A stretch of DNA of 64,000 bases from Rhodospirillaceae bacterium (GTDB taxonomy: Bacteria > Pseudomonadota > Alphaproteobacteria > SHVZ01), in NCBI GenBank assembly GCA_016792585.1, contig JAEULB010000026.1, forward strand, positions 1-64,000. The letters are read 5' to 3'. Shown here piece by piece: positions 1 through 64,000 of this stretch (positions within the stretch are counted from its first letter, which is position 1; each line of letters begins with the position of its first letter). Under the pieces are notes generated by a model. That model saw only the letters and a program-made list of their open reading frames with translations, made no database searches and was not told the origin of the DNA. The position numbers were made by a program, and so were the translations under genes.

Positions 1-471
1 CACGCAGCGCGCATGCGGCACCTTCTGGTCCTGCAGGGCGGCGATCGCTTCGAGCGAGCCGAACATCGCATAGCCGTCGTCGGCGCCGCCGCGGCCATAG
101 AGCTTGTCGCCCTTGATCAGCGGGATCCACGGGCCGAAGCCTTCGAACCAGCCGACCATCTCCGGCTGCTTGTCGAGATGGCCGTAGAGCAGCACGGTGT
201 CCTTCGACGCGCCCGGCACCTCGATTAGGATCACCGGCGTCCGGCCCTCGAGCTGGACGATCTCAAGCGTGGCCCCCGGCATGGACGCGATCTTCTTCCG
301 CCCCCACGCCTCGAACATCTTCACGGCCTGGTCCATGTAGCCGTGCTCCTTCCACTTCGGGTCGAAGGACGGCGACTTGTTCGGGATCTTGATGTACTCG
401 ACCAGCGTCGGAACGATCTCGTCGTCCCAGACCTGACCGATATGCTTCGAAAGGCGCGCGGCGTCGACCAT
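1..471 (-). CDS. M20 family metallopeptidase, C-terminus cut by window edge
   Basis: Zinc-dependent exopeptidase or deacylase of the M20/ArgE/DapE family, cytosolic; the exact substrate cannot be told. Only the first 157 residues lie inside the window and the frame is still open at base 1. The catalytic-domain signature YGHLDKQPE (about 96-104, metal His98 and Asp100) and GRGGADDGYA (about 127-136, bridging Asp131) are present, typical of the carnosinase/dipeptidase-like branch that acts on C-terminally free dipeptides. The ATG at 469-471 was chosen because the reading frame and family N-terminus both begin there. The 83 bases between it and the next gene show no coding signal. Confidence 0.85.
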   Translation of the reverse strand, partial: MVDAARLSKHIGQVWDDEIVPTLVEYIKIPNKSPSFDPKWKEHGYMDQAVKMFEAWGRKKIASMPGATLEIVQLEGRTPVILIEVPGASKDTVLLYGHLDKQPEMVGWFEGFGPWIPLIKGDKLYGRGGADDGYAMFGSLEAIAALQDQKVPHARCV

Positions 472-554
472 AAAGGGGTAACCTTCGGGAGAGTGCGGTT
501 GGATGGCGCCGAGGTTAGCGCGGTCCCGACCCCCGATCCAACTGAAGACGTCCG

Positions 555-1085
555 TCAGGCAGGAACGTAAGTCAGCCTGATCACCTCCTCGCCGATCCGA
601 TCGTGGGCAGCGAGGCGGAGCGGCGGCGGGGACCCGGCGAAGAACGGCGCGCCGTGCCCGAGCACGACGGGATGGTAGTAGAGCCGGTACTCGTCGATGA
701 GGCCGAGGTCGATCAGGCTTCGTGCCAGGACCGGTCCGGAAACCGTGACCTCCCCGGAGAGCCGGGCCTTCAGGCCGCGCATCGCCGCCTCGATGCCGTC
801 GGAGACGAGCGTCGCATTGGGGCCGACCGACGTCAGCGTGCGCGACACGACCCATTTCGGCAGGCGCCGCCAGACGGCCGCGAACTCGCGATGGTCCGCG
901 CTCCACTCGGGCCGGTCCTCCTCCCAATACCGCATCAGCTCGTAGATGCGGCGGCCGTAGACGCTGCCGGTCAGGTCCCGGACATGCTCGATCCAGTGTC
1001 GGAAGAGCTTGGGTCCCGGCGCAAACCGCTCGTGGTCGACATAGCCGTCCAGGGACAGGTTCATTCCGAAGACGAACTTCGCCAT
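555..1085 (-). CDS. Dihydrofolate reductase family protein (RibD C-terminal fold)
   Basis: A 176-residue protein of the RibD_C/DHFR-like fold, which binds NADPH; most members are uncharacterised reductases rather than true folate enzymes. Visible family features are the N-terminal strand FGMNLSLDGYVDH, the segment GRRIYELMRYW (about 45-55), which in relatives precedes the nucleotide site, and the strand VSGPVLARSLIDLGLIDEY near the C-terminus. The start at 1085 follows an AGGGAG ribosome site 8 bases upstream; a longer reading to 1172 has no such site. It is transcribed away from the M81 gene and toward the M20 gene, so the three do not form one operon except possibly with the M20 gene. Confidence 0.85.
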   Translation of the reverse strand: MAKFVFGMNLSLDGYVDHERFAPGPKLFRHWIEHVRDLTGSVYGRRIYELMRYWEEDRPEWSADHREFAAVWRRLPKWVVSRTLTSVGPNATLVSDGIEAAMRGLKARLSGEVTVSGPVLARSLIDLGLIDEYRLYYHPVVLGHGAPFFAGSPPPLRLAAHDRIGEEVIRLTYVPA

Positions 1086-1213
1086 GCGCGGAATCTCCCT
1101 CACAGGTACCGCAGAATATCTCACGACGCGGCATTGCGCCGGATGCCGGCTTCGGTTGCCGGCTCGACGCATGCGGGCTAGGGAGCAGGTAGCTTCCGCC
1201 CAAAGGTTCCGCC

Positions 1214-2707
1214 ATGCCCCGGAAAGTCTTCGCCGCCTCGGTCCAGCACGAGACGCACAGCTTCTGCATCACGCCGACGACCCTCGGCGATTTCCAGAAG
1301 ACGCTCTATCTCCGCGACGCCGAGGTCGAGAGGGCGATGCGCGGCACCAGAGGCGAATGGGGTGCGGTCTTCGACCTCGCCGACGAGTTCGGCTGGACCG
1401 TGGTGCATCCGGTCGCCTCGTTCGCCCAGCCCGGCGGACCGGTGACGACCCATGCCTTCGAGCATTTCTCCGAGATCATCCTCGACGCGCTCAGGAAGAA
1501 CCTGCCCTTCGACGGCATCCTGCTGCCGATGCACGGCGCGATGGTGGTGGAGGATTTCGACGACGCCGAGGGCGAACTGCTGGCGCGCATCCGCAAGATC
1601 GTCGGGCCCAAGGTGCCGATCGCGATGAGCCTCGACGTGCACGCCAACGCCAGCGTCGAGATGGCGACGCATGCCGATATCATCACGACGTATCGCACTA
1701 CGCCCCATATCGACATGTACGAGACCTGCGAACGAGCCGGCCGCCTGCTCGAGCGCGCGATGAAGGGCGAGATCAGGCCCAAGGTCCACCGGGCCCAGGG
1801 CCCCGTCATGTTCGGCATCGACGAGGGCCGGACGGTCACGCATTGGGGCCCGATGCGCGACATGATGAAGAAGGTGGCGGCGGCCGAGGCCGAGATCCCG
1901 GGCGTGCTCGACATCGGCGTCAACGCCGGCTTCGGCTGGGCCGACACGCCGTTCACCGGACCGACCGTGCTGGTCAACGGCGACGGCTCGGACCCGCGCT
2001 ACCAGGCGCTCGCCGACGACCTGATCAGGCTCGCCTGGGACCAGCGCGGCATCTACACGATCGACTTCCTGCCGATCGCCGAGGGAATCCGCATCGCGAT
2101 GGAGCCGCGCTCGGGCCCCGGCCCGCTGCTGATCGGCGACTACACCGACAATCCCGGCGGCGGCGCTCATGGCGACGGCACCAGCTTCCTGAAGGCGCTG
2201 CTGGAATCGAAGGTCGAGGACGCGGTGGTCGGTCATATCGCCGATCCGGAGTCGGCGAAGATCGGCATCGATGCCGGCATCGGCGCCACGGTGACGCTGA
2301 ACCTCGGCGGCAAGACCGATCCGCGTTTCGGCGGCACGCCGCTCAAGGTGACCGGCAAGGTGCTGGCGATCGCCGACGGCGTCTACACGCGGAAAGGCAA
2401 GTACGCGACCGGCACCGTCGGCACGATCGGGCCGAGCTTCCTGCTCGATCTCGGCCATGTCCGCGTCATCGTCTCCTCGATCAAGAGCCAGATCGACGAC
2501 CGCGAGCAGTTCCGCATGTTCGGCATCGAGCCGGAGAAGGTGAACGTGCTTCTCTGCAAGGCATCCAACCACTTCCGCGCCGACTTCGAGCCGATGGCGC
2601 GGAAGCTGATCTACATCGACTCCGGCGGCATCGTGTCCCGCAACTTCGCGCAGTTCCCCTATCGGAAGGTGCGCCGCCCGATCTGGCCGCTCGACAAGGT
2701 CGAGTAG
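1214..2707 (+). CDS. M81 family metallopeptidase (MlrC/microcystinase C-like)
   Basis: A 497-residue M81 peptidase, the normal family length. MlrC hydrolyses linear microcystin, but most family members sit in genomes that do not degrade microcystin and have unknown peptide or amide substrates. The N-terminal FAASVQHETHSF, the central PMHGAMVVEDFDDAEGE (about 111-127) and the metal-site segments SLDVHANAS (about 140-148) and TPHIDMYET (about 163-171) are all recognisable; the His and Asp residues of these segments are the family's predicted zinc ligands. The gene is convergent with the following oxidoreductase, the two stop codons being separated by one base. Confidence 0.9.
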   Translation: MPRKVFAASVQHETHSFCITPTTLGDFQKTLYLRDAEVERAMRGTRGEWGAVFDLADEFGWTVVHPVASFAQPGGPVTTHAFEHFSEIILDALRKNLPFDGILLPMHGAMVVEDFDDAEGELLARIRKIVGPKVPIAMSLDVHANASVEMATHADIITTYRTTPHIDMYETCERAGRLLERAMKGEIRPKVHRAQGPVMFGIDEGRTVTHWGPMRDMMKKVAAAEAEIPGVLDIGVNAGFGWADTPFTGPTVLVNGDGSDPRYQALADDLIRLAWDQRGIYTIDFLPIAEGIRIAMEPRSGPGPLLIGDYTDNPGGGAHGDGTSFLKALLESKVEDAVVGHIADPESAKIGIDAGIGATVTLNLGGKTDPRFGGTPLKVTGKVLAIADGVYTRKGKYATGTVGTIGPSFLLDLGHVRVIVSSIKSQIDDREQFRMFGIEPEKVNVLLCKASNHFRADFEPMARKLIYIDSGGIVSRNFAQFPYRKVRRPIWPLDKVE

Positions 2708-2708
2708 G

Positions 2709-3788
2709 TCAGCGGACCGTCACCATTCGCTTCTCCTCGAAGCTGCGATAGGCGGCCTCCAGCACCTCCAGCGCGGCGAGGCCCGCCTCGCCGGGCACCT
2801 CGACCGGCGCGCCGTCCTGGATGCTGCGGGCGCAGCTCTCGACCTGGGCGGCGAAGTGCCCGGGCGCGGGCCTGCCTTCGAGCTCGATCTGGCGCGTGCC
2901 GTCCTTGTCGGTCAGGAACAGCGCGTTCGCGTAGTGGAAGATGCGGAGCGCGCCCCTGCTGCCATGCACATGGATGCACCCCGGCGCGCTCTGCCAGAGG
3001 CCCGGCGGCACGTAGCCGTTGATGTCCCAGCCCGCCCCCCAGCTGAACATGCCCTCGCCCGGGAGCGAGGTGGGGAAGGTCGAGTCCTCGTAGAGCAGGT
3101 GGCCGAGCGCACCGCTGCGGAAATTCATCAGCAGGTATTCGGGGAATGCGTCGGCGCCGGAGATGTTGCCGCGGCCGAAAACGGTCTCGACCGTGCTGCG
3201 CGAAAGCCAGCCGAAGGCGTCGATCAGATGGATGCCGTGGTCGACGAGGCCGAAGCCGGAACCGCCGGGGCCGCCCTGCGGGTAATGCGCGAATCCCATG
3301 ATCTGCCGGCCCTCGGGCCCCGTGCCGCCGACTTCCTGCTCGCGCATCAGCCTGACCTCGCCGATGGCGCCCTGGACGACCAGGTCGCGGGCGGCACGGA
3401 GCGCCGGAAGCTGGCGGTAGGTGGCCCCGTAGAACAGCGTCACGCCTGCCGCCTTGCAGGCCTTGATCATCCGCTTCGCCTGGGCGACCTCGACCGCCAG
3501 CGGCTTCTCGCAGAGCACGTGATGGCCGGCCTTGGCCGCAGCGATCGTGACGGCTTCGTGGGTCGAGACCGGCGTCGCCACCACCACGAGGTCGATCGAC
3601 TCTCCGGTCAGCATCTCCTTGTAGTCGGCATAGGCCTTGAAGTCGTGGCGCGCCTGGGCCGCCTGCAGCCTGGCCGGGTCGATCTCCGCCGCGGCCACGA
3701 CCTCGACCGCCCGGCTCGCCCGATAGGCTTCGAGATGAATGGCGCCGACGCCGCCGAGCCCGACGATCGCCACCTTGAGCTTCGCCAC
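2709..3788 (-). CDS. Gfo/Idh/MocA family oxidoreductase
   Basis: NAD(P)-dependent dehydrogenase of the glucose-fructose oxidoreductase/inositol dehydrogenase family, cytosolic, acting on sugars or cyclitols. The N-terminal Rossmann motif VGLGGVGAIH (about 8-17) and the family motif CEKPLA (about 95-100) are clear; the C-terminal half is the GFO_IDH_MocA_C alpha/beta domain. I chose the GTG at 3786-3788 because GGAGGGGG sits a few bases upstream; the open frame extends to 3911 but that extension overlaps the receiver gene and has no family similarity. 359 residues, usual family length. Substrate cannot be inferred. Confidence 0.87.
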   Translation of the reverse strand: MAKLKVAIVGLGGVGAIHLEAYRASRAVEVVAAAEIDPARLQAAQARHDFKAYADYKEMLTGESIDLVVVATPVSTHEAVTIAAAKAGHHVLCEKPLAVEVAQAKRMIKACKAAGVTLFYGATYRQLPALRAARDLVVQGAIGEVRLMREQEVGGTGPEGRQIMGFAHYPQGGPGGSGFGLVDHGIHLIDAFGWLSRSTVETVFGRGNISGADAFPEYLLMNFRSGALGHLLYEDSTFPTSLPGEGMFSWGAGWDINGYVPPGLWQSAPGCIHVHGSRGALRIFHYANALFLTDKDGTRQIELEGRPAPGHFAAQVESCARSIQDGAPVEVPGEAGLAALEVLEAAYRSFEEKRMVTVR

Positions 3789-3816
3789 GTCCCCCTCCGG
3801 TTTGATCGGAACGACT

Positions 3817-4188
3817 CTAGCCGAGGATCTCGGCGACCTTCGATGCGAGCTTGTCGGCGGTGAAAGGCTTTTCGAGCGTCGCCGAGATACCAAGGGACTT
3901 GTCCGATGCATAGCCGTGCATCTGGCCCTCGTCGACGGCGCCCGATATGACCAGCACCTTCAGGTCGGGCAGCGACTTCCGGAGCGCGCGGACCAGTTCG
4001 ACGCCGCCCATCCGCGGCATCTGGACGTCGGTGACCATCAGGTCGAAAGTCTCGCCCGCTGCCGCCTTGAGCGCCTTCTCGCCGTTGTCGGCCAGGACCA
4101 CCTTGTGCCCGGCGCGTTCAAGCGCCGAGCGCATCACCGTGCGCATCATCGCGTTGTCGTCGACCACCAGGATTTTGGGCAAACGCAT
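3817..4188 (-). CDS. Stand-alone receiver-domain response regulator (CheY/DivK-like)
   Basis: A 123-residue protein made only of a REC domain. Acidic pair Asp10-Asp11 in ILVVDDNAMMR, phosphoacceptor Asp54 in MVTDVQMPRMGG, and Lys107 in LEKPFT are all present, so phosphorylation is plausible; there is no output domain, so it would act by protein contact. No kinase gene is adjacent. Start: the GGAGG abuts the ATG at 4186-4188 with no spacer, while a TTG two codons further in (4180-4182) has a 6-base spacer, so the true start may be that TTG. Leader bases resemble those of the receiver gene at 16973-17422. Confidence 0.9.
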   Translation of the reverse strand: MRLPKILVVDDNAMMRTVMRSALERAGHKVVLADNGEKALKAAAGETFDLMVTDVQMPRMGGVELVRALRKSLPDLKVLVISGAVDEGQMHGYASDKSLGISATLEKPFTADKLASKVAEILG

Positions 4189-4344
4189 CCTCCGCCGTGG
4201 CCGCGAGGATACCGGCGGGGCCGGCGATCCGCCACGCCCGACGGCGCAGGCATGGGGAAAAAATCTGCGCGCTCTGGTTGCTTCCAGGTGTTCCGGCGGA
4301 GCCGCCTCCCTATATGTGCGGTAATCGTTTCCCAGGAGCAGGTC

Positions 4345-5232
4345 GTGGCGAAGGACCCGTATCAGACACTCGGCGTCAAGAAGGACGCCTCGCAGGACGA
4401 GATCCAGAAGGCGTATCGCCGGCTGGCGAAGAAGCTTCACCCTGACCTCAACCCCGGCGACAAGGAAGCCGAGGCCAAGTTCAAGGATCTCTCGGCGGCC
4501 TATGACATCGTCGGCGATGCCGCGAAGCGCGCCCGCTTCGACAAGGGCGAGATCGACGCGACCGGCGCCGAGCGCCCTCCGGAACGCCGCTTCTATCGCG
4601 ACTTCGCCGATGCCGGCGGGCAGGGCCATGCCTATGCCAGCGACGAAGGCTTCGCCGATCTCGGCGGCGCCGAGGACTTCTTCGCCGATCTCTTCGGTCG
4701 CGGGGCCGCGCGCGGCAACCGGCCCCGGCGCGGTTCCGACATGCGCTACCGGCTCGAGCTCGACTTCCTCGACGCCTTCAACGGCGCCAAGCGCACGCTG
4801 ACGATGCCGACCGGCGGCCAGCTCGACGTGACGATCCCGCCCGGCACCGGCGACGGCACGGTCCTGCGCCTTCGCGGCAAGGGAGGACCCGGGGCCAACG
4901 GCGGCGAGGCCGGCGACGCGCTGCTGGAAATCGCGGTCCGGCCGCATGCGACCTTCGTGCGTCGTGGTGACGACGTTCATGTCGAGGTCGCCTTGCCGCT
5001 GAGGGTCGCGGTGCTCGGCGGCAAGATCGAGGTGCCGACGCCGAGCGGCGCCGTCGCGATGACGGTACCTGCCTGGACCAGTTCCGGGAAGAAGCTGCGG
5101 CTCAAGGGCAAGGGCGCGCCGAAGGCCGGCGGCGGCCAAGGCGACGAGTACGTGACGCTGAACATCGCGCTGCCGGAGGCACCCGACCCGGCGCTGGCGG
5201 CGTTCATGCGTCAGGACAAGGCGGGAGAGTGA
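4345..5232 (+). CDS. DnaJ-class co-chaperone lacking zinc fingers (CbpA-like)
   Basis: Hsp40 co-chaperone: J domain at about 4-65 with the HPD motif (32-34) that stimulates DnaK ATPase, then a glycine/phenylalanine-poor linker and two DnaJ_C beta domains (about 130-290). The cysteine-rich zinc-finger domain of classical DnaJ is absent, placing it with CbpA. The GTG at 4345 lies 6 bases after AGGAG; upstream extension of the frame has no homology. The following small gene overlaps or nearly overlaps its stop and encodes a CbpM-like partner, matching the cbpA-cbpM arrangement. The 156 bases upstream, shared with the divergent receiver gene, should hold both promoters. Confidence 0.92.
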   Translation: MAKDPYQTLGVKKDASQDEIQKAYRRLAKKLHPDLNPGDKEAEAKFKDLSAAYDIVGDAAKRARFDKGEIDATGAERPPERRFYRDFADAGGQGHAYASDEGFADLGGAEDFFADLFGRGAARGNRPRRGSDMRYRLELDFLDAFNGAKRTLTMPTGGQLDVTIPPGTGDGTVLRLRGKGGPGANGGEAGDALLEIAVRPHATFVRRGDDVHVEVALPLRVAVLGGKIEVPTPSGAVAMTVPAWTSSGKKLRLKGKGAPKAGGGQGDEYVTLNIALPEAPDPALAAFMRQDKAGE

Positions 5233-5234
5233 CG

Positions 5235-5504
5235 ATGCAGCGGCACGAATTCCTGATGCATGCCGAGATCGAGGGCGAGGCGCTGGAGGTCTGGCTCGAG
5301 GAGGGGTGGCTGACACCGCTGGAAGCCGATCATTTCTCCGACGTCGACCTTGCTCGCGCGCGCCTCATCTGCGACCTCAAGCGCGGTCTCGGCGTCAACG
5401 ACGAGGCGGTGCCGATCATCCTGCACCTGCTCGACCAGATGCACGGGCTTAGGCGCATGATCGCCGAGGCCCGCCGCCGCGCCGCGGATCCCAGCGACGG
5501 CTGA
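5235..5504 (+). CDS. CbpM-like chaperone modulator
   Basis: An 89-residue protein resembling CbpM, the small modulator that binds the J domain of CbpA and blocks DnaK stimulation. The MerR-HTH-like segment VWLEEGWLTP followed by ADHFSDVDLARARLI is typical of this family. The frame opens at a GTG (5229) overlapping the dnaJ-like stop as GTGA, but the GGGAG at 5223-5227 is spaced correctly for the ATG at 5235, which I chose. Immediate adjacency to the CbpA-like gene supports the assignment; sequence evidence alone would be weaker because the protein is small. Confidence 0.8.
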   Translation: MQRHEFLMHAEIEGEALEVWLEEGWLTPLEADHFSDVDLARARLICDLKRGLGVNDEAVPIILHLLDQMHGLRRMIAEARRRAADPSDG

Positions 5505-5567
5505 ATTCGCTTTGGCCGTTGATCTCATCGTCTAGCATCGTTTCCTCTCAACGAGGGGAGACGCTGA

Positions 5568-6704
5568 ATGGACCGCATCCTGACGACTCATGTCGGCAGC
5601 CTGCCGCGGCCGCAGGAGGTGACGGCGCTGTTGCTGAAGCGGGCGATGGGCGAGACCGTAGACGACGCCGCGTTCGAAGCGGCGGTCATGGCCGGCGTGG
5701 CGGATGCGGTCGCCAGGCAGAAGAAGGCCGGCATCGACATCCCCTCCGACGGCGAGATGAGCAAGATCAGCTACGCGACTTACGTCTGCGAAAGACTGAC
5801 CGGCTTTTCCGGCGACAGCCCGCGCCGGGTGCCGTCCGACCTGCTGACGGTGCCCCGATACATGAAGCGCCTCGCCGATTCCGGCGGCACGCCCAAGCTG
5901 GCGCGGCCCTGCTGCACCGGCGCCATCGCCGTCCGCACCACAGAGCCGCTTGAGGACGACCTCCGCCGCTTCTCGTCGGCGCTGAAGGCCGAGGGCTATG
6001 CGCGGGGCTTCATGAATGCGGCGGCGCCGGGGGTGATCTCGCTGTTCCAGCCGAACCGCTTCTATCCCGACGACGACGCCTATCGCCAGGCGCTGTCCGA
6101 AGCGATGCGGCACGAATACCGGCGGATCGTCGATGAGGGACTGGATCTGCAGATCGACAGCCCCGACCTCGCCGTCGGCAAGCACACGATGTACACCGAG
6201 CTTTCCGAGGACGAGTTCCTGAAGCGGCTCGAAGGCCATGTCGCGGCGCTGAACGCGGCGCTCGCCGGCATCCCGCTCCAGCGCGTGCGGCTCCATGTCT
6301 GCTGGGGCAACTACGAAGGCCCGCACATCCACGACATCCCGCTCGAGCGGATCCTGCCGACGGTGCTGAAGATCAACGCCGGCGCGATCTCGTTCGAGGC
6401 GGCCAACCCGCGCCACGAGCACGAGTGGAGCGTGTTCAAGCGGATCAGGCTTCCGGAAGGCCGCATGGTTCTGCCGGGCGTGATCGACAGCTCGACCAAC
6501 TTCGTCGAGCACCCGGACCTGGTCGCCGAACGCCTCTGCCGCTTCGCCGAGGTGGTCGGGCGCGAGCGCGTGATCGCCTCGACCGACTGCGGCTTCGCCA
6601 CCGTCGCCGACTGGAACACGGTCGACCCCGACATCGTCTGGATGAAGCTGGAGTCGATGGCCGAGGGGGCGAGGCGGGCGTCGAGGATCCTGTGGAAGAG
6701 CTGA
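5568..6704 (+). CDS. Cobalamin-independent methionine synthase-like (MetE C-terminal family) protein
   Basis: A 378-residue single-barrel protein of the MetE C-terminal/UROD superfamily, half the size of true MetE. Zinc-site features are visible: RLHVCWGN (His and Cys, about 242-249), the conserved N-terminal TTHVGSLPRP and the C-terminal STDCGF (Cys). RefSeq-type relatives are called methionine synthase II family or epoxyalkane:coenzyme M transferase-like; the methyl or thiol substrate here is unknown. A GAGGGGAGACG ribosome site precedes the ATG. The gene runs convergently into the cyclase gene, their stops abutting in the palindrome TGATCA (6702-6707). Confidence 0.87.
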   Translation: MDRILTTHVGSLPRPQEVTALLLKRAMGETVDDAAFEAAVMAGVADAVARQKKAGIDIPSDGEMSKISYATYVCERLTGFSGDSPRRVPSDLLTVPRYMKRLADSGGTPKLARPCCTGAIAVRTTEPLEDDLRRFSSALKAEGYARGFMNAAAPGVISLFQPNRFYPDDDAYRQALSEAMRHEYRRIVDEGLDLQIDSPDLAVGKHTMYTELSEDEFLKRLEGHVAALNAALAGIPLQRVRLHVCWGNYEGPHIHDIPLERILPTVLKINAGAISFEAANPRHEHEWSVFKRIRLPEGRMVLPGVIDSSTNFVEHPDLVAERLCRFAEVVGRERVIASTDCGFATVADWNTVDPDIVWMKLESMAEGARRASRILWKS

Positions 6705-8018
6705 TCAGCCCTCGATCGTAAAGACACGTTCCGGCCGCTCTCGCCCGCGCACCGCGATCGTGCCGACCTCCTTGAACGCGACTGCCTTCGCCGCCCGCGC
6801 CGTCTCCTCGGAGACCAGCAGCCGCGTGTCGCGCTCCTTGTTCAGGCCTTCGAGGCGCTGTGCCAGGTTCACCGTGTCGCCGTAGACCGTCCAGGTCTGT
6901 CGCCTGGTGCCGCCGACGCTGCCGGAGGCGACGGGGCCGGTGGCGATGCCGATGCGGAGCCTGAGATCCTCGCCACCGAAGGATTCGCGCGCGACCAGCG
7001 CCAGCAGGGCCTCGCCGCAGCGCGTCGCGGCGGCGGCGTGGTCGGGAAGATCGAGCGGCGCGTTGAAGGCGGCGATCACCGCATCGCCGACGAAGCTGAC
7101 GACGACGCCCTTGTGCGCGCCGATCGTCCCGGTCGCCGCGTCGAAGAAGCCGTTGAGGATGCGAATGACCTCCGCCGGGGGCCGGCGCTCCGAAAGCCGC
7201 GTGAAGCCCTCGATGTCGGAGAACAGGATGGTCGCGGTCCGGGTCTGCGGGGTCAGCGCCGCCTGGTTGGCGAGGATCGTTCCCGCGACTTCGGGCGGCA
7301 CGTATTGCCCGAACACCGCCTGCACGCGCTGGCGCTGGCGCTCGGCCGAGGCCCGGGCGCGGACGACGTTGCGGGCACGATGCACGGCGACCGCCAGAAG
7401 CGCTGCCGTCGCCAGGATCACCGCCGACTCCTCGACCCGGTTGCCGATGCCGACGAAATCGGGGTCGAGCAGGACGCGAACGAAGGTGTCGCGATCGGCA
7501 TTCGCCGGAAGGTCGCCCCAGGTCACGGTGCGCGGCATGTGCGAGACGATCCAGCCGAACACCGCCCACAACGTCGCGACCACGGCCGCGCCGGCGAACA
7601 GCACGAGCCGCGGCGACAACGACAGGGCGGCGACCGCCAGCACGAGGAACAGGTAATAGACCCCATAGGCGTGGAAGACGAGGATCTGCGGCGCCGCACT
7701 CGCCCCGCCCGGGTTGAGCGGGGTCAGCACGACCAGGAGGCCGAGGCCGACCGCGTCCGCTGCGAGGAACGCATAGCGGTGCCAGGGCTTCTCGCGGCGC
7801 GAGACCAGCAGTCCCAGGTGCACGAAGCCCAGCAGCATGAACGCCGAGGCGACGGCGAGGCCGATGTAGTTGCCGTCAGGCACGCCGAACCACGCATACC
7901 AGCCGGCGATCGGCAGCAGCGCCAGGGTGCGTCCGATCAGCGCCAGGCGGAGGCCGGCCCGCTCGGCCGATGCGAGCTCGGCTTCGACTTCCTGGGTCTC
8001 GGCATCGCTGTTGGTCAA
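6705..8018 (-). CDS. Membrane-anchored class III adenylate/guanylate cyclase
   Basis: About 437 residues: five or six hydrophobic helices (roughly 22-220), a short linker, then a class III nucleotide cyclase catalytic domain (about 258-437). The two metal Asp residues are in FSDIEGFT (Asp268) and FVGDAVIAAF (Asp312), and the transition-state Asn/Arg pair in GDTVNLAQRL, so it should be active. It would make cAMP or another cyclic nucleotide at the inner membrane. Start choice: TTG at 8016-8018 follows GGGAG by 7 bases; an ATG at 8070-8072 would overlap the leader of the divergent btpA-like gene and has no ribosome site. Confidence 0.88.
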   Translation of the reverse strand: MTNSDAETQEVEAELASAERAGLRLALIGRTLALLPIAGWYAWFGVPDGNYIGLAVASAFMLLGFVHLGLLVSRREKPWHRYAFLAADAVGLGLLVVLTPLNPGGASAAPQILVFHAYGVYYLFLVLAVAALSLSPRLVLFAGAAVVATLWAVFGWIVSHMPRTVTWGDLPANADRDTFVRVLLDPDFVGIGNRVEESAVILATAALLAVAVHRARNVVRARASAERQRQRVQAVFGQYVPPEVAGTILANQAALTPQTRTATILFSDIEGFTRLSERRPPAEVIRILNGFFDAATGTIGAHKGVVVSFVGDAVIAAFNAPLDLPDHAAAATRCGEALLALVARESFGGEDLRLRIGIATGPVASGSVGGTRRQTWTVYGDTVNLAQRLEGLNKERDTRLLVSEETARAAKAVAFKEVGTIAVRGRERPERVFTIEG

Positions 8019-8075
8019 GCGGACGCTCCCGGTGTTAACTGCCGGCTCGAAGACGGTTCGGGGAGGGAGCATACC

Positions 8076-8876
8076 GTGGTGTTCGAGTTCTTCGGTGCGA
8101 AGAAGAAGGTCGTGATCGGCATGGCCCATATCGGCGCCTTGCCAGGCGCGCCTCTCTACGACGCCGATGGCGGCATGCCGAAGCTGATCGAGGCCGTCTG
8201 CCGCGACATCGAGGCGCTGCAGTCGGGCGGCATCGACGCGGTCATGTTCGGCAACGAGAACGACCGGCCCTATGTGCTAGCGGCGCCCGCCGAAGGGATC
8301 GCGGCGATGACCGCGGTCGTCGAGGCGGTGAAACCGATCCTGACGGTGCCTTTCGGCGTCAACTACCTCTGGGACCCGAAGGCGAGCGTCGCGATCGCGG
8401 CGGCGACCGGGGCGGCCTTCGTCCGCGAGATCATGACCGGCGTCTTCGCCTCCGACATGGGCCTGTGGACGCCGGATGCGGCGGGTGCGGCGCGGCTCAA
8501 GCGCAACCTCGGCCGGCCCGACCTGAAGCTCCTCTTCAACATCAATGCCGAGTTCGCCCACGCGCTCGACCAGCGGCCGATCGAGCTCCGCGCCCGGAGC
8601 GCGGTCTTCTCCTCGCTCGCCGATGCGATCCTGGTCTCCGGCCCGATCACCGGCAAGCCGGCGGCCGAGGCCGATCTCCGTCGCGTCTGCGAGGCGATCG
8701 CCGACGTGCCGGTCCTCGCCAACACCGGCGTCAACCTCGACAACGTGAAGACGGTGATGGCGCTTGCTTCCGGCGCGATCGTCGGCACCCACTTCAAGGT
8801 CGACGGCAACACCTGGAACGCCGTCGACCGCGACCGCGTGAAGCGCTTCATGGACGTGGTCGCCGGACTTCGATGA
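8076..8876 (+). CDS. BtpA/SgcQ family TIM-barrel protein
   Basis: A 266-residue protein of COG0434 (BtpA/SgcQ). Hallmarks are GMAHIGALPGAPLYD near the N-terminus, GNENDRPY (about 65-72) and the C-terminal ALASGAIVGTHFKVDG. BtpA was named for a role in photosystem I accumulation in cyanobacteria, while SgcQ lies in an enterobacterial sugar PTS cluster; neither reaction is settled. Start is the GTG at 8076, six bases after GGGAG. The next gene, an FGGY kinase, begins inside this gene's stop (ATGA overlap), so the pair is translationally coupled and a phosphorylated-sugar substrate is a reasonable inference. Confidence 0.87.
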   Translation: MVFEFFGAKKKVVIGMAHIGALPGAPLYDADGGMPKLIEAVCRDIEALQSGGIDAVMFGNENDRPYVLAAPAEGIAAMTAVVEAVKPILTVPFGVNYLWDPKASVAIAAATGAAFVREIMTGVFASDMGLWTPDAAGAARLKRNLGRPDLKLLFNINAEFAHALDQRPIELRARSAVFSSLADAILVSGPITGKPAAEADLRRVCEAIADVPVLANTGVNLDNVKTVMALASGAIVGTHFKVDGNTWNAVDRDRVKRFMDVVAGLR

Positions 8877-10324
8877 GCGTCGTCCTCGGCCTCGACATCG
8901 GCACGACCTCGACCATCGGCATCCTGATCCGGCTGCCGGGCGAGGTCCTGGGAACGGCCTCGCGTCCGGCGACGCTGTCCTCGCCGCGCCCCGGCTGGGC
9001 CGAGGAGGATCCGCGGCAATGGTGGGCGAATGTCGGCGAGATCGCGCGCGAGCTGATGGGGTGCATCGGGCCGGAAGAGCTGAAAGGCATCGGCGTCACC
9101 GGCATGCTGCCGGCGGTCGTGCTGCTCGACGAACGCGGCGAGCTGCTGCGCCCCAGCATCCAGCAGAGCGATGCGCGCTGCGGCGCCGAGGTCGAGGCGC
9201 TGCGCGCGGAGGTCGACGAGACCGCGTTCCTCAAGCGCGCCGGCAACGGCATCAACCAGCAGCTGGTGGCGCCGAAGCTGCGCTGGCTCGCGGCGCACGA
9301 GCCGGAGGTCTTCGCCCGCATCGCGACCGTCTTCGGCTCCTACGACTACGTCAACTGGCGGCTGACCGGCGTGTCGGCGATCGAGCAGAACTGGGCGCTG
9401 GAGGCGGGCTTCGTCGATCTGACGACCCGGGAGGTCGCCGACGACCTGGTCGCGCTCGCCCGCGTCCCGCGCGCAACGCTGCCGCCGCGGTCGGTCTCGC
9501 ACGCGATCCTCGGGCGCGTCACCGCGGCCGCGGCGGCGGAGACCGGGCTTCCCGCCGGCGTGCCGGTGGTCGGCGGCGGCGCCGACCTGATCGCTTCCGC
9601 GCTCGGCGCCGGCGTGGTCAGCCCCGGCGACGTGCTGCTCAAGTTCGGCGGCTCGGTCGACGTGCTGATCGCCACCGACAGGGCGGCACCCGATGCGCGC
9701 CTCTATCTCGATCATCACCTGGTGCCCGGCCTCTACATGCCGAACGGCTGCATGGCCACCGGCGGCTCCGGCCTCAACTGGTTCGTCGAGACCTTCGGCG
9801 GCGGCCGCTCGCATCGCGATCTCGACCGCCTTGCCGAGGCCGTGCCGGCCGGCGCCGACGGCGTCGCGATCCTGCCGTACTTCCTCGGCGAGAAAACGCC
9901 GATCCACGATCCTGAGGCGCGCGGTGCCTTCACGGGGCTCAGCCTCGCGCATGGCATCGGCCATCTGTGGCGGGCGCTGCTGGAAGCCTATGCCTATGCG
10001 ATCCGCCATCACATCGAAGTGCTGAGCGAGATCGGCCATCGCACCGAGACCTACCTCGCCTCCGACGGCGGCTCGCGCAGCGATGTCTGGATGCGGATCG
10101 TCGCCGACGTGATCGAGGCGCCGGTCCAGCGCCTCGACGGCCATCCGGGATCCTGCCTCGGCGCGGCGTGGACCGCTGCGATCGGCTGCGGCCTTGCCGA
10201 CGACTGGATGGGCGCGGCGCGCTTCGTCTCGAAAGGCGAGCTGGTTCGGCCGGATCCGGCGAACGCCGCCACCTACCGCGCCGGCTACGCGCGATTCAGA
10301 GAGCTCTATCGGCGCCTTTCGTAG
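8873..10324 (+). CDS. FGGY-family carbohydrate kinase (xylulokinase-like)
   Basis: ATP-dependent sugar kinase, 483 residues. The phosphate-1 loop LDIGTT (6-11), the region GVTGMLPAVVLLDERG with the substrate-proximal strand, the FGGY_C start and the adenosine motif LASDGGSRSD near residue 400 are present. The spacing and QQSDARC segment resemble xylulose/ribulose-type kinases but the sugar is not determined. It is coupled by an ATGA overlap to the BtpA-family gene, implying equimolar synthesis and a shared pathway. It is convergent with the amidase gene, one base separating the stop codons. Confidence 0.9.
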   Translation: MSVVLGLDIGTTSTIGILIRLPGEVLGTASRPATLSSPRPGWAEEDPRQWWANVGEIARELMGCIGPEELKGIGVTGMLPAVVLLDERGELLRPSIQQSDARCGAEVEALRAEVDETAFLKRAGNGINQQLVAPKLRWLAAHEPEVFARIATVFGSYDYVNWRLTGVSAIEQNWALEAGFVDLTTREVADDLVALARVPRATLPPRSVSHAILGRVTAAAAAETGLPAGVPVVGGGADLIASALGAGVVSPGDVLLKFGGSVDVLIATDRAAPDARLYLDHHLVPGLYMPNGCMATGGSGLNWFVETFGGGRSHRDLDRLAEAVPAGADGVAILPYFLGEKTPIHDPEARGAFTGLSLAHGIGHLWRALLEAYAYAIRHHIEVLSEIGHRTETYLASDGGSRSDVWMRIVADVIEAPVQRLDGHPGSCLGAAWTAAIGCGLADDWMGAARFVSKGELVRPDPANAATYRAGYARFRELYRRLS

Positions 10325-10325
10325 C

Positions 10326-11762
10326 TCACACGCCCGGCGGCGGCCGCTTGCGAACCCATTGGCTCGCCTGGTCGTAGGCGTGCGCCAATTTGAGGCAGGC
10401 GAGCTCGGCGTGGTTGGGGCCGACGATCTGCAGGCCCATCGGCAACCCGTTGTCGCCGAAGCCGGCCGGCACCGCGAGCGCCGGGCCGCCCCACATCGTC
10501 GCCGGCAGCACCACCTTCATCCACTCGTGATACGTGGTCATCGCTCGGCCCGCGATCTCGGTCGGCCACACGGTCTCGACCGGGAACGGGAAGAGCTGCG
10601 CGGTCGGCAGCACGAAGAAATCGTACTTCGTGAAGAACCGCAGCAGCGACTTGTACCAGGCGCTCCGCACCTGACCGGCGGCGGTGATGTCGAAGGCGCT
10701 GAGGTTGAGCCCGCTTTCGACCTCGAAGATCATCTGCTTGTTCAGATAGGCGCGCTTCAACGGGTTGTCGTAGAAGGCCTTGCCGTTGCCGCCCGACTGC
10801 CAGGCGCGGAGCTTGAGCCAGGCGCGCCACATGTCGTCGACCGGATAGTCGGGAATCGCGTCCTCGACGATGCAGCCGATCTCCTCGAAGGTCTTCAGCG
10901 CCGTCCGGCAGGTCTCGAGCACGCCCGCCTCGTAGGGCAGGTAGCCGTTGAAGTCGCCGAGAAAGGCGATCCTCGTGCCCTTGAAGTCGCGTTTCAGCGA
11001 TCCGGCGAAGACGGAGGGGTCGGATGCGATCGACAGCGGCACGCGCGCGTCGTAGCCCGATTGCACGGTGAGCAGCATCGCCAGGTCCGGCACGGTGCGG
11101 GCCATCGGGCCGGCTGTGCCCATCGTCGGCAGGTAGAGGTCGCTCTCGTCCGACGGCACGCGGCCGGTCGAGGGGCGGAAGCCGAAGACGTTGTTCCAGC
11201 CGGCCGGGTTGCGGAGCGAGCCGCCATAGTCGCTGCCGTCGGCGACGCTCAAGAGGCGCATCGCCAGCGCCACCGCGGCTCCGCCGCTGGAGCCGCCGGG
11301 CGTGCGCGAGAGGTCGTAGGGATTCCGGGACGGGCCGAACACCGGGTTGGTCGTGTGCGAGCCGAGCCCGAACTGCGGCACGTTGGTCTTGCCGATGAAG
11401 ATCGCGCCGGCGTGTCTCATCCGCTCGACCTGGATGGAATCGGTCTCCGGCATGAAGTCCTTGAGCAGCGGCGAGCCCTTGGTGGTGGGCAGGCCGCGCA
11501 CATTGTCGAGATCCTTCACCGCCTGCGGCAGCCCGTGCATCGGGCCCATGACCTGGCCTCTCGCCAGCATCGCGTCCTTCTCCGCGGCCTCGGACATGAG
11601 GCTCGCCCGGTCGCGGAGCGAGACGATCGCATTGACCTTCGGGTTCAGCCGCTCGATCCGGTCGAGCGTCGCGGTCATGACCTCGGCCGAGGAGACCTTC
11701 TTCGTGCGGATGGCCTCCGAAAGCTGGAGCGCGTCCATCTCGTGGATCGAGGCGGGAAGCAT
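10326..11762 (-). CDS. Amidase signature family enzyme
   Basis: A 478-residue amidase of the GatA/AmiE-signature family, hydrolysing an unknown amide. The Ser-cisSer-Lys triad is visible: Lys in GLPQAVKDL (about 81), the glycine/serine loop SRTPGGSSGGAA with the cis-Ser, and the nucleophile region SDYGGSLRNPAG. One departure is Tyr in GSDYGG where Thr or Ile is usual. ATG at 11760-11762 was selected because the family N-terminus and an AGGAG 12 bases upstream fit; ATG at 11738 is an alternative. Divergent from the DUF3297 gene with 110 bases between them. Confidence 0.88.
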   Translation of the reverse strand: MLPASIHEMDALQLSEAIRTKKVSSAEVMTATLDRIERLNPKVNAIVSLRDRASLMSEAAEKDAMLARGQVMGPMHGLPQAVKDLDNVRGLPTTKGSPLLKDFMPETDSIQVERMRHAGAIFIGKTNVPQFGLGSHTTNPVFGPSRNPYDLSRTPGGSSGGAAVALAMRLLSVADGSDYGGSLRNPAGWNNVFGFRPSTGRVPSDESDLYLPTMGTAGPMARTVPDLAMLLTVQSGYDARVPLSIASDPSVFAGSLKRDFKGTRIAFLGDFNGYLPYEAGVLETCRTALKTFEEIGCIVEDAIPDYPVDDMWRAWLKLRAWQSGGNGKAFYDNPLKRAYLNKQMIFEVESGLNLSAFDITAAGQVRSAWYKSLLRFFTKYDFFVLPTAQLFPFPVETVWPTEIAGRAMTTYHEWMKVVLPATMWGGPALAVPAGFGDNGLPMGLQIVGPNHAELACLKLAHAYDQASQWVRKRPPPGV

Positions 11763-11872
11763 CGTCGGGGGAATCTCCTGGTGGGGCCGGGATACTAGCC
11801 GATTGGCAGGAGGGCCGGCGGCTTGTATCACCGGGGGAGCAACGTCAGCATCGAGAGCCCCCAGAGAACCCA

Positions 11873-12124
11873 ATGACCGACCAGCTTCCCGACCGTCTCT
11901 CCAACAATCCCGAGAGCCCGCACTACGACGAGCCGCTGCTGACCCGCGGCGTCGGCATCCGCTTCAACGGCAAGGAGAAGACCAACGTCGAGGAGTACTG
12001 CGTCAGCGAGGGCTGGATCAAGGTCGCGGCCGGGAAGTCCCTCGACCGCAAGGGCAACCCGCTGACGATCACGCTGAAGGGCAAGGTCGAGCCCTTCTTC
12101 CACGATGCGGAAAAGAAGGAGTAG
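11873..12124 (+). CDS. DUF3297 family protein
   Basis: An 83-residue soluble protein matching the small DUF3297 family, widespread in proteobacteria and of unknown function. Characteristic segments are DRLSNNPESPHYDE, GIRFNGKEKTNVEEYC and the C-terminal GNPLTITLKGKVEPFF. Some databases mislabel relatives as glutathione peroxidase; nothing here supports that, as there is no catalytic Cys/Sec context. It sits four bases upstream of an SDR gene on the same strand and probably shares its transcript; the SDR's ribosome site lies inside the end of this gene. Confidence 0.85.
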   Translation: MTDQLPDRLSNNPESPHYDEPLLTRGVGIRFNGKEKTNVEEYCVSEGWIKVAAGKSLDRKGNPLTITLKGKVEPFFHDAEKKE

Positions 12125-12128
12125 GGGG

Positions 12129-12965
12129 ATGTTCAAGCTCGACGGCAAGGTCGCGATCGTCACCGGCGCCACCAGCGGCATCGGCGTCTCGATCGCCGAG
12201 AAGTTCGTGGAGGCGGGTGCCAAGGTGGTGATCGCCGGGCGGCGCAGGGCGGAGGGCGAGGCCGTGGCGAAGCGCCTCGGCGCCCAGGTGCGCTTCAAGC
12301 AGACCGACGTCACCGACGAGGCCCAGATGAAGGCGCTGATCGCGGATGCGCTCTCGGGCTTCGGCCGTCTCGACTGCATCGTCAACAATGCCGGCGGGCC
12401 TGGCCCGGTCGGCTCGATCGAGACGATCCCGGTCGACGGCTTCGATGCCTGCGTCGCGCTCAACTGCCGCTCGGTGATGCTCGGCATGAAGCTGACCGCG
12501 CCGATCTTCAGGAAGCAGCGCTCGGGCTCGATCATCAATGTCGGCAGCATCGCCGCGCTTCGCGCCGGCTTCTCCTCGTCGATGGTCTACTCGATGGCCA
12601 AGGCCGGCGTCGTGCATCTCACCAAGGTCGTGGCGATGGAGCTCGCCGAGGCAAACGTGCGCGTCAACTCGATCTCGCCCGGCGCCATCGCCACCGGCAT
12701 CTTCGGCAAGGCGCTGGGTGCGGCCGACCCGGAGAGGACCGCTGCGATCGCCCGGCAGGTCCTGGCCAAGGCGCAGCCGATCCCGCGCGCCGGACTGCCG
12801 GAGGACATCGCCGGTGCAGCCGTGTACCTGGCCTCGGACGAGTCCAGCTTCGTCACCGCGCACGACATCGTCATCGACGGCGGCATGATCGGCGGCCGCT
12901 TCTGGACCGCCCAGCAGGACGGCCTCAACAACATGCGGAAGGCATTCGGCGTCAGCGTCGAGTAG
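12129..12965 (+). CDS. Short-chain dehydrogenase/reductase
   Basis: Classical SDR, 278 residues. Cofactor motif TGATSGIG (about 12-19), NNAG (about 88-91), and the catalytic YSMAKAG (Tyr and Lys, about 156-162) with an upstream Ser are intact, so it should reduce or oxidise a carbonyl/hydroxyl with NAD(P)H. The substrate cannot be inferred. AGGAG from the end of the preceding DUF3297 gene provides the ribosome site for the ATG at 12129; the open frame extends slightly upstream but without a start context. The C-terminus is slightly longer than the usual 250 residues. Confidence 0.9.
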   Translation: MFKLDGKVAIVTGATSGIGVSIAEKFVEAGAKVVIAGRRRAEGEAVAKRLGAQVRFKQTDVTDEAQMKALIADALSGFGRLDCIVNNAGGPGPVGSIETIPVDGFDACVALNCRSVMLGMKLTAPIFRKQRSGSIINVGSIAALRAGFSSSMVYSMAKAGVVHLTKVVAMELAEANVRVNSISPGAIATGIFGKALGAADPERTAAIARQVLAKAQPIPRAGLPEDIAGAAVYLASDESSFVTAHDIVIDGGMIGGRFWTAQQDGLNNMRKAFGVSVE

Positions 12966-13024
12966 AGCGGAACCCATCCCCGTCGGGGGTGGTTTTATGG
13001 CGGGGGAGTCCGAGGAGGCCTGCC

Positions 13025-13789
13025 ATGAAGACCGCCCCTGCCGAGCTCCAGCACCTCAAGTTTCCTGGCGAAAGCGCCGCCTACCGGGCGGCGCGCAACG
13101 CGCTGCTGGCCGAGGAGATGGAGCTCCGTCGCCAGATCGAGCGCGTTGCCGAGCATCGCCGCGCCCTGCCGCCGGGCGGCAAGGTGCCGAAGGACTATGT
13201 CTTCGAAGGGCCGGAAGGCCCCGTGAAGATGTCGGAGCTGTTCACGCGCGGGCGCAAGACGCTCGCGGTCTACAGCTTCATGTTCGGCCCAGACGTGGAC
13301 GAGCCCTGCACCGGCTGCGCGCATTTCCTCGACGGGCTCGACGGCGCCGCCGAGCACATCGACCAGCGCGCCGACTTCGTCGTCGTCGCCAAGTCGCCGC
13401 TGGCGCGCATCCTCGAAGTTGCCCGCGACCGCGGCTGGCGGAAGCTCCGCCTGCTCTCATGCGCCGGCAACACCTACGACCGCGACTATTTCGGCGATTC
13501 GACCGCGCTGACCAAGGCGATGCGCAAGCAGCAGGACTTCAAGCCCGGCATCGAATGGGACATGCCGATCTTCAACGTCTTCCGCCGCGAAGGCAGGACG
13601 ATCCGGCATTTCTGGGGTTCGGAGCTGCTCTACGTGCCGGCCGAGCCCGGGCAGGAGTACCGGCACGACGACCTGCTCGACCCGCTCTGGAACTTCCTCG
13701 ACCTGACGCCGGAAGGCCGCGGCGACTTCGACCCGCAACTCAAATACGAGGCGCCTAAACCACCGGCGAGGCGCCGCCGTCGACGTTGA
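13025..13789 (+). CDS. DUF899 family thioredoxin-like protein
   Basis: A 254-residue member of DUF899, a family with a thioredoxin/AhpC-like fold. Core features are KMSELFTRGRKTLAVYSFMFG, the cysteine pair in CTGCAHFLDGLDG (about 96-108) and WDMPIFNVFRREG. Redox function is plausible but unproven. AGGAGG at 13013-13018 is spaced six bases from the ATG. The C-terminal tail is proline- and arginine-rich (six Arg at the end) and its last 35 bases overlap the convergent SDR gene, so the tail sequence is constrained by both frames. Confidence 0.85.
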   Translation: MKTAPAELQHLKFPGESAAYRAARNALLAEEMELRRQIERVAEHRRALPPGGKVPKDYVFEGPEGPVKMSELFTRGRKTLAVYSFMFGPDVDEPCTGCAHFLDGLDGAAEHIDQRADFVVVAKSPLARILEVARDRGWRKLRLLSCAGNTYDRDYFGDSTALTKAMRKQQDFKPGIEWDMPIFNVFRREGRTIRHFWGSELLYVPAEPGQEYRHDDLLDPLWNFLDLTPEGRGDFDPQLKYEAPKPPARRRRRR

Positions 13790-14537
13790 TCGCGGTGCCG
13801 TTGATGTAGCCGCCGGCGTCGGAGGCCAGGAAGCAGGCGATGTTGGCGAACTCCTGGGCGGTGCCGATGCGGCCGAGCGGCAGGTTCTTGCCCATGTTCT
13901 TGAGGAACTCGTCGTAGGAGACGTTGGTGCCCTGGCTCTTGTGCCGGCGGGCGTGCTGGTCGCTTTCGATCAACCCCACCAGCAGCGCGTTGACCAGCAC
14001 GTTGTTCGGCGCGCCTTCGCCGGCCAGCACCTTGGTCAGGGCCATTCCGGCGGCGCGGCTGATCGTCGTCGGCGCCGAGCCGGCGCCAGGCGTCTTGGCG
14101 CCGGTGTTGAGGACGTTGATGATCCGGCCCCATCTGCGCTCCGCCATCTGCGGCAGGCAGAGGCGCGCCAGGCGGATCGCGGCGAACAGCTTGAGGTCCA
14201 GGTCGTCCTGCCAGACCGCGTCGGTGACCTCGACGAACTTGCCGGTCTGCGACTTGCCGGCGTTGTTGACCAGGATGTCGACCTTGCCGAAGGCCTTGAT
14301 CGCCTCGTCATAGGCCTTCTGGCAGCCTTCGGCGGTGCCGACGTCGGCCGCGACCGCGTGGACGCGCGTCTTCGCCCGCTTCCTGATGTCGGCGACCGCT
14401 TCCTTCAGCACATCGTCGCGCCGAGCGACGATCACCACGTCGGCGCCGGAGGCCGCGAACTCGCTCGCCATCGCGAAGCCGAGACCCTTGCTGCCGCCGG
14501 TGATCAGCGCCGTGCGGCCGTCGAGACGAACGTCCAT
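13755..14537 (-). CDS. SDR-fold protein with non-canonical active site
   Basis: A 260-residue Rossmann-fold SDR with good cofactor motifs, TGGSKGLG (about 13-20) and NNAG (about 89-92). At the catalytic position, however, the segment reads SAPTTISRAAGMALTK: aligned with the usual YxxxK the Tyr is Thr and the Lys is Arg, and the upstream Ser is Asn/Thr. It may bind NAD(P) without classical chemistry or use other residues. AGAGGAG precedes the ATG at 14535-14537. It lies 13 bases downstream of the HpaI-type aldolase gene on the same strand and is probably cotranscribed with it. Confidence 0.87.
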   Translation of the reverse strand: MDVRLDGRTALITGGSKGLGFAMASEFAASGADVVIVARRDDVLKEAVADIRKRAKTRVHAVAADVGTAEGCQKAYDEAIKAFGKVDILVNNAGKSQTGKFVEVTDAVWQDDLDLKLFAAIRLARLCLPQMAERRWGRIINVLNTGAKTPGAGSAPTTISRAAGMALTKVLAGEGAPNNVLVNALLVGLIESDQHARRHKSQGTNVSYDEFLKNMGKNLPLGRIGTAQEFANIACFLASDAGGYINGTAINVDGGASPVV

Positions 14538-14550
14538 CGGAGGACTCCTC

Positions 14551-15315
14551 TTAGGGGAACTGCTTCCTGACCATGTCGATGTCGGCCCTGGCGGCACCGC
14601 GCATCAGCGTCAGCTCGGTCGCCGCGGCGATCATGCTGTAGCCCTGGCCGAACAGGCTCAAGACCGTGTGCTTGCCGTAAGGCACGATGCCGGCGGCCTT
14701 GCCGGCGCGCTGGATGCCGGCGAAGGCGGTGTCGATCGCCTTCTGCAGGTCGGGGTGGTCCCACTGCCGGAAGCAGCCCAGCGTGCCGGAGAGATCGTTG
14801 GGGCCGATGTAGCAGGCGTCCACGCCTTCGACGCCGGCGATCGCGTCGATGTTGGCGACCGCCTTCTCGGACTCGATCTGCACGACCAGCAGCAGGCGCT
14901 CGTGCGCGGTGCGGCCATAGGCGTCGATATCGGGCTCGGTGCCGAGATGGCGGAGCGGGCCGAAGCCGCGATAGCCCTTCGGCGGATAGCGGCAGGCGGC
15001 GACCGCGGCCTTCGCCTGCTCGGCGGTCTCCACCATCGGCACCATGATCGACTCGACGCCGACATCGAGGATGCGCTTCAGGTACACCGCGTCGTTCCAC
15101 GGCACGCGCACCACCGGCGGGCAGTCGTAGGCGGCCAGCGTCTGCAGGTGCGGGATCGTCTCGGCGAGGCCCTGCGGCCCATGCTCCTGGTCGAGGAACA
15201 GGAAATCGTAGCCGGACGCCGCCAGCGTCTCGGTGATCACGGTCGAAAGGCCGGCGGTCCAGACGCCGTAGCACTTCCGTCCGGCCTTGAGGCGTTCCTT
15301 GAGGCGATTGGTCAT
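14551..15315 (-). CDS. HpcH/HpaI-family class II aldolase
   Basis: A 254-residue member of the HpcH/HpaI (2-keto-3-deoxy-L-rhamnonate/4-hydroxy-2-oxoheptanedioate aldolase) family, which splits 2-oxo acids into pyruvate and an aldehyde using a divalent metal. The family strands FLFLDQEHGP (about 39-48), VQIES (metal Glu, about 149) and YIGPNDLSG (metal Asp, about 172-180) are present. The physiological substrate is not shown. The start at 15315 gives the normal N-terminus; the ribosome site is weak (GGAACC). It heads a two-gene unit with the atypical SDR gene. Confidence 0.88.
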   Translation of the reverse strand: MTNRLKERLKAGRKCYGVWTAGLSTVITETLAASGYDFLFLDQEHGPQGLAETIPHLQTLAAYDCPPVVRVPWNDAVYLKRILDVGVESIMVPMVETAEQAKAAVAACRYPPKGYRGFGPLRHLGTEPDIDAYGRTAHERLLLVVQIESEKAVANIDAIAGVEGVDACYIGPNDLSGTLGCFRQWDHPDLQKAIDTAFAGIQRAGKAAGIVPYGKHTVLSLFGQGYSMIAAATELTLMRGAARADIDMVRKQFP

Positions 15316-15414
15316 GGATCGGTTCCGTTGGGGAGCGGGTCGCGTTGGCAAGGAGTGTCGTTTCAGGGATGATCGCCGCGCAAGCCGATTTCACGCTTGA
15401 GGGAACGATCCGAA

Positions 15415-15744
15415 ATGCATGTGCGCTGCGCGATCTTCGAAGGCGTCGTCGCCGAGTCCGACCAGCCGAAATTCGACGCCTTCATCCAGGAACGGGTTGT
15501 CCCGATCATATCGGGCTTCCCGAAGATCCGGGCGATGCGCGTGCTGCGCACCAAGTCGGTCGAGGACAACGGCCCGCCGGTCTACCAGATCTTCGAGCTG
15601 CAGTTCGACACGGCCGAGGACGCCGCCGCCGCGCTGGCGACGCCGAAGCGGGCCGAATCCCGCGCGGCGCTGGCCGAGATCATGCCGCTGTTCAAGGGCC
15701 GCATCTATCACCTCAACCTGAACCTGACCGAGCGCCGCCCCTGA
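15415..15744 (+). CDS. Small dimeric alpha/beta-barrel (EthD/ABM-like) protein
   Basis: A 109-residue protein with the ferredoxin-like pattern of dimeric alpha-beta barrel (EthD, ABM or stress-response A/B barrel) proteins: strand HVRCAIFEGV, helix, strand RAMRVLRTKS, strand VYQIFELQFD, helix DAAAALATPKRAE. Members can be monooxygenases, muconolactone-type isomerases or accessory proteins; no catalytic residue can be assigned. The stop overlaps the ATG of the FMN oxidase gene (TGATG at 15742-15746), so the two are translationally coupled, suggesting it handles or protects the oxidase's product. Confidence 0.7.
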   Translation: MHVRCAIFEGVVAESDQPKFDAFIQERVVPIISGFPKIRAMRVLRTKSVEDNGPPVYQIFELQFDTAEDAAAALATPKRAESRAALAEIMPLFKGRIYHLNLNLTERRP

Positions 15745-16895
15745 TGGCCGGGCTCGACCGCTGCTTCAACGTCGACGACCTGCGGCTGGCGGCGAAGCGC
15801 CGGCTGCCGCGCGGCATCTTCGAATATGTCGACCGCGGCACCGAGGGCGAGGTCTCCCTGCGCGAGAACCGTGCCGCCTTCGACCGCATCCGGATCCTGC
15901 CGCGCGTGCTCGAGGACGTCTCGGCGCGCACCACCGGGACGACGCTGTTCGGCAAAGCCCAGACGATGCCGATGGCGATCGCGCCGATGAGCCCGGCCGG
16001 ACTTTTGTGGCACGAGGGCGAGCTGGCGCTGGCCCGTGCCGCCAAGGCCGCGGGCATCCCCTACACGCTGCCGACGGAGTCGATGACCGCGATCGAGAAG
16101 ATCGCCGAGGTCGGCGGCACGCAATGGTTCCAGCTCTATCTCTGGAACCATCGCCCGCACTCCTATGCGCTGCTCGACCGCGTCATCGATCTCGGATTCG
16201 AGGCGCTGCTGGTCACGGTCGACACCGCGACGATGCCCAATCGCGAGTTCAACAGCCGGAACGGCTTCGCGATGCCGATACGGCCGTCGCTCCGCGCCGG
16301 CTGGGACGTGGCGATGCACCCCGGCTGGCTGTTCGGCACGCTCGCGCGCTACGTGCTGACCTCCGGCCTGCCGGCCGCGGTCAACCATCCGGAGGGCTAT
16401 CGCGAGGCGATCTTCCGAAGCCCTCCCGATGACGCGACCGGCATCGACCGGCGGACGACCTGGGACGACATCAGGATGCTCCGGAAGATGTGGCCGCGCA
16501 CGCTGCTGGTGAAAGGCATCCTGCATCCCGACGACGCCAGGAAGGCGATCGAGGCCGGCGCCGACGGCGTGGTCGTGTCCAATCACGGCGGCCGCAACTT
16601 CGACTCGGCCGTCGCCTCGATCGACGCGCTGCCGGCGGTCGCCGATGCGGTCGGGACCAAGGGCACCGTCCTGCTCGACAGCGGCATCCGCCGCGGCAGC
16701 GACGTCGCCAAGGCGCTGGCGCTGGGGGCCAAGGCGGTGCTGGTCGGTCGCGCCGCGCTCTACGGCATCGCCGTCGCCGGCGAGGCCGGGGCATCTCATG
16801 CGCTCGAGATGCTGCGCGCCGAGCTCGACAAGACGATGGGCTTCGCCGGCTGCCGCGACGTGGACGCAATCGGCCGCGCCCTGGTGGCGCCTTAA
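15744..16895 (+). CDS. FMN-dependent alpha-hydroxy-acid oxidase/dehydrogenase
   Basis: A 383-residue flavoprotein of the glycolate oxidase/lactate dehydrogenase family, oxidising an (S)-2-hydroxy acid to the 2-oxo acid. The N-terminal FEYVDRGTEGEVSLREN, the FMN-contact IAPMSPAG, the lysine in LLVKGI (about 252-257) and the catalytic histidine in SNHGGRNFD (about 279-287), with DSGIRRGSDVAKALALGA binding phosphate, are all intact. Substrate is unknown. Translation is coupled to the small barrel gene upstream. Its TAA stop lies in a TTAA that also borders a receiver-domain remnant on the other strand. Confidence 0.92.
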   Translation: MAGLDRCFNVDDLRLAAKRRLPRGIFEYVDRGTEGEVSLRENRAAFDRIRILPRVLEDVSARTTGTTLFGKAQTMPMAIAPMSPAGLLWHEGELALARAAKAAGIPYTLPTESMTAIEKIAEVGGTQWFQLYLWNHRPHSYALLDRVIDLGFEALLVTVDTATMPNREFNSRNGFAMPIRPSLRAGWDVAMHPGWLFGTLARYVLTSGLPAAVNHPEGYREAIFRSPPDDATGIDRRTTWDDIRMLRKMWPRTLLVKGILHPDDARKAIEAGADGVVVSNHGGRNFDSAVASIDALPAVADAVGTKGTVLLDSGIRRGSDVAKALALGAKAVLVGRAALYGIAVAGEAGASHALEMLRAELDKTMGFAGCRDVDAIGRALVAP

Positions 16896-16980
16896 GCCGG
16901 AGCAGCGCCGCGACCTTGTCGCGCAGCCGGGCCGCGGTGAACGGCCTTCTCAGGGAGTCGTTGACACGCAGGTCATCGCC
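16892..16980 (-). pseudogene. Remnant of a receiver (REC) domain, C-terminal end only
   Basis: Read on the minus strand from about 16980, a stretch without a start codon encodes NDSLRRPFTAARLRDKVAALLR, which matches the last strand and helix of a REC domain; compare LAKPFTAERLIETVDKILA in the neighbouring intact receiver. The conserved Lys is replaced by Arg. There is no room for the rest of a domain because the intact receiver gene ends at 16973. A one-base shift would place its end on the TTAA shared with the oxidase stop. I infer a decayed duplicate. Confidence 0.5.
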
Positions 16981-17422
16981 GCGAGCCCGTCGTCGTGCTC
17001 GGCGGCAGCGCGGTCCTTCTTGCCGGAGCGGCGTCGTCGCCGGTCGAGGCCGGCCGGGCCAGGATCTTGTCCACCGTTTCGATCAGGCGCTCGGCCGTGA
17101 ACGGCTTGGCGAGCGCGGCGTCGGCGCCGAGCTGCGTCGCAAGCTGCAGGAAGTCCGGATAAGGCGGGCGGCCGCCGCCGGAGATCACCATTATCCTGAC
17201 TGCCGGATCGTGCGTGCGGATCGCCTTCATCACCTCGAAGCCGTCCATCTCCGGCATGAACAGGTCGGTGATGACGAGATCTAGCTTTCCCTTGGGACCG
17301 AGCAGCGCCGTCGCGTCGATCCCGTTCTCGGCTGCCAGCGCCGTGTGCCCCGCGCGCCGCAGCGCCGCGTCGATGACGGTGCGCAGGGGTCGGTCACCCT
17401 CGATGATGAGGATCGTCGCCAC
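16973..17422 (-). CDS. Stand-alone receiver-domain response regulator
   Basis: A 149-residue single REC domain with a 25-residue Ala/Pro/Thr-rich tail. Acidic residues Glu and Asp in ILIIEGDRPLR, phosphoacceptor Asp in VITDLFMPEMDG (about 52) and Lys in LAKPFT are present. The first acidic position is Glu-Gly-Asp rather than Asp-Asp, a tolerated variation. GTG at 17420-17422 is preceded by GGAGG with five bases between; the frame extends to 17479 but without a ribosome site. No kinase neighbour. Together with the receivers at 3817 and 60109 it forms a set of orphan response regulators. Confidence 0.87.
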   Translation of the reverse strand: MATILIIEGDRPLRTVIDAALRRAGHTALAAENGIDATALLGPKGKLDLVITDLFMPEMDGFEVMKAIRTHDPAVRIMVISGGGRPPYPDFLQLATQLGADAALAKPFTAERLIETVDKILARPASTGDDAAPARRTALPPSTTTGSRR

Positions 17423-17483
17423 ACCATCCTCCGCCTTGGCTGCCAGGTCCGTGCCCGGCGTCCACGCATGCTTGTACACTTAT

Positions 17484-17499
17484 GAGACCGGTGGGTCTC
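17484..17499. promoter_or_regulatory. TetR-type operator-like palindrome, copy 1
   Basis: GAGACC-ggtg-GGTCTC, a perfect 6-bp inverted repeat with a 4-bp spacer, about 60 bases upstream of the receiver gene start at 17422. The half-site GACC/GGTC with this spacing resembles operators of several TetR-family repressors. A second copy of the same architecture lies at 17839-17854. Function is inferred from symmetry and context only. Confidence 0.55.
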
Positions 17500-17521
17500 C
17501 ATCAATATGGCGGCTCGCCGG

Positions 17522-17830
17522 CTAGCTCCCGCCGTCCCGGCCCCAGGCGGCGAGCATACGCTCCGCCGCTTCCCTGGCCCTGCCGAGGGCGTTGGCATCG
17601 CCGGCCCTGAAGGCAAGGACCGCGCCGTTCATCAGCATGCTCAACGTCTCGGCCAATCGCCGAGGTTCGGCGAAGCCCGCCTCCTGCGCGATCTCTTCGA
17701 TGAACGAAACGCCGTGCGACGTAAAAGGCTGCGGCTCGGTGCCGTCGTTCCGCCGGAAGCACGCGTCGAGGGCATCGAAGATCGCGAGAAGGCTGTGCAG
17801 CGGAGGCCCGGGAAAGTGAGGGACCCGTCC
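17522..17830 (-). pseudogene. Truncated TetR-family regulator, C-terminal domain only
   Basis: The minus strand encodes a continuous stretch ending at a TAG (17522-17524) with segments PPLHSLLAIFDALDACF, FIEEIAQEAGFAEPRRLAE and AREAAERMLAAWGRDGGS. These align with the C-terminal half of the intact TetR encoded just upstream (PRERLLGMFDLHHEWF, FIEGLVKETGLKGASELAA, ARQAAAILLASW), with about 30 residues missing in the middle. No ATG, GTG or TTG in frame and no helix-turn-helix sequence precede it; a TAG closes the frame near 17860, beside a leftover AAGGAG. I conclude it is a decayed tandem copy. Confidence 0.65.
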
Positions 17831-17838
17831 CGAATTAC

Positions 17839-17854
17839 GAGACCGACCAGTCTC
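17839..17854. promoter_or_regulatory. TetR-type operator-like palindrome, copy 2
   Basis: GAGACC-gacc-AGTCTC, inverted repeat matching at five of six positions with the same 4-bp spacer as the copy at 17484-17499. On the minus strand it sits directly before the TetR remnant and directly after the intact tetR gene, next to an orphan AAGGAG, so it probably was the operator of the lost repressor gene. Confidence 0.55.
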
Positions 17855-17881
17855 CTTCTATAGTCCGTTCCGCCTTTGTCT

Positions 17882-18502
17882 TCAAGACGCCCGGGGTGCT
17901 CGCCGGTCCCAGGATGCCAGCAGTATCGCGGCCGCCTGCCTGGCGGTGCGGGCCGCCTCGCGATTTCCCTGCGAGGCGGCGACGATGGCGCCTTTCAGCA
18001 GCATGTGCCAGCTGGCCGCGAGCTCGGACGCGCCCTTGAGTCCCGTCTCCTTCACCAAGCCTTCGATGAACTGCCGGACGGCGGCCATGTGCCGCGCGGC
18101 GGCGCGACGGATCTCAGGCGAATGACCGGTCTCGAGCAGGGTCTTGATGAACGGGCAGCCGTCGAAGCGGCGCTGCTGGAACCACTCGTGGTGCAGGTCG
18201 AACATGCCGAGCAGGCGCTCGCGCGGCTCGGCATAGCGGCGAAGCACTTCGCGCTTCAGCCACTCGTCGGTCCAGCGCCGGCCGTGCTCGTCGAGGAAGG
18301 CGAGCGCGAGATCGTCCTTCGCGCCGAAGTTCCGATAGAACGTCATGCGCGCGATGTCGGCGCCGGCGATGATCGCGTCGATGCCGGTGGCGCGGATCCC
18401 GTTCTTGAGGAAGAGGTCGTAGGCGGTGCGCATGATGCGGTCGCGGGCCTGGGCCGGTCGGCCTCGCCGCTTTCCCGTCTGCGCGGGCGATGGAGACGTC
18501 AT
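17882..18502 (-). CDS. TetR/AcrR family transcriptional regulator
   Basis: A 206-residue repressor. The basic leader TGKRRGRP is followed by a TetR_N helix-turn-helix (about 20-66; IMRTAYDLFLKNGIRATGID, then IARMTFYRNFGAKDDL) and an all-helical ligand domain. A Cys lies in RFDGCPF. Ligand and targets are unknown; the divergent VOC protein gene 260 bases away is a possible target. The ATG at 18500-18502 fits the family N-terminus; the ribosome site is poor. Its C-terminal half is paralogous to the truncated copy immediately downstream. Confidence 0.9.
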   Translation of the reverse strand: MTSPSPAQTGKRRGRPAQARDRIMRTAYDLFLKNGIRATGIDAIIAGADIARMTFYRNFGAKDDLALAFLDEHGRRWTDEWLKREVLRRYAEPRERLLGMFDLHHEWFQQRRFDGCPFIKTLLETGHSPEIRRAAARHMAAVRQFIEGLVKETGLKGASELAASWHMLLKGAIVAASQGNREAARTARQAAAILLASWDRRAPRAS

Positions 18503-18567
18503 GGGCGAAGGAAACCTGCTGGATTGCCTGCCCGGACCCTAAGCCCTGAGGTGCTCTAAGGCGCTGA

Positions 18568-18598
18568 ACAAATTGCAATAAACCGTTTGAATTGTAAC
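18568..18598. promoter_or_regulatory. AT-rich tract between tetR and VOC gene
   Basis: Within the 262-base divergent intergenic region this stretch is conspicuously AT-rich in an otherwise GC-rich window and contains ACAAATT and, 15 bases on, AATTGT, an imperfect inverted repeat. A promoter or operator for one or both flanking genes is likely, but no clear -35/-10 pair can be fixed. The rest of the intergenic region shows nothing definite. Confidence 0.3.
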
Positions 18599-18764
18599 GC
18601 GCTGCGAAGCCTTGCGACGGGCCGGGCGACCCGGACCCGACCGAAACCGCCGGTTTTGCGTGCTTCTCGCGAATGGTTTGCGGCAGGCAGTCGCGATCCC
18701 GCGGTTACAGATAGTTTCATCCTCCCACCGGAGCGTAAGCTGCTCGATCGACTTCAGGTGAGCC

Positions 18765-19181
18765 ATGTCCACGCCGATCAGGCCGCGCGAGATCGACCAT
18801 GTCGTGCTCCGGGTCCGCGATCCCGAGCGCATGCGGCGCTTCTACTGCGAGGTGCTCGGCTGCACGGTCGAGCGCGTGCAGGCGGGCATCGGTCTGGTCC
18901 AGCTTCGCGCCGGGCGCTCGCTGATCGACCTGGTCGATGTCGCGGGCCAGCTCGGCCGCATGGGCGGGGCCGCGCCGGGCAGGGAGGGCCGCAACATGGA
19001 CCACGTCTGCCTGCGCGTGGAGCCGTTCGACGCGGCGGCGATCGTCGCGTTCCTGTGCCAGCAGGGCATCGATCCGGGCGAGGTGGCGCCGCGCTTCGGT
19101 GCCGGGGGCTCGGGCCCGTCGCTCTATCTCGCCGATCCGGAAGGCAACACGGTCGAGCTCAAGGGACCGCCCGCGGCTTAA
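18765..19181 (+). CDS. VOC (glyoxalase/dioxygenase fold) family protein
   Basis: A 138-residue VOC-superfamily protein with two beta-alpha-beta-beta-beta units. Putative metal ligands are His12 (REIDHVVLRV), a second His in MDHVCLRV (about 79) and Glu in GNTVELKG (about 132), the usual glyoxalase I-like pattern, so metal-dependent lyase, isomerase or dioxygenase activity is possible. AGGTGA lies before the ATG. It is divergent from the tetR gene and convergent with a second VOC gene; their TAA stops share the four bases TTAA at 19178-19181. Confidence 0.87.
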   Translation: MSTPIRPREIDHVVLRVRDPERMRRFYCEVLGCTVERVQAGIGLVQLRAGRSLIDLVDVAGQLGRMGGAAPGREGRNMDHVCLRVEPFDAAAIVAFLCQQGIDPGEVAPRFGAGGSGPSLYLADPEGNTVELKGPPAA

Positions 19182-19573
19182 GCCTTCTTCGGCTGCACCA
19201 GGTCCCAGCGGTTGCCATAGAGGTCCTCGAACACGACGACGTCGCCATAGGCTTCGTATCGGGGCTCCTCGACGAACCTCACGCCCTTCGCCTTGTAGGC
19301 GGCATGGTCGCGGGCGAAGTCGTCGGTGTGCAGGAACAGGAAGACCCGGCCGCCGGTCTGGTTGCCGACGCGCGATTCCTGGTCCGGGTTCGCCGCCTTC
19401 GCCAGCAGCAGCGCACAGCCGCTCGATCCCGGCGGTGTCACCCTGACGAAGCGCTTGCCCTTGCCCATGTCGGTGTCCTCGACCAGCGTGAAGCCGAGCG
19501 TGCCGGTGTAGTAGGCGATCGCCTCGTCGTAGTCGCGAACGAGAAGCGCCAACGCTGCGAGATGCTGAGGCAT
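19178..19573 (-). CDS. VOC family protein (bleomycin-resistance-like branch)
   Basis: A 131-residue VOC-superfamily protein with LLVRDYDEAIAYYTGTLGF, FLFLHTDD and the C-terminal DLYGNRWDLVQP. The last motif, with Trp-Asp in place of the metal Glu, is common in a large uncharacterised VOC subgroup often annotated glyoxalase/bleomycin resistance. The first His is near the N-terminus. Nothing indicates the substrate. It is not closely related to the neighbouring VOC gene with which it shares the TTAA stop overlap. The 159 bases upstream, to the MFS gene, show no other gene. Confidence 0.87.
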   Translation of the reverse strand: MPQHLAALALLVRDYDEAIAYYTGTLGFTLVEDTDMGKGKRFVRVTPPGSSGCALLLAKAANPDQESRVGNQTGGRVFLFLHTDDFARDHAAYKAKGVRFVEEPRYEAYGDVVVFEDLYGNRWDLVQPKKA

Positions 19574-19732
19574 GCGATCACTCTAGGGCGATCGGATGCG
19601 TCTGCCCACCGCTTGCGTGCCCAGCTTGCGATCGGGGGCGAACCGGCGTATCTGAGTCGCCGGGGACGCAGGCTCCCCGTCAGACGCTCCCGTCCAAGCA
19701 CTGCGCAACCCGCCTCGCGAGGTGCGCCAGCC

Positions 19733-20926
19733 ATGGACCGATCCTCTCCCGTCACCGCTCTTCTTGCCGCGCGCGCCGTCCGCGACTTCGGCGACGGCTT
19801 CGTCGCCGTGCTGCTGCCGGTGCATCTGACCTTGCTGGGATTCTCGGCCGTCGAGGTCGGCGTGATGGCGACGGCGGCGCTGCTGGGATCGTCGCTCCTG
19901 ACCCTTGGCATCGGCGCGCTCGGCGGCCGCCACGATCATCGCCGGCTGCTGATCGCCGCGGCCGGCCTGATGGTGGCGAGCGGCGTCGCCTTTGCTTTCG
20001 TCCACGACTTCGCGCTGCTCCTGGTGATCGCCTTCGTCGGCACGATCAACCCGTCCTCGGGCAGCGTCAGCGTCTTCGCGCCGCTCGAGCAGACGGTGCT
20101 GACTGCGGCCTCGGCCGACCGCGAGCGGACGGCGATGTTCGCCCGATACAGCCTCGTCGGCGCGCTCGCCGGCGCCGTCGGCGCGCTGGCCGCGGCCGTG
20201 CCGGACATCCTGGCACCGTGGGGCCTGGACCAGTTCCAGGCGATCCGGCTGATGTTCGTCCTCTATGCGCTGCTCGGCATCGCCGGTGCGCTGCTCTACC
20301 GGCTGGTCCCGAAGCGGCCGCCGGCGGAGGCCCGGCCGCCCGCGGCGCTCGGCCCCTCCAAGGGTATCGTCGTCCGCATGGCGCTGCTGTTCAGCGTCGA
20401 TTCCTTCGGCTCCGGCTTCGTCGTGCAGTCGCTGCTGGCGCTGTGGCTGTTCGAGACGTTCGACCTGTCGCTGTCGGCCGCCGGCCTGTTCTTCTTCTGG
20501 TCGGGCGTGCTCGCCGCCTTCTCGTTCCCGGTCGCCGCCTGGCTTGCGCGCCACATCGGCCTGATCAACACGATGGTGTTCACGCATATCCCGGCGAATC
20601 TCTGCCTGATCCTCGCCGCCTTCGCGCCGTCGCTGCCGGTGGTGCTGGCGCTGCTGCTGATCCGCGCGGCGCTCTCGCAGATGGACGTGCCGACCCGCAC
20701 CTCCTACGTGATGGCGGTGGTGACCGAGGCGGAGAGGCCGGCGGCGGCGAGCTTCACCACGGTGCCGCGCTCGATCGCCGCGGCGATCAGTCCCTCGATC
20801 GGCGGCGCCCTCTTCGCCGCCGGCTGGCAGGCGTTGCCGCTGGTGCTCTCGGGCACGATCAAGACCGCTTACGACCTGGCCCTGCTCTTCCAGCTCCGCC
20901 ACGTGAAGCCGCCGGAAGAGCGGTAA
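19733..20926 (+). CDS. Major facilitator superfamily transporter
   Basis: A 397-residue integral membrane protein with about 12 hydrophobic helices and a central cytoplasmic loop rich in Pro/Arg/Ala (about 195-220). The loop after helix 2 contains GGRHDHRRLL, an MFS loop-2-3 like element. Charged residues DFGDG in helix 1 suggest proton coupling. The family includes drug and metabolite exporters; substrate cannot be inferred. GAGGTG lies nine bases before the ATG. A GC-rich hairpin follows 41 bases after the stop. Confidence 0.87.
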   Translation: MDRSSPVTALLAARAVRDFGDGFVAVLLPVHLTLLGFSAVEVGVMATAALLGSSLLTLGIGALGGRHDHRRLLIAAAGLMVASGVAFAFVHDFALLLVIAFVGTINPSSGSVSVFAPLEQTVLTAASADRERTAMFARYSLVGALAGAVGALAAAVPDILAPWGLDQFQAIRLMFVLYALLGIAGALLYRLVPKRPPAEARPPAALGPSKGIVVRMALLFSVDSFGSGFVVQSLLALWLFETFDLSLSAAGLFFFWSGVLAAFSFPVAAWLARHIGLINTMVFTHIPANLCLILAAFAPSLPVVLALLLIRAALSQMDVPTRTSYVMAVVTEAERPAAASFTTVPRSIAAAISPSIGGALFAAGWQALPLVLSGTIKTAYDLALLFQLRHVKPPEER

Positions 20927-20967
20927 GGTCGGCCCCCACTGTCGGCGTCGGCCGCGCCTTCCGCTTA

Positions 20968-20982
20968 GGAGGCTTTGCCTCC
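20968..20982 (+). terminator. Small GC hairpin after MFS gene
   Basis: GGAGGC-ttt-GCCTCC, a perfect 6-bp stem with a 3-base loop, between the MFS gene and the aldo/keto reductase gene. There is no T-run after it, so intrinsic termination is uncertain; it may instead be a transcript-stability or incidental hairpin. Confidence 0.3.
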
Positions 20983-21040
20983 GGCGCCGGCTTCGGCGAC
21001 AATGCTCTCCAGGACACGCTTTCTCCCCGGAGTCTCTCAA

Positions 21041-22051
21041 ATGGAATACCGTTCGCTCGGCCAGAGCGGCCTCAAGGTCGCGCCGCTCTGTCTCGGCACG
21101 ATGATGTTCGGCGGGCCGACGAGCGAGCCGGATTCGCGCGCGATCATCGGTCGCGCCCGCGACCAGGGCTTCAACTTCCTCGACACCGCCGACGTCTACA
21201 ACGAAGGCAAGTCGGAGGAGGTCGTGGGCCGTGCGATCGCCAAGGACCGGAGCTACTGGATCCTGGCGACCAAGCTCTGCAACCCGATGGGCCAGAGCCC
21301 GAACGACAAGGGGTTGTCGCGGCGCTACGTCTTCCAGGCCTGCGAGGCGAGCCTGAAGCGGCTCGGCACCGACTACATCGACGTCTACTACATGCACAAA
21401 GAGGATCTCACGGTGCCGCTCGCCGAGAGCGTGATGGCGATGGGCGAGCTGATGCGCCAGGGCAAGATCCGCTACTTCGCCCTCTCGAACTTCCGCTCCT
21501 GGCGGGTGGCCGAGGTCGCCAACCTCTGCGACGAGCTCGGCATCCAGCGCCCGGCGGCGAGCCAGCCCTACTACAACGCCTTCAACCGCATGCCCGAGGT
21601 CGAGCATCTGCCGGCCTGCAGGTTCTACGGGCTCGGCGTCGTCCCCTACAGTCCCTTGGCGCGCGGTGTCCTCACCGGCAAGTACAAGCCCGACGCCGAT
21701 CCGCTCGAGGGCTCGCGCGCGTCCCGCCAGGATCGCCGCATGATGCAGACCGAGTGGCGGAAGGAGAGCCTTGAGCTCGCCCAGGACGTGGTGGCGCATG
21801 CGAAGAAGCGCGGCGTCACGCCCGGCCAGTTCGCCACCGCCTGGGTGCTGGCCAACCCGCTGGTGACCTCGCCGATCGCCGGCCCTCGCACCATGGACCA
21901 GTGGGAGGACTATGTCGGCGCGCTCTCCTTCAAGTTCTCGAAGGAGGACGAGGCGCTGATCGACGGCATGGTCGCGAGCGGCCATCCCTCCACCCCCGGC
22001 TACAACGATCCGGCCTATCCGATCGAAGGCCGCCCCACCTCGTTCGCCTGA
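21041..22051 (+). CDS. Aldo/keto reductase
   Basis: A 336-residue (beta/alpha)8 NADPH-dependent oxidoreductase. The catalytic tetrad is visible: Asp and Tyr in LDTADVYNEG (about 46-55), Lys in LATKLCN and His in VYYMHKED. The N-terminal YRSLGQSGLKVAPLCLGTM and C-terminal PIAGPRTMDQWEDYVGA mark the AKR family close to YajO/voltage-channel beta-like members. It is 11 bases upstream of a molybdenum hydroxylase gene whose ribosome site overlaps this gene's end, so they are probably cotranscribed and may act on the same aldehyde. Confidence 0.9.
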   Translation: MEYRSLGQSGLKVAPLCLGTMMFGGPTSEPDSRAIIGRARDQGFNFLDTADVYNEGKSEEVVGRAIAKDRSYWILATKLCNPMGQSPNDKGLSRRYVFQACEASLKRLGTDYIDVYYMHKEDLTVPLAESVMAMGELMRQGKIRYFALSNFRSWRVAEVANLCDELGIQRPAASQPYYNAFNRMPEVEHLPACRFYGLGVVPYSPLARGVLTGKYKPDADPLEGSRASRQDRRMMQTEWRKESLELAQDVVAHAKKRGVTPGQFATAWVLANPLVTSPIAGPRTMDQWEDYVGALSFKFSKEDEALIDGMVASGHPSTPGYNDPAYPIEGRPTSFA

Positions 22052-22062
22052 AGGAGATCGTC

Positions 22063-24363
22063 ATGACCAAGTTCGGCATCGGCCAGGCGGTCAAGCGCAC
22101 CGAGGACCAGCGACTCCTCACCGGCACCGGCAAGTATGTCGGCGACGTGAACCTGCCGGGCCAGGCGCATGCCTATGTGCTGCGCTCGCCCGAGGCGCAT
22201 GCCGACATCGGCCGCATCGACTCTTCTGCGGCGAAGAAGATGCCGGGCGTGGTCGCGGTCCTGACCGGCGACGACTTCGCCGCCGACGGCGTGCCCGACA
22301 TGCCCTGCCTGCTCTCGGTCAACTCGAAGGACGGCAAGCCGAACCTGGTGCCGTCGTATCCGGCCGTCGCCAAGGGCCGCGTCCGCCATGTCGGCCAGCC
22401 GGTGGCGCTGGTCGTCGCCGAGACGCTGGCCCAGGCGCGCGACGCCGCCGAAGCAGTCGAGATCGAGTACAGGTCGCTGCCGGCGGTGACCGAAGGGCCG
22501 GACGCGATCGCCAAGGGCGCACCGCAGCTCCACGACAACGTGCCGGGCAATCTCTGCTTCCACTGGCATGACGGCGACGCCGCCAAGGTCGACGCGGCGT
22601 TCTTAGGCGCGGCGAAGACGGTGAAGCTGACGCTGGTCAACAACCGCATCGTCGCCAACTCGATGGAGACGCGCGGCTGCGTCGCATCCTGGGACAAGGC
22701 CCAGGGCTCGCTGTTCGTCCATACCACCTGCCAGGGCTCGCACCACTTCAAGCGCGTGCTCGGCGACATGATGTTCAAGCTTCCGCCCGACAAGGTCCGC
22801 GTCGTCACCACCGATGTCGGTGGCGGCTTCGGCATGAAGTACTTCTGCTATCCCGAGCATGTGCTGGCGGTGTGGGCGACGAGAAGGCTCGGCCGGCCGG
22901 TCAAGTGGATCTCCGACCGCGGCGACGCCTTCCTCTCCGACGTGCATGGCCGCGACCATGTCTCCAAGGTCGAGATGGCGCTCGACAAGGAACACAGGAT
23001 CCTCGGGCTCCGCATCCACACGGTCGCCAATCTCGGGGCCTATCTCTCGAACTTCGCGCCGATGATCCCGACCGGCGCCGGCCAGGGCATGCATACCGGC
23101 GTCTATGCGATCCCCGCCGCCTACAACGAGGTCCAGGGCCTCTTCACCAATACCGTGCCGATCGACGCCTATCGCGGCGCCGGCCGGCCGGAAGCGGCAT
23201 ACCTGATCGAGCGCGTGATGGACGCCGCCGCCTTCGATCTCGGCATCGACGGCGCCGAGCTTCGCCGGAAGAACTTCGCGCCGGAATCGGCGATGCCCTA
23301 CACCAACGCCTTCAAGGTCACCTACGACTCCGGCAACTTCGTCAAGCTGATGGACGAGGCGCGCAAGCTTTCCGGCTGGGGCAGCGGCTTCGAGGACCGG
23401 CGCAGGGCGGCCGCCTCCAGAGGCAAGCTGCGCGGGCTCGGCATGAGCTACTACGTCGAGCGCTGCGCCGGCGGCGGCGGCGAGGCGGCGACGCTCCGCA
23501 TCGAGAGCGACGACACGGTGACGCTCCTGATCGGCACGCAGAACAACGGCCAGGGCCACGAGACCGCCTACGCCCAGGTGGTGAGCGACCGGCTCGGCGT
23601 CCCCTTCGACAGGATCCGCGTGAAGCAGGGCGACACCGCCGAGATCGCGACCGGCGGCGGCACCGGCGGCTCGCGCTCGATCCCGGTCGGCGCGCATTCG
23701 GCGCAGAACGCCTCCGACGCGCTGATCGACGCCGGCAAGGCGCACGCCGCCGACCTGCTCGAAGCGGCGGCCGTCGACATCGAATACAAGGACGGCAGCT
23801 ACCGGATCGCCGGCACCGATCGCGCCGCCTCGATCTTCGACGTGGCGAAGAAGGCGCGCACGAAGGGCGGCACCTTCACCGCCGGCGCCGACTACACGCC
23901 GAAGGCCGCGACATATCCGAACGGCTGCCACATCTGCGAGGTCGAGGTCGATCGCGACACCGGCCAGGTTCAGCTGGTCGACTACTGGGCGGTCGACGAT
24001 TTCGGCATGGTGCTGAACCCGCTGCTGCTGGCGGGGCAGGTGCATGGCGGCGTCGGCCAGGGCGTCGGCCAGGCGCTGCTGGAGCGCACGGTCTACGATC
24101 CGAAGACCGGCCAGCTGCTCACCGGCAGCTTCATGGACTACACCATGCCGCGCGCCGGCGACTTCCCCGACATCCGCTTCTCGACCATCAACATCCCCTG
24201 CCGCAACAACCCGCTCGGCATCAAGGGCGCGGGCGAGGCCGGCACCATCGGCGCCACGCCGGCGGTGGTGAACGCGGTCGTCGACGCACTGAAGCCGCTC
24301 AAGGTGCGTCACGTCGACATGCCGCTCACGCCCGAGCGCGTCTGGCAGGCGATGCAGGGGTAA
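22063..24363 (+). CDS. Xanthine dehydrogenase/aldehyde oxidase family, molybdopterin-binding large subunit
   Basis: A 766-residue molybdenum hydroxylase catalytic subunit. N-terminal Ald_Xan_dh_C domain (about 15-125), then molybdopterin domains with GGGFGMKYF (about 249-257), the AYRGAGRPEA motif (about 369-378) and the catalytic Glu in GAGEAGTIG (about 726-734). AYRGAGRPEA rather than AYRCSFR argues against form I CO dehydrogenase. The iron-sulfur and FAD subunits normally encoded beside this gene are absent on either side, which is unusual. AAGGAGAT precedes the ATG. Substrate unknown; an aldehyde is suggested by the aldo/keto reductase neighbour. Confidence 0.92.
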   Translation: MTKFGIGQAVKRTEDQRLLTGTGKYVGDVNLPGQAHAYVLRSPEAHADIGRIDSSAAKKMPGVVAVLTGDDFAADGVPDMPCLLSVNSKDGKPNLVPSYPAVAKGRVRHVGQPVALVVAETLAQARDAAEAVEIEYRSLPAVTEGPDAIAKGAPQLHDNVPGNLCFHWHDGDAAKVDAAFLGAAKTVKLTLVNNRIVANSMETRGCVASWDKAQGSLFVHTTCQGSHHFKRVLGDMMFKLPPDKVRVVTTDVGGGFGMKYFCYPEHVLAVWATRRLGRPVKWISDRGDAFLSDVHGRDHVSKVEMALDKEHRILGLRIHTVANLGAYLSNFAPMIPTGAGQGMHTGVYAIPAAYNEVQGLFTNTVPIDAYRGAGRPEAAYLIERVMDAAAFDLGIDGAELRRKNFAPESAMPYTNAFKVTYDSGNFVKLMDEARKLSGWGSGFEDRRRAAASRGKLRGLGMSYYVERCAGGGGEAATLRIESDDTVTLLIGTQNNGQGHETAYAQVVSDRLGVPFDRIRVKQGDTAEIATGGGTGGSRSIPVGAHSAQNASDALIDAGKAHAADLLEAAAVDIEYKDGSYRIAGTDRAASIFDVAKKARTKGGTFTAGADYTPKAATYPNGCHICEVEVDRDTGQVQLVDYWAVDDFGMVLNPLLLAGQVHGGVGQGVGQALLERTVYDPKTGQLLTGSFMDYTMPRAGDFPDIRFSTINIPCRNNPLGIKGAGEAGTIGATPAVVNAVVDALKPLKVRHVDMPLTPERVWQAMQG

Positions 24364-24364
24364 G

Positions 24365-25027
24365 GTGGCCGAGTCCGACCTCTACAAGCCGGTCAAAGCC
24401 TTTCTCGAAAGGCAGGGCTTCGAGGTCAAGGGCGAGGTGCGCGGCTGCGACGTGGTCGCGGCCAAGGGCGAGGCGCTGCTGGTGGTGGAGCTCAAGCAGC
24501 GCTTCACGCTCGAGCTGCTGCTGCAGGGCGTCGAGCGCCTGGCGCTGACCGACCTGGTCTATCTCGCGGTGCCGGAGCCGACCGAGCGCAGCCGCGGCCC
24601 GGGCCCCTGGGACAAGCGCGTGGTGAAGCTCTGCAGGCGCGTCGGCGTCGGACTGCTCACCGTCTCCTCGCGCGGCCGGGTGGAGCTGATCGCCGAGCCC
24701 GAGCCCTACCAGCCGCGCAAGAACCACAAGAAGGCCGCACGCCTCAGGGCCGAGCATGCGAGACGCGAGGGCGATCCGAACCTCGGCGGCATCACCCGGA
24801 TCAAGATCGTCACCGCCTATCGCCAGGAGGCGATCCGCATCGCCGAGGCGCTCGCATCCGGCGGGCCGCAGAGCCCGAAGACCCTGAAGGCGGCGTGCGA
24901 GGCGCCGCGCGCCGGCAGCATCCTCCGCGACAACCACTACGGCTGGTTCGAGCGGCAGGAGAAGGGCATCTACGTCATCACCGAGATCGGCCGCGCCGAT
25001 CTGGCGAAGTTTCAGACGTCGCGGTAG
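24365..25027 (+). CDS. DUF2161 family putative PD-(D/E)XK-type phosphodiesterase
   Basis: A 220-residue protein of the DUF2161 family. The N-terminal half contains GEVRGCDVVAAKGEALLVVELKQ-like core elements, of which Asp in RGCDVV and the pair Glu-x-Lys in VVELKQ form a PD-(D/E)XK nuclease signature (about 24-44); the C-terminal half ends in a winged-helix-like segment. Role unknown; nucleic acid cleavage is inferred from fold only. GTG at 24365 is one base after the preceding stop, with AGGGG inside that gene. The 3' end overlaps the convergent PAS gene by 16 bases. Confidence 0.83.
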   Translation: MAESDLYKPVKAFLERQGFEVKGEVRGCDVVAAKGEALLVVELKQRFTLELLLQGVERLALTDLVYLAVPEPTERSRGPGPWDKRVVKLCRRVGVGLLTVSSRGRVELIAEPEPYQPRKNHKKAARLRAEHARREGDPNLGGITRIKIVTAYRQEAIRIAEALASGGPQSPKTLKAACEAPRAGSILRDNHYGWFERQEKGIYVITEIGRADLAKFQTSR

Positions 25028-25518
25028 TAGAGCCCGGTCAGCGTCATGTCGACCTCGACGCCGTCCGTCGACAGCGGCAATGTCAGGATCTCGTAAGGCT
25101 CCCAGCGGTCGAGCAGCCGGCGCGCGGTGACGCCGCCGCGCGGTGCCTTCTCGGCGACGACGCCGCCATGCCAGTCGTAGAGTCGGTCGCGATAGACCGG
25201 CTCGGGTATGTCGTCGAAGAACTTGCCGGTCATGTCGCGCCTGATCCGCTCGGTCAGCCGCGTGCCGATCAGCCGGTAGCGGAAGCGCAGCGGCTCGCGC
25301 AGCACGTCGATCAGGAGCAGGTGGCCGAGGAGCTGCGGCAGCGACAAAGGATCCAGGTCGGCCCGGGACGGCATCGGCCGGCCGCGCCGTACCTCGTCCC
25401 AGTGACGGTAGAGCTCGACCAGGTGCGGATGTCTGAGATCGTCCGGCAGCGTCGTGTAGCGCACGCGGTCGGGTGCGGATTCGCGCTCGGGCACCGGCGG
25501 ATTGATCGCGGCCACCAT
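25012..25518 (-). CDS. PAS_5 domain protein
   Basis: A 168-residue soluble protein consisting of one PAS_5-type domain. Family landmarks are LVELYRHWDEVRRGRPMPSR, ADLDPLSLPQLLGHLLLIDV and FRYRLIGTRLTERIRRDMTGK. Such proteins are common in alphaproteobacteria, act as orphan sensory or adaptor domains and have no output domain. No signal is identifiable. The gene begins six bases after the nicotinamidase stop on the same strand, and so can be read from the MoxR-cluster transcript. Confidence 0.85.
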   Translation of the reverse strand: MVAAINPPVPERESAPDRVRYTTLPDDLRHPHLVELYRHWDEVRRGRPMPSRADLDPLSLPQLLGHLLLIDVLREPLRFRYRLIGTRLTERIRRDMTGKFFDDIPEPVYRDRLYDWHGGVVAEKAPRGGVTARRLLDRWEPYEILTLPLSTDGVEVDMTLTGLYYRDV

Positions 25519-25524
25519 GGGCGA

Positions 25525-26157
25525 TTAGAAGCCGAGCGCCGCTGCCGTGTCCAGGCGCACGCCGGCCTTGGTCATCGCCTCCCTGGCCGCGACGAGCGAC
25601 CCGGCGAGGTCGATCGCCCGGCAGCCGTCCTCGAGGACGACGACCTCGAAGCCCAGCGCCGCGCCGTCGACCGCCGAGTAGTGCACGCAGAAATCGGTGG
25701 CGAGCCCGGTCATGAACAACCGCTTGAAGCCGCGGGTGCGGAGGTATCCGGACAGTCCCGTCGGCGTCCTCCGGTCGTTCTCGAAGAACGCCGAGTAGGA
25801 ATCGATCTCCGGCCGGAAGCCCTTGCGGAGGATCAGCTCGGCCTTGCCGTGCGCGAGATCGCGGTGGAAGTCGGCGCCTGCGGTTCCCTGCACGCAATGA
25901 TCCGGCCACAGCACCTGCGTGCCGTAGCCAAGCTCGGCCGTCTCGAACGGCTTCTTGCCGGCATGCGCCGAGGCGAAGGAGCGGTGATGCGGCGGATGCC
26001 AGTCCTGGGTCAGCAGCACATGGGCAAAGCGCTTAACCAGCCGGTTGATGACCGGCACCACTTCGTCGCCCTTCGGCACCGCCAGCGCGCCCTCAGGGCA
26101 GAAGTCGTTCTGCACGTCGATGACGAGGAGCGCGTCGGTCGAGTCGTCGAGCTTCAT
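25525..26157 (-). CDS. pncA: Nicotinamidase/pyrazinamidase
   Basis: Hydrolyses nicotinamide to nicotinate in NAD salvage. 210 residues, the standard length. Catalytic Asp in VIDVQNDFCPEG (about 13), Lys in ILRKGF (about 112) and Cys in TDFCVHYSA (about 157) are present, and the metal-binding TQDWHPPHHRSF is intact. The start at 26157 gives the correct N-terminus. It lies 10 bases after the stop of a small membrane protein at the end of the MoxR-DUF58 cluster and six bases before the PAS gene, so cotranscription is likely although a functional link with MoxR is not obvious. Confidence 0.93.
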   Translation of the reverse strand: MKLDDSTDALLVIDVQNDFCPEGALAVPKGDEVVPVINRLVKRFAHVLLTQDWHPPHHRSFASAHAGKKPFETAELGYGTQVLWPDHCVQGTAGADFHRDLAHGKAELILRKGFRPEIDSYSAFFENDRRTPTGLSGYLRTRGFKRLFMTGLATDFCVHYSAVDGAALGFEVVVLEDGCRAIDLAGSLVAAREAMTKAGVRLDTAAALGF

Positions 26158-26167
26158 GGGCGGGAGT

Positions 26168-26665
26168 CTAGCGTGCGCGCCCGAAAACCGCGATGGCGGC
26201 GCCGAGGGCGAGAAACGCGCCGATGCCGGTCAGCAGCGGCCGGAACGCCGGCGGTGCGCCGTCGGTGACGAAGGTGACGGCGGCGGTCAGGGCGACGATC
26301 GCGCCGGCGGCGAGCATGACGGTCACGAACCATCGCCAGAAGGCGGCGCTGGCGATCGCGGGCATCACTTCGGCGCCGTGGAAGCGGCGGGCGAAGTCGG
26401 TGTGCTGGAGGACGATCAGCAGGGAAGCGCCGAACGCCAGCGCCTCGACGATGCCGGCGGCCGGCTCGATCCAGAGCGCGATCGCATAGGCCGCGGTCGC
26501 GCTCAATGCGCCGACGAGGCCCGATCCCAGCGAGCGCCAGGTGACCGCGATCCAGAGCAGCGCACCGGCGGCGAGGCTCAAGAGCATCACCGGCGTCGCG
26601 CCGTGGATCCAGACCGGAATGCCCGCCGCGACCACGACGGCGGGATAGGCCGCGAGCGGGCTCAT
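26168..26665 (-). CDS. Small integral membrane protein in MoxR-DUF58 cluster
   Basis: A 165-residue protein with five or six predicted transmembrane helices and no recognised domain. Short charged loops occur near TWRSLGS and HTDFARRFHGAE. The ATG at 26663-26665 overlaps the DUF58 gene stop as ATGA, showing tight translational coupling. MoxR-DUF58 clusters often carry a transglutaminase-like or additional membrane gene at this place; this protein is too short for the former. Function unknown. Confidence 0.8.
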   Translation of the reverse strand: MSPLAAYPAVVVAAGIPVWIHGATPVMLLSLAAGALLWIAVTWRSLGSGLVGALSATAAYAIALWIEPAAGIVEALAFGASLLIVLQHTDFARRFHGAEVMPAIASAAFWRWFVTVMLAAGAIVALTAAVTFVTDGAPPAFRPLLTGIGAFLALGAAIAVFGRAR

Positions 26666-27936
26666 CGGCGCGTCGCCCGCGGCCGTCCGGCACGCGCCAG
26701 CGGCGCCAGCGCCGCATCGAAAGGCTGGTCGGGTCGGACCTCGACGGCCGGAAGCCCGATGTCCTGGAGTGCGTCCAGCGTCGCCCGCCGGTTCAGCGTC
26801 CACAGCCTCGCGGCGAGATCGTCGAGCGGCGAGGAGCGCACGAACGGCTTCATCAGCTCGAGCGGCGAGAGCGCCAGCAGAAGCACGTCGAAGCCGCGCC
26901 CGGCGAGGTTGGCGACGACCTTGGTGAAGCGCGGATCGATCAGCGGCGAGAGCGCGATCACCAGGGCGCCTGGCGGCAGCACGCGGGGCGGCAGAAGGTC
27001 GAGGCCCTGGAAGCTGTAGTTGACCGCCATGCTGGCCGGCAGCAGCGCCTCGAGCAGCGTCTCGATCTGGCGGCGGCCGGTGCGCGGGCGGATCCACTGG
27101 ATGTTGCCGCCATAGGTGATCAGCCCGACGCGGTCGCGGTGGCGGAGATACCCGGTCGCCAGCGCCGCCGCCGCCTTGACGCAGTAGTCGAGGCTGGAGT
27201 CCGGCTGCCGGCCGATGTCGGCGGTGGTGTCGAGCAGGATCACCACGTCGGCGTTGCGCTCCTCGTGGAACTCGGTGACGTAGAGCCGGCCGGTCCTGAG
27301 CGAGGCGCGCCAGTTGATCTGGCGCAGCCGGTCGCCCGAGGCGTAAGGCCTCAAGTTGCCGGGCTCGAGCCCCTGGCCGAGCTTGGACGACACGTGGTTG
27401 CCGAAGGACGAGCGCGTGCGCCGCGGCCTGGGCAGGTAGCGGATCGGCACCGCCGCCGGATAGACCTTCACCTGAACGAGGTCCTCGTACCGGCCTTCGA
27501 CCGCGCTCAGGCCCGCCTCGTCCCAGGCGCGGTAGTGGAAGCGCCCGAGCCGCGTGTGGCCGCGGGCGAGGAAGCGCACCTCGAGGGTCCAGCTCTCGCT
27601 CTCGCCCTCGGCGAGCTTGAGCACGCGGCGGTTGCTGCCGGAAGCGAGCTCGGCCATCGCCGGCAGCCGGTACAGCACCTCGATGCAGGGAAGGTCGGTG
27701 CGCGCGGTCAGCGTGATCGTGACCGCGACCGTGTCGCCCTCGGTCGTGCGGTCGGTCGACAGCGCGTGCGCGAGAGCGAAGCCGGCCGGCGGCCTGGCAT
27801 CGACGCGCACGAGGAAGAGCAGCAACGGCACGGCCGCGATCACCAGCTCGATGCGGTCGACCGCGACCGCGCCAAGCAGCGCCGCCGCGGCGACCGCGGC
27901 GAGGACGAAGACGAGCGGGCTCGCCTTTGCGCTCAC
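26662..27936 (-). CDS. DUF58 domain-containing membrane protein
   Basis: A 424-residue protein: two hydrophobic helices near the N-terminus (about 8-45), then a DUF58 region with RPYASGDRLRQINWRASLRTGRLYVTEF-like core (the GDRLRQINWRAS part is diagnostic, about 196-220) and a vWA-like fold carrying VVILLDTTADIG as a MIDAS-like strand. DUF58 proteins are partners of MoxR AAA ATPases in protein-complex maturation or stress adaptation. GTG at 27934-27936 overlaps the moxR stop as GTGA. Full length. Confidence 0.9.
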   Translation of the reverse strand: MSAKASPLVFVLAAVAAAALLGAVAVDRIELVIAAVPLLLFLVRVDARPPAGFALAHALSTDRTTEGDTVAVTITLTARTDLPCIEVLYRLPAMAELASGSNRRVLKLAEGESESWTLEVRFLARGHTRLGRFHYRAWDEAGLSAVEGRYEDLVQVKVYPAAVPIRYLPRPRRTRSSFGNHVSSKLGQGLEPGNLRPYASGDRLRQINWRASLRTGRLYVTEFHEERNADVVILLDTTADIGRQPDSSLDYCVKAAAALATGYLRHRDRVGLITYGGNIQWIRPRTGRRQIETLLEALLPASMAVNYSFQGLDLLPPRVLPPGALVIALSPLIDPRFTKVVANLAGRGFDVLLLALSPLELMKPFVRSSPLDDLAARLWTLNRRATLDALQDIGLPAVEVRPDQPFDAALAPLARAGRPRATRR

Positions 27937-28889
27937 CGGGCCTCGGCGGCCGGCGTGGGCACCTTCGTCAGCACGTCGCCGACGATCCGCTCCGGCGTCA
28001 CCTTCGAGACCCAGAGCTCCGGCTTGAGGACCAGGCGATGGGCCAGCGCCGGCACCGCCATCGACTTCACGTCGTCGGGGGTGACGAAGTCCGAGCGTCT
28101 CAGCATCGCCGCGGCGCGCGCCAATTTGAGCAGCGCCAGCGAGCCGCGCGGCGAGGCGCCCAGCAGCAGCCGGTCGTCCTCGCGGGTGGCACGCACCAGG
28201 TCGACGACATAGGCCTCGATCGAGGCGTCGACGTGCACGTCCTCCAGCGTCCGCTGCATCGCCAGCAGCTCGTCGCGCGAGACGATCGCCGGCACCTCGG
28301 CTGCGTCGGTCCGCCTTTCGCGCCGGCGCTTGAGGATCTGCTGCTCGTCCTCGCGCGCCGGATATCCGACCGTGATCCGCATGATGAAGCGGTCGAGCTG
28401 GGCCTCGGGCAGCGCGTAGGTGCCTTCGAGCTCGATCGGGTTCTGGGTCGCGATCACCAGGAACGGCGCCTCGAGGGGGAAGGACTCGCCCTCGACCGTC
28501 ACCTGCGCTTCCTGCATCGCCTCCAGCAACGCCGACTGGGTCTTCGGCGTCGCCCGGTTGATCTCGTCGGCGAGCAGCAGGCCGGTGAACACCGGCCCGT
28601 GGCGGAAGTCGAAGCGGCCGTTCTTCTGGTCGTAGACGTAGCTGCCGGTGATGTCGCTCGGCAGCAGGTCCGGCGTGAACTGGATGCGCTTGAAGGGAAG
28701 GCCCATCGCCTGGCCGAGCAGCCGCGCGATCAGCGTCTTGGCGAGGCCGGGATAGTCCTCCATCAGCACATGGCCGTTGGCGAGCAGCCCGGCCAGGATC
28801 TGGGCCAGCACCTCGTCCTTGCCGACGATGGTGCCAGAGACGGTCTTCAATATGTCGCGGCACCGTGCCTCGACCTCGACGACATTCAT
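27933..28889 (-). CDS. MoxR-family AAA+ ATPase
   Basis: A 318-residue AAA+ chaperone-like ATPase of the MoxR family. Nucleotide-loop region EDYPGLAKTLIA (Walker A variant without a full GxxxxGK[ST] start, about 44-55), Walker B LLADEINRA (about 105-113), sensor ATQNP and the lid domain AAA_lid_2 from about 220 are present. MoxR proteins remodel or insert cofactors into partner proteins with vWA domains, here probably the DUF58 protein encoded next. ATG overlaps the preceding stop by four bases. Confidence 0.92.
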   Translation of the reverse strand: MNVVEVEARCRDILKTVSGTIVGKDEVLAQILAGLLANGHVLMEDYPGLAKTLIARLLGQAMGLPFKRIQFTPDLLPSDITGSYVYDQKNGRFDFRHGPVFTGLLLADEINRATPKTQSALLEAMQEAQVTVEGESFPLEAPFLVIATQNPIELEGTYALPEAQLDRFIMRITVGYPAREDEQQILKRRRERRTDAAEVPAIVSRDELLAMQRTLEDVHVDASIEAYVVDLVRATREDDRLLLGASPRGSLALLKLARAAAMLRRSDFVTPDDVKSMAVPALAHRLVLKPELWVSKVTPERIVGDVLTKVPTPAAEAR

Positions 28890-29359
28890 CTCTTCTTCTC
28901 CAAGTGATCGACGAGGCGGGAGATTTCGGCAAGCGACGGTCCGCGGCGCTTGCTCCAATGGGGCGGCGGCGGGGGCAGGTCGCCTTGCGCTTCGCCTGCC
29001 TTGGCGGCAAGCGTGCGCAGGCGCGGCCACAGCACGCGGTCGAAGTAGCGCCGGCTGTTGCGACTGTGCCGGATCTCGTCGCGCAGCTGGTTCAGGGTCG
29101 CATCCATCCGCACCGCCGGCGGGCTCGGCTCGAGCGCCTGCTCGAAGCTGTTGGGATCGTCGTTGCGGAAGGCCCCGATCGCCCGCGCGATCAGGTGCGA
29201 CAGCATCACCACGAGACTGGCGACCAGGGACACGCGAAAGATGACCGGGCGCTGCTCGGCCGGAAAGAAGAAGAAGGCGGCCGCCGTCGCGATCAGGATG
29301 ATCGGAATGATCCTGAGCGAGATCGATCGCCGCGTGGTGTCGTCAACGACCGGGCGCAT
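28886..29359 (-). CDS. Small membrane protein, MoxR cluster (DUF4159-like position, unassigned)
   Basis: A 157-residue protein with two N-terminal hydrophobic helices (about 14-33 and 41-59) and a soluble charged C-terminal part containing a proline run PPPPPP and basic HWSKRRG. No family was recognised. Its ATG lies 17 bases inside the end of the DUF4129 gene and its stop overlaps the moxR start, so it is an integral member of the cluster. Judging by position it may help assemble the membrane part of the MoxR machinery; this is inference. Confidence 0.75.
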   Translation of the reverse strand: MRPVVDDTTRRSISLRIIPIILIATAAAFFFFPAEQRPVIFRVSLVASLVVMLSHLIARAIGAFRNDDPNSFEQALEPSPPAVRMDATLNQLRDEIRHSRNSRRYFDRVLWPRLRTLAAKAGEAQGDLPPPPPHWSKRRGPSLAEISRLVDHLEKKR

Positions 29360-30332
29360 CGTCCGTCCGTTCGGCAAGCGATTTGCGGATCGAGACCAGG
29401 GCCTCCCAGGCGGCGTCGCGCTCGTCCTCGCCGAGCGTATGACGGCTGAAGCGGGCGATCTCGAAGAGCCGGGTGAGGCTGGCGACGTCGGCGGGCTCGA
29501 GCGGCAGCGCCTTCAGCGCCGTCCGCATGAACTCCGTCGCCGTCTGCCACGGCGGGCGCCTGGTCTCGGCAAGCGCTAGGCTGCGCTCGAAGCGGGCATA
29601 GCAGCGGATGATCGCCTCGCGCGCGTCGCCGCCCGGCCGGGTCAGGTCGTCGATCGTCTCGCCGGCGGCCTCGTCGATCTCGCGCACGATCCTCTCGCGC
29701 TCGGCCCGCTGGGCGCGCTGCGCCATCAGCTGGCGCACGCGCTCGATCGCAAGGAACATCGAGGCGACCGCGGTCGCGACGAGGCCGATCCCGAACAGCG
29801 CATGGAGGATCGGGACGATCCATTCGGGAACGCTGCTGTCGATGTCGGAAGTGAAGCCGGTCGCCGAGTCCTCGGGCCGCGCCTCCAGCGTTTCCGCCTG
29901 CTCGTTGATGCTCCAGAGGCCGAGGTCGATGTTGAGGTTCCACGGGTTGAGCAGGATCAGCGCGACCGCGATGCCCATGCTGGCCGCCGCCATCAGGAAG
30001 AGCATCAGCTTGTCCCTGGCGGTCGGATCGGATTCGACCTTCTTCTTGGCTCCCGGCGGCATGCCGCGGCGGCCGATCCAGAGGACCACGATGGTGAAGG
30101 CCATCGCGAACAGCGCGCCGCCGGCGAGCGTCAGCATCGCGCCGCTCTGCGCCGAGGCGACGGTCGAGCGGTCCGGCCGCCACTCGGTCCAGGACCAGGC
30201 CGATTCCGGCAAGGTGCCGAGGATCGCGAGCGCGAGCCCGAGCGCCGCCAGCGCCAGCGGCCAGATCCGGCGCGTGCCGGCGGCCGGCTGCTCGCCGGGC
30301 AGAACGATCTCGTGATCTCTGGGCCCCGTCAT
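29343..30332 (-). CDS. DUF4129 domain-containing membrane protein
   Basis: A 329-residue membrane protein, first gene of the MoxR cluster. About four hydrophobic helices (near 25-45, 70-90, 112-132 and 175-200), an Arg/Glu-rich linker RAQRAERERIVREID, and a C-terminal DUF4129-like region with AIIRCYARFERSLA, RRPPWQTATEFMR and LTRLFEIARFS. DUF4129 occurs at the C-terminus of TgpA-type transglutaminases and as separate proteins beside MoxR/DUF58. Start ATG at 30330-30332; the extension to 30371 lacks similarity. Confidence 0.82.
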   Translation of the reverse strand: MTGPRDHEIVLPGEQPAAGTRRIWPLALAALGLALAILGTLPESAWSWTEWRPDRSTVASAQSGAMLTLAGGALFAMAFTIVVLWIGRRGMPPGAKKKVESDPTARDKLMLFLMAAASMGIAVALILLNPWNLNIDLGLWSINEQAETLEARPEDSATGFTSDIDSSVPEWIVPILHALFGIGLVATAVASMFLAIERVRQLMAQRAQRAERERIVREIDEAAGETIDDLTRPGGDAREAIIRCYARFERSLALAETRRPPWQTATEFMRTALKALPLEPADVASLTRLFEIARFSRHTLGEDERDAAWEALVSIRKSLAERTDDAPGR

Positions 30333-30367
30333 GGCGCGGGAGCTTAGCGTACCAGCGCCGATCGACC

Positions 30368-31249
30368 TCAAGTGATTGTCTGGCGCGCGTCCGGGGCCGA
30401 TGGCCGCATTCCGGCGTCGACGTCGCGGGCGATCACCAGCACGCTGACGACCGCGCCGCTGAGGTCGCGGATCGGCGAGAGGTTCAGGGTGACGTCGGCC
30501 GTCGTCCCATCCGCGCGCCGGCGGATCGTCCCGATCGGCTCCGCCGGCTCGCCGGCGGCCACGCGTCGCAGCAGGTCGAGCGCGCCGTCGAGGCGGCCCG
30601 CAGCTATCAGCATCGCGGCCGGCTTTCCGACCATCTCCGCGCCGGGGTAGCCGAAGAGACGCTCGGCACCCCGGTTCCAGGTCTGTATGGTGCCGTCCAG
30701 GTTCACGCCGAAGATCGCGTCGCCGGAGGACTCGACGATCGCGGCTAGCTGCTGCTGGACCTGGGCGAAAAGGTCCTGGTGCCGGTCGGCACGCCGCGTG
30801 TCGCTGACGTCGCGCGCGACCTTGGTCGCCCCGATCACCCGGCCGTCGGCGTCACGGATCGGCGTGACCGACAGCGAGATGTCGACCAGGGTGCCGTTCT
30901 TGCGGACGCGGACGGTCCGGTAATGGTCGAGCCGCTCGCCGCCGCCGATCAGCTGGAGGATGTAGGGCTCCTCCTTTTCGCGGTCGGGGGGAATGAGCAC
31001 CGTGACCGGCTTGCCGATAACCTCTTCTGCCTTGTAGCCGAACAGCCTCTCGGCGCCGCGATTCCAGCTGTGGATGACGCCACGCAGATCCTTGATCAGG
31101 ATCGCGTCGTCGGAGGAATCGACGATCGCGGCAAGCTGCTGGTCGGTCAGCGCATGCAGCTTTCGGGCGATGGGATCCGTCAGGGCCCATTTCTCCTGGT
31201 CGACACGGTCGGTCCCCGCCACTTTGCGGGTGTCGATATCGTTTTTCAA
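30368..31249 (-). CDS. Protein with two PAS domains and no output domain
   Basis: About 293 residues with two PAS/PAC units: first around 35-150 (AAIVDSSDDAILIKDLRGVI, WNRGAERLFGYKAEEVIGKP), second around 165-280 (AAIVESSGDAIFGVNLDGTI, WNRGAERLFGYPGAEMVGKP). The two are clear duplicates of each other. No histidine kinase, GGDEF or other effector follows, so it should act as an adaptor or sensor. There is no in-frame ATG; TTG at 31247-31249 and GTG at 31220-31222 are both possible and neither has a good ribosome site, so the start is uncertain. Confidence 0.72.
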   Translation of the reverse strand: MKNDIDTRKVAGTDRVDQEKWALTDPIARKLHALTDQQLAAIVDSSDDAILIKDLRGVIHSWNRGAERLFGYKAEEVIGKPVTVLIPPDREKEEPYILQLIGGGERLDHYRTVRVRKNGTLVDISLSVTPIRDADGRVIGATKVARDVSDTRRADRHQDLFAQVQQQLAAIVESSGDAIFGVNLDGTIQTWNRGAERLFGYPGAEMVGKPAAMLIAAGRLDGALDLLRRVAAGEPAEPIGTIRRRADGTTADVTLNLSPIRDLSGAVVSVLVIARDVDAGMRPSAPDARQTIT

Positions 31250-31296
31250 GGTTCGGTCCGCGGATGGAGGCCATTGGCGCCAATGCGCGGGCCGCT

Positions 31297-32226
31297 TCAG
31301 TCGTCGGCGACGGCCTTTACCCCGCCTTCGAGGGAATGGACGATGTGCTCGGCCAGCAGCGTCGCGGGCCGCGAGATTTTGCCCGGCATCTTGTAGAGGA
31401 CGATCTCGGTGTCGGGCAGCTCGGGCAGCCGGTGCTCGCGGGGCGCCAGCACCACCGCGCCGTCCGGCACCATCTCGCGGGGAAGGACGGAGAGGCCGAG
31501 GCCGGCGCGCACCGCGGCCTGGAGGCCGGCGAGGCTCGGGCTCGTGAAGACGACCTGCCATTTGCGCTCCGCGGCGTCGAGCGCGGCGATGGCGCGCCGG
31601 CGGTAGACGTCGGGGGCGGGAGCTAGCACCAGCGGCAGCGGTTTGGCGTCGTCGAGTACCAGCCGGGCGTTGGCAGCCCAGACCAGCCCCTCGCGCCAGA
31701 CGCCGACGCCGTCCTCAGGGCCGGCGGCGGGCGAGCCGAGCCGGCCTTGTGGCTCGCGCTTGAACAGGACCAGGTCGTACTCGCCACGCGAGAAGCCGCT
31801 CAGCAGGTTGACCGTGAAGTCGCAGTTGATCGCGAGCGCGACCCGGGGGTGAGCGCGTGCGAACCGCGCGAGGATGTCCGGAAGATGCGAGGTCGCGAAA
31901 TCCTCGGGCGTGCCCAGCCGGACCAGGCCCTCGACCTCGGGCTCCATGATCCGCGCCCGCGCCTCGTCGCAGAGATGCAGGACCTGGCGCGCGTAGTTGA
32001 GCAGGATCTCGCCTTCCGTGGTCAGGAGCCTCTGTCCGCCCGCACCGCCGTTCTCGCGCTCGAACACGCGGCGGCCGAGGCCCTGCTCCAGCTTCTTCAT
32101 CTGCAGTGACACCGTCGGCTGGCTGCGGCCGACGCGCTCCGCCGCCCGGGTGAAACTGCCGCTGTCGGCGATCTCCACGAAGGTCCGAAGCAGGTCCAGA
32201 TCGAACGGCGGTCTCGGTGCCGGCAT
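31297..32226 (-). CDS. LysR-type transcriptional regulator
   Basis: A 309-residue LTTR: winged HTH at about 8-67 (LLRTFVEIADSGSFTRAAERVGRSQPTVS) and a LysR_substrate effector domain from about 95. It is divergent from a SbtA-family permease gene with 148 bases between, the classical LTTR arrangement, and the intergenic region carries a symmetric ATTGG-N5-CCAAT site. Regulation of the permease gene is therefore likely; the co-inducer is unknown. In cyanobacteria LysR proteins control bicarbonate uptake genes, a parallel worth noting but not proof. Confidence 0.9.
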   Translation of the reverse strand: MPAPRPPFDLDLLRTFVEIADSGSFTRAAERVGRSQPTVSLQMKKLEQGLGRRVFERENGGAGGQRLLTTEGEILLNYARQVLHLCDEARARIMEPEVEGLVRLGTPEDFATSHLPDILARFARAHPRVALAINCDFTVNLLSGFSRGEYDLVLFKREPQGRLGSPAAGPEDGVGVWREGLVWAANARLVLDDAKPLPLVLAPAPDVYRRRAIAALDAAERKWQVVFTSPSLAGLQAAVRAGLGLSVLPREMVPDGAVVLAPREHRLPELPDTEIVLYKMPGKISRPATLLAEHIVHSLEGGVKAVADD

Positions 32227-32263
32227 GGCTCGAAGGTGCTCAAGTTGCGCCCGTATGAATGCA

Positions 32264-32280
32264 CATTGGAAAAACCAATG
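32264..32280. promoter_or_regulatory. Probable LysR operator
   Basis: CATTGG-aaaaa-CCAATG, a perfect 6-bp inverted repeat with 5-bp spacer, containing the LTTR T-N11-A motif. It lies 38 bases upstream of the divergent lysR start and 95 bases before the permease gene. Symmetry, position and motif agree with an LTTR binding site; binding itself is not shown. Confidence 0.65.
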
Positions 32281-32374
32281 TCGAGCATCGGCACTTCCAA
32301 GTTCCGTTCGCCGCCTCGCCGCCTATCTTTCGGCCCGCCTCCGCACGACATCTCCCACGGACGCGGGACCCGAA

Positions 32375-33346
32375 ATGACGCCGCTCGACCTGGCCGCCGC
32401 CAACTTGCTCTCGCCGATCGTGCTCTGCTTCGCGTTGGGCGCGCTCTCGGTCGCGGTCCGCAGCGACTTCCGGATGCCGGAGGCGCTGTTCGACGGGCTC
32501 ATCGTCTACCTGATGCTGGCGATCGGCTTGAAGGGCGGCGTCCAGCTCGGCGAGGCCGGTCTCGCCAGGATCGCGCCGTTCGCCGCGGTCGCGGTCGTGC
32601 TGAGCGTCGCGATCCCGCTCTGGAGCTTCGCCCTTCTGCGCGGCGCGATGGGCTTCTCGGTGCCGGATGCCGCGGCCCTGGCGGCGCATTACGGGTCGGT
32701 GTCGGCGGTGACCTTCATTGCCGTGCTGTCCTTCCTCGACGGCGCCGGCATCGGCTACGAAGGCTTCGCCGCGGCGTTGCTCGCGATCATGGAGGCACCA
32801 GGGATCGTCGTTGCGATCCTGCTGGCGCGGGTTGCCGGCCGCGACGCCGAGACGCAGGGGCTCGGCCGGCTCCTCGCCGCCGTCGGATCCGGGAAAAGCA
32901 TGTTCCTTCTGATCGGCGGCCTTTGCATCGGCTGGGTCGTCGGCGATGACGGCTTCGCGCCAGTCAAGCCGGTCTTCGTCGGTCTCTTCCCGGGGGCGCT
33001 CTGCCTGTTCCTGCTGGAGCTCGGAAGGCTGGCTGCGCTCCGCGCGCATGAGCTCCGTCACGTGGGCGCACGCGTCGCCATCTTCGCGATCGGCGCGCCC
33101 GTCGTCCATGGCCTTCTCGGCGTGGCGCTCGGCAAGGCTGCCGGGCTGTCCCTCGGCGGCACCGTCGTACTGGCGACGCTGGCCGCGAGCGCTTCCTACA
33201 TCGCCGCGCCGGCGGCGGTCCGGATCGCGCTGCCGCAGGCAAATCCGGCGATCTATCTGACGGCGTCGCTCGCCATCACTTTCCCGTTCAACCTCGCCCT
33301 CGGCATCCCGTTCTTCGTTGCCGCCGCCAGGTGGGCCATTTCCTGA
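32375..33346 (+). CDS. Sodium-dependent bicarbonate transport family permease (SbtA-like)
   Basis: A 323-residue membrane protein with about ten hydrophobic helices, of the SBT/DUF897 family whose founder SbtA is the cyanobacterial Na+/HCO3- symporter. Recognisable segments are NLLSPIVLCFALGALSVAV near the start, LMLAIGLKGGVQL, AAHYGSVSAVTFI and EAPGIVVAILLAR. Heterotrophic members are not well studied and may carry other anions. Divergent lysR regulator and a symmetric intergenic site suggest induction under a specific condition. No SbtB-like PII gene follows. Confidence 0.85.
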   Translation: MTPLDLAAANLLSPIVLCFALGALSVAVRSDFRMPEALFDGLIVYLMLAIGLKGGVQLGEAGLARIAPFAAVAVVLSVAIPLWSFALLRGAMGFSVPDAAALAAHYGSVSAVTFIAVLSFLDGAGIGYEGFAAALLAIMEAPGIVVAILLARVAGRDAETQGLGRLLAAVGSGKSMFLLIGGLCIGWVVGDDGFAPVKPVFVGLFPGALCLFLLELGRLAALRAHELRHVGARVAIFAIGAPVVHGLLGVALGKAAGLSLGGTVVLATLAASASYIAAPAAVRIALPQANPAIYLTASLAITFPFNLALGIPFFVAAARWAIS

Positions 33347-33513
33347 GCGACGCTGGCGCCTGGTGCAATGCGGCGACCGGAAAGGACGCGGCGACGTCGG
33401 CATCCGAGTCTCGCCGCCTCGATCGTTCGCGCCTCGGGCAGGCCCTGGCGTCGCCGGGATTCCCGGCGTATCACGCTTGGGCGCCGGGGGCCGAGAGGCG
33501 CGAGGAGCATCCG

Positions 33514-34353
33514 ATGCGGGTCGAGGTCAACGGCAACGAACTCGAGATCGAGGTCTTAGGCGACGCCCCGTCGCTGCCGGTGATGATCGTCCATCACGGC
33601 GCGCCGGGTCTCGGATCGCGCGACGAGCCGAAGCGCGGCTACGGCGCCTTCCGCGACCGCTTCCGGGTGGTGACGTTCGATGCCCGCGGCAGCGGCACCA
33701 GCGAAGGAAAGCCGCCCTTCACCCATGAGCAATGGGTCGCCGATGTCGACGCGATCCGGCAATGGATGGGCGTCGAGCGTTTCGTGATGGCCGGCGGCTC
33801 CTATGGCGGCTTCATCGCGATGGAGTACGCGATCCGCCATCCCGATCGTCTCTCGGCGCTGATCCTCCGCGACACGGTCGCCGACCATTCGTTCCGCGAG
33901 GGCTTCATCCGCTCGATCGCCGGCTCGGAGCGCGTCGGGCTCGATCGCGATCTGGTGGATCGCGTCACGCGCGGCGAGGTCCGCAGCAACGAGGAGTTCC
34001 GCGAGTTCTGGCGGAAGGCGCTTCGCATCTACAACCACGACTTCGATCCGGCCGCGGTCGAGGCGCGCGCCGCCGCGACGCCCTATCGCTTCGAGACCCA
34101 CAACGTCGCCTTCGCCAAGAACGTGCCGGCCTATGACGTGAAGGACCGGATCGGTACGATCACCTGTCCGACGCTGGTCGTGGTCGGGCGAAGCGACCCG
34201 ATCACGCCGGTCTGGTGCTCGGAGGAGATCGTGGCGCGGATCAAGGGTGCGCGTCTCGAGATCTTCGAGAAATCCGGCCATTCGCCGCCGCTGGAGGAAC
34301 CGGAGAAGTTCCAGCAGGTGGTGCGGAACTTCCTAGACGCGGTTGGCGTCTAG
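33514..34353 (+). CDS. Alpha/beta hydrolase (proline iminopeptidase-like)
   Basis: A 279-residue alpha/beta-hydrolase. Oxyanion HHGAPG (about 27-32), nucleophile elbow GGSYGG (Ser about 95), acid Asp in VGRSDPITP and His in SGHSPPLEEP complete the triad. The cap resembles proline iminopeptidase and related peptidases or esterases, but the substrate is not assignable. AGGAG lies six bases before the ATG. It is convergent with yifB; both stop codons lie in the shared tetranucleotide CTAG at 34350-34353. Confidence 0.87.
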   Translation: MRVEVNGNELEIEVLGDAPSLPVMIVHHGAPGLGSRDEPKRGYGAFRDRFRVVTFDARGSGTSEGKPPFTHEQWVADVDAIRQWMGVERFVMAGGSYGGFIAMEYAIRHPDRLSALILRDTVADHSFREGFIRSIAGSERVGLDRDLVDRVTRGEVRSNEEFREFWRKALRIYNHDFDPAAVEARAAATPYRFETHNVAFAKNVPAYDVKDRIGTITCPTLVVVGRSDPITPVWCSEEIVARIKGARLEIFEKSGHSPPLEEPEKFQQVVRNFLDAVGV

Positions 34354-35867
34354 CGGCCCGGCGCGATCCGTCGATAGGAAAGCGCCTCGGCAACGTGTAG
34401 CCGTGCGACCGTCGTGGCGCGGTCGAGGTCGGCGAGCGTGCGGGCGACCCGCATCACGCGGTGATAGCCGCGGGCCGAGAGCTTGAGCCGCTCGGCGGCC
34501 TCGCCCAGCAGCTTCTTGCCGGCCGGCTCCGGCGTCGCGACTTCGTCGAGCAGCACGCCGTCGGCTTCGGCATTGGTGCGGACGCGCTTGTCCTCGGGCA
34601 GCTTCGCGTATCGCTCCAGCTGGATCTCGCGGCACTTGGCAATCCGTGCCGCTACATCGGCCGAGCCCTCGCGCGGCGGCGGCAGCGCCAGGTCGGCGGG
34701 CGTCACCGCCGGCACGTCGACATGCAGGTCGATGCGGTCGAACAGCGGACCTGAGATCTTCGACTGGTAGTCGGCGGCGCAGCGCGGCGCCTTCGAGCAG
34801 GCAAGCGACGCGTCGTCGAGGTGGCCGCACTTGCAGGGATTCATCGCGGCGACGAGCTGGAAGCGGGCCGGATACGATACATGCGCGTTCGCTCGCGCGA
34901 CCAGCGTGCGGCCGGTCTCGACGGGTTGCCGCAAGGACTCCAAAGTCGCCCGCTGGAACTCGGGGAGCTCATCCAAGAAGAGGACTCCGTTGTGTGCGAG
35001 GCTGATCTCCCCCGGCTTCGCCCGCGTCCCGCCGCCGACCAGCGCCGGCAGCGATGCCGAATGATGCGGGTCGCGGAACGGGCGGCGCCTGGTCAGCTTG
35101 CCGTCGGTCAGCAGGCCCGCGATCGAGTGCACCATGCTGACCTCGAGCGCCTCCGCCGGCGTCAGCGGCGGCAGCAGTCCCGGCAGTCGCTGCGCCAGCA
35201 TCGACTTGCCGGAGCCCGGCGGGCCGATCATCAGCAGGTTGTGTCCGCCGGCCGCCGCGACCTCGAGCGCGCGCTTCGCCGTCTCCTGGCCCTTGATGTC
35301 GGCGAGGTCGAGCGTGGCACCGCGTTCCTCGGCGATCTCGGCCTTCGGCGGGGTCAGCACCTGGCTGCCCTTGAAGTGGTTGATCAGCGCCAGCAGCGTC
35401 GCCGGCGCCAGGATCTCGCCGGTCGACCACGCGGCCTCGCCGCCGTTCTTCGCCGGGCAGATGAGCCCCCGGCCTTCGCCATTGGCGGCGATCGCCGCCG
35501 GCAGCACGCCGGCGACCGGGGTGATCTGCCCGTCGAGCGCGAGCTCACCCAGCGCCACGAACCGCTCCATCTCCTCCGCCGGCAGCACGCCCATCGCCAG
35601 CAGGAGGCCGATCGCGATCGGCAGGTCGAAGTGGCTGCCTTCCTTCAGAAGGTCGGCCGGCGCCAGGTTCACCGTGATCCGCTTCGGCGGCAGCGCCAAT
35701 CCCAGCGCGTTGAGCGCGCCGCGCACCCGCTCGCGGCTCTCGGCCACCGCCTTGTCGGCGAGCCCCACCAGCGCGAAGGCCGGCAGCCCTCCGGCGATCT
35801 GCACCTGGACGTCGACCGGCAGCACCTCGATGCCGCTGAACGCCACCGTCCGGATGCGCGAGACCAT
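34350..35867 (-). CDS. YifB/ComM family Mg-chelatase-like AAA+ ATPase
   Basis: A 505-residue protein, full family length. N-terminal Lon-protease-like ChlI domain (about 20-140), Mg_chelatase AAA+ core with Walker A GPPGSGKSM (about 217-225) and Walker B VLFLDELPEF (about 297-306), and a Mg_chelatase_C domain. ComM homologues are helicases acting in branch migration during natural transformation; chromosomal role in alphaproteobacteria is less clear. ATG at 35865-35867 fits the family start VSRIRTVAFSGIEV. Divergent from the TumE-like gene. Confidence 0.9.
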   Translation of the reverse strand: MVSRIRTVAFSGIEVLPVDVQVQIAGGLPAFALVGLADKAVAESRERVRGALNALGLALPPKRITVNLAPADLLKEGSHFDLPIAIGLLLAMGVLPAEEMERFVALGELALDGQITPVAGVLPAAIAANGEGRGLICPAKNGGEAAWSTGEILAPATLLALINHFKGSQVLTPPKAEIAEERGATLDLADIKGQETAKRALEVAAAGGHNLLMIGPPGSGKSMLAQRLPGLLPPLTPAEALEVSMVHSIAGLLTDGKLTRRRPFRDPHHSASLPALVGGGTRAKPGEISLAHNGVLFLDELPEFQRATLESLRQPVETGRTLVARANAHVSYPARFQLVAAMNPCKCGHLDDASLACSKAPRCAADYQSKISGPLFDRIDLHVDVPAVTPADLALPPPREGSADVAARIAKCREIQLERYAKLPEDKRVRTNAEADGVLLDEVATPEPAGKKLLGEAAERLKLSARGYHRVMRVARTLADLDRATTVARLHVAEALSYRRIAPGR

Positions 35868-35956
35868 ATGTGCCCTGTGCTTGGAAGCGACGTCGGACGA
35901 GAGTGCCACCTGCGGTTGGGTCGCGCCAAGGGGATTGGCGGCACGGATGGAAGTGA

Positions 35957-35973
35957 TTATCTTAAACTGATAA
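35957..35973. promoter_or_regulatory. Palindrome upstream of toxin-antitoxin pair
   Basis: TTATC-ttaaact-GATAA, perfect 5-bp inverted repeat in an AT-rich patch ending 10 bases before the tumE-like ATG. Type II toxin-antitoxin operons are usually autoregulated through such a site, and the second gene encodes an HTH protein that could bind it. It probably overlaps the promoter. Confidence 0.5.
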
Positions 35974-35982
35974 CGTACAGCA

Positions 35983-36336
35983 ATGCTGCCGGCGGACCGG
36001 ACGCTCGACACGTTGCTCGATCTCGACGGTCAGGTCCTGGTCGTCGACCCGGATGGCGGCTATTGGGTGCGGTTCGCCGTCACGCGGGTTCCAGCTTCGC
36101 TTAGCAAGCCGCACGGCTTGGACTACTCGCTCACGCTGCACGGGCCGGACGGGGAGCGGCTTGTAGGTTTCGACAACGCGCATCCGGTGACGAGGGCGCA
36201 GCGAGGCGGGCCACAGGATCACCGGCATCGATCGCGGTCGGTGAAGCCTTACGAATATCGAGATGCGGCCGGCCTGCTGGCCGACTTCTGGGAGGCAGTC
36301 GACGCGGTGCTACGCGAGAAAGGAGTCATCCGGTGA
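35983..36336 (+). CDS. TumE-family toxin (DUF6516)
   Basis: A 117-residue protein resembling the TumE/DUF6516 toxin family: LLDLDGQVLVVDPDGGYWVRF at the N-terminus, LDYSLTLHGPDGERLVGFDNAH in the middle, the His/Arg-rich QDHRHRSRSVKPYEY and a C-terminal helix LLADFWEAVDAVL. The HxHRH element is the conserved core of the family. Its stop overlaps the GTG of an HTH gene (GTGA), the known TumE-TumA gene order. The molecular target of the toxin is not established here. Inserted between yifB and arfB. Confidence 0.78.
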   Translation: MLPADRTLDTLLDLDGQVLVVDPDGGYWVRFAVTRVPASLSKPHGLDYSLTLHGPDGERLVGFDNAHPVTRAQRGGPQDHRHRSRSVKPYEYRDAAGLLADFWEAVDAVLREKGVIR

Positions 36337-36743
36337 CGACATTGAAGATCGGCATCGCCAGCTACAGGGAGATGAAGGATCGCACCATGTCGATCGCGCG
36401 CGGCGAGTACAAAGGTGCCGCCGAGGAGCCGACGGTGTGGTTCACCTCGACCGAATCCTTCGCGAAGGTGCTTTCCGCCGGCAATCGCGAGCTGCTGCGG
36501 GTCATCGCCGAGAAGGCGCCAGGGTCGCTCGACGAGCTTGCGCGACTGACCGGCCGTGCCAAGCCGAATCTCTCTCGGACCTTGAAGACGATGGCCGGCT
36601 ATGGCCTTGTTCGCCTGGAGCGCGGCGAACGAGGGCGTATCTCGCCCAAGGTCACGCATGATCGCGTCGAGCTGGAGCTTCCACTTACGCGATCGAGGGA
36701 AGGTAACTCTAAGAAGACGGTTAGGTCACAAAAGACCGGCTGA
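36333..36743 (+). CDS. TumA-like HTH antitoxin (HVO_A0114 family)
   Basis: A 136-residue DNA-binding protein with a winged helix at about 58-110 (NRELLRVIAEKAPGSLDELA, then KPNLSRTLKTMAGYGLV and the wing LERGERGRISPKV), as in the HVO_A0114 group paired with TumE toxins. It should neutralise the toxin and repress the operon. GTG at 36333 has AAGGAG seven bases upstream inside the toxin gene, so synthesis is coupled. The C-terminal tail is basic. Seven bases separate it from arfB. Confidence 0.8.
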   Translation: MTTLKIGIASYREMKDRTMSIARGEYKGAAEEPTVWFTSTESFAKVLSAGNRELLRVIAEKAPGSLDELARLTGRAKPNLSRTLKTMAGYGLVRLERGERGRISPKVTHDRVELELPLTRSREGNSKKTVRSQKTG

Positions 36744-36750
36744 CGTCCGT

Positions 36751-37170
36751 ATGATCCGCGTGACCGACAAGATCCAGATCGACGAGAGCGAGATCGAGGA
36801 GAGCTTCGTGCGCTCCTCGGGTCCGGGCGGGCAGAACGTCAACAAGGTGTCGAGCGCGGTCCAGCTCCGCTTCGATGTCCGCCATTCGCCGTCGCTTCCC
36901 GACGATGTGCGCCGAAGGCTGGAGCGTCTCGCCGGCAAGCGGCTGACCAACGACGGCGTGATCGTGCTGATCGCCCAGACCCATCGCTCGCAGGAGCGCA
37001 ACCGCGCCGAGGCGCTCGATCGCCTGGTCGAGCTGATCCGGGCGGCGAGCGTTCGCCCGAAGCCGCGCACCGCGACGCGACCGACGCTGGCGAGCAAGAA
37101 GCGGAGGCTCGACTCCAAGACCAGGCGCTCGAAGATCAAGAGCGGCCGCCGCGCGCCGGACGAGGACTGA
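36751..37170 (+). CDS. arfB: Alternative ribosome-rescue peptidyl-tRNA hydrolase ArfB
   Basis: Hydrolyses peptidyl-tRNA in ribosomes stalled without a stop codon. 139 residues; GGQ catalytic motif in RSSGPGGQNVNKV (about 22-34) and a strongly basic C-terminal tail (KKRRLDSKTRRSKIKSGRR) that enters the empty mRNA channel. Both are diagnostic for ArfB/YaeJ rather than release factors. No good ribosome site precedes the ATG; it may depend on read-through from the toxin-antitoxin genes just upstream, an odd arrangement since the ancestral promoter may have been displaced. Confidence 0.93.
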   Translation: MIRVTDKIQIDESEIEESFVRSSGPGGQNVNKVSSAVQLRFDVRHSPSLPDDVRRRLERLAGKRLTNDGVIVLIAQTHRSQERNRAEALDRLVELIRAASVRPKPRTATRPTLASKKRRLDSKTRRSKIKSGRRAPDED

Positions 37171-37179
37171 CGCTCAGCC

Positions 37180-38145
37180 ATGGACCGGCTTCGCATGATC
37201 CACTACTTCGTCGAGACCGTGCGCCGCGGCGGCTTCTCGCGGGCCGGGCGCGAGCTCGGGCTCACGCCGGCCTCGATCTCGCGCCAGGTGAGCCAGCTCG
37301 AGGATCATCTCGGCCTCAGGCTCCTCAACCGCACCACCCGGCAGCTGTCGCTGACCGAGGCCGGCGAGCTGTTCTTCGAGCGCGTCTCGCGCGTGGTCGA
37401 GGATATCGCCGAGGCGGACGAGATCGTCCGCGGCCTTCGCGACGGGCCGAGCGGCGTGCTCCGCGTGACCGCGCCGGCGAGCTTCGGGCGGCTGCACATA
37501 GCGCCCTGCCTCGCCGGATTTCTCGAGACCTATCCCCAGATCAAGCTCGACCTGGTGTTCACCGACCGCCTGGTCCATCTGCTGGACGAGAAGATCGACG
37601 TCGCCATCCGCATCACCGCGGCACCGGACTCGAGCATGATCAGCCGGGTGCTGGCGCGCCAGCACAGCGTCGTCTGCCTGGCGCCCGCCTATGCGGCGAA
37701 GCACGGGGCGCCGAAGAAGTTCGACGCGCTCGTCGATCACAACTGCCTGACCTACGGGCCGTCCGGCGCCTCCACCTGGCGCTTCTACGACGACAAGCGC
37801 GAGGTCGCCCAGGTCGAGGTCGCCGGCAACATCCAGGCCCGCGACGGCGACAGCATCTATGTCGCGACGCTCGCCGGCGTCGGCATCTCGCTGCAGCCGA
37901 TCTGGCGGGTGGCCGAGGACCTGAAGGCGGGACGGCTGGTGCCGCTGTTCCCGGGTTTCTGGGCATCGAGCATCGGCGGCGCGTCGGCGATCCACGCCTA
38001 CTACGTCCACCGCCGCAACCTGGCGCCGAAGATCAAGGCGTTCGTCGATTACCTGGCGGACGCCTATCGCTCGCCGCCCTATTGGGAGCGCGGCGTCGAC
38101 ATCGGCCTGCCGCCCCCGTCCCGCGGAAGGCGCCGGGCCGAATAG
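37180..38145 (+). CDS. LysR-type transcriptional regulator
   Basis: A 321-residue LTTR of the large subgroup beginning MDRLRMIHYFVETVRRGGFS; HTH at about 5-60 (AGRELGLTPASISRQVSQLE), effector domain from about 90. Nine bases downstream of arfB. It is followed after 78 bases by the seven-gene catabolic and transport run on the same strand, which it may regulate, although LTTRs of this subgroup often control a divergent neighbour. The C-terminal end is Pro/Arg-rich and probably disordered. Confidence 0.9.
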   Translation: MDRLRMIHYFVETVRRGGFSRAGRELGLTPASISRQVSQLEDHLGLRLLNRTTRQLSLTEAGELFFERVSRVVEDIAEADEIVRGLRDGPSGVLRVTAPASFGRLHIAPCLAGFLETYPQIKLDLVFTDRLVHLLDEKIDVAIRITAAPDSSMISRVLARQHSVVCLAPAYAAKHGAPKKFDALVDHNCLTYGPSGASTWRFYDDKREVAQVEVAGNIQARDGDSIYVATLAGVGISLQPIWRVAEDLKAGRLVPLFPGFWASSIGGASAIHAYYVHRRNLAPKIKAFVDYLADAYRSPPYWERGVDIGLPPPSRGRRRAE

Positions 38146-38181
38146 CACTTGTTCGCCGTGCTCTGGTAATCGGCTGCTAAA

Positions 38182-38217
38182 TTGTGCGCTAGCCTGCGGT
38201 AAACAGGGCTGGCACAA
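38182..38217 (+). promoter_or_regulatory. Hairpin/operator just before first gene of catabolic run
   Basis: TTGTGC (38182-38187) pairs with GCACAA (38212-38217), and inside it AGCCTG (38191-38196) pairs with CAGGGCT (38204-38210) apart from one extra G. The structure ends six bases before the ATG at 38224, which has no ribosome site. It could be a dyad operator for the LysR or AraC protein, or an mRNA hairpin controlling translation. Confidence 0.45.
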
Positions 38218-38223
38218 CAAGCA

Positions 38224-39231
38224 ATGCGCGTCCGTGAGATACGGCTGAAGCGCTATCCCGAAGGGGTCCCCAAGGAGACCGACTTCGAGATCGCGGAGAC
38301 CGAGGTGCCGGATCCCGGCGCCGGCCAGCTCTGCCTTCGCCCGCTGTTCCTCTCGATCGATCCCTACCAGAGGAACCGCATGCGCGGTCCCGCCGCGGGA
38401 CTCAAGCCCGGTCAGGTGATCGAGGGCCGCTGCATCGCCGAGGTCGCGGCCTCGCGCCATCCGGATTTCGGCGCCGGCGACATGGTGTTCGCGAACGCGC
38501 CCTGGGCCGAGGCGTCGCTGACCGACGGCAACGGCGTGCGCCGGCTCGATCCGGATCTCGGTCCCCCTCAGCTCCATCTCGGCGCGGCCGGCGTTCCCGG
38601 CCTCACCGCCTTCGTCGGCCTCAACGACATCGGCCACATGAAGCCCGGCGAGACCGTGCTGGTCTCGGCCGCCGCCGGCGCGGTCGGCTCGATGGCCTGC
38701 CAGATCGCCAAGCTCAACGGCTGCCGGGTTATCGGCACCGTCGGATCGGCCAGGAAGGCGCGCTGGCTTCTCGATGAGGTCGGCATCGACGAGGCAGTCG
38801 ACTACAGCCAGGAAACGGACCTGATCGCCGCGATCAGGCGGCGCTGTCCGGACGGCGCCGATCTCGTCTTCGAGTGCGTCGGCGGCCGGCACCTGGAAGC
38901 GGGCCTGGCAGCGCTCAAGGCGCATGGCCGCGTCGTGCTCTGCGGGCTGATGGCCGGCATGAACGGCGCCTCGCCGGCGCCGGGCAATCTCGACCAGGTG
39001 GTGATGAAGCGGATCGGCATCCAGGGCTTCGTCGTCGGCGACCACATGAGCCGCATGGCGGCCTTCCTCGCCGAGATGAAGAACTGGCTCGCCACCGGCG
39101 CGATCCACTGGCAGGAGACGGTGGTCGACGGCATCGAGAACACGCCGAAGGCCTTCATCGGGCTGTTTAGCGGGCTCAATCTCGGCAAGATGCTGGTCAA
39201 GGTGTCGGAACCCACGGCGGGGACGCGATGA
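38224..39231 (+). CDS. NADP-dependent medium-chain reductase (CurA/leukotriene B4 dehydrogenase-like)
   Basis: A 335-residue zinc-independent MDR enzyme that reduces a carbon-carbon double bond conjugated to a carbonyl. Landmarks: PLFLSIDPYQRNRMRG (about 39-54), AAGVPGLTAFVGL, and the nucleotide motif VSAAAGAVGSMACQIAK (about 153-169). Curcumin reductase CurA is the closest named type. First gene of a run in which each gene overlaps or closely follows the next; its stop overlaps the next ATG. Role in the pathway is inferred only from position. Confidence 0.88.
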   Translation: MRVREIRLKRYPEGVPKETDFEIAETEVPDPGAGQLCLRPLFLSIDPYQRNRMRGPAAGLKPGQVIEGRCIAEVAASRHPDFGAGDMVFANAPWAEASLTDGNGVRRLDPDLGPPQLHLGAAGVPGLTAFVGLNDIGHMKPGETVLVSAAAGAVGSMACQIAKLNGCRVIGTVGSARKARWLLDEVGIDEAVDYSQETDLIAAIRRRCPDGADLVFECVGGRHLEAGLAALKAHGRVVLCGLMAGMNGASPAPGNLDQVVMKRIGIQGFVVGDHMSRMAAFLAEMKNWLATGAIHWQETVVDGIENTPKAFIGLFSGLNLGKMLVKVSEPTAGTR

Positions 39232-40190
39232 AGCCGAAGTTCTACGTCGGCACGATCGGCATGTCGGTCTGGTTCACCGAGGACCTGGGCGAGACCTGGG
39301 CGCGGCCGAACAGCGAGCACGGCATGCACAACGAGTCCCGGGTCTGGGGCCTCGCCGCGCATCCCGATCGCCCCGACAACGTGCTGGCCGCGACCGACCA
39401 CGGCCTCAACCGCTGGAGCGAGAAGGACAAGCGCTGGCAGCACCTGGCCACGCCGATGGACGGGATGAACATCTGGTCGATCCAGCATGCGCCGGACGAT
39501 CCGGACCTCCTGATCGCCGGCGTCAGCCCGGGCGGGCTGTTCCGCTCCGAGGACGGCGGCAAGAGCTGGACGCGATGCGACACGCAGATCCCGGTCCGCT
39601 GCGACTTCAACGTGATCTCGCGCATCACCCAGATCGTGTTCGATCCGGCGGATACCGACGTCGTCTTCGCCAGCGTCGAGATCGACGCGATCTGGCGCAG
39701 CAAGGACCGCGGCCGCACCTGGACCCGGATCAACAAGGGCCTCCCCAGCGACGACATCCACGGCGTCGCCATCGTCAGCCCCGGCAACAAGCGGCGCCTG
39801 TTCGCCGCGACCAACCGCGGGCTGCATGTCAGCGACGACGACGGCGACAGCTTCTCGGCCGTGCATGTCGACACGCCGCGCCCCTACTTCCGCGCGATCA
39901 CCGCCGGCGCCAACGGCACCATGCTGCTGACCAACGGCGACGGCCCGCCCGGATCCTGGGGCCGCATCTACCGCAGCGACGACCATGGCGCGACCTGGGC
40001 CAACGTGCCGCTGCCGTGCGAGCCGAACTCGACGCTGTGGACGGCGTCCGCCAATCCGTTCGATCCGAACCTGGTCTTCGCCTGCTCGAACCTGGGCGAG
40101 GTCTACCGCTCGACCGACGGGGCGAAGAGCTTCGTCAAGCTGAAGCGCGAGATGGGCGAGATCCGCTCGGCGCTGTGGCGGCCGGTATGA
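39228..40190 (+). CDS. Asp-box (BNR) beta-propeller protein
   Basis: A 320-residue protein with at least five Asp-box repeats: SEDGGKSW, SKDRGRTW, SDDDGDSF, SDDHGATW and STDGAKSF, spaced about 50 residues apart, giving a five- to seven-bladed propeller. No signal peptide, so it is cytosolic, unlike secreted sialidases. Catalytic residues of sialidase (Arg triad, Tyr/Glu) are not recognisable; a lactonase or binding role is possible but unproven. ATGA overlaps at both ends couple it to the MDR and MmgE/PrpD genes. Confidence 0.8.
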   Translation: MKPKFYVGTIGMSVWFTEDLGETWARPNSEHGMHNESRVWGLAAHPDRPDNVLAATDHGLNRWSEKDKRWQHLATPMDGMNIWSIQHAPDDPDLLIAGVSPGGLFRSEDGGKSWTRCDTQIPVRCDFNVISRITQIVFDPADTDVVFASVEIDAIWRSKDRGRTWTRINKGLPSDDIHGVAIVSPGNKRRLFAATNRGLHVSDDDGDSFSAVHVDTPRPYFRAITAGANGTMLLTNGDGPPGSWGRIYRSDDHGATWANVPLPCEPNSTLWTASANPFDPNLVFACSNLGEVYRSTDGAKSFVKLKREMGEIRSALWRPV

Positions 40191-41611
40191 CCGCGGCTCC
40201 CATTCATCTGCCCAAGGCGGCGGCCGATCCCTCGGCCGAGCTCGCGCGCTTCGCGGCGGCGGTCGGGTTCGGCGATCTCTCGCCGGCGGCGCTGCGGTCG
40301 GTGCAGGCCTCGATCCTGGACACGCTCGGCGTCGCCGTCGCCGGTGCGGCGCGCGGCACCGGCCAGGACAAGCTCGCGGGCCTCGTGCTCGCCGCCGGCG
40401 GTGCCGGCGAAAGCAGCGTCATCGGCCACGGCGCCAGGGCGCCGGCCTGGATGGCGGCGATGCTGAACGGCGCGGTCGCCCGCGGCGTCAACTTCGACGA
40501 TGGCCACGACGAAGGCTCGACCCATCCGAGTGCGATCGTGGTGCCGGCGGCGCTCGCGGTCGCCGAGCGCAAGGGGAAGGTCGACGGCAGGACGCTGATC
40601 GTCGCCGTCGCCGTCGGCAACGAGATCGTCTCGCGCCTCGGTCGCGCGCTCGCCCGCCGGCCGGAGGGAGTGCCGCTCGACAAGTGGTTCCTGACCTCGG
40701 TGCTGGGCGTGTTCGGCGCGACCGCCGCCTGCTGCCGGATCCTCGGGCTCGATGCCGAGGCGACGCGGAACGCCTTCGGCATCGTGCTGTTCGAGGCCGC
40801 CGGCACGCTCGAAGCCTTCTCGCCTTCGGGCCAGACCGCGATGGTGCGGGGCGTGGTCGGCGGATTCTCCGCGCGCGCCGCGGTGATGGCGTCCCTGATG
40901 GCGGAGGCCGGCATCACCGGCGTTCCCGACAGCTTCGACGGCCGCTTCGGCCTGTTCCCCGCCTTCTTCGACGGCAGGTACGACCGGAAGGCCTTGCTCG
41001 ACGGTCTCGGGCGCGACTGGGCGCTCGAGGACATCGGCCTCAAGGCGTGGCCGACGGTCCGCTACGCCAGCTCCTATGTCGATGCCGCGCGCCGCATCGT
41101 CGAGGCGCATGACGTGAAGCCGGCCGAGATCGAGCAGATCCGCGTCCATGTCGCCGGTTACGCGGCGACGCGCTGCGAGCCGCTCGACCGCCAGCGCCGT
41201 CCGACCAACTACAACAACGCCGGGCACGCGACTCCTTACCTGGTCGCGGCGATGGTGGCGAGGCGGCGGCTGACGATCGAGGATCTCTCCGACCGGCTTG
41301 GCGACGCGGACGTGCTGGATCTCGCGCAGAAGGTGGTGCCGGTGCACGACCCGGCCTTCGGCGGCGACAACCGCCTCGGGCCCGCCAAGGTGGTGATCCA
41401 GACGAAGGACGGCCGCCATCTCGAGCAGACGCTCAAGCACTGCTACGGCGACCCGCAGGACCCGATGAGCCGGGACGACCTGGTCGCCAAGTTCCGCTCC
41501 TGCCTGGCGCTCCGGCGGACGCCGATCGCCGATATCGATGGGCTGCTCTCGATGCTGACCAACCTGCCCGGCGTCGCCGACGCCGGCGATCTCGCGAGGA
41601 GGCTCGCATGA
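40187..41611 (+). CDS. MmgE/PrpD family protein
   Basis: A 474-residue member of the MmgE/PrpD family (2-methylcitrate dehydratase, cis-aconitate decarboxylase and uncharacterised members). N-terminal all-alpha domain with ARGVNFDDGHDEGSTHPS (about 92-109), the usual active-site region, and a C-terminal alpha/beta domain starting near LKAWPTVRYASSYVDA. The rest of a methylcitrate cycle is absent, so a dehydratase or decarboxylase for another carboxylic acid is more likely. Overlaps both neighbours by four bases. Confidence 0.88.
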   Translation: MTAAPIHLPKAAADPSAELARFAAAVGFGDLSPAALRSVQASILDTLGVAVAGAARGTGQDKLAGLVLAAGGAGESSVIGHGARAPAWMAAMLNGAVARGVNFDDGHDEGSTHPSAIVVPAALAVAERKGKVDGRTLIVAVAVGNEIVSRLGRALARRPEGVPLDKWFLTSVLGVFGATAACCRILGLDAEATRNAFGIVLFEAAGTLEAFSPSGQTAMVRGVVGGFSARAAVMASLMAEAGITGVPDSFDGRFGLFPAFFDGRYDRKALLDGLGRDWALEDIGLKAWPTVRYASSYVDAARRIVEAHDVKPAEIEQIRVHVAGYAATRCEPLDRQRRPTNYNNAGHATPYLVAAMVARRRLTIEDLSDRLGDADVLDLAQKVVPVHDPAFGGDNRLGPAKVVIQTKDGRHLEQTLKHCYGDPQDPMSRDDLVAKFRSCLALRRTPIADIDGLLSMLTNLPGVADAGDLARRLA

Positions 41612-42417
41612 GCCGTCGCATGCAACGCGTGATCGCCGCCACCCGCGGCTGGCGCGACGGCATCATCGGATTCACCGTGCTGTTCCTGGTGTGGGAGGTG
41701 TCGGCCCACGTCTTCAAGATCCCGAAATACATCCTGCCGCCGCCGACGGTGATCTGGGCCGACCTGATGAAGCGCTATCCGCGCATGATCGACGCCGCGA
41801 TCGCCACCACCAGCGAGATCGTGATGGGCTTCGCGATCGCGATCGTGGTCAGCATCCCGCTGGCGGTGATCGTCAGCTATTCGCGGCCGATCGAGCGGGC
41901 GATCTTCCCGATCCTGATCGCGCTGCAGATCATCCCCAAGATCGCGATCGCGCCGCTGTTCATCGTCTGGTTCGGCTTCGGCCTGATGCCGAAGCTGCTG
42001 CTGGTGTTCCTGCTGTCGTTCTTCCCGATCCTGGTCAGCTCGATCACGGGCCTCAAGTCGGTGCCGCGCGACATCCTCGATCTCGCGCGCTCGACCGGCT
42101 CGACCGAGCTGATGGTGTTCCGCAAGATCCGGCTCCCGCATTCGCTTCCGAGCATCTTCACCGGCCTCAAGGTGGCGGCGACGCTGGCTACGACCGCGGC
42201 GATCGTCGCCGAGTTCGTCGCCTCCGACCGGGGCCTCGGATACATGCTGCTCGAATTCAACGGCAACCTCGAGACCGGCATGGTCTTCGCGACCGTGATC
42301 GGCCTCAGCCTGATCGGCATCGTTCTCTACGCGATGGTGGAGTTCGTCGAACGCAACGTCGTGTCGTGGCACGTCTCGCAGCGGGACGCGCCGGAAAAGC
42401 AATTGATCGGCTCATAA
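41608..42417 (+). CDS. ABC transporter permease (NitT/TauT type)
   Basis: A 269-residue inner-membrane permease with six hydrophobic helices and the EAA loop in the BPD_transp_1 domain (LDLARSTGSTELMVFRKIRLPHSLPSIFTGL, part quoted as STGSTELMVFRKIRLPHSLP, about 158-177). Related to SsuC/TauC/NrtB permeases for sulfonates, nitrate or organic acids. Its ATG overlaps the preceding stop, and 14 bases separate it from the binding-protein gene. Substrate is set by the binding protein and is unknown. Confidence 0.92.
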   Translation: MSRRMQRVIAATRGWRDGIIGFTVLFLVWEVSAHVFKIPKYILPPPTVIWADLMKRYPRMIDAAIATTSEIVMGFAIAIVVSIPLAVIVSYSRPIERAIFPILIALQIIPKIAIAPLFIVWFGFGLMPKLLLVFLLSFFPILVSSITGLKSVPRDILDLARSTGSTELMVFRKIRLPHSLPSIFTGLKVAATLATTAAIVAEFVASDRGLGYMLLEFNGNLETGMVFATVIGLSLIGIVLYAMVEFVERNVVSWHVSQRDAPEKQLIGS

Positions 42418-42431
42418 CAGGGAGGAAGATC

Positions 42432-43412
42432 ATGAAGCGCACACATCTGCTTGCTGCACTCCTCGTCACTGCCGGAAGCCTGCTCGGCTCGCCTGCGGCC
42501 AAGGCCCAGGACGCCGTGTCCTTCCGCCTCAACTGGTACCTGAGCGGCTGGATGGCGCCCTTCTATTACGGCGCCCAGGAAGGCTTCTACAAAGCCGAAG
42601 GCATCGACGTGACGCTGTCCGAAGGCCGCGGCTCGGGTGCGACGATCCAGCTGATCGGCGCCAAGACCGACATGTTCGGCTTCGCCGATACCTCGACGAT
42701 GATGGTCGCGGTGACCAAGGACGTACCCGTCCGCTCGGTCGCCTCGATCCTCAACGTCAACGACGCCGGCGTGATCTCGCTCGCCGGCAAGGGCATCACC
42801 TCGATCAAGGACCTCGAGGGCAAGAAGATCGCGACCACGCCGGGCGACTCGACCACGGCGACCTTCCCGGCGCTGCTGGCGATCGGCAAGATCGACCGTT
42901 CCAAGGTCACGCTGGTGCAGGTCGATCCGACGGCGAAGCCGCTGGCGGTCATGGAAGGCCGTGCCGACGCGCTTCTGGGGGGCGTCAGCGACCAGCCCTT
43001 CGTGATCCAGGCCAAGGGCTTCAAGACCGAGCACAAGACCTTCGCCGAGCTCGGCGTCAGCCTGCTGGGATTCAGCCTGATCACGCACAACGACCTGATC
43101 AAGGAGAAGCCGGATCTGGTCAAGCGCTTCGTCCGCGCCACCTCCAAGTCGTGGGAGACGGCGCGCGCGAATCCCGAGAAGGTGATGCCGGCGCTGAAGA
43201 AGGTGAAGTCCGACTTCGACACCGACCATGGCCTCGGTCAGCTGAAAGTGATGATCGCCCTGATGGACACGCCCAATACCAAGGGCAAGCCGGCGGGCTA
43301 TCATGCGGTGCAGGACTGGGACGCCAACCTGAAGCTCCTGAAGGAGTACCGCGACCTGCAGACCAGCCTCGCGCCGACCGCCTTCTTCACCAACGACTTC
43401 ATCCCGCAATGA
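42432..43412 (+). CDS. ABC transporter substrate-binding protein (NMT1/THI5-like)
   Basis: A 326-residue periplasmic protein with a signal peptide (about 1-26, cleavage after AAKA) and an NMT1/THI5-like domain: FRLNWYLSGWMAPFYYGAQEGFY (first 20 residues diagnostic), GSGATIQLIGAKTDMFGFAD, GRADALLGGVSD. FRLNW is typical of pyrimidine-precursor/riboflavin and other small-organic binders in this family. A strong GGAGG precedes the ATG and its stop overlaps the ATPase ATG, so the three transporter genes form one unit. Ligand is unknown. Confidence 0.92.
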   Translation: MKRTHLLAALLVTAGSLLGSPAAKAQDAVSFRLNWYLSGWMAPFYYGAQEGFYKAEGIDVTLSEGRGSGATIQLIGAKTDMFGFADTSTMMVAVTKDVPVRSVASILNVNDAGVISLAGKGITSIKDLEGKKIATTPGDSTTATFPALLAIGKIDRSKVTLVQVDPTAKPLAVMEGRADALLGGVSDQPFVIQAKGFKTEHKTFAELGVSLLGFSLITHNDLIKEKPDLVKRFVRATSKSWETARANPEKVMPALKKVKSDFDTDHGLGQLKVMIALMDTPNTKGKPAGYHAVQDWDANLKLLKEYRDLQTSLAPTAFFTNDFIPQ

Positions 43413-44269
43413 ATGCAACCGAGCTTCGCCAAGAGGCTCCCGAGACGGGCGTGACGTCGGGACCCTGCGCCATCCACATCGACGGGGTGGCGCAGGTTTT
43501 CCGGCGCGACGACACCGAGACCCATGCGATCGAGAAGATCGACCTCTCGATCGCGGCGGGCGAGTTCATCTCGGTCGTCGGCCCGTCCGGCTGCGGCAAG
43601 AGCACGCTCATGCGGATCGTCTCGGGCCTGCTGGCGCCGACGACGGGCCGCGTGCTGATCGACGGTCGCCCGGTCAACGGGCCCTATACCGACCTCGGCA
43701 TCGTCTTCCAGAGCCCCGTCCTGCTCGACTGGCGCACCATCCTCGGCAACGTGCTGCTGCAGGTGGAGCTTCGCCGCCGCTCGCCCGGCGACTATGTCGA
43801 GCGCGGGCACGCGCTCTTGGACGCGGTCGGGCTCGGCGACTTCCACGACCGCTACCCGCACGAGCTGTCGGGCGGCATGCAGCAGCGCGCCGCGATCTGC
43901 CGGGCGCTGATCCACGACCCGCCGCTCCTCCTGATGGACGAGCCGTTCGGCGCGCTCGACGCGCTGACCCGCGAGCAGATGCGGATCGACCTCGAGGAGC
44001 TGTGGCTCTCCTCGCGCAAGACCGTGATCTTCATCACCCACTCGATCGACGAGGCGGTGCTGCTCTCCGACCGCGTCGTCGTCATGTCGCCGCGCCCGGG
44101 CAGGATCGAGCGGACGCTCACGATCGACCTGCCGAGGCCCCGCGGCCTCGAAGCCCGCCACCTGCCGCGCTTCACCGAGATCGTCGAGGAGATCACAGGG
44201 ATCTTCCTCTCGCGCGGCGTGCTCCGGCGCGGCCGCTCGGCGCTCGCCGGCGTCAAGGCGAAGCGCTGA
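43409..44269 (+). CDS. ABC transporter ATP-binding protein (NitT/TauT type)
   Basis: A 286-residue ATPase. Walker A GPSGCGKST (about 60-68), Q-loop VFQSPVLLDWRT, signature LSGGMQQRAAICRAL (about 150-164), Walker B LLLMDEPFGALD and H-loop FITHSIDEA are intact. The pattern VLLDWRT is typical of SsuB/TauB/NrtD-type subunits. An N-terminal extension of about 25 residues precedes the domain. Coupled to the binding-protein gene by ATGA; seven bases separate it from the dehydrogenase gene that follows. Confidence 0.93.
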   Translation: MNATELRQEAPETGVTSGPCAIHIDGVAQVFRRDDTETHAIEKIDLSIAAGEFISVVGPSGCGKSTLMRIVSGLLAPTTGRVLIDGRPVNGPYTDLGIVFQSPVLLDWRTILGNVLLQVELRRRSPGDYVERGHALLDAVGLGDFHDRYPHELSGGMQQRAAICRALIHDPPLLLMDEPFGALDALTREQMRIDLEELWLSSRKTVIFITHSIDEAVLLSDRVVVMSPRPGRIERTLTIDLPRPRGLEARHLPRFTEIVEEITGIFLSRGVLRRGRSALAGVKAKR

Positions 44270-44276
44270 GGAGGAA

Positions 44277-45080
44277 ATGGACGGCCAGCCGATCCTCGTC
44301 ACCGGCGCTGCCGGCAAGATCGCGCGATACCTCCGGCCCAGGCTTGCCGAGCGCTTCGGCCGGCTGAGGCTTTCCGACCGGGTCGATCCCGGGCCGCTCG
44401 GCCCGGCCGAGGAGTCGTCGCTCTGCGAGCTCGCCGACTTTGATGCGGTCTCGCGCGCGGTCGAGGGTTGCGCCGCGATCGTCCATCTCGGCGCCTGCAT
44501 CGTCGAGGAGCGGTGGGAGGTCATCCACGACTCCAACATCCTCGGTGCCTACAACGTGCTGGAGGCGGCGCGCCGCCACGGCGTGAAACGCGTGGTGCTG
44601 GCGAGCTCGGTGCATGCGGTGGGCTACCACCCGACGACGGCCAGGCTCGATGCCGGTGCGGCGGCGCTGCCCGATTCCTTCTATGGCGTCTCGAAGGTCG
44701 CGGCCGAGGGCCTCGCTTGCCTCTATGCCGAGAAGGCCGGCATGGATGTCGCGTGCCTTCGCATCGGCTCGGTGCTGCCGGAGCCGACCGAGCCCCGGCA
44801 CCTCTCGACCTGGCTGAGCTACCCCGACACCGTGCGGCTGGTGATCGCCTGCCTGGAAGCGCCGAGGCTGGGCTACACGATCATGTATGGCTGCTCGGCC
44901 AACACGCGCTCGTGGTGGGACAATTCAGGCGCGCCTCATGTCGACTACAGGCCGGAGGACAACGCCGAGGACTACGCGGCGAAGATCCTGAAGGACGGCG
45001 ACGCGCGCGATCCGAAGAGCCCGGAGACCATGTTCCAGGGCGGCTTCTTCTGCGCGCCCGGCTACGTGAAATGGGGCTGA
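44277..45080 (+). CDS. Uronate dehydrogenase-like NAD-dependent extended SDR
   Basis: A 267-residue extended SDR closely resembling bacterial uronate dehydrogenase (Udh), which oxidises galacturonate or glucuronate to the aldaro-lactone with NAD+. Cofactor motif TGAAGKIA (about 9-16), NILGAYNVLEAARRHG (about 88-103), catalytic FYGVSK (Tyr about 138, Lys about 142) and the late SANTRSWWDN (about 207-216), which matches the Udh SAN-WWDN signature. AGGAGG sits very close to the ATG. Last gene of the catabolic run, suggesting a sugar-acid or related hydroxy-acid substrate. Confidence 0.8.
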   Translation: MDGQPILVTGAAGKIARYLRPRLAERFGRLRLSDRVDPGPLGPAEESSLCELADFDAVSRAVEGCAAIVHLGACIVEERWEVIHDSNILGAYNVLEAARRHGVKRVVLASSVHAVGYHPTTARLDAGAAALPDSFYGVSKVAAEGLACLYAEKAGMDVACLRIGSVLPEPTEPRHLSTWLSYPDTVRLVIACLEAPRLGYTIMYGCSANTRSWWDNSGAPHVDYRPEDNAEDYAAKILKDGDARDPKSPETMFQGGFFCAPGYVKWG

Positions 45081-45081
45081 G

Positions 45082-46059
45082 CTAGGCCGCCACCCGGAGC
45101 TTCCGGCGCCAGGCGGAGGGCGGCACGCCGACCAGCTTCTTGAAGGCGCGGCTGAACGCGGCCTCGGAGCCGTAGCCGATCTCGGCGGCGATCTGCGCAA
45201 TGTTGACGTCGCCGGCGCTCAGCATGCAGGAGGCGAGCTGCATCCGCCATTTCGAGAGGTAGAGCATCGGCGGCATGCCGACGAGCTCTCCGAAACGCTC
45301 CGCCAGCACCGAGCGCGAGACGCCCACCTCGCGCGCCAGCTCCTCGATCGTCCAGTCGCGCGACGGGTTGCCGTGCAGAAGCGACAGCGCCTTGCCGATG
45401 AACGGCTCGCGGAGCCCTGCGAGCCAGCCGCCCTGATTTGGCGCCAGGTTCTCGATGTAGCGTCGCACGACGACGATGAACATCAGCTCGGACAGGCGCG
45501 AGAGCACGCCTTCGCCGCCAGCGCGCTTGTTGGACGTCTCCGCCTTGGCGAGGCGCACGAACTGGCTGAGCCATCCCGGCTCCGATCCCTGGCGATCGGA
45601 AAGCTTGATCACCGGCGGCAGGTTGTCGAGCAGCGGGTTGAAGGGCTGCGCGTCGCAGGCGAGGAAGCCGCAGACGAGCTTCGCGGTCGTCGGCCCTTCG
45701 CCGTAGCTCACATGAAAAGGAAGCTGGCTGCTGACGACGCTGTCGAGCGCATCCTTCGCGACCGGGGTCGTGCGCATGCCCGGATGGCTCGAGAACACGT
45801 GTGGATCGCCGCGCGTAAAGACGATGACCTCGCCGGCCTCAACCAGCATCGGCTCCTCGCCGATGATGTTGGTGTAGCACTGACCCTCGGTCACGATGTG
45901 CCAGGCGATCAGATGGCCGGCTCCCGGCAGCACCTTCGGCAGCACCTGGTCCTTGGTCGGCTGCTCGGCGACCCAGGGCGCGCGGGCGTTGACGTCGAAG
46001 TACGTCGCTCCGGTCAGCCGGATCGTCTTGAGCACATCGGAAAGCGCATCCGCCGCCAT
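45082..46059 (-). CDS. AraC-family transcriptional regulator
   Basis: A 325-residue regulator: AraC_binding cupin_6-type N-terminal domain (about 10-190) and two HTH units at the C-terminus (about 215-320) with WTIEELAREVGVSRSVLAERF and INIAQIAAEIGYGSEAAFSRAF-type helices. The last gene of the catabolic run converges on it with one base between the stops, so it may sense a pathway intermediate and control that run or the GFA/methyltransferase genes on its other side. Start at 46059 fits the family. Confidence 0.9.
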   Translation of the reverse strand: MAADALSDVLKTIRLTGATYFDVNARAPWVAEQPTKDQVLPKVLPGAGHLIAWHIVTEGQCYTNIIGEEPMLVEAGEVIVFTRGDPHVFSSHPGMRTTPVAKDALDSVVSSQLPFHVSYGEGPTTAKLVCGFLACDAQPFNPLLDNLPPVIKLSDRQGSEPGWLSQFVRLAKAETSNKRAGGEGVLSRLSELMFIVVVRRYIENLAPNQGGWLAGLREPFIGKALSLLHGNPSRDWTIEELAREVGVSRSVLAERFGELVGMPPMLYLSKWRMQLASCMLSAGDVNIAQIAAEIGYGSEAAFSRAFKKLVGVPPSAWRRKLRVAA

Positions 46060-46077
46060 TCGATCCCTCCGCCGGAC

Positions 46078-46114
46078 GAGCGGTCAAGCCGGCCGGACGC
46101 CCGATCAACCGCTC
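46078..46114. promoter_or_regulatory. Inverted repeat upstream of araC-type gene
   Basis: GAGCGGT (46078-46084) and ACCGCTC (46108-46114), a perfect 7-bp inverted repeat with a 23-base spacer, starting 18 bases before the araC-type gene on the minus strand. Likely an autoregulatory site or hairpin in the 5' leader. The remaining 150 bases up to the GFA gene show no further clear signal. Confidence 0.35.
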
Positions 46115-46262
46115 AGAAAAATGCCGACGCCGCGTCAAGAACGGCGGACGTGCGGTCATTCGCGTGAACGGGCGCGGACCCTAGTTTATGCCCCATCGCG
46201 ATGCAACCACCGCGAGCCGAGCCATCGGCACTCAGGGAAGAGATTGGAAGACAGGACGTTAG

Positions 46263-46685
46263 ATGACTCACAAGGGAACTTGCTTCTGCGGTTCGGTCGA
46301 GATCGACGTGTCGGGCGCGCCCGAGGCGATGGGCTATTGCCACTGCAGTTCGTGCCGCTCCTGGTCGGGCGGACCGGTCAACGCCTTCACGCTGTGGAAG
46401 CCCGACGCGGTGAAGGTCACCAAGGGCGCCGAGCACGTGAAGACCTTCCAGAAGACGCCGCAGAGCCAGCGCCAGTACTGCGCCAAGTGCGGCGGCCACC
46501 TGATGACCAACCATCCGTCGTTCGGGCTGATCGACGTCTTCGCCTCGACCGTGCCGTCGGTCGCGTTCAAGGCCGGCGTCCACGTCAACTATGCCGAGAC
46601 CGTGCTGCCGATGAAGGACGGGCTGCCGAAGCTGAAGGATTTCCCGGCCGACCTCGGCGGTTCCGGCCAGATCGTCGCAGAGTAA
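46263..46685 (+). CDS. GFA (glutathione-dependent formaldehyde-activating enzyme-like) family protein
   Basis: A 140-residue zinc-binding GFA-fold protein. Cysteine clusters TCFCG (about 7-10), YCHCSSC (about 26-31) and YCAKCGG (about 78-83) bind zinc. The family name comes from Gfa of Paracoccus, but most members are uncharacterised carbon-sulfur-lyase-like proteins. It is divergent from the AraC-type gene and 13 bases upstream of a methyltransferase gene on the same strand. It belongs to a different subgroup from the tandem GFA genes at 51798-52597. Confidence 0.88.
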   Translation: MTHKGTCFCGSVEIDVSGAPEAMGYCHCSSCRSWSGGPVNAFTLWKPDAVKVTKGAEHVKTFQKTPQSQRQYCAKCGGHLMTNHPSFGLIDVFASTVPSVAFKAGVHVNYAETVLPMKDGLPKLKDFPADLGGSGQIVAE

Positions 46686-46698
46686 GGAGATACGTCGC

Positions 46699-47538
46699 AT
46701 GACCACCACCAACCTCACCACTGCTCCCGCCCCGGTCGTCGACCTCGTTGCGGTCAAGAGCCGCCAGCGCGCCGCCTGGGGTGCCGGCGACTACGCCGTG
46801 GTCGGCACCACGCTGCAGATCGTCGGCGAGACGCTCTGCGAGGCCGTCGACCTCCGCGCCGGCATGCGCGTCCTCGACGTCGCCGCCGGCAACGGCAACG
46901 CCACGCTCGCCGCTGCCCGGCGATTCGCCGAGGTCACCTCGACCGACTACGTGCCGGCGCTGCTCGAGCGCGGCCGCGAGCGCGCTGACGCCGAGCGCCT
47001 GACCGTGCAGTTCCAGGAGGCCGACGCCGAGGCGCTGCCGTTCAAGGACGCGAGCTTCGACGTCGTGCTCTCCACATTCGGCGTCATGTTCACCGCCAAC
47101 CAGGCGCTGGCGGCGATGGAGCTGCTGCGCGTCTGCCGTCCGGGCGGCCGGATCGGCCTCGCCAACTGGACGCCGGAGGGCTTCGTCGGACGTCTGTTCA
47201 AGCTGATCGGCCAGCACGTGCCGCCGGCGCCCGGCGTGAAGTCGCCGGCGCTGTGGGGCACCACCGCGCATCTCGAAACCCTGTTCGGCGCCGGCGTCTC
47301 GATCGTCGCCAAGAAGAAGGACTTCGTTTTCCGCTACCGTTCGCCCAGGCACTGGGTCGAGGTCTTCGGCAACTACTACGGCCCGATCGTGAAGACCCTG
47401 GCCGCAGTCAGCCCGGCCGGCCGCACCGCGCTCGAAGCCGACCTGATGAAGCTCATCGACGAGTTCGACGTCGCCAAGGACGGCACGCTGGTGATGCCGA
47501 GCGAGTATCTCGAAGTCGTGGTGACGAAGACGCGCTGA
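46699..47538 (+). CDS. Class I SAM-dependent methyltransferase
   Basis: A 279-residue methyltransferase of the UbiE/Methyltransf_11 type. SAM motif I VLDVAAGNGNATLAAA (about 58-73), motif II-like acidic end TSTDYVPALLERG and motif post-I LPFKDASFDVVLSTFGVMF (about 113-131) are clear. Substrate unknown. AAGGAG precedes the ATG, and the gene follows the GFA gene by 13 bases, so the two are probably one transcript. A GC-rich inverted-repeat element directly follows its stop. Confidence 0.9.
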   Translation: MTTTNLTTAPAPVVDLVAVKSRQRAAWGAGDYAVVGTTLQIVGETLCEAVDLRAGMRVLDVAAGNGNATLAAARRFAEVTSTDYVPALLERGRERADAERLTVQFQEADAEALPFKDASFDVVLSTFGVMFTANQALAAMELLRVCRPGGRIGLANWTPEGFVGRLFKLIGQHVPPAPGVKSPALWGTTAHLETLFGAGVSIVAKKKDFVFRYRSPRHWVEVFGNYYGPIVKTLAAVSPAGRTALEADLMKLIDEFDVAKDGTLVMPSEYLEVVVTKTR

Positions 47539-47548
47539 CCCTTCGGGA

Positions 47549-47680
47549 CCCTCTCCCGCGTCGTACGCGGGGGAGGGCAGGGTGGGGGCGAGCGAAGCGA
47601 GGGGCTCTTGATGGGTGAAGCACGACCGCGCTGACGCGCGGCCCCACCCCAACCCTCCCCGCCCTTCGGGCGGGAGAGGG
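47549..47680. repeat. GC-rich double-hairpin intergenic element
   Basis: Between the convergent methyltransferase and histidine kinase genes. Hairpin 1: CCCTCTCCCGCG (47549-47560) with CGCGGGGGAGGG (47566-47577). Hairpin 2: CCCTCCCCGCCC (47653-47664) with GGGCGGGAGAGGG (47668-47680). The outer arms GGGCAGGGTGGGG and CCCCACCCCAACCC are also roughly complementary, so the whole 132 bases can fold on itself. It looks like one copy of a dispersed palindromic repeat; it may also terminate both genes. No second copy was seen in this window. Confidence 0.55.
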
Positions 47681-47713
47681 GGCGCGAGGCGAACTTCGCT
47701 TGAACTCAGGAAA

Positions 47714-49210
47714 TTAGGCCGTCACCCGCCGCCGCGCCGGCAGGGTCACCGTGACCGCCGTGCCGGCGCCGGGCGTGGAGGCGATGTCGAGCTCGCCGCC
47801 ATGCAGCTCGGCCAGCGTCTTCGCCAGCGGCAGGCCCAGGCCCGTGCCGTCATGGGTGCGGGTCATCGGGTTGGCGATCTGGCCGAACGGCGTCAGCGCC
47901 ACCGCGATCTCGTCGCGGCTCATGCCGATCCCGGTATCCTTGACCGAGATTGCCAGCCGTCCCTCGGTATCGAGATCGGCGCGGACCGCGACCCGGCCGC
48001 CCGGCGGCGTGAACTTGACCGCGTTGGTGAGCAGGTTGGTCAGGATCTGGCGGAGCCTGACCGGATCGGCGCGGAAGCGCGGCAGGTCGGCCGCGTACTC
48101 GGCACCGACCGCGACGTCGCCGATCCTGGCGCGGTCGGCGACCATGCCGAGGCATTCGCGGATGACCGGCCCGATCTCGACCGGCTCGTCGCCGAGCCGC
48201 ATGTCGCCGGACTGTATCCGGGCGGTGTCGAGCACGTCGGAGATCACGCCCAGCAGGTACTTGCCGGCCGAATGGATGTCGTCGAGGTACTGGCGGTAGC
48301 GGGGCGATCCCACCTGGCCGAACATCTCCTGGCGCATCACGTCGGCGAATCCCAGGATCGCATTCAGCGGCGTGCGCAGCTCGTGGCTCATCGTCGCGAG
48401 GAAGCGCGTCTTGGCGTGGTCGGCGCGCAGCGCCGCGTCGCGCATGCCGAGCAGCTGCGCTTCGCGCGCCTTGAGCTCGGTGATGTCGGTGATCAGCAGC
48501 ATGGCGCCGCCGTCTGCCGTCCGTCGGTCGTCGATCAGCGCCCAGCGGTCGTTCGGCATCCTGACCTCGATCGAGGAGGCGGTGCGCCGGTGATGGGCGA
48601 GCCGCTCGGCATGCCAGCGCTCGCGCTCTTCCGGCTCCATCGGCAGACGGTCGGTGGCGCGCCGGCAAAGAGCCTGGAAGGTGGTGCCAAGCTCGGGCTC
48701 GACTCCGGTCAGCTCCGAGTAGAAGCGGCGAAACTTGGCATTGCACATCACCAGGCGGTCGTCGGAATCGAACACGACGAAGGCGGACGACGAAGCCTCG
48801 ATCGCGTCCTTCAGTTTGGATTCGGAGACGACCTCCTGGGTCACGTCCTGTCCGGTGCCGATATAACCCAGGAAGCTGCCGTCGGCGGCGAAGCGCGGCT
48901 CGCCGTTGAGCTTGATGTGCTTGGTGACGTTGTTCGGGTAGTTGAGCCGGACCACGAAGCCCTTGAACGACCGGCGCGCGGCGAGATCGTCGTGATGCTG
49001 GCGCCAGCGTCCGTCGGGATCTTCGCTCTGGCCCTGGCCGGTGCGGCTGGTGCCGACGATGTCCCTGATCTCGATCGGCAGGATCTCGGATGCCCGGTCG
49101 GAGAAGTAGGTGAAGCGGAGGTCCGGTCCCATCTCCCAGACATAGGCATCGAGCGCGCGCATCAGCGCCTCGAAGCGATCGCCGCTCGCCGGTTGGCCCT
49201 CGGTGGTCAC
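47714..49210 (-). CDS. PAS-domain sensor histidine kinase
   Basis: A 498-residue cytosolic kinase without membrane segments. Two PAS units (about 10-130 with [14 protein letters not shown]; about 135-250 with [21 protein letters not shown]), then HisKA with the H-box [17 protein letters not shown] (about 283-299) and HATPase_c with N-box [14 protein letters not shown]1 VKDTGIGMS and G2 [11 protein letters not shown]. No receiver domain or adjacent response regulator. GTG at 49208-49210 overlaps the gshB stop as GTGA, so it is cotranscribed with gshB. Confidence 0.92.
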
Positions 49211-50172
49211 GTTGGCCGGGGGGCTCCGCCGGCGCTGCGACGCGCCTCGATCGCATCCCAGATGTCGGATTCCAGGCTGGTGCCGTCGAAGCGGCCGATC
49301 TGCTGGAGACCGGTCGGCGAGGTCACGTTGATCTCGGTGAGGTAGTCGCCGATCACGTCGATGCCGACGAAGATCAGGCCGCGCGACTTGAGCGCCGGGC
49401 CGATCTTCTCGCAGAGCTCGCGCTCGCGCCGGGTCAGCGTCGTCTTCACCGCCGCAGCACCGGCATGCAGGTTGGCGCGCGCCTCGCCCGAGACGGGCAC
49501 GCGCAGCACCGCGCCCTTGGCCTCGCCGTCGACCAGAATGATGCGCTTGTCCCCGGCCCGCACCTCCGGCAGGTAGCGCTGCACGATGATCGGCTCGCGA
49601 TACATCTGCGTGAACATCTCCAGCAGCGACGACAGGTTCTCGTCGTCGGGCTTGAGATGGAAGACGCCGGCGCCGCCGTTGCCGAACAGCGGCTTCAGGA
49701 TGATGTCCTTGTGCTCGGCGCGGAACGCCTCGACCTCGGCCTTGTCGGAGGTGATGATCGTCGGCGGCAGCACGCCCTCGAAATGGGTGATGAACAGCTT
49801 CTCCGGCGCGTTCCGGACATGCACGGGGTCGTTCACCACCAGCGTCTTCGGATGCACGTGCTCGAGCAGGTGCGTGGTGGTGATGTAGGCCATGTCGAAG
49901 GGCGGGTCCTGGCGCAGCAGGATCACGTCCATCGTGGCCAGGTCCAGCACCTCCGGCTCGCCCAGCGAGAAGTGGTTGCCCTTCTCGCGCTTGACCTTCA
50001 GCGCGCGGGCCCGCGCATAGACGCGGCCGTTCTTGAAGATCAGGTTCTTCGGCAGGTAGTGGAACAAGCCGTGCCCGCGCCGCTGCGCCTCGAGCGCCAG
50101 CACGAAGCTGGAATCGGCGTCGATATCGATCGGCTCGATCGGATCCATCTGGATGGCGACGGCCAGACTCAT
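49207..50172 (-). CDS. gshB: Glutathione synthetase
   Basis: ATP-grasp ligase joining gamma-glutamylcysteine and glycine. 321 residues, the usual length. GSH-S_N domain ([19 protein letters not shown] at the start) and GSH-S_ATP domain with [16 protein letters not shown] (about 115-130), [13 protein letters not shown] (about 160-172), [18 protein letters not shown] and the C-terminal [17 protein letters not shown] metal-binding region. Start at 50172 follows GAGAGAG; longer reading lacks similarity. 154 bases separate it from the SirB1-type gene upstream, so it may have its own promoter. Confidence 0.95.
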
Positions 50173-50326
50173 CGGGCGCTCTCTCTCAAGGGTGGAGGAA
50201 ACGGAAATGGCTGCGCCGCGGCTCAATGCAACCTTAGGGCCCCCACCCAGGATGACATGCACGGCCGCTCGCGGGCGACACTATACAGAAGCGCGCGAAA
50301 TTGGTTAACGGCGATAGACGGCGTGC

Positions 50327-51151
50327 CTAGTTGAGCCGCGTCCGCAGCCGCTGGATGTCGGCGTCGATCCGGCGCTTGAGCTGGGCGTCGTCGACGGCGA
50401 GCGACAGCGCCTCGAGCCGGCGGATGGCGCCGCCGATGCGCCCGAGGCCGACCTCGACCTCGGCCGCCTCGCCGACCAGGCTGGGGTCGCCCGGCGCCAG
50501 CCACAGCATCCGCTCGATCACGTGCAGCGCTGCCTCGTTTCGGCCGGATGCGAGCAGACGGGTGCGCTGGTTGTTGATCAGGCGCAGCAGGATCGCGCGA
50601 TCGGACGCGGCGGCGGTATGCGCCGGCGAGAGCTGCGCCTCGCCGCCGGCGAGCCGGCGGAGGATGGCGCGGAGCCCGGCGGCATCCGCAATGACTCTGC
50701 CGGCGAAGGGATCGAGGATCGCGCGCTCGCCGCCGCCTTCGATACGGGCGAGGAAATGATGCGGGAACGCCAGGCCTTCCATGCGCCAGCCGGCGGCACG
50801 CGCGGTCGCGATATAGAGGATGCCGAGCGCCACCGGCAGACCGCGCTTGCGGTCGACGACGTCGATCAGGTTGGCGTTGGCGAGATCGTCGTAGTGCTCG
50901 GCGTCGCCCGCATAGCCGTGGCGGTCGGCGATCGTCGCGACCAGCGCCTCGATCCTGCCCGTCGCGGTCGTCGCACCGCTCGCGCGCGCCTCCTCGCCGA
51001 GGGCTTCCAGATGGGCGCGATACCGTGCGAGGTCGGCGTCCGGGTGATCGCAGCGGCCGAGCCGGAGCGCCGCCTCGAACAGGTCGGGCGAGGTCCCGGC
51101 GCGGGCGAACCAGGCGCCGTCGTCGCCGACGCTACGCCGCGACCCGGACAT
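50327..51151 (-). CDS. SirB1-type transglutaminase-like/TPR protein
   Basis: About 274 residues, of the SirB1/YchA family: a degenerate transglutaminase-like N-terminal domain (ANLIDVVDRKRGLPVALGILYIATARAAGW, quoted part LIDVVDRKRGLPVALGILYI, about 90-109; FPHHFLARI about 129-137) and helical TPR-like C-terminus with RAILLRLINNQRTRLL. The catalytic Cys is replaced by residues of GLPVAL, as usual in the family. Start is uncertain: ATGs at 51149-51151 and 51170-51172 both lie inside the BON gene end and lack ribosome sites. Confidence 0.85.
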   Translation of the reverse strand: MSGSRRSVGDDGAWFARAGTSPDLFEAALRLGRCDHPDADLARYRAHLEALGEEARASGATTATGRIEALVATIADRHGYAGDAEHYDDLANANLIDVVDRKRGLPVALGILYIATARAAGWRMEGLAFPHHFLARIEGGGERAILDPFAGRVIADAAGLRAILRRLAGGEAQLSPAHTAAASDRAILLRLINNQRTRLLASGRNEAALHVIERMLWLAPGDPSLVGEAAEVEVGLGRIGGAIRRLEALSLAVDDAQLKRRIDADIQRLRTRLN

Positions 51152-51719
51152 AGGAGACGACGCGCCGGACATAAGCCAGGTTGCGCGCATGGTTGGTGAC
51201 CCGATCGAGCTCGGCCTGGTCGCGGGCGATTCCCATCAGGAACACCGTGCCGTTGACCGTGTCGATCGAGTAGTTGATGGAGCGGATGTCCTTGTCGAAG
51301 GTCAGGTGGCCGCGAAGCTGCGTGGTGATCCAGAAGTCGCGCGCCGAATCGACCAGCGAGCCGGTGTTGACCACCTCGATCTCGTTGATGACCTCGGCGA
51401 TGCCGTCGACCTGCCAGGCGAGCTTGACCGCCTCGACCCGCATCTCCGGATCCTGGACCTTGCCAGTCAGCAGCGCGCGGCCTTCGGAGACCGAGGTCGA
51501 GAGCTTGCCGAACATCTCGTGGTTGGTGCGGAACCACAGCTCCTGGATCTGGAACGAGATCGCGGTGTCCTTGGCCGAGGTGAGGATGCCGCGCTCCTGG
51601 GATGCGGCGACGCCGGTCGCGGCACCCGCGCCGACCGCCACTTCGACCGGCGAGCAGCCATAGGTGAGGGCCGCCGCGAGGATGGCGACCATGAGAGTGC
51701 GCGGGCCGGGGACTGCCAT
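51132..51719 (-). CDS. BON-domain secreted protein, probable lipoprotein
   Basis: A 195-residue exported protein. Hydrophobic leader MVAILAAALTYGCSP ends in a Cys (about 22) that is a plausible though imperfect lipobox, followed by a low-complexity Gly/Ala stretch and two BON domains (about 65-125: SEGRALLTGKVQDPEMRVEA; about 135-190: VNGTVFLMGIARDQAELDRV). BON proteins stabilise the envelope under osmotic stress. Start at 51719 follows GGAG. The SirB1-type gene begins inside its 3' end, so the two are coupled. Confidence 0.87.
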   Translation of the reverse strand: MAVPGPRTLMVAILAAALTYGCSPVEVAVGAGAATGVAASQERGILTSAKDTAISFQIQELWFRTNHEMFGKLSTSVSEGRALLTGKVQDPEMRVEAVKLAWQVDGIAEVINEIEVVNTGSLVDSARDFWITTQLRGHLTFDKDIRSINYSIDTVNGTVFLMGIARDQAELDRVTNHARNLAYVRRVVSYVRVAA

Positions 51720-51797
51720 CGTTCTTTTCTCCGTCCGGAAATGATCGGCGCGAATCACGGCATTTTAGCGGCGAAGGCGGATTCGAAGTAGAGTCTC

Positions 51798-52205
51798 ATG
51801 CTCATGACCGCCCGAACCGCCACCTGCGCCTGCGGCCGTCTTCGCGTCGCGTGCGAGGGCGAGCCGGCGCGCGTCTCGGTCTGCCATTGCCACGCCTGCC
51901 AGCGCCGTACCGGCAGCGTCTTCGGCGTCGCCGCCCGATACCCGCGCGAGAAGGTGGCGATCGAAGGCGAGGCGACCGAGTACGTGCGCATCGGCGACGA
52001 GGGCAACGAGGTCCGCTTCCGCTTCTGCCCGACCTGCGGCTCGACCGTGTGCTGGGAGATGCCGGCCTTCAACGACGGGATCGCGGTCGCGGTCGGCGGC
52101 TTCGCCGATCCGGGCTACACGCCGCATCCCGTCCGCTCGATCTATGATGCGAGCCGGCGGCATGCCTGGGTCGACATCAAGGTCCCGGTGGAGCGCCGCG
52201 GATGA
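51798..52205 (+). CDS. GFA family protein, tandem copy 1
   Basis: A 135-residue zinc-binding GFA-fold protein with cysteines in TCACG (about 9-12), VCHCHACQRRTGSVFG (about 29-44) and FCPTCGSTV (about 76-84). It shares long nearly identical stretches with the next gene, both in protein (EGEP-RVSVCHC, RTGSVFGV-ARYP) and DNA (about 51849-51957 against 52248-52356), showing recent tandem duplication. The copies overlap by ATGA. Function unknown. Divergent from the BON gene with 78 bases between. Confidence 0.88.
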   Translation: MLMTARTATCACGRLRVACEGEPARVSVCHCHACQRRTGSVFGVAARYPREKVAIEGEATEYVRIGDEGNEVRFRFCPTCGSTVCWEMPAFNDGIAVAVGGFADPGYTPHPVRSIYDASRRHAWVDIKVPVERRG

Positions 52206-52597
52206 CGCGCATCGCCGCCTGCGACTGCGGGAAGCTCCGTGCTGTCTGCGAGGGCGAGCCGGTGCGCGTCTCGGTCTGCCATTGCCTCGAATGCCAGAAG
52301 CGGACCGGCAGCGTCTTCGGCGTCTCGGCGCGATACCCTAAGGACAAGGTGCGGGCGGAGGGGCCGTCGCGCCGGTACAGCCGCGTCGCTGATTCCGGCT
52401 TCAAGGTGACCTTCGACTTCTGCCCGACCTGCGGCACCACGGTTCACTGGCATCTCGACCAGTTCCCCGACGTGACCGCCGTAGCCGTCGGCGCCTTCGC
52501 CGACCGCGACTTCCCGGCGCCCGCCTTCTCGGTGTCCGAGCGCCGGCGGCACTCGTGGGTGGCGGTTGCGGGCGACGCCGTGCAGCACAAGGAGTGA
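52202..52597 (+). CDS. GFA family protein, tandem copy 2
   Basis: A 131-residue paralogue of the preceding protein; cysteines in CDCG (about 7-10), VCHCLECQKRTGSVFG (about 27-42) and FCPTCGTTV (about 74-82) are conserved. Differences concentrate in the C-terminal half (HWHLDQFPDVTAVAVG versus CWEMPAFNDGIAVAVG), suggesting divergence in substrate contact. Start codon lies in the stop of copy 1. The serine hydrolase gene follows five bases after its stop, so three genes may form one transcript. Confidence 0.88.
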   Translation: MTRIAACDCGKLRAVCEGEPVRVSVCHCLECQKRTGSVFGVSARYPKDKVRAEGPSRRYSRVADSGFKVTFDFCPTCGTTVHWHLDQFPDVTAVAVGAFADRDFPAPAFSVSERRRHSWVAVAGDAVQHKE

Positions 52598-52602
52598 GTG
52601 CC

Positions 52603-53619
52603 ATGCTTCGGAGATTCCTCGCCGGCGCCCTGATGCTCCTTCTGGCGTCGGCCGCCTCCGCGGCCGATCGCTTTCCCGGCGCTGCATGGGAGAAGACGGC
52701 GCCGGAAGCCGCAGGCTGGTCGCAGGCGAAGCTCGCCGATGCGCGCGCGATCTCGGAAGTCATGGGCTCGACCGCGGTGATGATCGTTCACAAGGGCGTC
52801 GTCGTCGACGAGTGGGGCGAGGTCGCGGCGAAGACCAATCTGCACTCGGTCAGGAAGAGCCTGCTCAGCGCACTGATCGGCATCGCGGTCGAGGAGAGGA
52901 AGATCGACCTCTCCGACACCATGGCAAAGCTCGGCATCGACGACAATGCACCGTCGCTGAGCGAGGTCGAGAAGCAGGCGCGCGTCGGCGATCTTCTGAA
53001 GGCGCGCTCGGGCGTCTATCATGCCGCGCTCTACGAGACGTCGGCGATGGCGGCCAGGCGCCCGCCGCGCGGCGCCCATGCGCCGGACACGCACTGGTAC
53101 TACAACAACTGGGACTTCAACGCGCTCGGCACGATCTACGAACGCGCCGAGAAGCGCTCGATCTTCGAGGCCCTCGACGAACGCATCGCCAAGCCGATCG
53201 GCATGCAGGACTACCAGCCGATCGATGGCAGCTACGTCACCGGCCCGGCCTCGGACCATCGAGCGTATCCGATCCGCATGAGTGCCCGCGACCTCGCGCG
53301 CTTCGCATTGCTCTATCTCCGCGAAGGCCGCTGGAACGATCGCCAGATCGTTCCAGCGCAATGGGTGCGCGACAGCGCATACAACTATTCGAGCGTCGGT
53401 CCGGGCCGCGGCTACGGATACATGTGGTGGATCGGCCCTGCCGCGACGCCGCCGGGAAGCTTCTTCGCCGCCGGTGCCGGTGGCCAGTACGCCCTCGTGA
53501 TCCCGTCGCGGGATCTGGTCGTCGTGCATCGGATCAACTCCGATACTGGCGTTCGCGACCCCAGCTCGGCGCAGCTCGCCCGCTTCCTCCGCGCCATCCT
53601 CGACGCCGCGCCGAACTAG
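52603..53619 (+). CDS. Secreted serine hydrolase (beta-lactamase/class C-like)
   Basis: A 338-residue exported protein: signal peptide about 1-21 (cleavage after ASAASA), then a Beta-lactamase/PBP4*-type domain. Ser-x-x-Lys SVRKS (about 86-90), Tyr in WYYNNWDF (about 166) and AGAGGQYALV as the third motif are present. Such proteins are mostly esterases or peptidases rather than drug-hydrolysing beta-lactamases. Preceded by AAGGAG within the end of the GFA gene. Convergent with the DUF427 gene, both stops sharing CTAG at 53616-53619. Confidence 0.88.
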   Translation: MLRRFLAGALMLLLASAASAADRFPGAAWEKTAPEAAGWSQAKLADARAISEVMGSTAVMIVHKGVVVDEWGEVAAKTNLHSVRKSLLSALIGIAVEERKIDLSDTMAKLGIDDNAPSLSEVEKQARVGDLLKARSGVYHAALYETSAMAARRPPRGAHAPDTHWYYNNWDFNALGTIYERAEKRSIFEALDERIAKPIGMQDYQPIDGSYVTGPASDHRAYPIRMSARDLARFALLYLREGRWNDRQIVPAQWVRDSAYNYSSVGPGRGYGYMWWIGPAATPPGSFFAAGAGGQYALVIPSRDLVVVHRINSDTGVRDPSSAQLARFLRAILDAAPN

Positions 53620-54440
53620 GAGAACGCCGTCTTCGGCCGTTCCAGCGTCTTGCCGTCGAGCGTGATGTCGACGAACTCGTTGTAGAAGCAGACGCGGCCC
53701 CTGATCCTGCCGGCCTCGGGCACCGGGTCGGCGTAGAACCAGACGATGTTGTCGCGGCGCTTCCCGTTCACGGTGACATGGTGATATCCGGCCTTGCCTT
53801 TGTAGGGGCAGCGCGTCGAATGATCGCTGGGAGAAAGAATCCCCGGCGTCACGTCCTCGACCGGCAGGTAGTAGCGGGTCGGCAAGCCGGTCTCGAACAG
53901 CATTACCGCGCGGCTCGAGTCCGCGAGGCGCACGCCGTCGAGCGAGACCTCGATGCGGGCGCTGCTGGGCAGGCAGTCGATGCGCTTGTAGGGATCGCGC
54001 GGATGGACGAAGACCTCCTCGTCCTCCTCGAGCCAGCGATCGGCCTTGGTCCAATAGAACGCCGCGTAGTCGCCGATCGGCGGGCATTCCGGGATCGGGG
54101 TCGCGTAGCGCCACAGCAAGTTCTCGACCGTGCGGCCGCCGGCGTTCAGGCTGTAGTACTCGGCCGTGCCCTTGTAGGGGCAGACGCTGGCATGATCGGT
54201 CCGCATCATCAGGTCCATGCGGATGTCGCGGAGCGGAAAGTAGTAGACCGGCAGGTGCTCGCTCTCCCATAGGATCAGCGCGCGCCGCGAATCCGCGACC
54301 GTGACGCCGGCGGCCTCGACGCGGATACGCTTCTCGACCGGCATCGTGAACACGACATAGCCCGGCGCCTGGGCGTACTGCACGACGCGCTCCAGCGGCG
54401 GGATATGCGGCCCGAGGCTCATCAGATGCGGCTTGCGCAT
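53616..54440 (-). CDS. Protein with two DUF427 domains
   Basis: A 274-residue soluble protein made of two DUF427 units: first about 30-130 (VTVADSRRALILWESEHLPVYY, part quoted VADSRRALILWESEHLPVYY; CPYKGTAEYYSL), second about 150-265 (LADSSRAVMLFETGLPTRYY; CPYKGKAGYHHVTV). The CPYKGxAxY motif is the family hallmark. Function unknown. AAGGAG precedes the ATG at 54438-54440, 11 bases after the yraN stop, so it ends the rsmI-yraN transcript. Confidence 0.87.
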   Translation of the reverse strand: MRKPHLMSLGPHIPPLERVVQYAQAPGYVVFTMPVEKRIRVEAAGVTVADSRRALILWESEHLPVYYFPLRDIRMDLMMRTDHASVCPYKGTAEYYSLNAGGRTVENLLWRYATPIPECPPIGDYAAFYWTKADRWLEEDEEVFVHPRDPYKRIDCLPSSARIEVSLDGVRLADSSRAVMLFETGLPTRYYLPVEDVTPGILSPSDHSTRCPYKGKAGYHHVTVNGKRRDNIVWFYADPVPEAGRIRGRVCFYNEFVDITLDGKTLERPKTAFS

Positions 54441-54451
54441 GGAATTCTCCT

Positions 54452-54835
54452 TCACGCCGTCAGGTACGCCCCCACCAGATGCTTCGGCCACCTCGCCGGC
54501 AGCACCAGCACCGCATCGAAGCGGATGGTGAGCTCGGCGAGGTCGGGCCGGCTCGCCAGCAGCCATTCGGTCGCACGCCGGATGCGGGCCTGCTGCTGAG
54601 GCAGGATCGCCTCGGCGGCGTCCGTGTAGCTGCCGCGTGTCTTGACCTCGATCACCGCGAGCACGCCGCCGCGGCGCATGATCAGGTCGATCTCGCCGAC
54701 CGGGGTCTTCAGGTTGCGCGCGACCGGGCGATAGCCCCTGAGCATCAGCGACAGCAGCGCGATCACCTCGGCGCGACGGCCTCGGCCGCGGCGCGCTTTC
54801 CCGTCCTCACTCCGGCTTGGCGAGGGCGAGCGCAC
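54452..54835 (-). CDS. yraN: YraN family (UPF0102) protein
   Basis: A 127-residue member of UPF0102, with an endonuclease-like fold: GYRPVARNLKTPVGEIDLIMRR (first 20 quoted in family as GYRPVARNLKTPVGEIDLIM, about 34-53) and VLAVIEVKTR (about 57-66) give Glu-Asp and Glu-x-Lys of a PD-(D/E)XK site. Cellular role unresolved. The GTG at 54833-54835 lies 29 bases inside the end of rsmI, a long overlap but with no other in-frame start before the conserved region. rsmI-yraN adjacency is typical of alphaproteobacteria. Confidence 0.9.
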   Translation of the reverse strand: MRSPSPSRSEDGKARRGRGRRAEVIALLSLMLRGYRPVARNLKTPVGEIDLIMRRGGVLAVIEVKTRGSYTDAAEAILPQQQARIRRATEWLLASRPDLAELTIRFDAVLVLPARWPKHLVGAYLTA

Positions 54836-55730
54836 GCTGGTACGCCTCCTTCCGCCCGATGCCGAGGCGTGCCGCCGCCTCCGCCGCCGCGTCCTTGACG
54901 CTCAAGCCTCGGCCCAGCGCCTCGCCGACCGCGCGGTCGAGATCTTCCGCGCTTGGGGCGGTCGCCTCCGGCGGCGCGATCACGACGACGACCTCGCCCT
55001 TGGGCGGGCCCGACTCCTTATAGGTGGCGGCGAGCGCGGAGAGCCGGCCGCGCCTGGTCTCCTCGAACAGCTTGGTCAGCTCGCGCGCGACCGCCGCCTC
55101 GCGGTCGCCGAGGATCTGGGCGGCATCCTCCAGCGACTCGGCCAGGCGCTGCGGGGACTCGAACAGGACCAGGGTGCCGGGAAACGCCGCGGCCTCGGCG
55201 AGCCAGCGGCGCCTCGCCGCCGACTTGGGCGGCGGGAATCCCAGGAAGGCGAAGCGGTCGGTCGGCAGCCCCGCGACCGCGAGCGCCGCCAGGCTCGCCG
55301 ACGCGCCCGGGACCGGAAAGACGCGGTGGCCGGCGGCGATCGCTTCCCTGACCAGCTTGTAGCCGGGATCCGAGACGAGCGGCGTCCCGGCGTCGGACAC
55401 GAGCGCGATCGCCTCGCCTTTCGCCAGCCGGGCCAGCAGCAACGGACGCTGCTTTTCGGCGTTGTGGTCGTGGTAGGGCAGGAGGGAGGCGTGGACGCCG
55501 TGGATCGTCATCAGCTTCGCCGTCGTCCGGGTGTCCTCGCAGGCGACCGCATCCGCCATCTTCAAGACATCGAGTGCCCGCAGAGTGATGTCGCGGGCAT
55601 TGCCGATCGGTGTCGACACCAGATAGAGACCCGGGTCGAGCGTGCGCGCGAGTTTACCGGATGGCGAGGCTTCGCTACCCTCGCCCGCGGATGGAGGTGA
55701 CGATGCGGCATCGGCCCGGGTCGAGCTCAT
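54807..55730 (-). CDS. rsmI: 16S rRNA (cytidine1402-2'-O)-methyltransferase
   Basis: Ribose methyltransferase of C1402 in the decoding centre. 307 residues; tetrapyrrole methylase fold with GLYLVSTPIGNARDITLRAL (about 34-53), CEDTRTTAKLM, LVSDAGTPLVSDPGY (about 109-123) and GASASLAALAVAGLPTDRF (about 140-158), plus the C-terminal RsmI HTH region KDAAAEAAARLGIGRKEAYQ. Only one ATG (55728-55730) precedes the conserved start, giving a 30-residue Ser/Ala-rich leader whose coding bases overlap the divergent lpoA-like gene by 28 bases. Confidence 0.95.
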   Translation of the reverse strand: MSSTRADAASSPPSAGEGSEASPSGKLARTLDPGLYLVSTPIGNARDITLRALDVLKMADAVACEDTRTTAKLMTIHGVHASLLPYHDHNAEKQRPLLLARLAKGEAIALVSDAGTPLVSDPGYKLVREAIAAGHRVFPVPGASASLAALAVAGLPTDRFAFLGFPPPKSAARRRWLAEAAAFPGTLVLFESPQRLAESLEDAAQILGDREAAVARELTKLFEETRRGRLSALAATYKESGPPKGEVVVVIAPPEATAPSAEDLDRAVGEALGRGLSVKDAAAEAAARLGIGRKEAYQRALALAKPE

Positions 55731-57097
55731 GGACGGGACGGATGCTCCTGGCGACGGCGGCGCTCGCGCTGCTGCTGGCCGGCTGTGCCGACGGTCCGAA
55801 CGTACCGAACCTGTTCGGGCCCCCGCAAGCGGCGCGGCCGGCCCCGCCGCCTGCGACGCTGCAGCAGGTACAGCCGCTGCTGGCGCCGGCACCGGCGCTG
55901 CCGGCGCCGACCCCGCCGCCGCAGGACCGGATCGTGCTGACGCCGCCGCCCGGCGGCGACCTGCCGGTGGTGGCGATCCTGCTGCCGCTCAGCGGCCGCG
56001 ACGCCCAGCTCGGCCAGCAGCTCCTGGAAGCGGCCGAGCTCGGCCTCTTCGATGCCGCGGACGAGCGGTTCACGCTGCTCCCGGTCGATACCGGCGGCAC
56101 GCCGGCCGGCGCCGTCGAGGCGGCCGAGAAGGCGATCGGGCAGGGCGCCAGGCTGATCCTGGGTCCCCTGTTCGGCGCCGAGGCCGCTGCGGTCGGGCCG
56201 ATCGCGAAGGCCGCCGGCATCAACGTCGTCTCCTTCTCGAACGACCAGACGGTCGCCGGCGACAACGTCTTCGTCTTCGGCTTCCTGCCGCGCCCGCAGG
56301 TCGATCGCATCGTCGCCTACTCGGCGTCCAAGGGCTCCCGGCGCTTCGCGCTGCTGGCGCCGCGCGGCGGCTTCGGCGACACCGTCTCCGACGAGCTGCA
56401 GAAGGCGGTGCGCAGCAGCCGCGCCCAGGTGACGCGCATGGAGACCTACGACACGGCCTCCGGCGACCTCTCGCCGACGCTCCGCCGCTTCGCCGATTTC
56501 GAGCGCCGCTCGCTGGCGCTGGCGAACGAGAGGAAGCAGTACGAGGGCAAGACCGACGAGGTCTCGCGCCAGGCGCTCCGCCGCCTCGAGGGGCTCCAGG
56601 GCCAGGGCGACATCGGATTCGACACGCTGCTGCTGCCCGAGGGCGGCGACCGCCTCAAGATGATGGCGCCGATCCTCCAGGGCTACGACATCGATCCGAA
56701 GAGCGTGCGTCTCCTCGGCACCGTGCTCTGGGACGATCCGGCGCTGGCGAGCGAGCCGAGCCTCCGCGGCGCCTGGTTCGTGGCGCCGTCGCCCGAAGGA
56801 CGCGCCGAGTTCGAGGCGGCCTACGAGAAGACCTATCAGCGGAAGCCGCCCCGGCTGGCGACGCTGGCCTACGACATGGTGGCGCTGGCAGCGGTGCTGG
56901 CGAAGATCGACGACAAGCCCGACTTCAGCCGCACCGCGCTGACCCAGTCGACCGGCTTCGCCGGCGTCGACGGCCTCTTCCGCTTCCTGCCCGACGGACG
57001 CACCGAGCGCGGCTACGCGATCATCGAGATCGGCGACCGCCAGCGCCGCGTGATCGACCCGGCGCCGGAAAGCTTCACCGGGCCGCTGACGAACTAG
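55703..57097 (+). CDS. Penicillin-binding protein activator, LpoA/LppC-like lipoprotein
   Basis: A 464-residue outer-envelope lipoprotein: signal peptide with lipobox LLLAGC (Cys about 27), a Pro/Ala-rich linker (about 35-85), then a periplasmic-binding-protein-like LppC domain (VVAILLPLSGRDAQLGQQL about 92-110; GARLILGPLFGAEAAAV about 152-168). LpoA activates PBP1a in gammaproteobacteria; alphaproteobacterial members are orthologous by position beside rsmI. ATG at 55703 chosen because GGAGGTGA is five bases upstream; 55691 is an alternative. 5' end overlaps rsmI. Confidence 0.87.
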   Translation: MRHRPGSSSWTGRMLLATAALALLLAGCADGPNVPNLFGPPQAARPAPPPATLQQVQPLLAPAPALPAPTPPPQDRIVLTPPPGGDLPVVAILLPLSGRDAQLGQQLLEAAELGLFDAADERFTLLPVDTGGTPAGAVEAAEKAIGQGARLILGPLFGAEAAAVGPIAKAAGINVVSFSNDQTVAGDNVFVFGFLPRPQVDRIVAYSASKGSRRFALLAPRGGFGDTVSDELQKAVRSSRAQVTRMETYDTASGDLSPTLRRFADFERRSLALANERKQYEGKTDEVSRQALRRLEGLQGQGDIGFDTLLLPEGGDRLKMMAPILQGYDIDPKSVRLLGTVLWDDPALASEPSLRGAWFVAPSPEGRAEFEAAYEKTYQRKPPRLATLAYDMVALAAVLAKIDDKPDFSRTALTQSTGFAGVDGLFRFLPDGRTERGYAIIEIGDRQRRVIDPAPESFTGPLTN

Positions 57098-57099
57098 GC

Positions 57100-58176
57100 G
57101 TGGCTGCAACGCCGCACGTCCTCGTCGTCGGCGCCGGCATCGTCGGCGCCTCGATCGCGCGCTATCTCGCCAAGGCCGGCGCGCGCGTCACCGTGGTCGA
57201 GGCGGGCGAGCCCGGCGGTGTCGCCACCCGCAGCTCCTGGGCCTGGATCAACGCCAGCTCCGGCAATCCGGAGCCATACTTCCGTCTTCGCCATCGAAGC
57301 CAGGAGGAGTGGCGGCGGGTCGAGCGCGAGGTCTTAGGATTGCCGGTGACGTGGAGCGGCAGCCTCAACTGGAGCCGCGCGCCGAAGGAGCTCGAAGCCT
57401 TCGCCGCCGAGCGCATCGCGTGGGGATACGACCTCCGTCGGGTCGGACCCGCCGAGATAAGGCGGCTCGAGCCGGAGCTCGCGGCCACGCCGGACCTGGC
57501 ATTGCATGTGCCGGGCGAAGGATCGGTCGAGCCGGTCGCGGCGGCGCTCGCCTTCCTCGCCGATGCGCGGCGGCTCGGCGCGTCGCTGGCCGCGAATACG
57601 CGCGTCGAGCGTCTCGAAATGTCGGGCGGGCGGGTCGTCGGCATCCGCACGTCCGAGGGCGTCATCGACGCGGACGAGGTGGTGGTGGCATCCGGCACCG
57701 GCACGCCGCAGGTGCTGGCCTCGTCCGGCGTCGTGCTGCCGATGCGCCGCTCGCCGGCCCTGCTGGTGCGGAGCCGGCCGCAGGCACGCCTGCTCAACGG
57801 CCTCCTGGTCTCGCCGGAGATGGAGCTGCGCCAGACCGCGGACGGGCGCCTGCTCGCGGTCGGCGACATCGACGACGCCGATATCGACGATGCGAGCAAG
57901 CCTGCGGCGGCGCTGTTCGAGCAGGTGCGTGCCCTGATCCGATCCGGCGCCGCTCTCGCGCTGGATAGCCACGCGGTGGGGTATCGCCCGATCCCGAAGG
58001 ACGGCTATCCGGCGGTCGGCCGCGCCGGCGGCGTCCAGGGCCTCTATGTCGCGGTCATGCATTCGGGGATCACGCTGGCGCCGATCGTCGGCTGCTTCGC
58101 CTGCCAAGAGATCGTCGAAGGCAAGCGCGACCCGCTGCTCGCGCCTTACGGCTTCGACCGCTTCGCCGGCGGGTGA
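57100..58176 (+). CDS. FAD-dependent oxidoreductase (DAO family)
   Basis: A 358-residue D-amino-acid-oxidase-type flavoprotein. FAD motif VLVVGAGIVGASIARYLAKAG (first 20 residues diagnostic, about 8-28), ATRSSWAWINASSGNP near 42-57, and the C-terminal GYRPIPKDGYPAVGRAG (about 308-324) are present. Substrate may be an amino acid or another amine. GTG at 57100 is two bases after the lpoA-like stop, so it is likely cotranscribed. Its last 31 bases overlap the convergent TauE gene. Confidence 0.87.
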   Translation: MAATPHVLVVGAGIVGASIARYLAKAGARVTVVEAGEPGGVATRSSWAWINASSGNPEPYFRLRHRSQEEWRRVEREVLGLPVTWSGSLNWSRAPKELEAFAAERIAWGYDLRRVGPAEIRRLEPELAATPDLALHVPGEGSVEPVAAALAFLADARRLGASLAANTRVERLEMSGGRVVGIRTSEGVIDADEVVVASGTGTPQVLASSGVVLPMRRSPALLVRSRPQARLLNGLLVSPEMELRQTADGRLLAVGDIDDADIDDASKPAAALFEQVRALIRSGAALALDSHAVGYRPIPKDGYPAVGRAGGVQGLYVAVMHSGITLAPIVGCFACQEIVEGKRDPLLAPYGFDRFAGG

Positions 58177-58979
58177 TCGCCGAACATCGTCTTGGCGGCG
58201 GCGGCGACGAGGACGGTGCCGAGAAGCAGCTTCAAGGCGCCCACCGGCGCCATCGCGACCGCTAGCCCGCCGAGCCCGGCGCCGATCACCGATCCGGCCC
58301 CCATCGCCGTCACCATGCGCTGGACGCCGCGTCCCATCGGCAAGGTGCCGAGGCGCCAATGGCGCAGGAGCCCGGTCGAGATCAGGCACAGCGAGATCAG
58401 GATGCTGGCGGTGCCCGCCGTCCTGATGTCGGCGCCGAAGACGAACATCATCGTCGGGATCAGAAGCTCGCCGCCGGCGACGCCGAGCAGGCTCGAGACG
58501 AGCCCGATGCCGAGGCCGAGCGTGACGCCGGTCGCGAAAGCAAGCAGCGTGTCGGCGGGGATGAGCCCCTGGCCCTGGAACGGCCAGATCGCCTCGGCCA
58601 GGAGCAGCAGGCCGAGGCCCGCAAGAAGCGCTGCAATGATCTGCACGAGGCGCGGGCCGGTCAGCGCGCGGACGAGGCCGGCGCCAAAGAAGGCGCTGAC
58701 CATGCCGCCGGCGACGAGGCCGAGCACGGCGGGCCAGAAGGCCAGAACGTCGAACGGCGACATCGCCGGGCTGCGCGCCGCCAGCGCGAAGGCGAGGGTG
58801 ACGAGGCTGACCATCAGGTTGACCGGCACCGCCGACTTCGCGTCGAAGCCGATCGCGTGCATCAGCACCGGCAGGCGGAACTCGCCGCCGCCGAGGCCGA
58901 TCAGGCCGGCGAGGCCGCCGATCGGCACGCACCAGCCGAAGGCGCGACGGAAATACCGGCAGCCGAAGGCGCTGAGCAT
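58146..58979 (-). CDS. TauE/SafE (DUF81) family permease
   Basis: A 277-residue membrane protein with about eight hydrophobic helices in two repeats, each with a glycine-rich motif: LAGLIGLGGGEFRLPVL (about 21-37) and SSLLGVAGGELLIPTMM (about 153-169). The family exports sulfite, sulfoacetate or other anions. ATG at 58977-58979 was chosen for TGGGGA four bases upstream; an ATG at 59027 would add 16 residues with no ribosome site. Convergent overlap with the FAD oxidoreductase gene. Confidence 0.85.
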   Translation of the reverse strand: MLSAFGCRYFRRAFGWCVPIGGLAGLIGLGGGEFRLPVLMHAIGFDAKSAVPVNLMVSLVTLAFALAARSPAMSPFDVLAFWPAVLGLVAGGMVSAFFGAGLVRALTGPRLVQIIAALLAGLGLLLLAEAIWPFQGQGLIPADTLLAFATGVTLGLGIGLVSSLLGVAGGELLIPTMMFVFGADIRTAGTASILISLCLISTGLLRHWRLGTLPMGRGVQRMVTAMGAGSVIGAGLGGLAVAMAPVGALKLLLGTVLVAAAAKTMFGDHPPAKRSKP

Positions 58980-59285
58980 TGGTCCCCACGATGTATTCCA
59001 AGAAACATATCGGGACGGAAGGCGCATGGGCAACAGGTCGGTGCCCCAAAATCCGCTTGCAATCTCCGCGCGCTAGCCTCAGATTGCCGCCCGCCATGAG
59101 CACCCTGAGGACCGTTTCACGACGACGATAAGGCCCCGCGCTTCTTTCAGCGCGCGGCATCTTCTCGTCTTCGCTCAAGGCTCTTCGGCTTATCCAGAAT
59201 CCAGTCGTCCGAAGTCCGCATGCGGGACGGATGCCGCGTCAGCCGGCTCCCTTGTCACTCGTCATGAAACGGACTCAAGACGCCC
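58980..59285. other. 306-base intergenic region with a GC hairpin
   Basis: Divergent region between the TauE and GNAT genes. No open frame with gene-like composition. Contains CCGCGC (59136-59141) and GCGCGG (59152-59157) as a small hairpin, and the two promoters are presumably here, but no convincing -35/-10 pair was found. Nothing else recognised. Confidence 0.5.
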
Positions 59286-59795
59286 ATGTTCTCCCTCCAG
59301 CCCGAGCGGGCCGAAGACGCTCCTGCCATCGACACCCTCATGGACCACGCGTTCGGGGCCAACCGGCTCGAGCGCACAGTCTACAAGCTCAGGCTCGGCG
59401 CGCCGGCCGAGGGCCTCTCCTTCGTCGCGCGCCAGGATGGCGCCTTCGTCGGCAGCATCCGCTTCTGGCAGGTCGAGATGGATCTCGGCGTCCCGGGCGT
59501 GCTGCTGGGGCCGCTTGCCGTGGAGCCTCATCTCCGGGGCAAGGGCATCGGCAAGGCGCTGGTCGGCCACGGCCTCGCAGCGGCTGCCAAGATTGGCCAC
59601 GGAATCTGCCTCGTCTCCGGCGATCCCGACTACTACGGGCCGTTCGGGTTCGTCGCCGCCGATCCTCTCGGCTTGAAGCTTCCCGGGCCGGTGACGCCGG
59701 GCCACTTCCAGATCAAGGAGCTTTCGCCCGGCTGGCTGGCGCTGGCGCGGGGCGAGGTCCGGCGCCCTTTCGCCCGCTCGATGGTCGCGGCATGA
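59286..59795 (+). CDS. GNAT family N-acetyltransferase (YhbS-like)
   Basis: A 169-residue acetyltransferase of the GNAT fold. The acetyl-CoA pyrophosphate loop is PHLRGKGIGKALVGHG (about 81-96, R/Q-x-x-G-x-G/A), preceded by the strand VLLGPLAVEP, and followed by CLVSGDPDYYGPFGFVAADP (about 107-126), the latter typical of the YhbS/Eis-like branch. Acceptor substrate unknown. Its stop overlaps the ATG of a small cupin gene (ATGA), so the two are coupled. Confidence 0.9.
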   Translation: MFSLQPERAEDAPAIDTLMDHAFGANRLERTVYKLRLGAPAEGLSFVARQDGAFVGSIRFWQVEMDLGVPGVLLGPLAVEPHLRGKGIGKALVGHGLAAAAKIGHGICLVSGDPDYYGPFGFVAADPLGLKLPGPVTPGHFQIKELSPGWLALARGEVRRPFARSMVAA

Positions 59796-60112
59796 CCGCC
59801 GACGCATCGGCCGGCGTGGTCGATCTCGGCGCGGTGCTGCCCGCCGACGGCCGCACCTGGGCCAGCCTCGTCGTGGGCAAGAGCGAGGTTCGTACCTTCC
59901 GCGTGCGGCGCATGCGCGACGTCGCCGCCGACTGGCACATGCACGATGCGGCGGACGAAGGCTTCCTCGTCCTCTCGGGCGAGGTCGTCATCGACGTCGA
60001 GGACGAGAGCCGGCATCTCGGGCCGCAGCAGATGACCATCGTCCCCGCCGGCCGCCGCCACCGGGCGCGCGTGCAAGGGGAAGCGCTGCTGCTGGTCTTC
60101 GACGCGCTCTAG
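59792..60112 (+). CDS. Small cupin domain protein
   Basis: A 106-residue single cupin. Metal-binding HxH in DWHMHDAADEGFLVLSGEV (His about 50 and 52, with Glu about 57) and the second motif PAGRRHRARV (His about 92) are present, so a metal centre is possible. Function unknown; proteins of this size can be binding or isomerase domains. Coupled to the GNAT gene by ATGA, and convergent with a receiver gene, both stops sharing CTAG at 60109-60112. Confidence 0.87.
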   Translation: MTADASAGVVDLGAVLPADGRTWASLVVGKSEVRTFRVRRMRDVAADWHMHDAADEGFLVLSGEVVIDVEDESRHLGPQQMTIVPAGRRHRARVQGEALLLVFDAL

Positions 60113-60537
60113 GTCGCGGCCGCCGCCTGGAGCATCGGCAGGGTCGCGTGGATGTGCCGGACCAGGCCGTCGAACGTCACCGGCTTGGCGAAGAACGCGT
60201 CGCCATCGCGCAAGCCCAGCGCCAGCATGCTCGTGCGCGCCACGCCCGAGGTGAAGGCGATCGGCAGTTCCGGCCGCCTGGCGCGGATCCAGGCGCCGAG
60301 CCCGATGCCGTTCATCGAGCCGGGCATCATGATGTCGGTGAAGACGAAATCGATGTGGGCATCGCTTTCGAGGATCGCGATCGCCTCAGCCGCGTTGACG
60401 GCGGCAATCACCTCGAATCCGGCGTCCTGAAGGCAGTCCGCCGCCAGCAGCCGGATCAGGGTCTCGTCCTCGACGATGAGGACGGCGACCCGACTGGACG
60501 ACGGGCCTGAGCTGCCTTGGCTGATGTCGACGTTCAC
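60109..60537 (-). CDS. Stand-alone receiver-domain response regulator
   Basis: About 142 residues, a single REC domain after a 15-residue Ser-rich leader. Acidic pair in VLIVEDETLIR (Glu-Asp), phosphoacceptor Asp in FVFTDIMMPGSMNG (about 69) and Lys in FFAKPVT are present. The segment GSMNGIGLGAWIRARRPELPI is typical of alphaproteobacterial single-domain receivers related to hybrid-kinase modules. GTG at 60535-60537 follows GAGGAG by nine bases; a TTG at 60588 would add 17 residues without a ribosome site. No kinase neighbour. Confidence 0.88.
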   Translation of the reverse strand: MNVDISQGSSGPSSSRVAVLIVEDETLIRLLAADCLQDAGFEVIAAVNAAEAIAILESDAHIDFVFTDIMMPGSMNGIGLGAWIRARRPELPIAFTSGVARTSMLALGLRDGDAFFAKPVTFDGLVRHIHATLPMLQAAAAT

Positions 60538-60628
60538 GTCTGGAAGCTCCTCGAACGGCCCGGTCGGAGCCTCGTCCAAGTCGGGCAAGGGATCGAGTAA
60601 CTTCCTGTAAAATCTCTTTAAAGCCCGC

Positions 60629-61357
60629 TTACGGGATCCTGCAGCGCTCCGCCGTCACCTGGACGAACCCGCGTGATGATGCCATCACCGAGAAGCGGTG
60701 CTCGGCCTGGCCGATCGCCAGCGTGTGGTGGATCGGGAGCTTGCCCTGGGTCTCGACCGCCTTGCCGCCGATCTGGGTGAAGCGGACGGTGATCGGCTCG
60801 TTCGGTTCGAACCAGGCCTCGGGCCGGCCTTCCGCGTTCTTCGCCGTCGTCCCCTGGCCGGAAACGGTGACGACGCCGTTCGAGAAGCCGATCGAGGTGT
60901 TGGGGCCGTCGGATGTCAGCGCCGTCTTGACCAGGAAACGCTTGGTTTCCGGCGCCTCGCACTCCCTCGGCTTGTCGACCGCGGCCAGCGCGTCGGCGAG
61001 CCGCCTCGGGTCCATGCCCTCTCCCAGCTTCTTCTCGATCGTCGGCATCAGGATCCGGGCCGCCTCGGAGATCCGGGGCGTGGCGCCGATCACGCCTTCC
61101 AGGTCCTTGAGCCTGCCCTGGGCGGTTCCCAGCTGGGTCCGGAGCTGCTGGTTGGCGTCGGTCAGCTGCTGGTTGGCCTCGGCCAGCTTGAGCGTCTCGT
61201 CGGCAAGCCGGCCCTGGCGGCCGCGCTCGTCCTCGACGCCGAGCTGGAAGGTGAAAAGGCCAAGCCCGCCCATCGCTGCGAGCACCAGCACCAGTTTGAA
61301 GATGCGGCCCAGCAGCGAGCGTCGGGGACGGTCCTGCTCGAAGCGTCCTAGCGCCAT
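60629..61357 (-). CDS. Membrane-anchored coiled-coil protein of unknown function
   Basis: A 242-residue protein: short cytoplasmic leader rich in Arg, one transmembrane helix (about 20-41), a coiled coil with TLKLAEANQQLTDANQQL (about 55-92), and a soluble, presumably periplasmic, beta-rich C-terminal domain containing Cys in RECEAPE and in the final ERCRIP, perhaps a disulfide pair. No family recognised. Divergent from the EamA transporter gene. The 90 bases to the receiver gene downstream show no other gene. Confidence 0.82.
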   Translation of the reverse strand: MALGRFEQDRPRRSLLGRIFKLVLVLAAMGGLGLFTFQLGVEDERGRQGRLADETLKLAEANQQLTDANQQLRTQLGTAQGRLKDLEGVIGATPRISEAARILMPTIEKKLGEGMDPRRLADALAAVDKPRECEAPETKRFLVKTALTSDGPNTSIGFSNGVVTVSGQGTTAKNAEGRPEAWFEPNEPITVRFTQIGGKAVETQGKLPIHHTLAIGQAEHRFSVMASSRGFVQVTAERCRIP

Positions 61358-61451
61358 GGTCCCTGGCCGGTCTGCTCGCTCTCTAAGGGATACAGGCAGC
61401 CATCCCTTGATGCGAGCGAAAATGCCGCGCCGGCCCTGAGGAATCGGGGCT

Positions 61452-61488
61452 GGAGGCCGCCGCCGGACCGCTTATGGTGGCGGCCTCC
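61452..61488 (+). promoter_or_regulatory. Perfect 10-bp inverted repeat at EamA start codon
   Basis: GGAGGCCGCC (61452-61461) and GGCGGCCTCC (61479-61488) form a perfect 10-bp GC stem with a 17-base loop; the ATG begins one base after it. The only ribosome-site-like GGAGG is buried in the left arm. As the flanking genes are divergent it is not a terminator. It could be an operator or an mRNA structure limiting initiation at this ATG. Confidence 0.5.
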
Positions 61489-61489
61489 G

Positions 61490-62380
61490 ATGACCCTCCC
61501 CGATCCTTCGCGGAAGCCCGGCGACCGGCCCATGGTCGCGATCCTGATCATGCTCGCGGCGGTGGCGCTGTTCGCCGGCCAGGACACGATCTCGAAGTAT
61601 CTCTCGGCCGGGTATCCGGCGGTCGAGGTCGCGTGGTTCCGCTACACCTTCAGCATCGTCGCGATCGCCGCGGTGCTGCCGTGGCTGGAGCCCCGGACCG
61701 CGATCCGGAGCAGCCGGCCGAAGCTGCAGATCATGCGCGGCGTGCTGCTCTATTCCTCGACCGTGCTGTTCGTGATCGCGGTCTATTACGTGCCGCTGAC
61801 CACGGCGACGGCGATCGGATTCATCTCTCCCTTGTTCCTCACCGCGCTCTCGATCCCGTTCCTCGGCGAGCGCGTTGGCCCGCGCCGCTGGGCCGCGATC
61901 GGCGTCGGCTTCTTAGGCGTGCTGATCGTCGTCCGCCCGGGCCTCGGCGGCTTCCAGTGGTCGTTCCTGATCCCGATCGTGATGGCCGCCCTCTATGCGG
62001 TCTATCAGATCCTGACGCGCATGATCGGCGGCGTCGACCGGCCGATCACCTCGCTGCTCTACCCGACCGTGATCGGCACGACGCTGGGCGCGCTGCCGAT
62101 GCCGTTCGTCTGGGTGACGCCGACCCTCTTCGACTTCGGAATGATGGTCCTGATGGGCATCGGCGGCACCTTGAGCCATCTCTGCCTCGTCTATGCCTTC
62201 GCGATGGCGAAGGCCTCCACGCTGGCGCCCTTCGCCTATACCCAGCTCATCTGGGTCACGATCCTGGGCTACGCCTTCTTCGGCGACATCCCGGACGGGC
62301 CGACGCTGCTGGGCGCCTCGGTGATCGTCGCGAGCGGCCTCTACGTGCTGCACCGGGAGCGCCGCGTGAAGGGTTTGTGA
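61490..62380 (+). CDS. DMT family (EamA) transporter
   Basis: A 296-residue membrane protein with ten hydrophobic helices in two EamA repeats (about 15-150 and 165-290), as in RhaT/YdcZ-type exporters. Recognisable parts are VALFAGQDTISKYL, WFRYTFSIVAI, YVPLTTATAIGFISPLFLTA (about 104-123) and PFAYTQLIWVTILGY. Substrate unknown. The ATG at 61490 follows a strong hairpin with no free ribosome site; ATG at 61532 (MVAILIM), nearer the first helix, is a serious alternative start. Confidence 0.87.
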   Translation: MTLPDPSRKPGDRPMVAILIMLAAVALFAGQDTISKYLSAGYPAVEVAWFRYTFSIVAIAAVLPWLEPRTAIRSSRPKLQIMRGVLLYSSTVLFVIAVYYVPLTTATAIGFISPLFLTALSIPFLGERVGPRRWAAIGVGFLGVLIVVRPGLGGFQWSFLIPIVMAALYAVYQILTRMIGGVDRPITSLLYPTVIGTTLGALPMPFVWVTPTLFDFGMMVLMGIGGTLSHLCLVYAFAMAKASTLAPFAYTQLIWVTILGYAFFGDIPDGPTLLGASVIVASGLYVLHRERRVKGL

Positions 62381-62459
62381 AACCCCCCGCCGGGGCGCTA
62401 TCCTCGACGCCAGGACAGGTTACGAGGCATAACGTCCTTAACGTGGGAGGCTTTCCAAG

Positions 62460-63455
<996 letters not shown>

Positions 63456-63456
63456 G

Positions 63457-64000
63457 GTGACGGCGACTTTAGCTCTCGACAGCGCCATCGCCCCCCCGAA
63501 CGGGGGGCGATGGGCGATCGAGGCAATCGGCATCGACAAGTGGTTCGGCTCGGTTCATGCGAACCGGGACGTGACCCTGCGCGTCGCCAAGGGCTCGATC
63601 CACGGCATCGTCGGCGAGAATGGCGCCGGCAAGTCGACGCTGATGAACATCCTCTACGGCTATCACCGCGCCGACCGCGGCGAGATTCGCATCGACGGCA
63701 AGACGGCCGACATCGGCCGTCCTGCCGACGCGATCGCGCTCGGCGTCGGCATGGTCCATCAGCATTTCATGCTGGTCGAGAACTTCACCGTGCTCGAGAA
63801 CGTGCTGCTCGGCGCCGAAGGCGGTGCCTTGCTCGCCGACGGCCGCGCCAAGGCGCACGCCGAGCTCGAGCGGCTCGGGCGCGACTACGGGCTCGAGGTC
63901 GACCCGGACTCGGTGATCGAGGATCTCCCCGTCGGCATCCAGCAGCGGGTCGAGATCCTGAAGGCGCTCTACCGCGGCGCCGAGACGCTGATCCTCGACG
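63457..64000 (+). CDS. ABC transporter ATP-binding protein (BMP/nucleoside type), truncated by window edge
   Basis: First 181 residues of an ATPase that in this family carries two nucleotide-binding domains (about 500 residues). Walker A GENGAGKST (about 54-62), MVHQHFMLVENFTVLENVLL (Q-loop region, typical of YufO/RbsA-like BMP transporters) and the start of the signature region VGIQQRVEILKALYRGAETLILD (last residues at the edge) are visible. GTG at 63457 lies one base after the binding-protein stop; the 20-residue leader before the domain is Ala/Pro/Gly-rich. Permeases would lie to the right, outside the window. Confidence 0.92.
   Translation, partial: MTATLALDSAIAPPNGGRWAIEAIGIDKWFGSVHANRDVTLRVAKGSIHGIVGENGAGKSTLMNILYGYHRADRGEIRIDGKTADIGRPADAIALGVGMVHQHFMLVENFTVLENVLLGAEGGALLADGRAKAHAELERLGRDYGLEVDPDSVIEDLPVGIQQRVEILKALYRGAETLILD

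Follow-up and report, generated by a model that had tools for sequence, protein, structure and literature searches.

A TetR-like remnant without a DNA-binding domain lies between two candidate TetR operators in a Rhodospirillaceae bacterium

Genes and palindromes at the locus

The window is the whole stretch of DNA that was analysed, 64,000 nucleotides (64 kb) from a Rhodospirillaceae bacterium whose genome is a draft of 236 contigs and 5.09 Mb with 88.8% completeness. Within the window, a block of 1.87 kb (16896-18764) lies between a gene for an FMN-dependent hydroxy-acid dehydrogenase and a glyoxalase-like gene. The block holds a receiver gene, the remnant of a TetR paralogue and an intact tetR gene, all read from the minus strand, as well as two palindromes termed op1 and op2.

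The intact tetR gene (17882-18502, minus strand) encodes a TetR-family repressor of 206 aa. Both domains of the TetR/AcrR family were found. The HTH domain TetR_N scored 37.9 bits (Pfam cut-off 24), and the C-terminal ligand/dimer domain was matched by TetR_C_13 and TetR_C_13_2 with 28.8 and 28.5 bits, respectively (cut-offs 27). With 32 bits against a curated cut-off of 247, the protein is not an AcuR equivalog (NF051457). A scan of the contigs of the genome with the intact TetR returned one distant match.

The receiver gene (16973-17422, minus strand) encodes a single-domain response-regulator receiver protein (Response_reg, 73.8 bits) and is a possible target of op1. It reads EG (IIEGDRP) in place of the usual acidic pair, if this position is, as we assume from the residue roles, the site of that pair. 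Judged from the sequence, the EG may impair phosphorylation. Adjoining the receiver gene, a minus-strand frame at 16891-17010 reads RRPFTAARLRDKVAALLR, which by eye resembles the final helix of another receiver domain and could be taken for its stump. A Pfam scan of 16891-17010 found nothing.

The palindromes have no strand and were found exactly where the first-pass annotation had placed them. op1, GAGACC-N4-GGTCTC (GAGACCGGTGGGTCTC), occupies 17484-17499, 22 bp downstream of the remnant stop codon and 61 bp upstream of the GTG of the receiver gene. op2, GAGACC-N4-AGTCTC (GAGACCGACCAGTCTC), occupies 17839-17854, 27 bp downstream of the stop codon of the intact tetR. Both are nearly perfect palindromes still. 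Singly, such sites are not rare; 3 matches with up to 2 mismatches were found in the 64 kb window, where 5.67 are expected. With up to 1 mismatch the whole 5.09 Mb genome contains 14 places, against 4 for a reversed control. Two of the 14, op1 and op2, adjoin a TetR gene and are separated by 355 bp. The exact core AGAC-N6-GTCT occurs twice in the window, as op1 and op2 themselves. The sole other exact GAGACC-N4-GGTCTC of the genome, G000:C134:49991, lies inside an open reading frame, presumably DUF692-like, and was taken as a chance occurrence rather than a regulon member.

The remnant between op1 and op2

The remnant (17522-17839, minus strand) is an open frame of 105 codons (17839-17525) followed by TAG. 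A TetR profile of 193 positions, built from 41 TetR sequences including the intact TetR, matched it in a six-frame search with an E value of 2.1e-16. This frame alone was matched, the others giving 0.5 or worse. The match covers profile positions 74-102 and 134-192. The HTH is missing, and so is an inner segment of about 30 positions (103-133), whose start in the alignment is close to the GC(P/L)F motif. In TetR proteins this segment contributes to the ligand pocket. Its loss is absent from the first-pass account. No HTH piece or further TetR piece was found by profile search in the six frames of 17401-17910. In Pfam the remnant reached TetR_C_31 below threshold (19.3 bits, cut-off 27.4), so that its homology to a TetR C-terminal domain is given by our own profile, while an HTH domain of the TetR/AcrR family is lacking. 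Against the C-terminus of the intact TetR it shows 38% identity over 58 residues (E 7.4e-5).

There is no ATG, GTG or TTG in the remnant frame before codon 62 of 105. In frame, TTG first appears at codon 62 and again at codon 66, followed by ATG at codon 68, and the start codon with a ribosome-binding site that marks a functional protein-coding gene was not found. Codon composition was compared with that of the intact tetR (0.43 bits per codon) and of the best frame upstream of tetR (-0.62). The first 21 codons of the remnant are non-coding in composition (-0.60), and four later stretches score 0.13 to 0.61, weakly coding from about 17776 downwards. This break in composition points to a junction near 17776.

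The first-pass annotation had read AAGGAG (17852-17857, minus strand) as the place where translation once began. This part of its account was given up. None of ATG, GTG or TTG follows in the 20 bases after the motif (17857-17852, minus strand), three of its bases are shared with op2, and the relative G005 has AAAGGAG at the same place, likewise without a start codon. As a leftover ribosome-binding site it is unconvincing. By eye, TTGAAG-17-TATAGA can be read beside op2 at 17885-17857, but a promoter scan of 17380-18780 gave none there and nothing at op1 or op2, and the reading carries no weight.

That the frame is a truncated TetR paralogue without an HTH and related to the intact TetR was borne out by the profile search and by a tree that places it near the subfamily of the intact TetR. 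Among 385 genomes of the class it matched, at an E value of 1e-6 and besides itself, one full-length TetR, and a phylum-wide search added a single new match. The idea that the two tetR genes arose by a recent tandem duplication was rejected, given identity of only 38% over 58 residues and flanks of op1 and op2 that are weakly alike (12/24 bases, a value equalled by 2.9% of random pairs).

An operator class and its probable reader

The core AGAC-N6-GTCT was surveyed around 69 distinct full-length TetR genes, 68 including the intact TetR and, in addition, E. coli nemR; the frame-broken copy of G005 was left out. An exact site was found within 300 bp upstream of 15/69 genes, where 0.22 are expected from mononucleotide shuffles. 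The control palindrome CAGA-N6-TCTG gave 3/69. Inside the genes, a 300-nt stretch contained the exact site in 0/69, and within 300 bp downstream it was found in 2/69, the window itself and G007:C41. With one mismatch, 32/69 genes had a site upstream and 5/69 inside. In an earlier survey of 42 loci the site had been found upstream in 9, inside in 0 and downstream in 2.

Two known systems have this core. The AcuR operator of Rhodobacter sphaeroides is TAATAGAC-n6-GTCTATTA and is supported by mutation (PMC3017554). AcuR is a TetR-family protein whose operator has the core of op1 and op2 and overlaps the promoter. The outer bases differ, the AcuR operator having TAATAGAC where op1 and op2 have GAGAC, and acuR lies directly behind its own operator, a placement that the intact tetR does not share. 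In the E. coli nemR promoter, AGACCGACTGGTCT starts 29 bp ahead of the gene; it was taken from a longer stretch, since the upstream part is cut off in the surveyed locus. This sequence shares 12/14 bases with op2, although the NemR protein is distant from the intact TetR. PMC13178969 describes self-repression of nemR from an operator in its own promoter, while the intact tetR has no exact site within 300 bp upstream. Because of the enrichment upstream of tetR genes, the site in the nemR promoter and the AcuR operator, op1 and op2, both exact in core half-sites and spacing, are very probably TetR operators of the AcuR/NemR type. The first-pass assignment of the palindromes to TetR operators is thus supported by comparison. 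A literature search for the palindrome string gave no match.

The same survey showed an upstream operator shared by many TetR genes (L060, L065, L067, L078, L080, L081, L082, L119, L123, L126, L128 and others), often with TGTCT on one side, for example AGACAGGTCTGTCT. Many of these genes are alphaproteobacterial and encode proteins of the TGID..VAKMTLY type. This shared alphaproteobacterial operator could define regulons. The TetR gene at G007:C8:45018 (L021) has two such sites, AGACTATTTCGTCT at -94 and AGACGGACCGGTCT at -16.

The surroundings of the block were compared in six genus and family relatives. In G002 and G005 the dehydrogenase and glyoxalase-like counterparts overlap by 4 bp (ATGA and GTGA), and gene order is otherwise common with the window. 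Identity to the window is 78% (G002) and 72% (G005) for the dehydrogenase and 82% in both for the glyoxalase-like gene. Only the left side of the block position could be compared in G001, where the dehydrogenase adjoins the second glyoxalase-like gene, in G003 and G004, where other genes stand at that place, and in G006, where the dehydrogenase and glyoxalase-like genes are 28 kb apart. A full tandem tetR, which had been suggested as a check in close relatives, did not appear; 0/6 relatives have a TetR match beside the dehydrogenase gene. Among the matches listed, none of the six has a receiver gene there either. The simplest history, judging from these comparisons, would be that the lineage of the window gained about 1.87 kb (16896-18764), though in a draft genome a misassembly at the block may also be considered. 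A mobile element was rejected, as the 90 bp end stretches share only one 8-mer and a DNA search of the own genome with the block returned, besides itself, only receiver and TetR relatives among the 40/440 candidates scored.

G005 carries the closest orthologue of the intact TetR (G005:C26:18934-19682), split over two frames in the assembly. It is found at a different locus and shows 59% and 49% identity in two pieces. Just downstream of its stop codon is a counterpart of op2, GAGACCGGTCAGTATC, which differs in one base of a half-site (GTAT instead of GTCT). Homology between the 110 nt that follow the intact tetR and the region behind the G005 orthologue extends over about 100 bp including op2, with a score of 52 reached by 0/2000 shuffles (best 32). 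In a test over a wider span 0/500 shuffles reached 52 (best 50). For the part beyond the operator alone, the narrow test gave a score of 29, reached by 3/2000 shuffles, and in the wide test the best match fell elsewhere and was not significant (40/500 shuffles as good). The homology stops at the LL codons, the point from which the stump is clearly TetR-like. The junction of the stump may therefore be older than the split of the window and G005 loci, although this chain of reasoning is thin. No TetR stump was found behind the G005 orthologue by profile search, and no minus-strand gene was recognised by eye downstream of the op2 copy. Since it is conserved behind the stop codon of the orthologue, op2 most likely belongs with the intact TetR.

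Our preferred reading, to which we give about an even chance, is that an acquired block has been worn by deletions, that the stump is a pseudogene, and that the intact TetR reads both AcuR/NemR-type operators and controls what remains. The intact tetR, op2, the stump left from the C-terminal part of a related second tetR, op1 and the receiver gene would have arrived as a regulatory fragment on the minus strand, which was then eroded by deletions. Having lost its start, HTH and inner segment, the stump would make no DNA-binding protein. The intact TetR, as a dimer, would be the most likely present reader of op1 and op2. It would block transcripts that begin at op2 and run across the stump, and those from op1 that enter the receiver gene, until released by a ligand. 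From the arrangement of the locus we infer the acquisition, the binding by the intact TetR, the repression and the effect on the receiver gene, and control of the receiver gene through op1 appears plausible. The first-pass annotation had proposed both sites as present targets of the intact TetR. For op2 the conservation in G005 favours this; on the other side, neither op1 nor op2 lies upstream of the intact tetR. The altered half-site base of the G005 copy, the broken tetR frame there, the lack of a recognisable gene downstream of that copy and the empty promoter scan also speak against the preferred reading.

This placement allows another history, which we consider possible but rather unlikely, in which the operators were those of the lost TetR, op2 as its autoregulatory site and op1 as a target site, and are now orphan relics without repression. 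op2 precedes the stump and op1 precedes the receiver gene, as such a history would have it. No exact site was found within 300 bp upstream in the subfamily of the intact TetR (the window, G083:C4, G751:C57 and the broken G005:C26), and the 15 genes with an exact upstream site are all outside this subfamily. One-mismatch sites, which are not rare, occur in the subfamily at about 125 bp ahead of the G751 tetR, and also before a short frame in G083. However, op2 and its surroundings are conserved behind the tetR orthologue in G005, where the profile search found no stump, and both sites in the window are still nearly perfect palindromes.

A second frame without an HTH in G083

The best full-length match to the intact TetR outside its own genome and genus, in a search of 385 genomes, was the G083:C4 TetR (39%), from another family of the same class. 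Directly upstream of this full-length TetR of the same subfamily, and on the same strand, is a second TetR-like frame without an HTH (G083:C4:66175-66522, L114:6176-6523, minus strand). Counted from an ATG where the domains meet, it has 116 codons, and it covers profile positions 70-190; the open frame itself is longer, with 177 codons. Compared with the full-length neighbour in G083, the inner segment is shortened by 14-15 residues in the G083 short form and by 19 in the window remnant. The sequence AGAA-N6-GTCT, one mismatch away from the core, stops 16 bp short of the ATG.

Neighbours without an HTH were sought beside 70 TetR genes and were found for 2/4 of the subfamily and 0/66 of the others. 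The subfamily was defined after the fact, and without the window as the discovery case the count is 1/3 against 0/66. At least 1 kb was available on both sides at 64/69 loci, and the HTH-less flags at G005:C26 come from a single broken gene seen as two halves. A clade with support 0.83 in the tree unites the two G005 pieces with the full-length proteins of the window, G083 and G751. The G083 short form falls inside that clade and the window remnant just outside (0.86). The two are not grouped together, a weak result given such short sequences. Two independent truncations are the simpler reading.

These observations bear on whether the short frame encodes, or encoded until not long ago, a functional HTH-less partner that dimerises with the full-length TetR and holds it off DNA. 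The precedent is CerM/CerN of Cereibacter sphaeroides, in which an HTH-less LuxR homologue, CerN, is described as keeping CerM off DNA (PMC11655674). That system pairs a full regulator with its own HTH-less homologue, as here, but it belongs to the LuxR and not the TetR family, CerN is described there as acting with an autoinducer, and the window remnant has no usual start codon. Among the papers listed in a literature search for truncated or HTH-less TetR proteins were CerM/CerN and one on BirA, but no TetR case.

By analogy with CerN a partner role is conceivable but unlikely. The G083 frame has an ATG, a shortened inner segment, a near-match operator ahead of it and a full-length TetR behind it, its kind is confined to the subfamily in the neighbour counts, and the later part of the window remnant keeps a coding composition. 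Still, the window copy has no usual start before codon 62. In G083 the ATG is one choice of several in a frame that stays open upstream to 177 codons, and no Shine-Dalgarno was seen by eye. The two short forms stand apart in the tree, G751 and G005 have no short form, and at an E value of 0.001 no further one was found in 142 other genomes around G083 or in plasmids. The first-pass annotation, which held the window frame to be a decayed gene, had allowed that the same short form with a conserved start in relatives would make it a real small protein. In G083 a similar frame does exist next to a TetR from this subfamily, and it has an ATG, but the window copy has no such start. The G083 copy counts against our preferred reading of a pseudogene, because chance decay does not readily predict it. 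A broader proposal would be a small class of HTH-less, inner-shortened TetR proteins that stand beside full-length TetRs of one alphaproteobacterial subfamily and pair them off DNA. The window would then be a member that has lost its start codon, and G083 one that retains it behind a near-match operator. We regard this as unlikely.

That the palindromes are weak terminators or chance hairpins behind two tetR genes, and not operators, is very unlikely: each follows a tetR stop codon at a distance of 22-27 bp, an AGAC-N6-GTCT hairpin stands at a like distance behind the G007:C41 tetR, and the plus-strand op1 region folds better than shuffles (z -2.58, 3/200), but the hairpin responsible is not the palindrome itself, a terminator scan found none, the minus (gene) strand folds no better than shuffled sequence (z -0.41 and -0.70), and the exact AGAC-N6-GTCT core is that of a proven operator class.

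Truncated tandem paralogue pseudogenes, with an intact and a deletion-scarred copy side by side, are a familiar kind of locus; here, by contrast, the palindromes on both sides remain nearly perfect. The locus is mostly an ordinary decayed gene copy, and an example of operators outliving the regulator copy between them. The AGAC-N6-GTCT class is tied to a broad set of alphaproteobacterial TetR proteins, which is of use for regulon prediction. Should headless copies such as that of G083 in fact be produced, they would give the TetR family a natural dominant-negative partner, comparable to CerN in the LuxR family.
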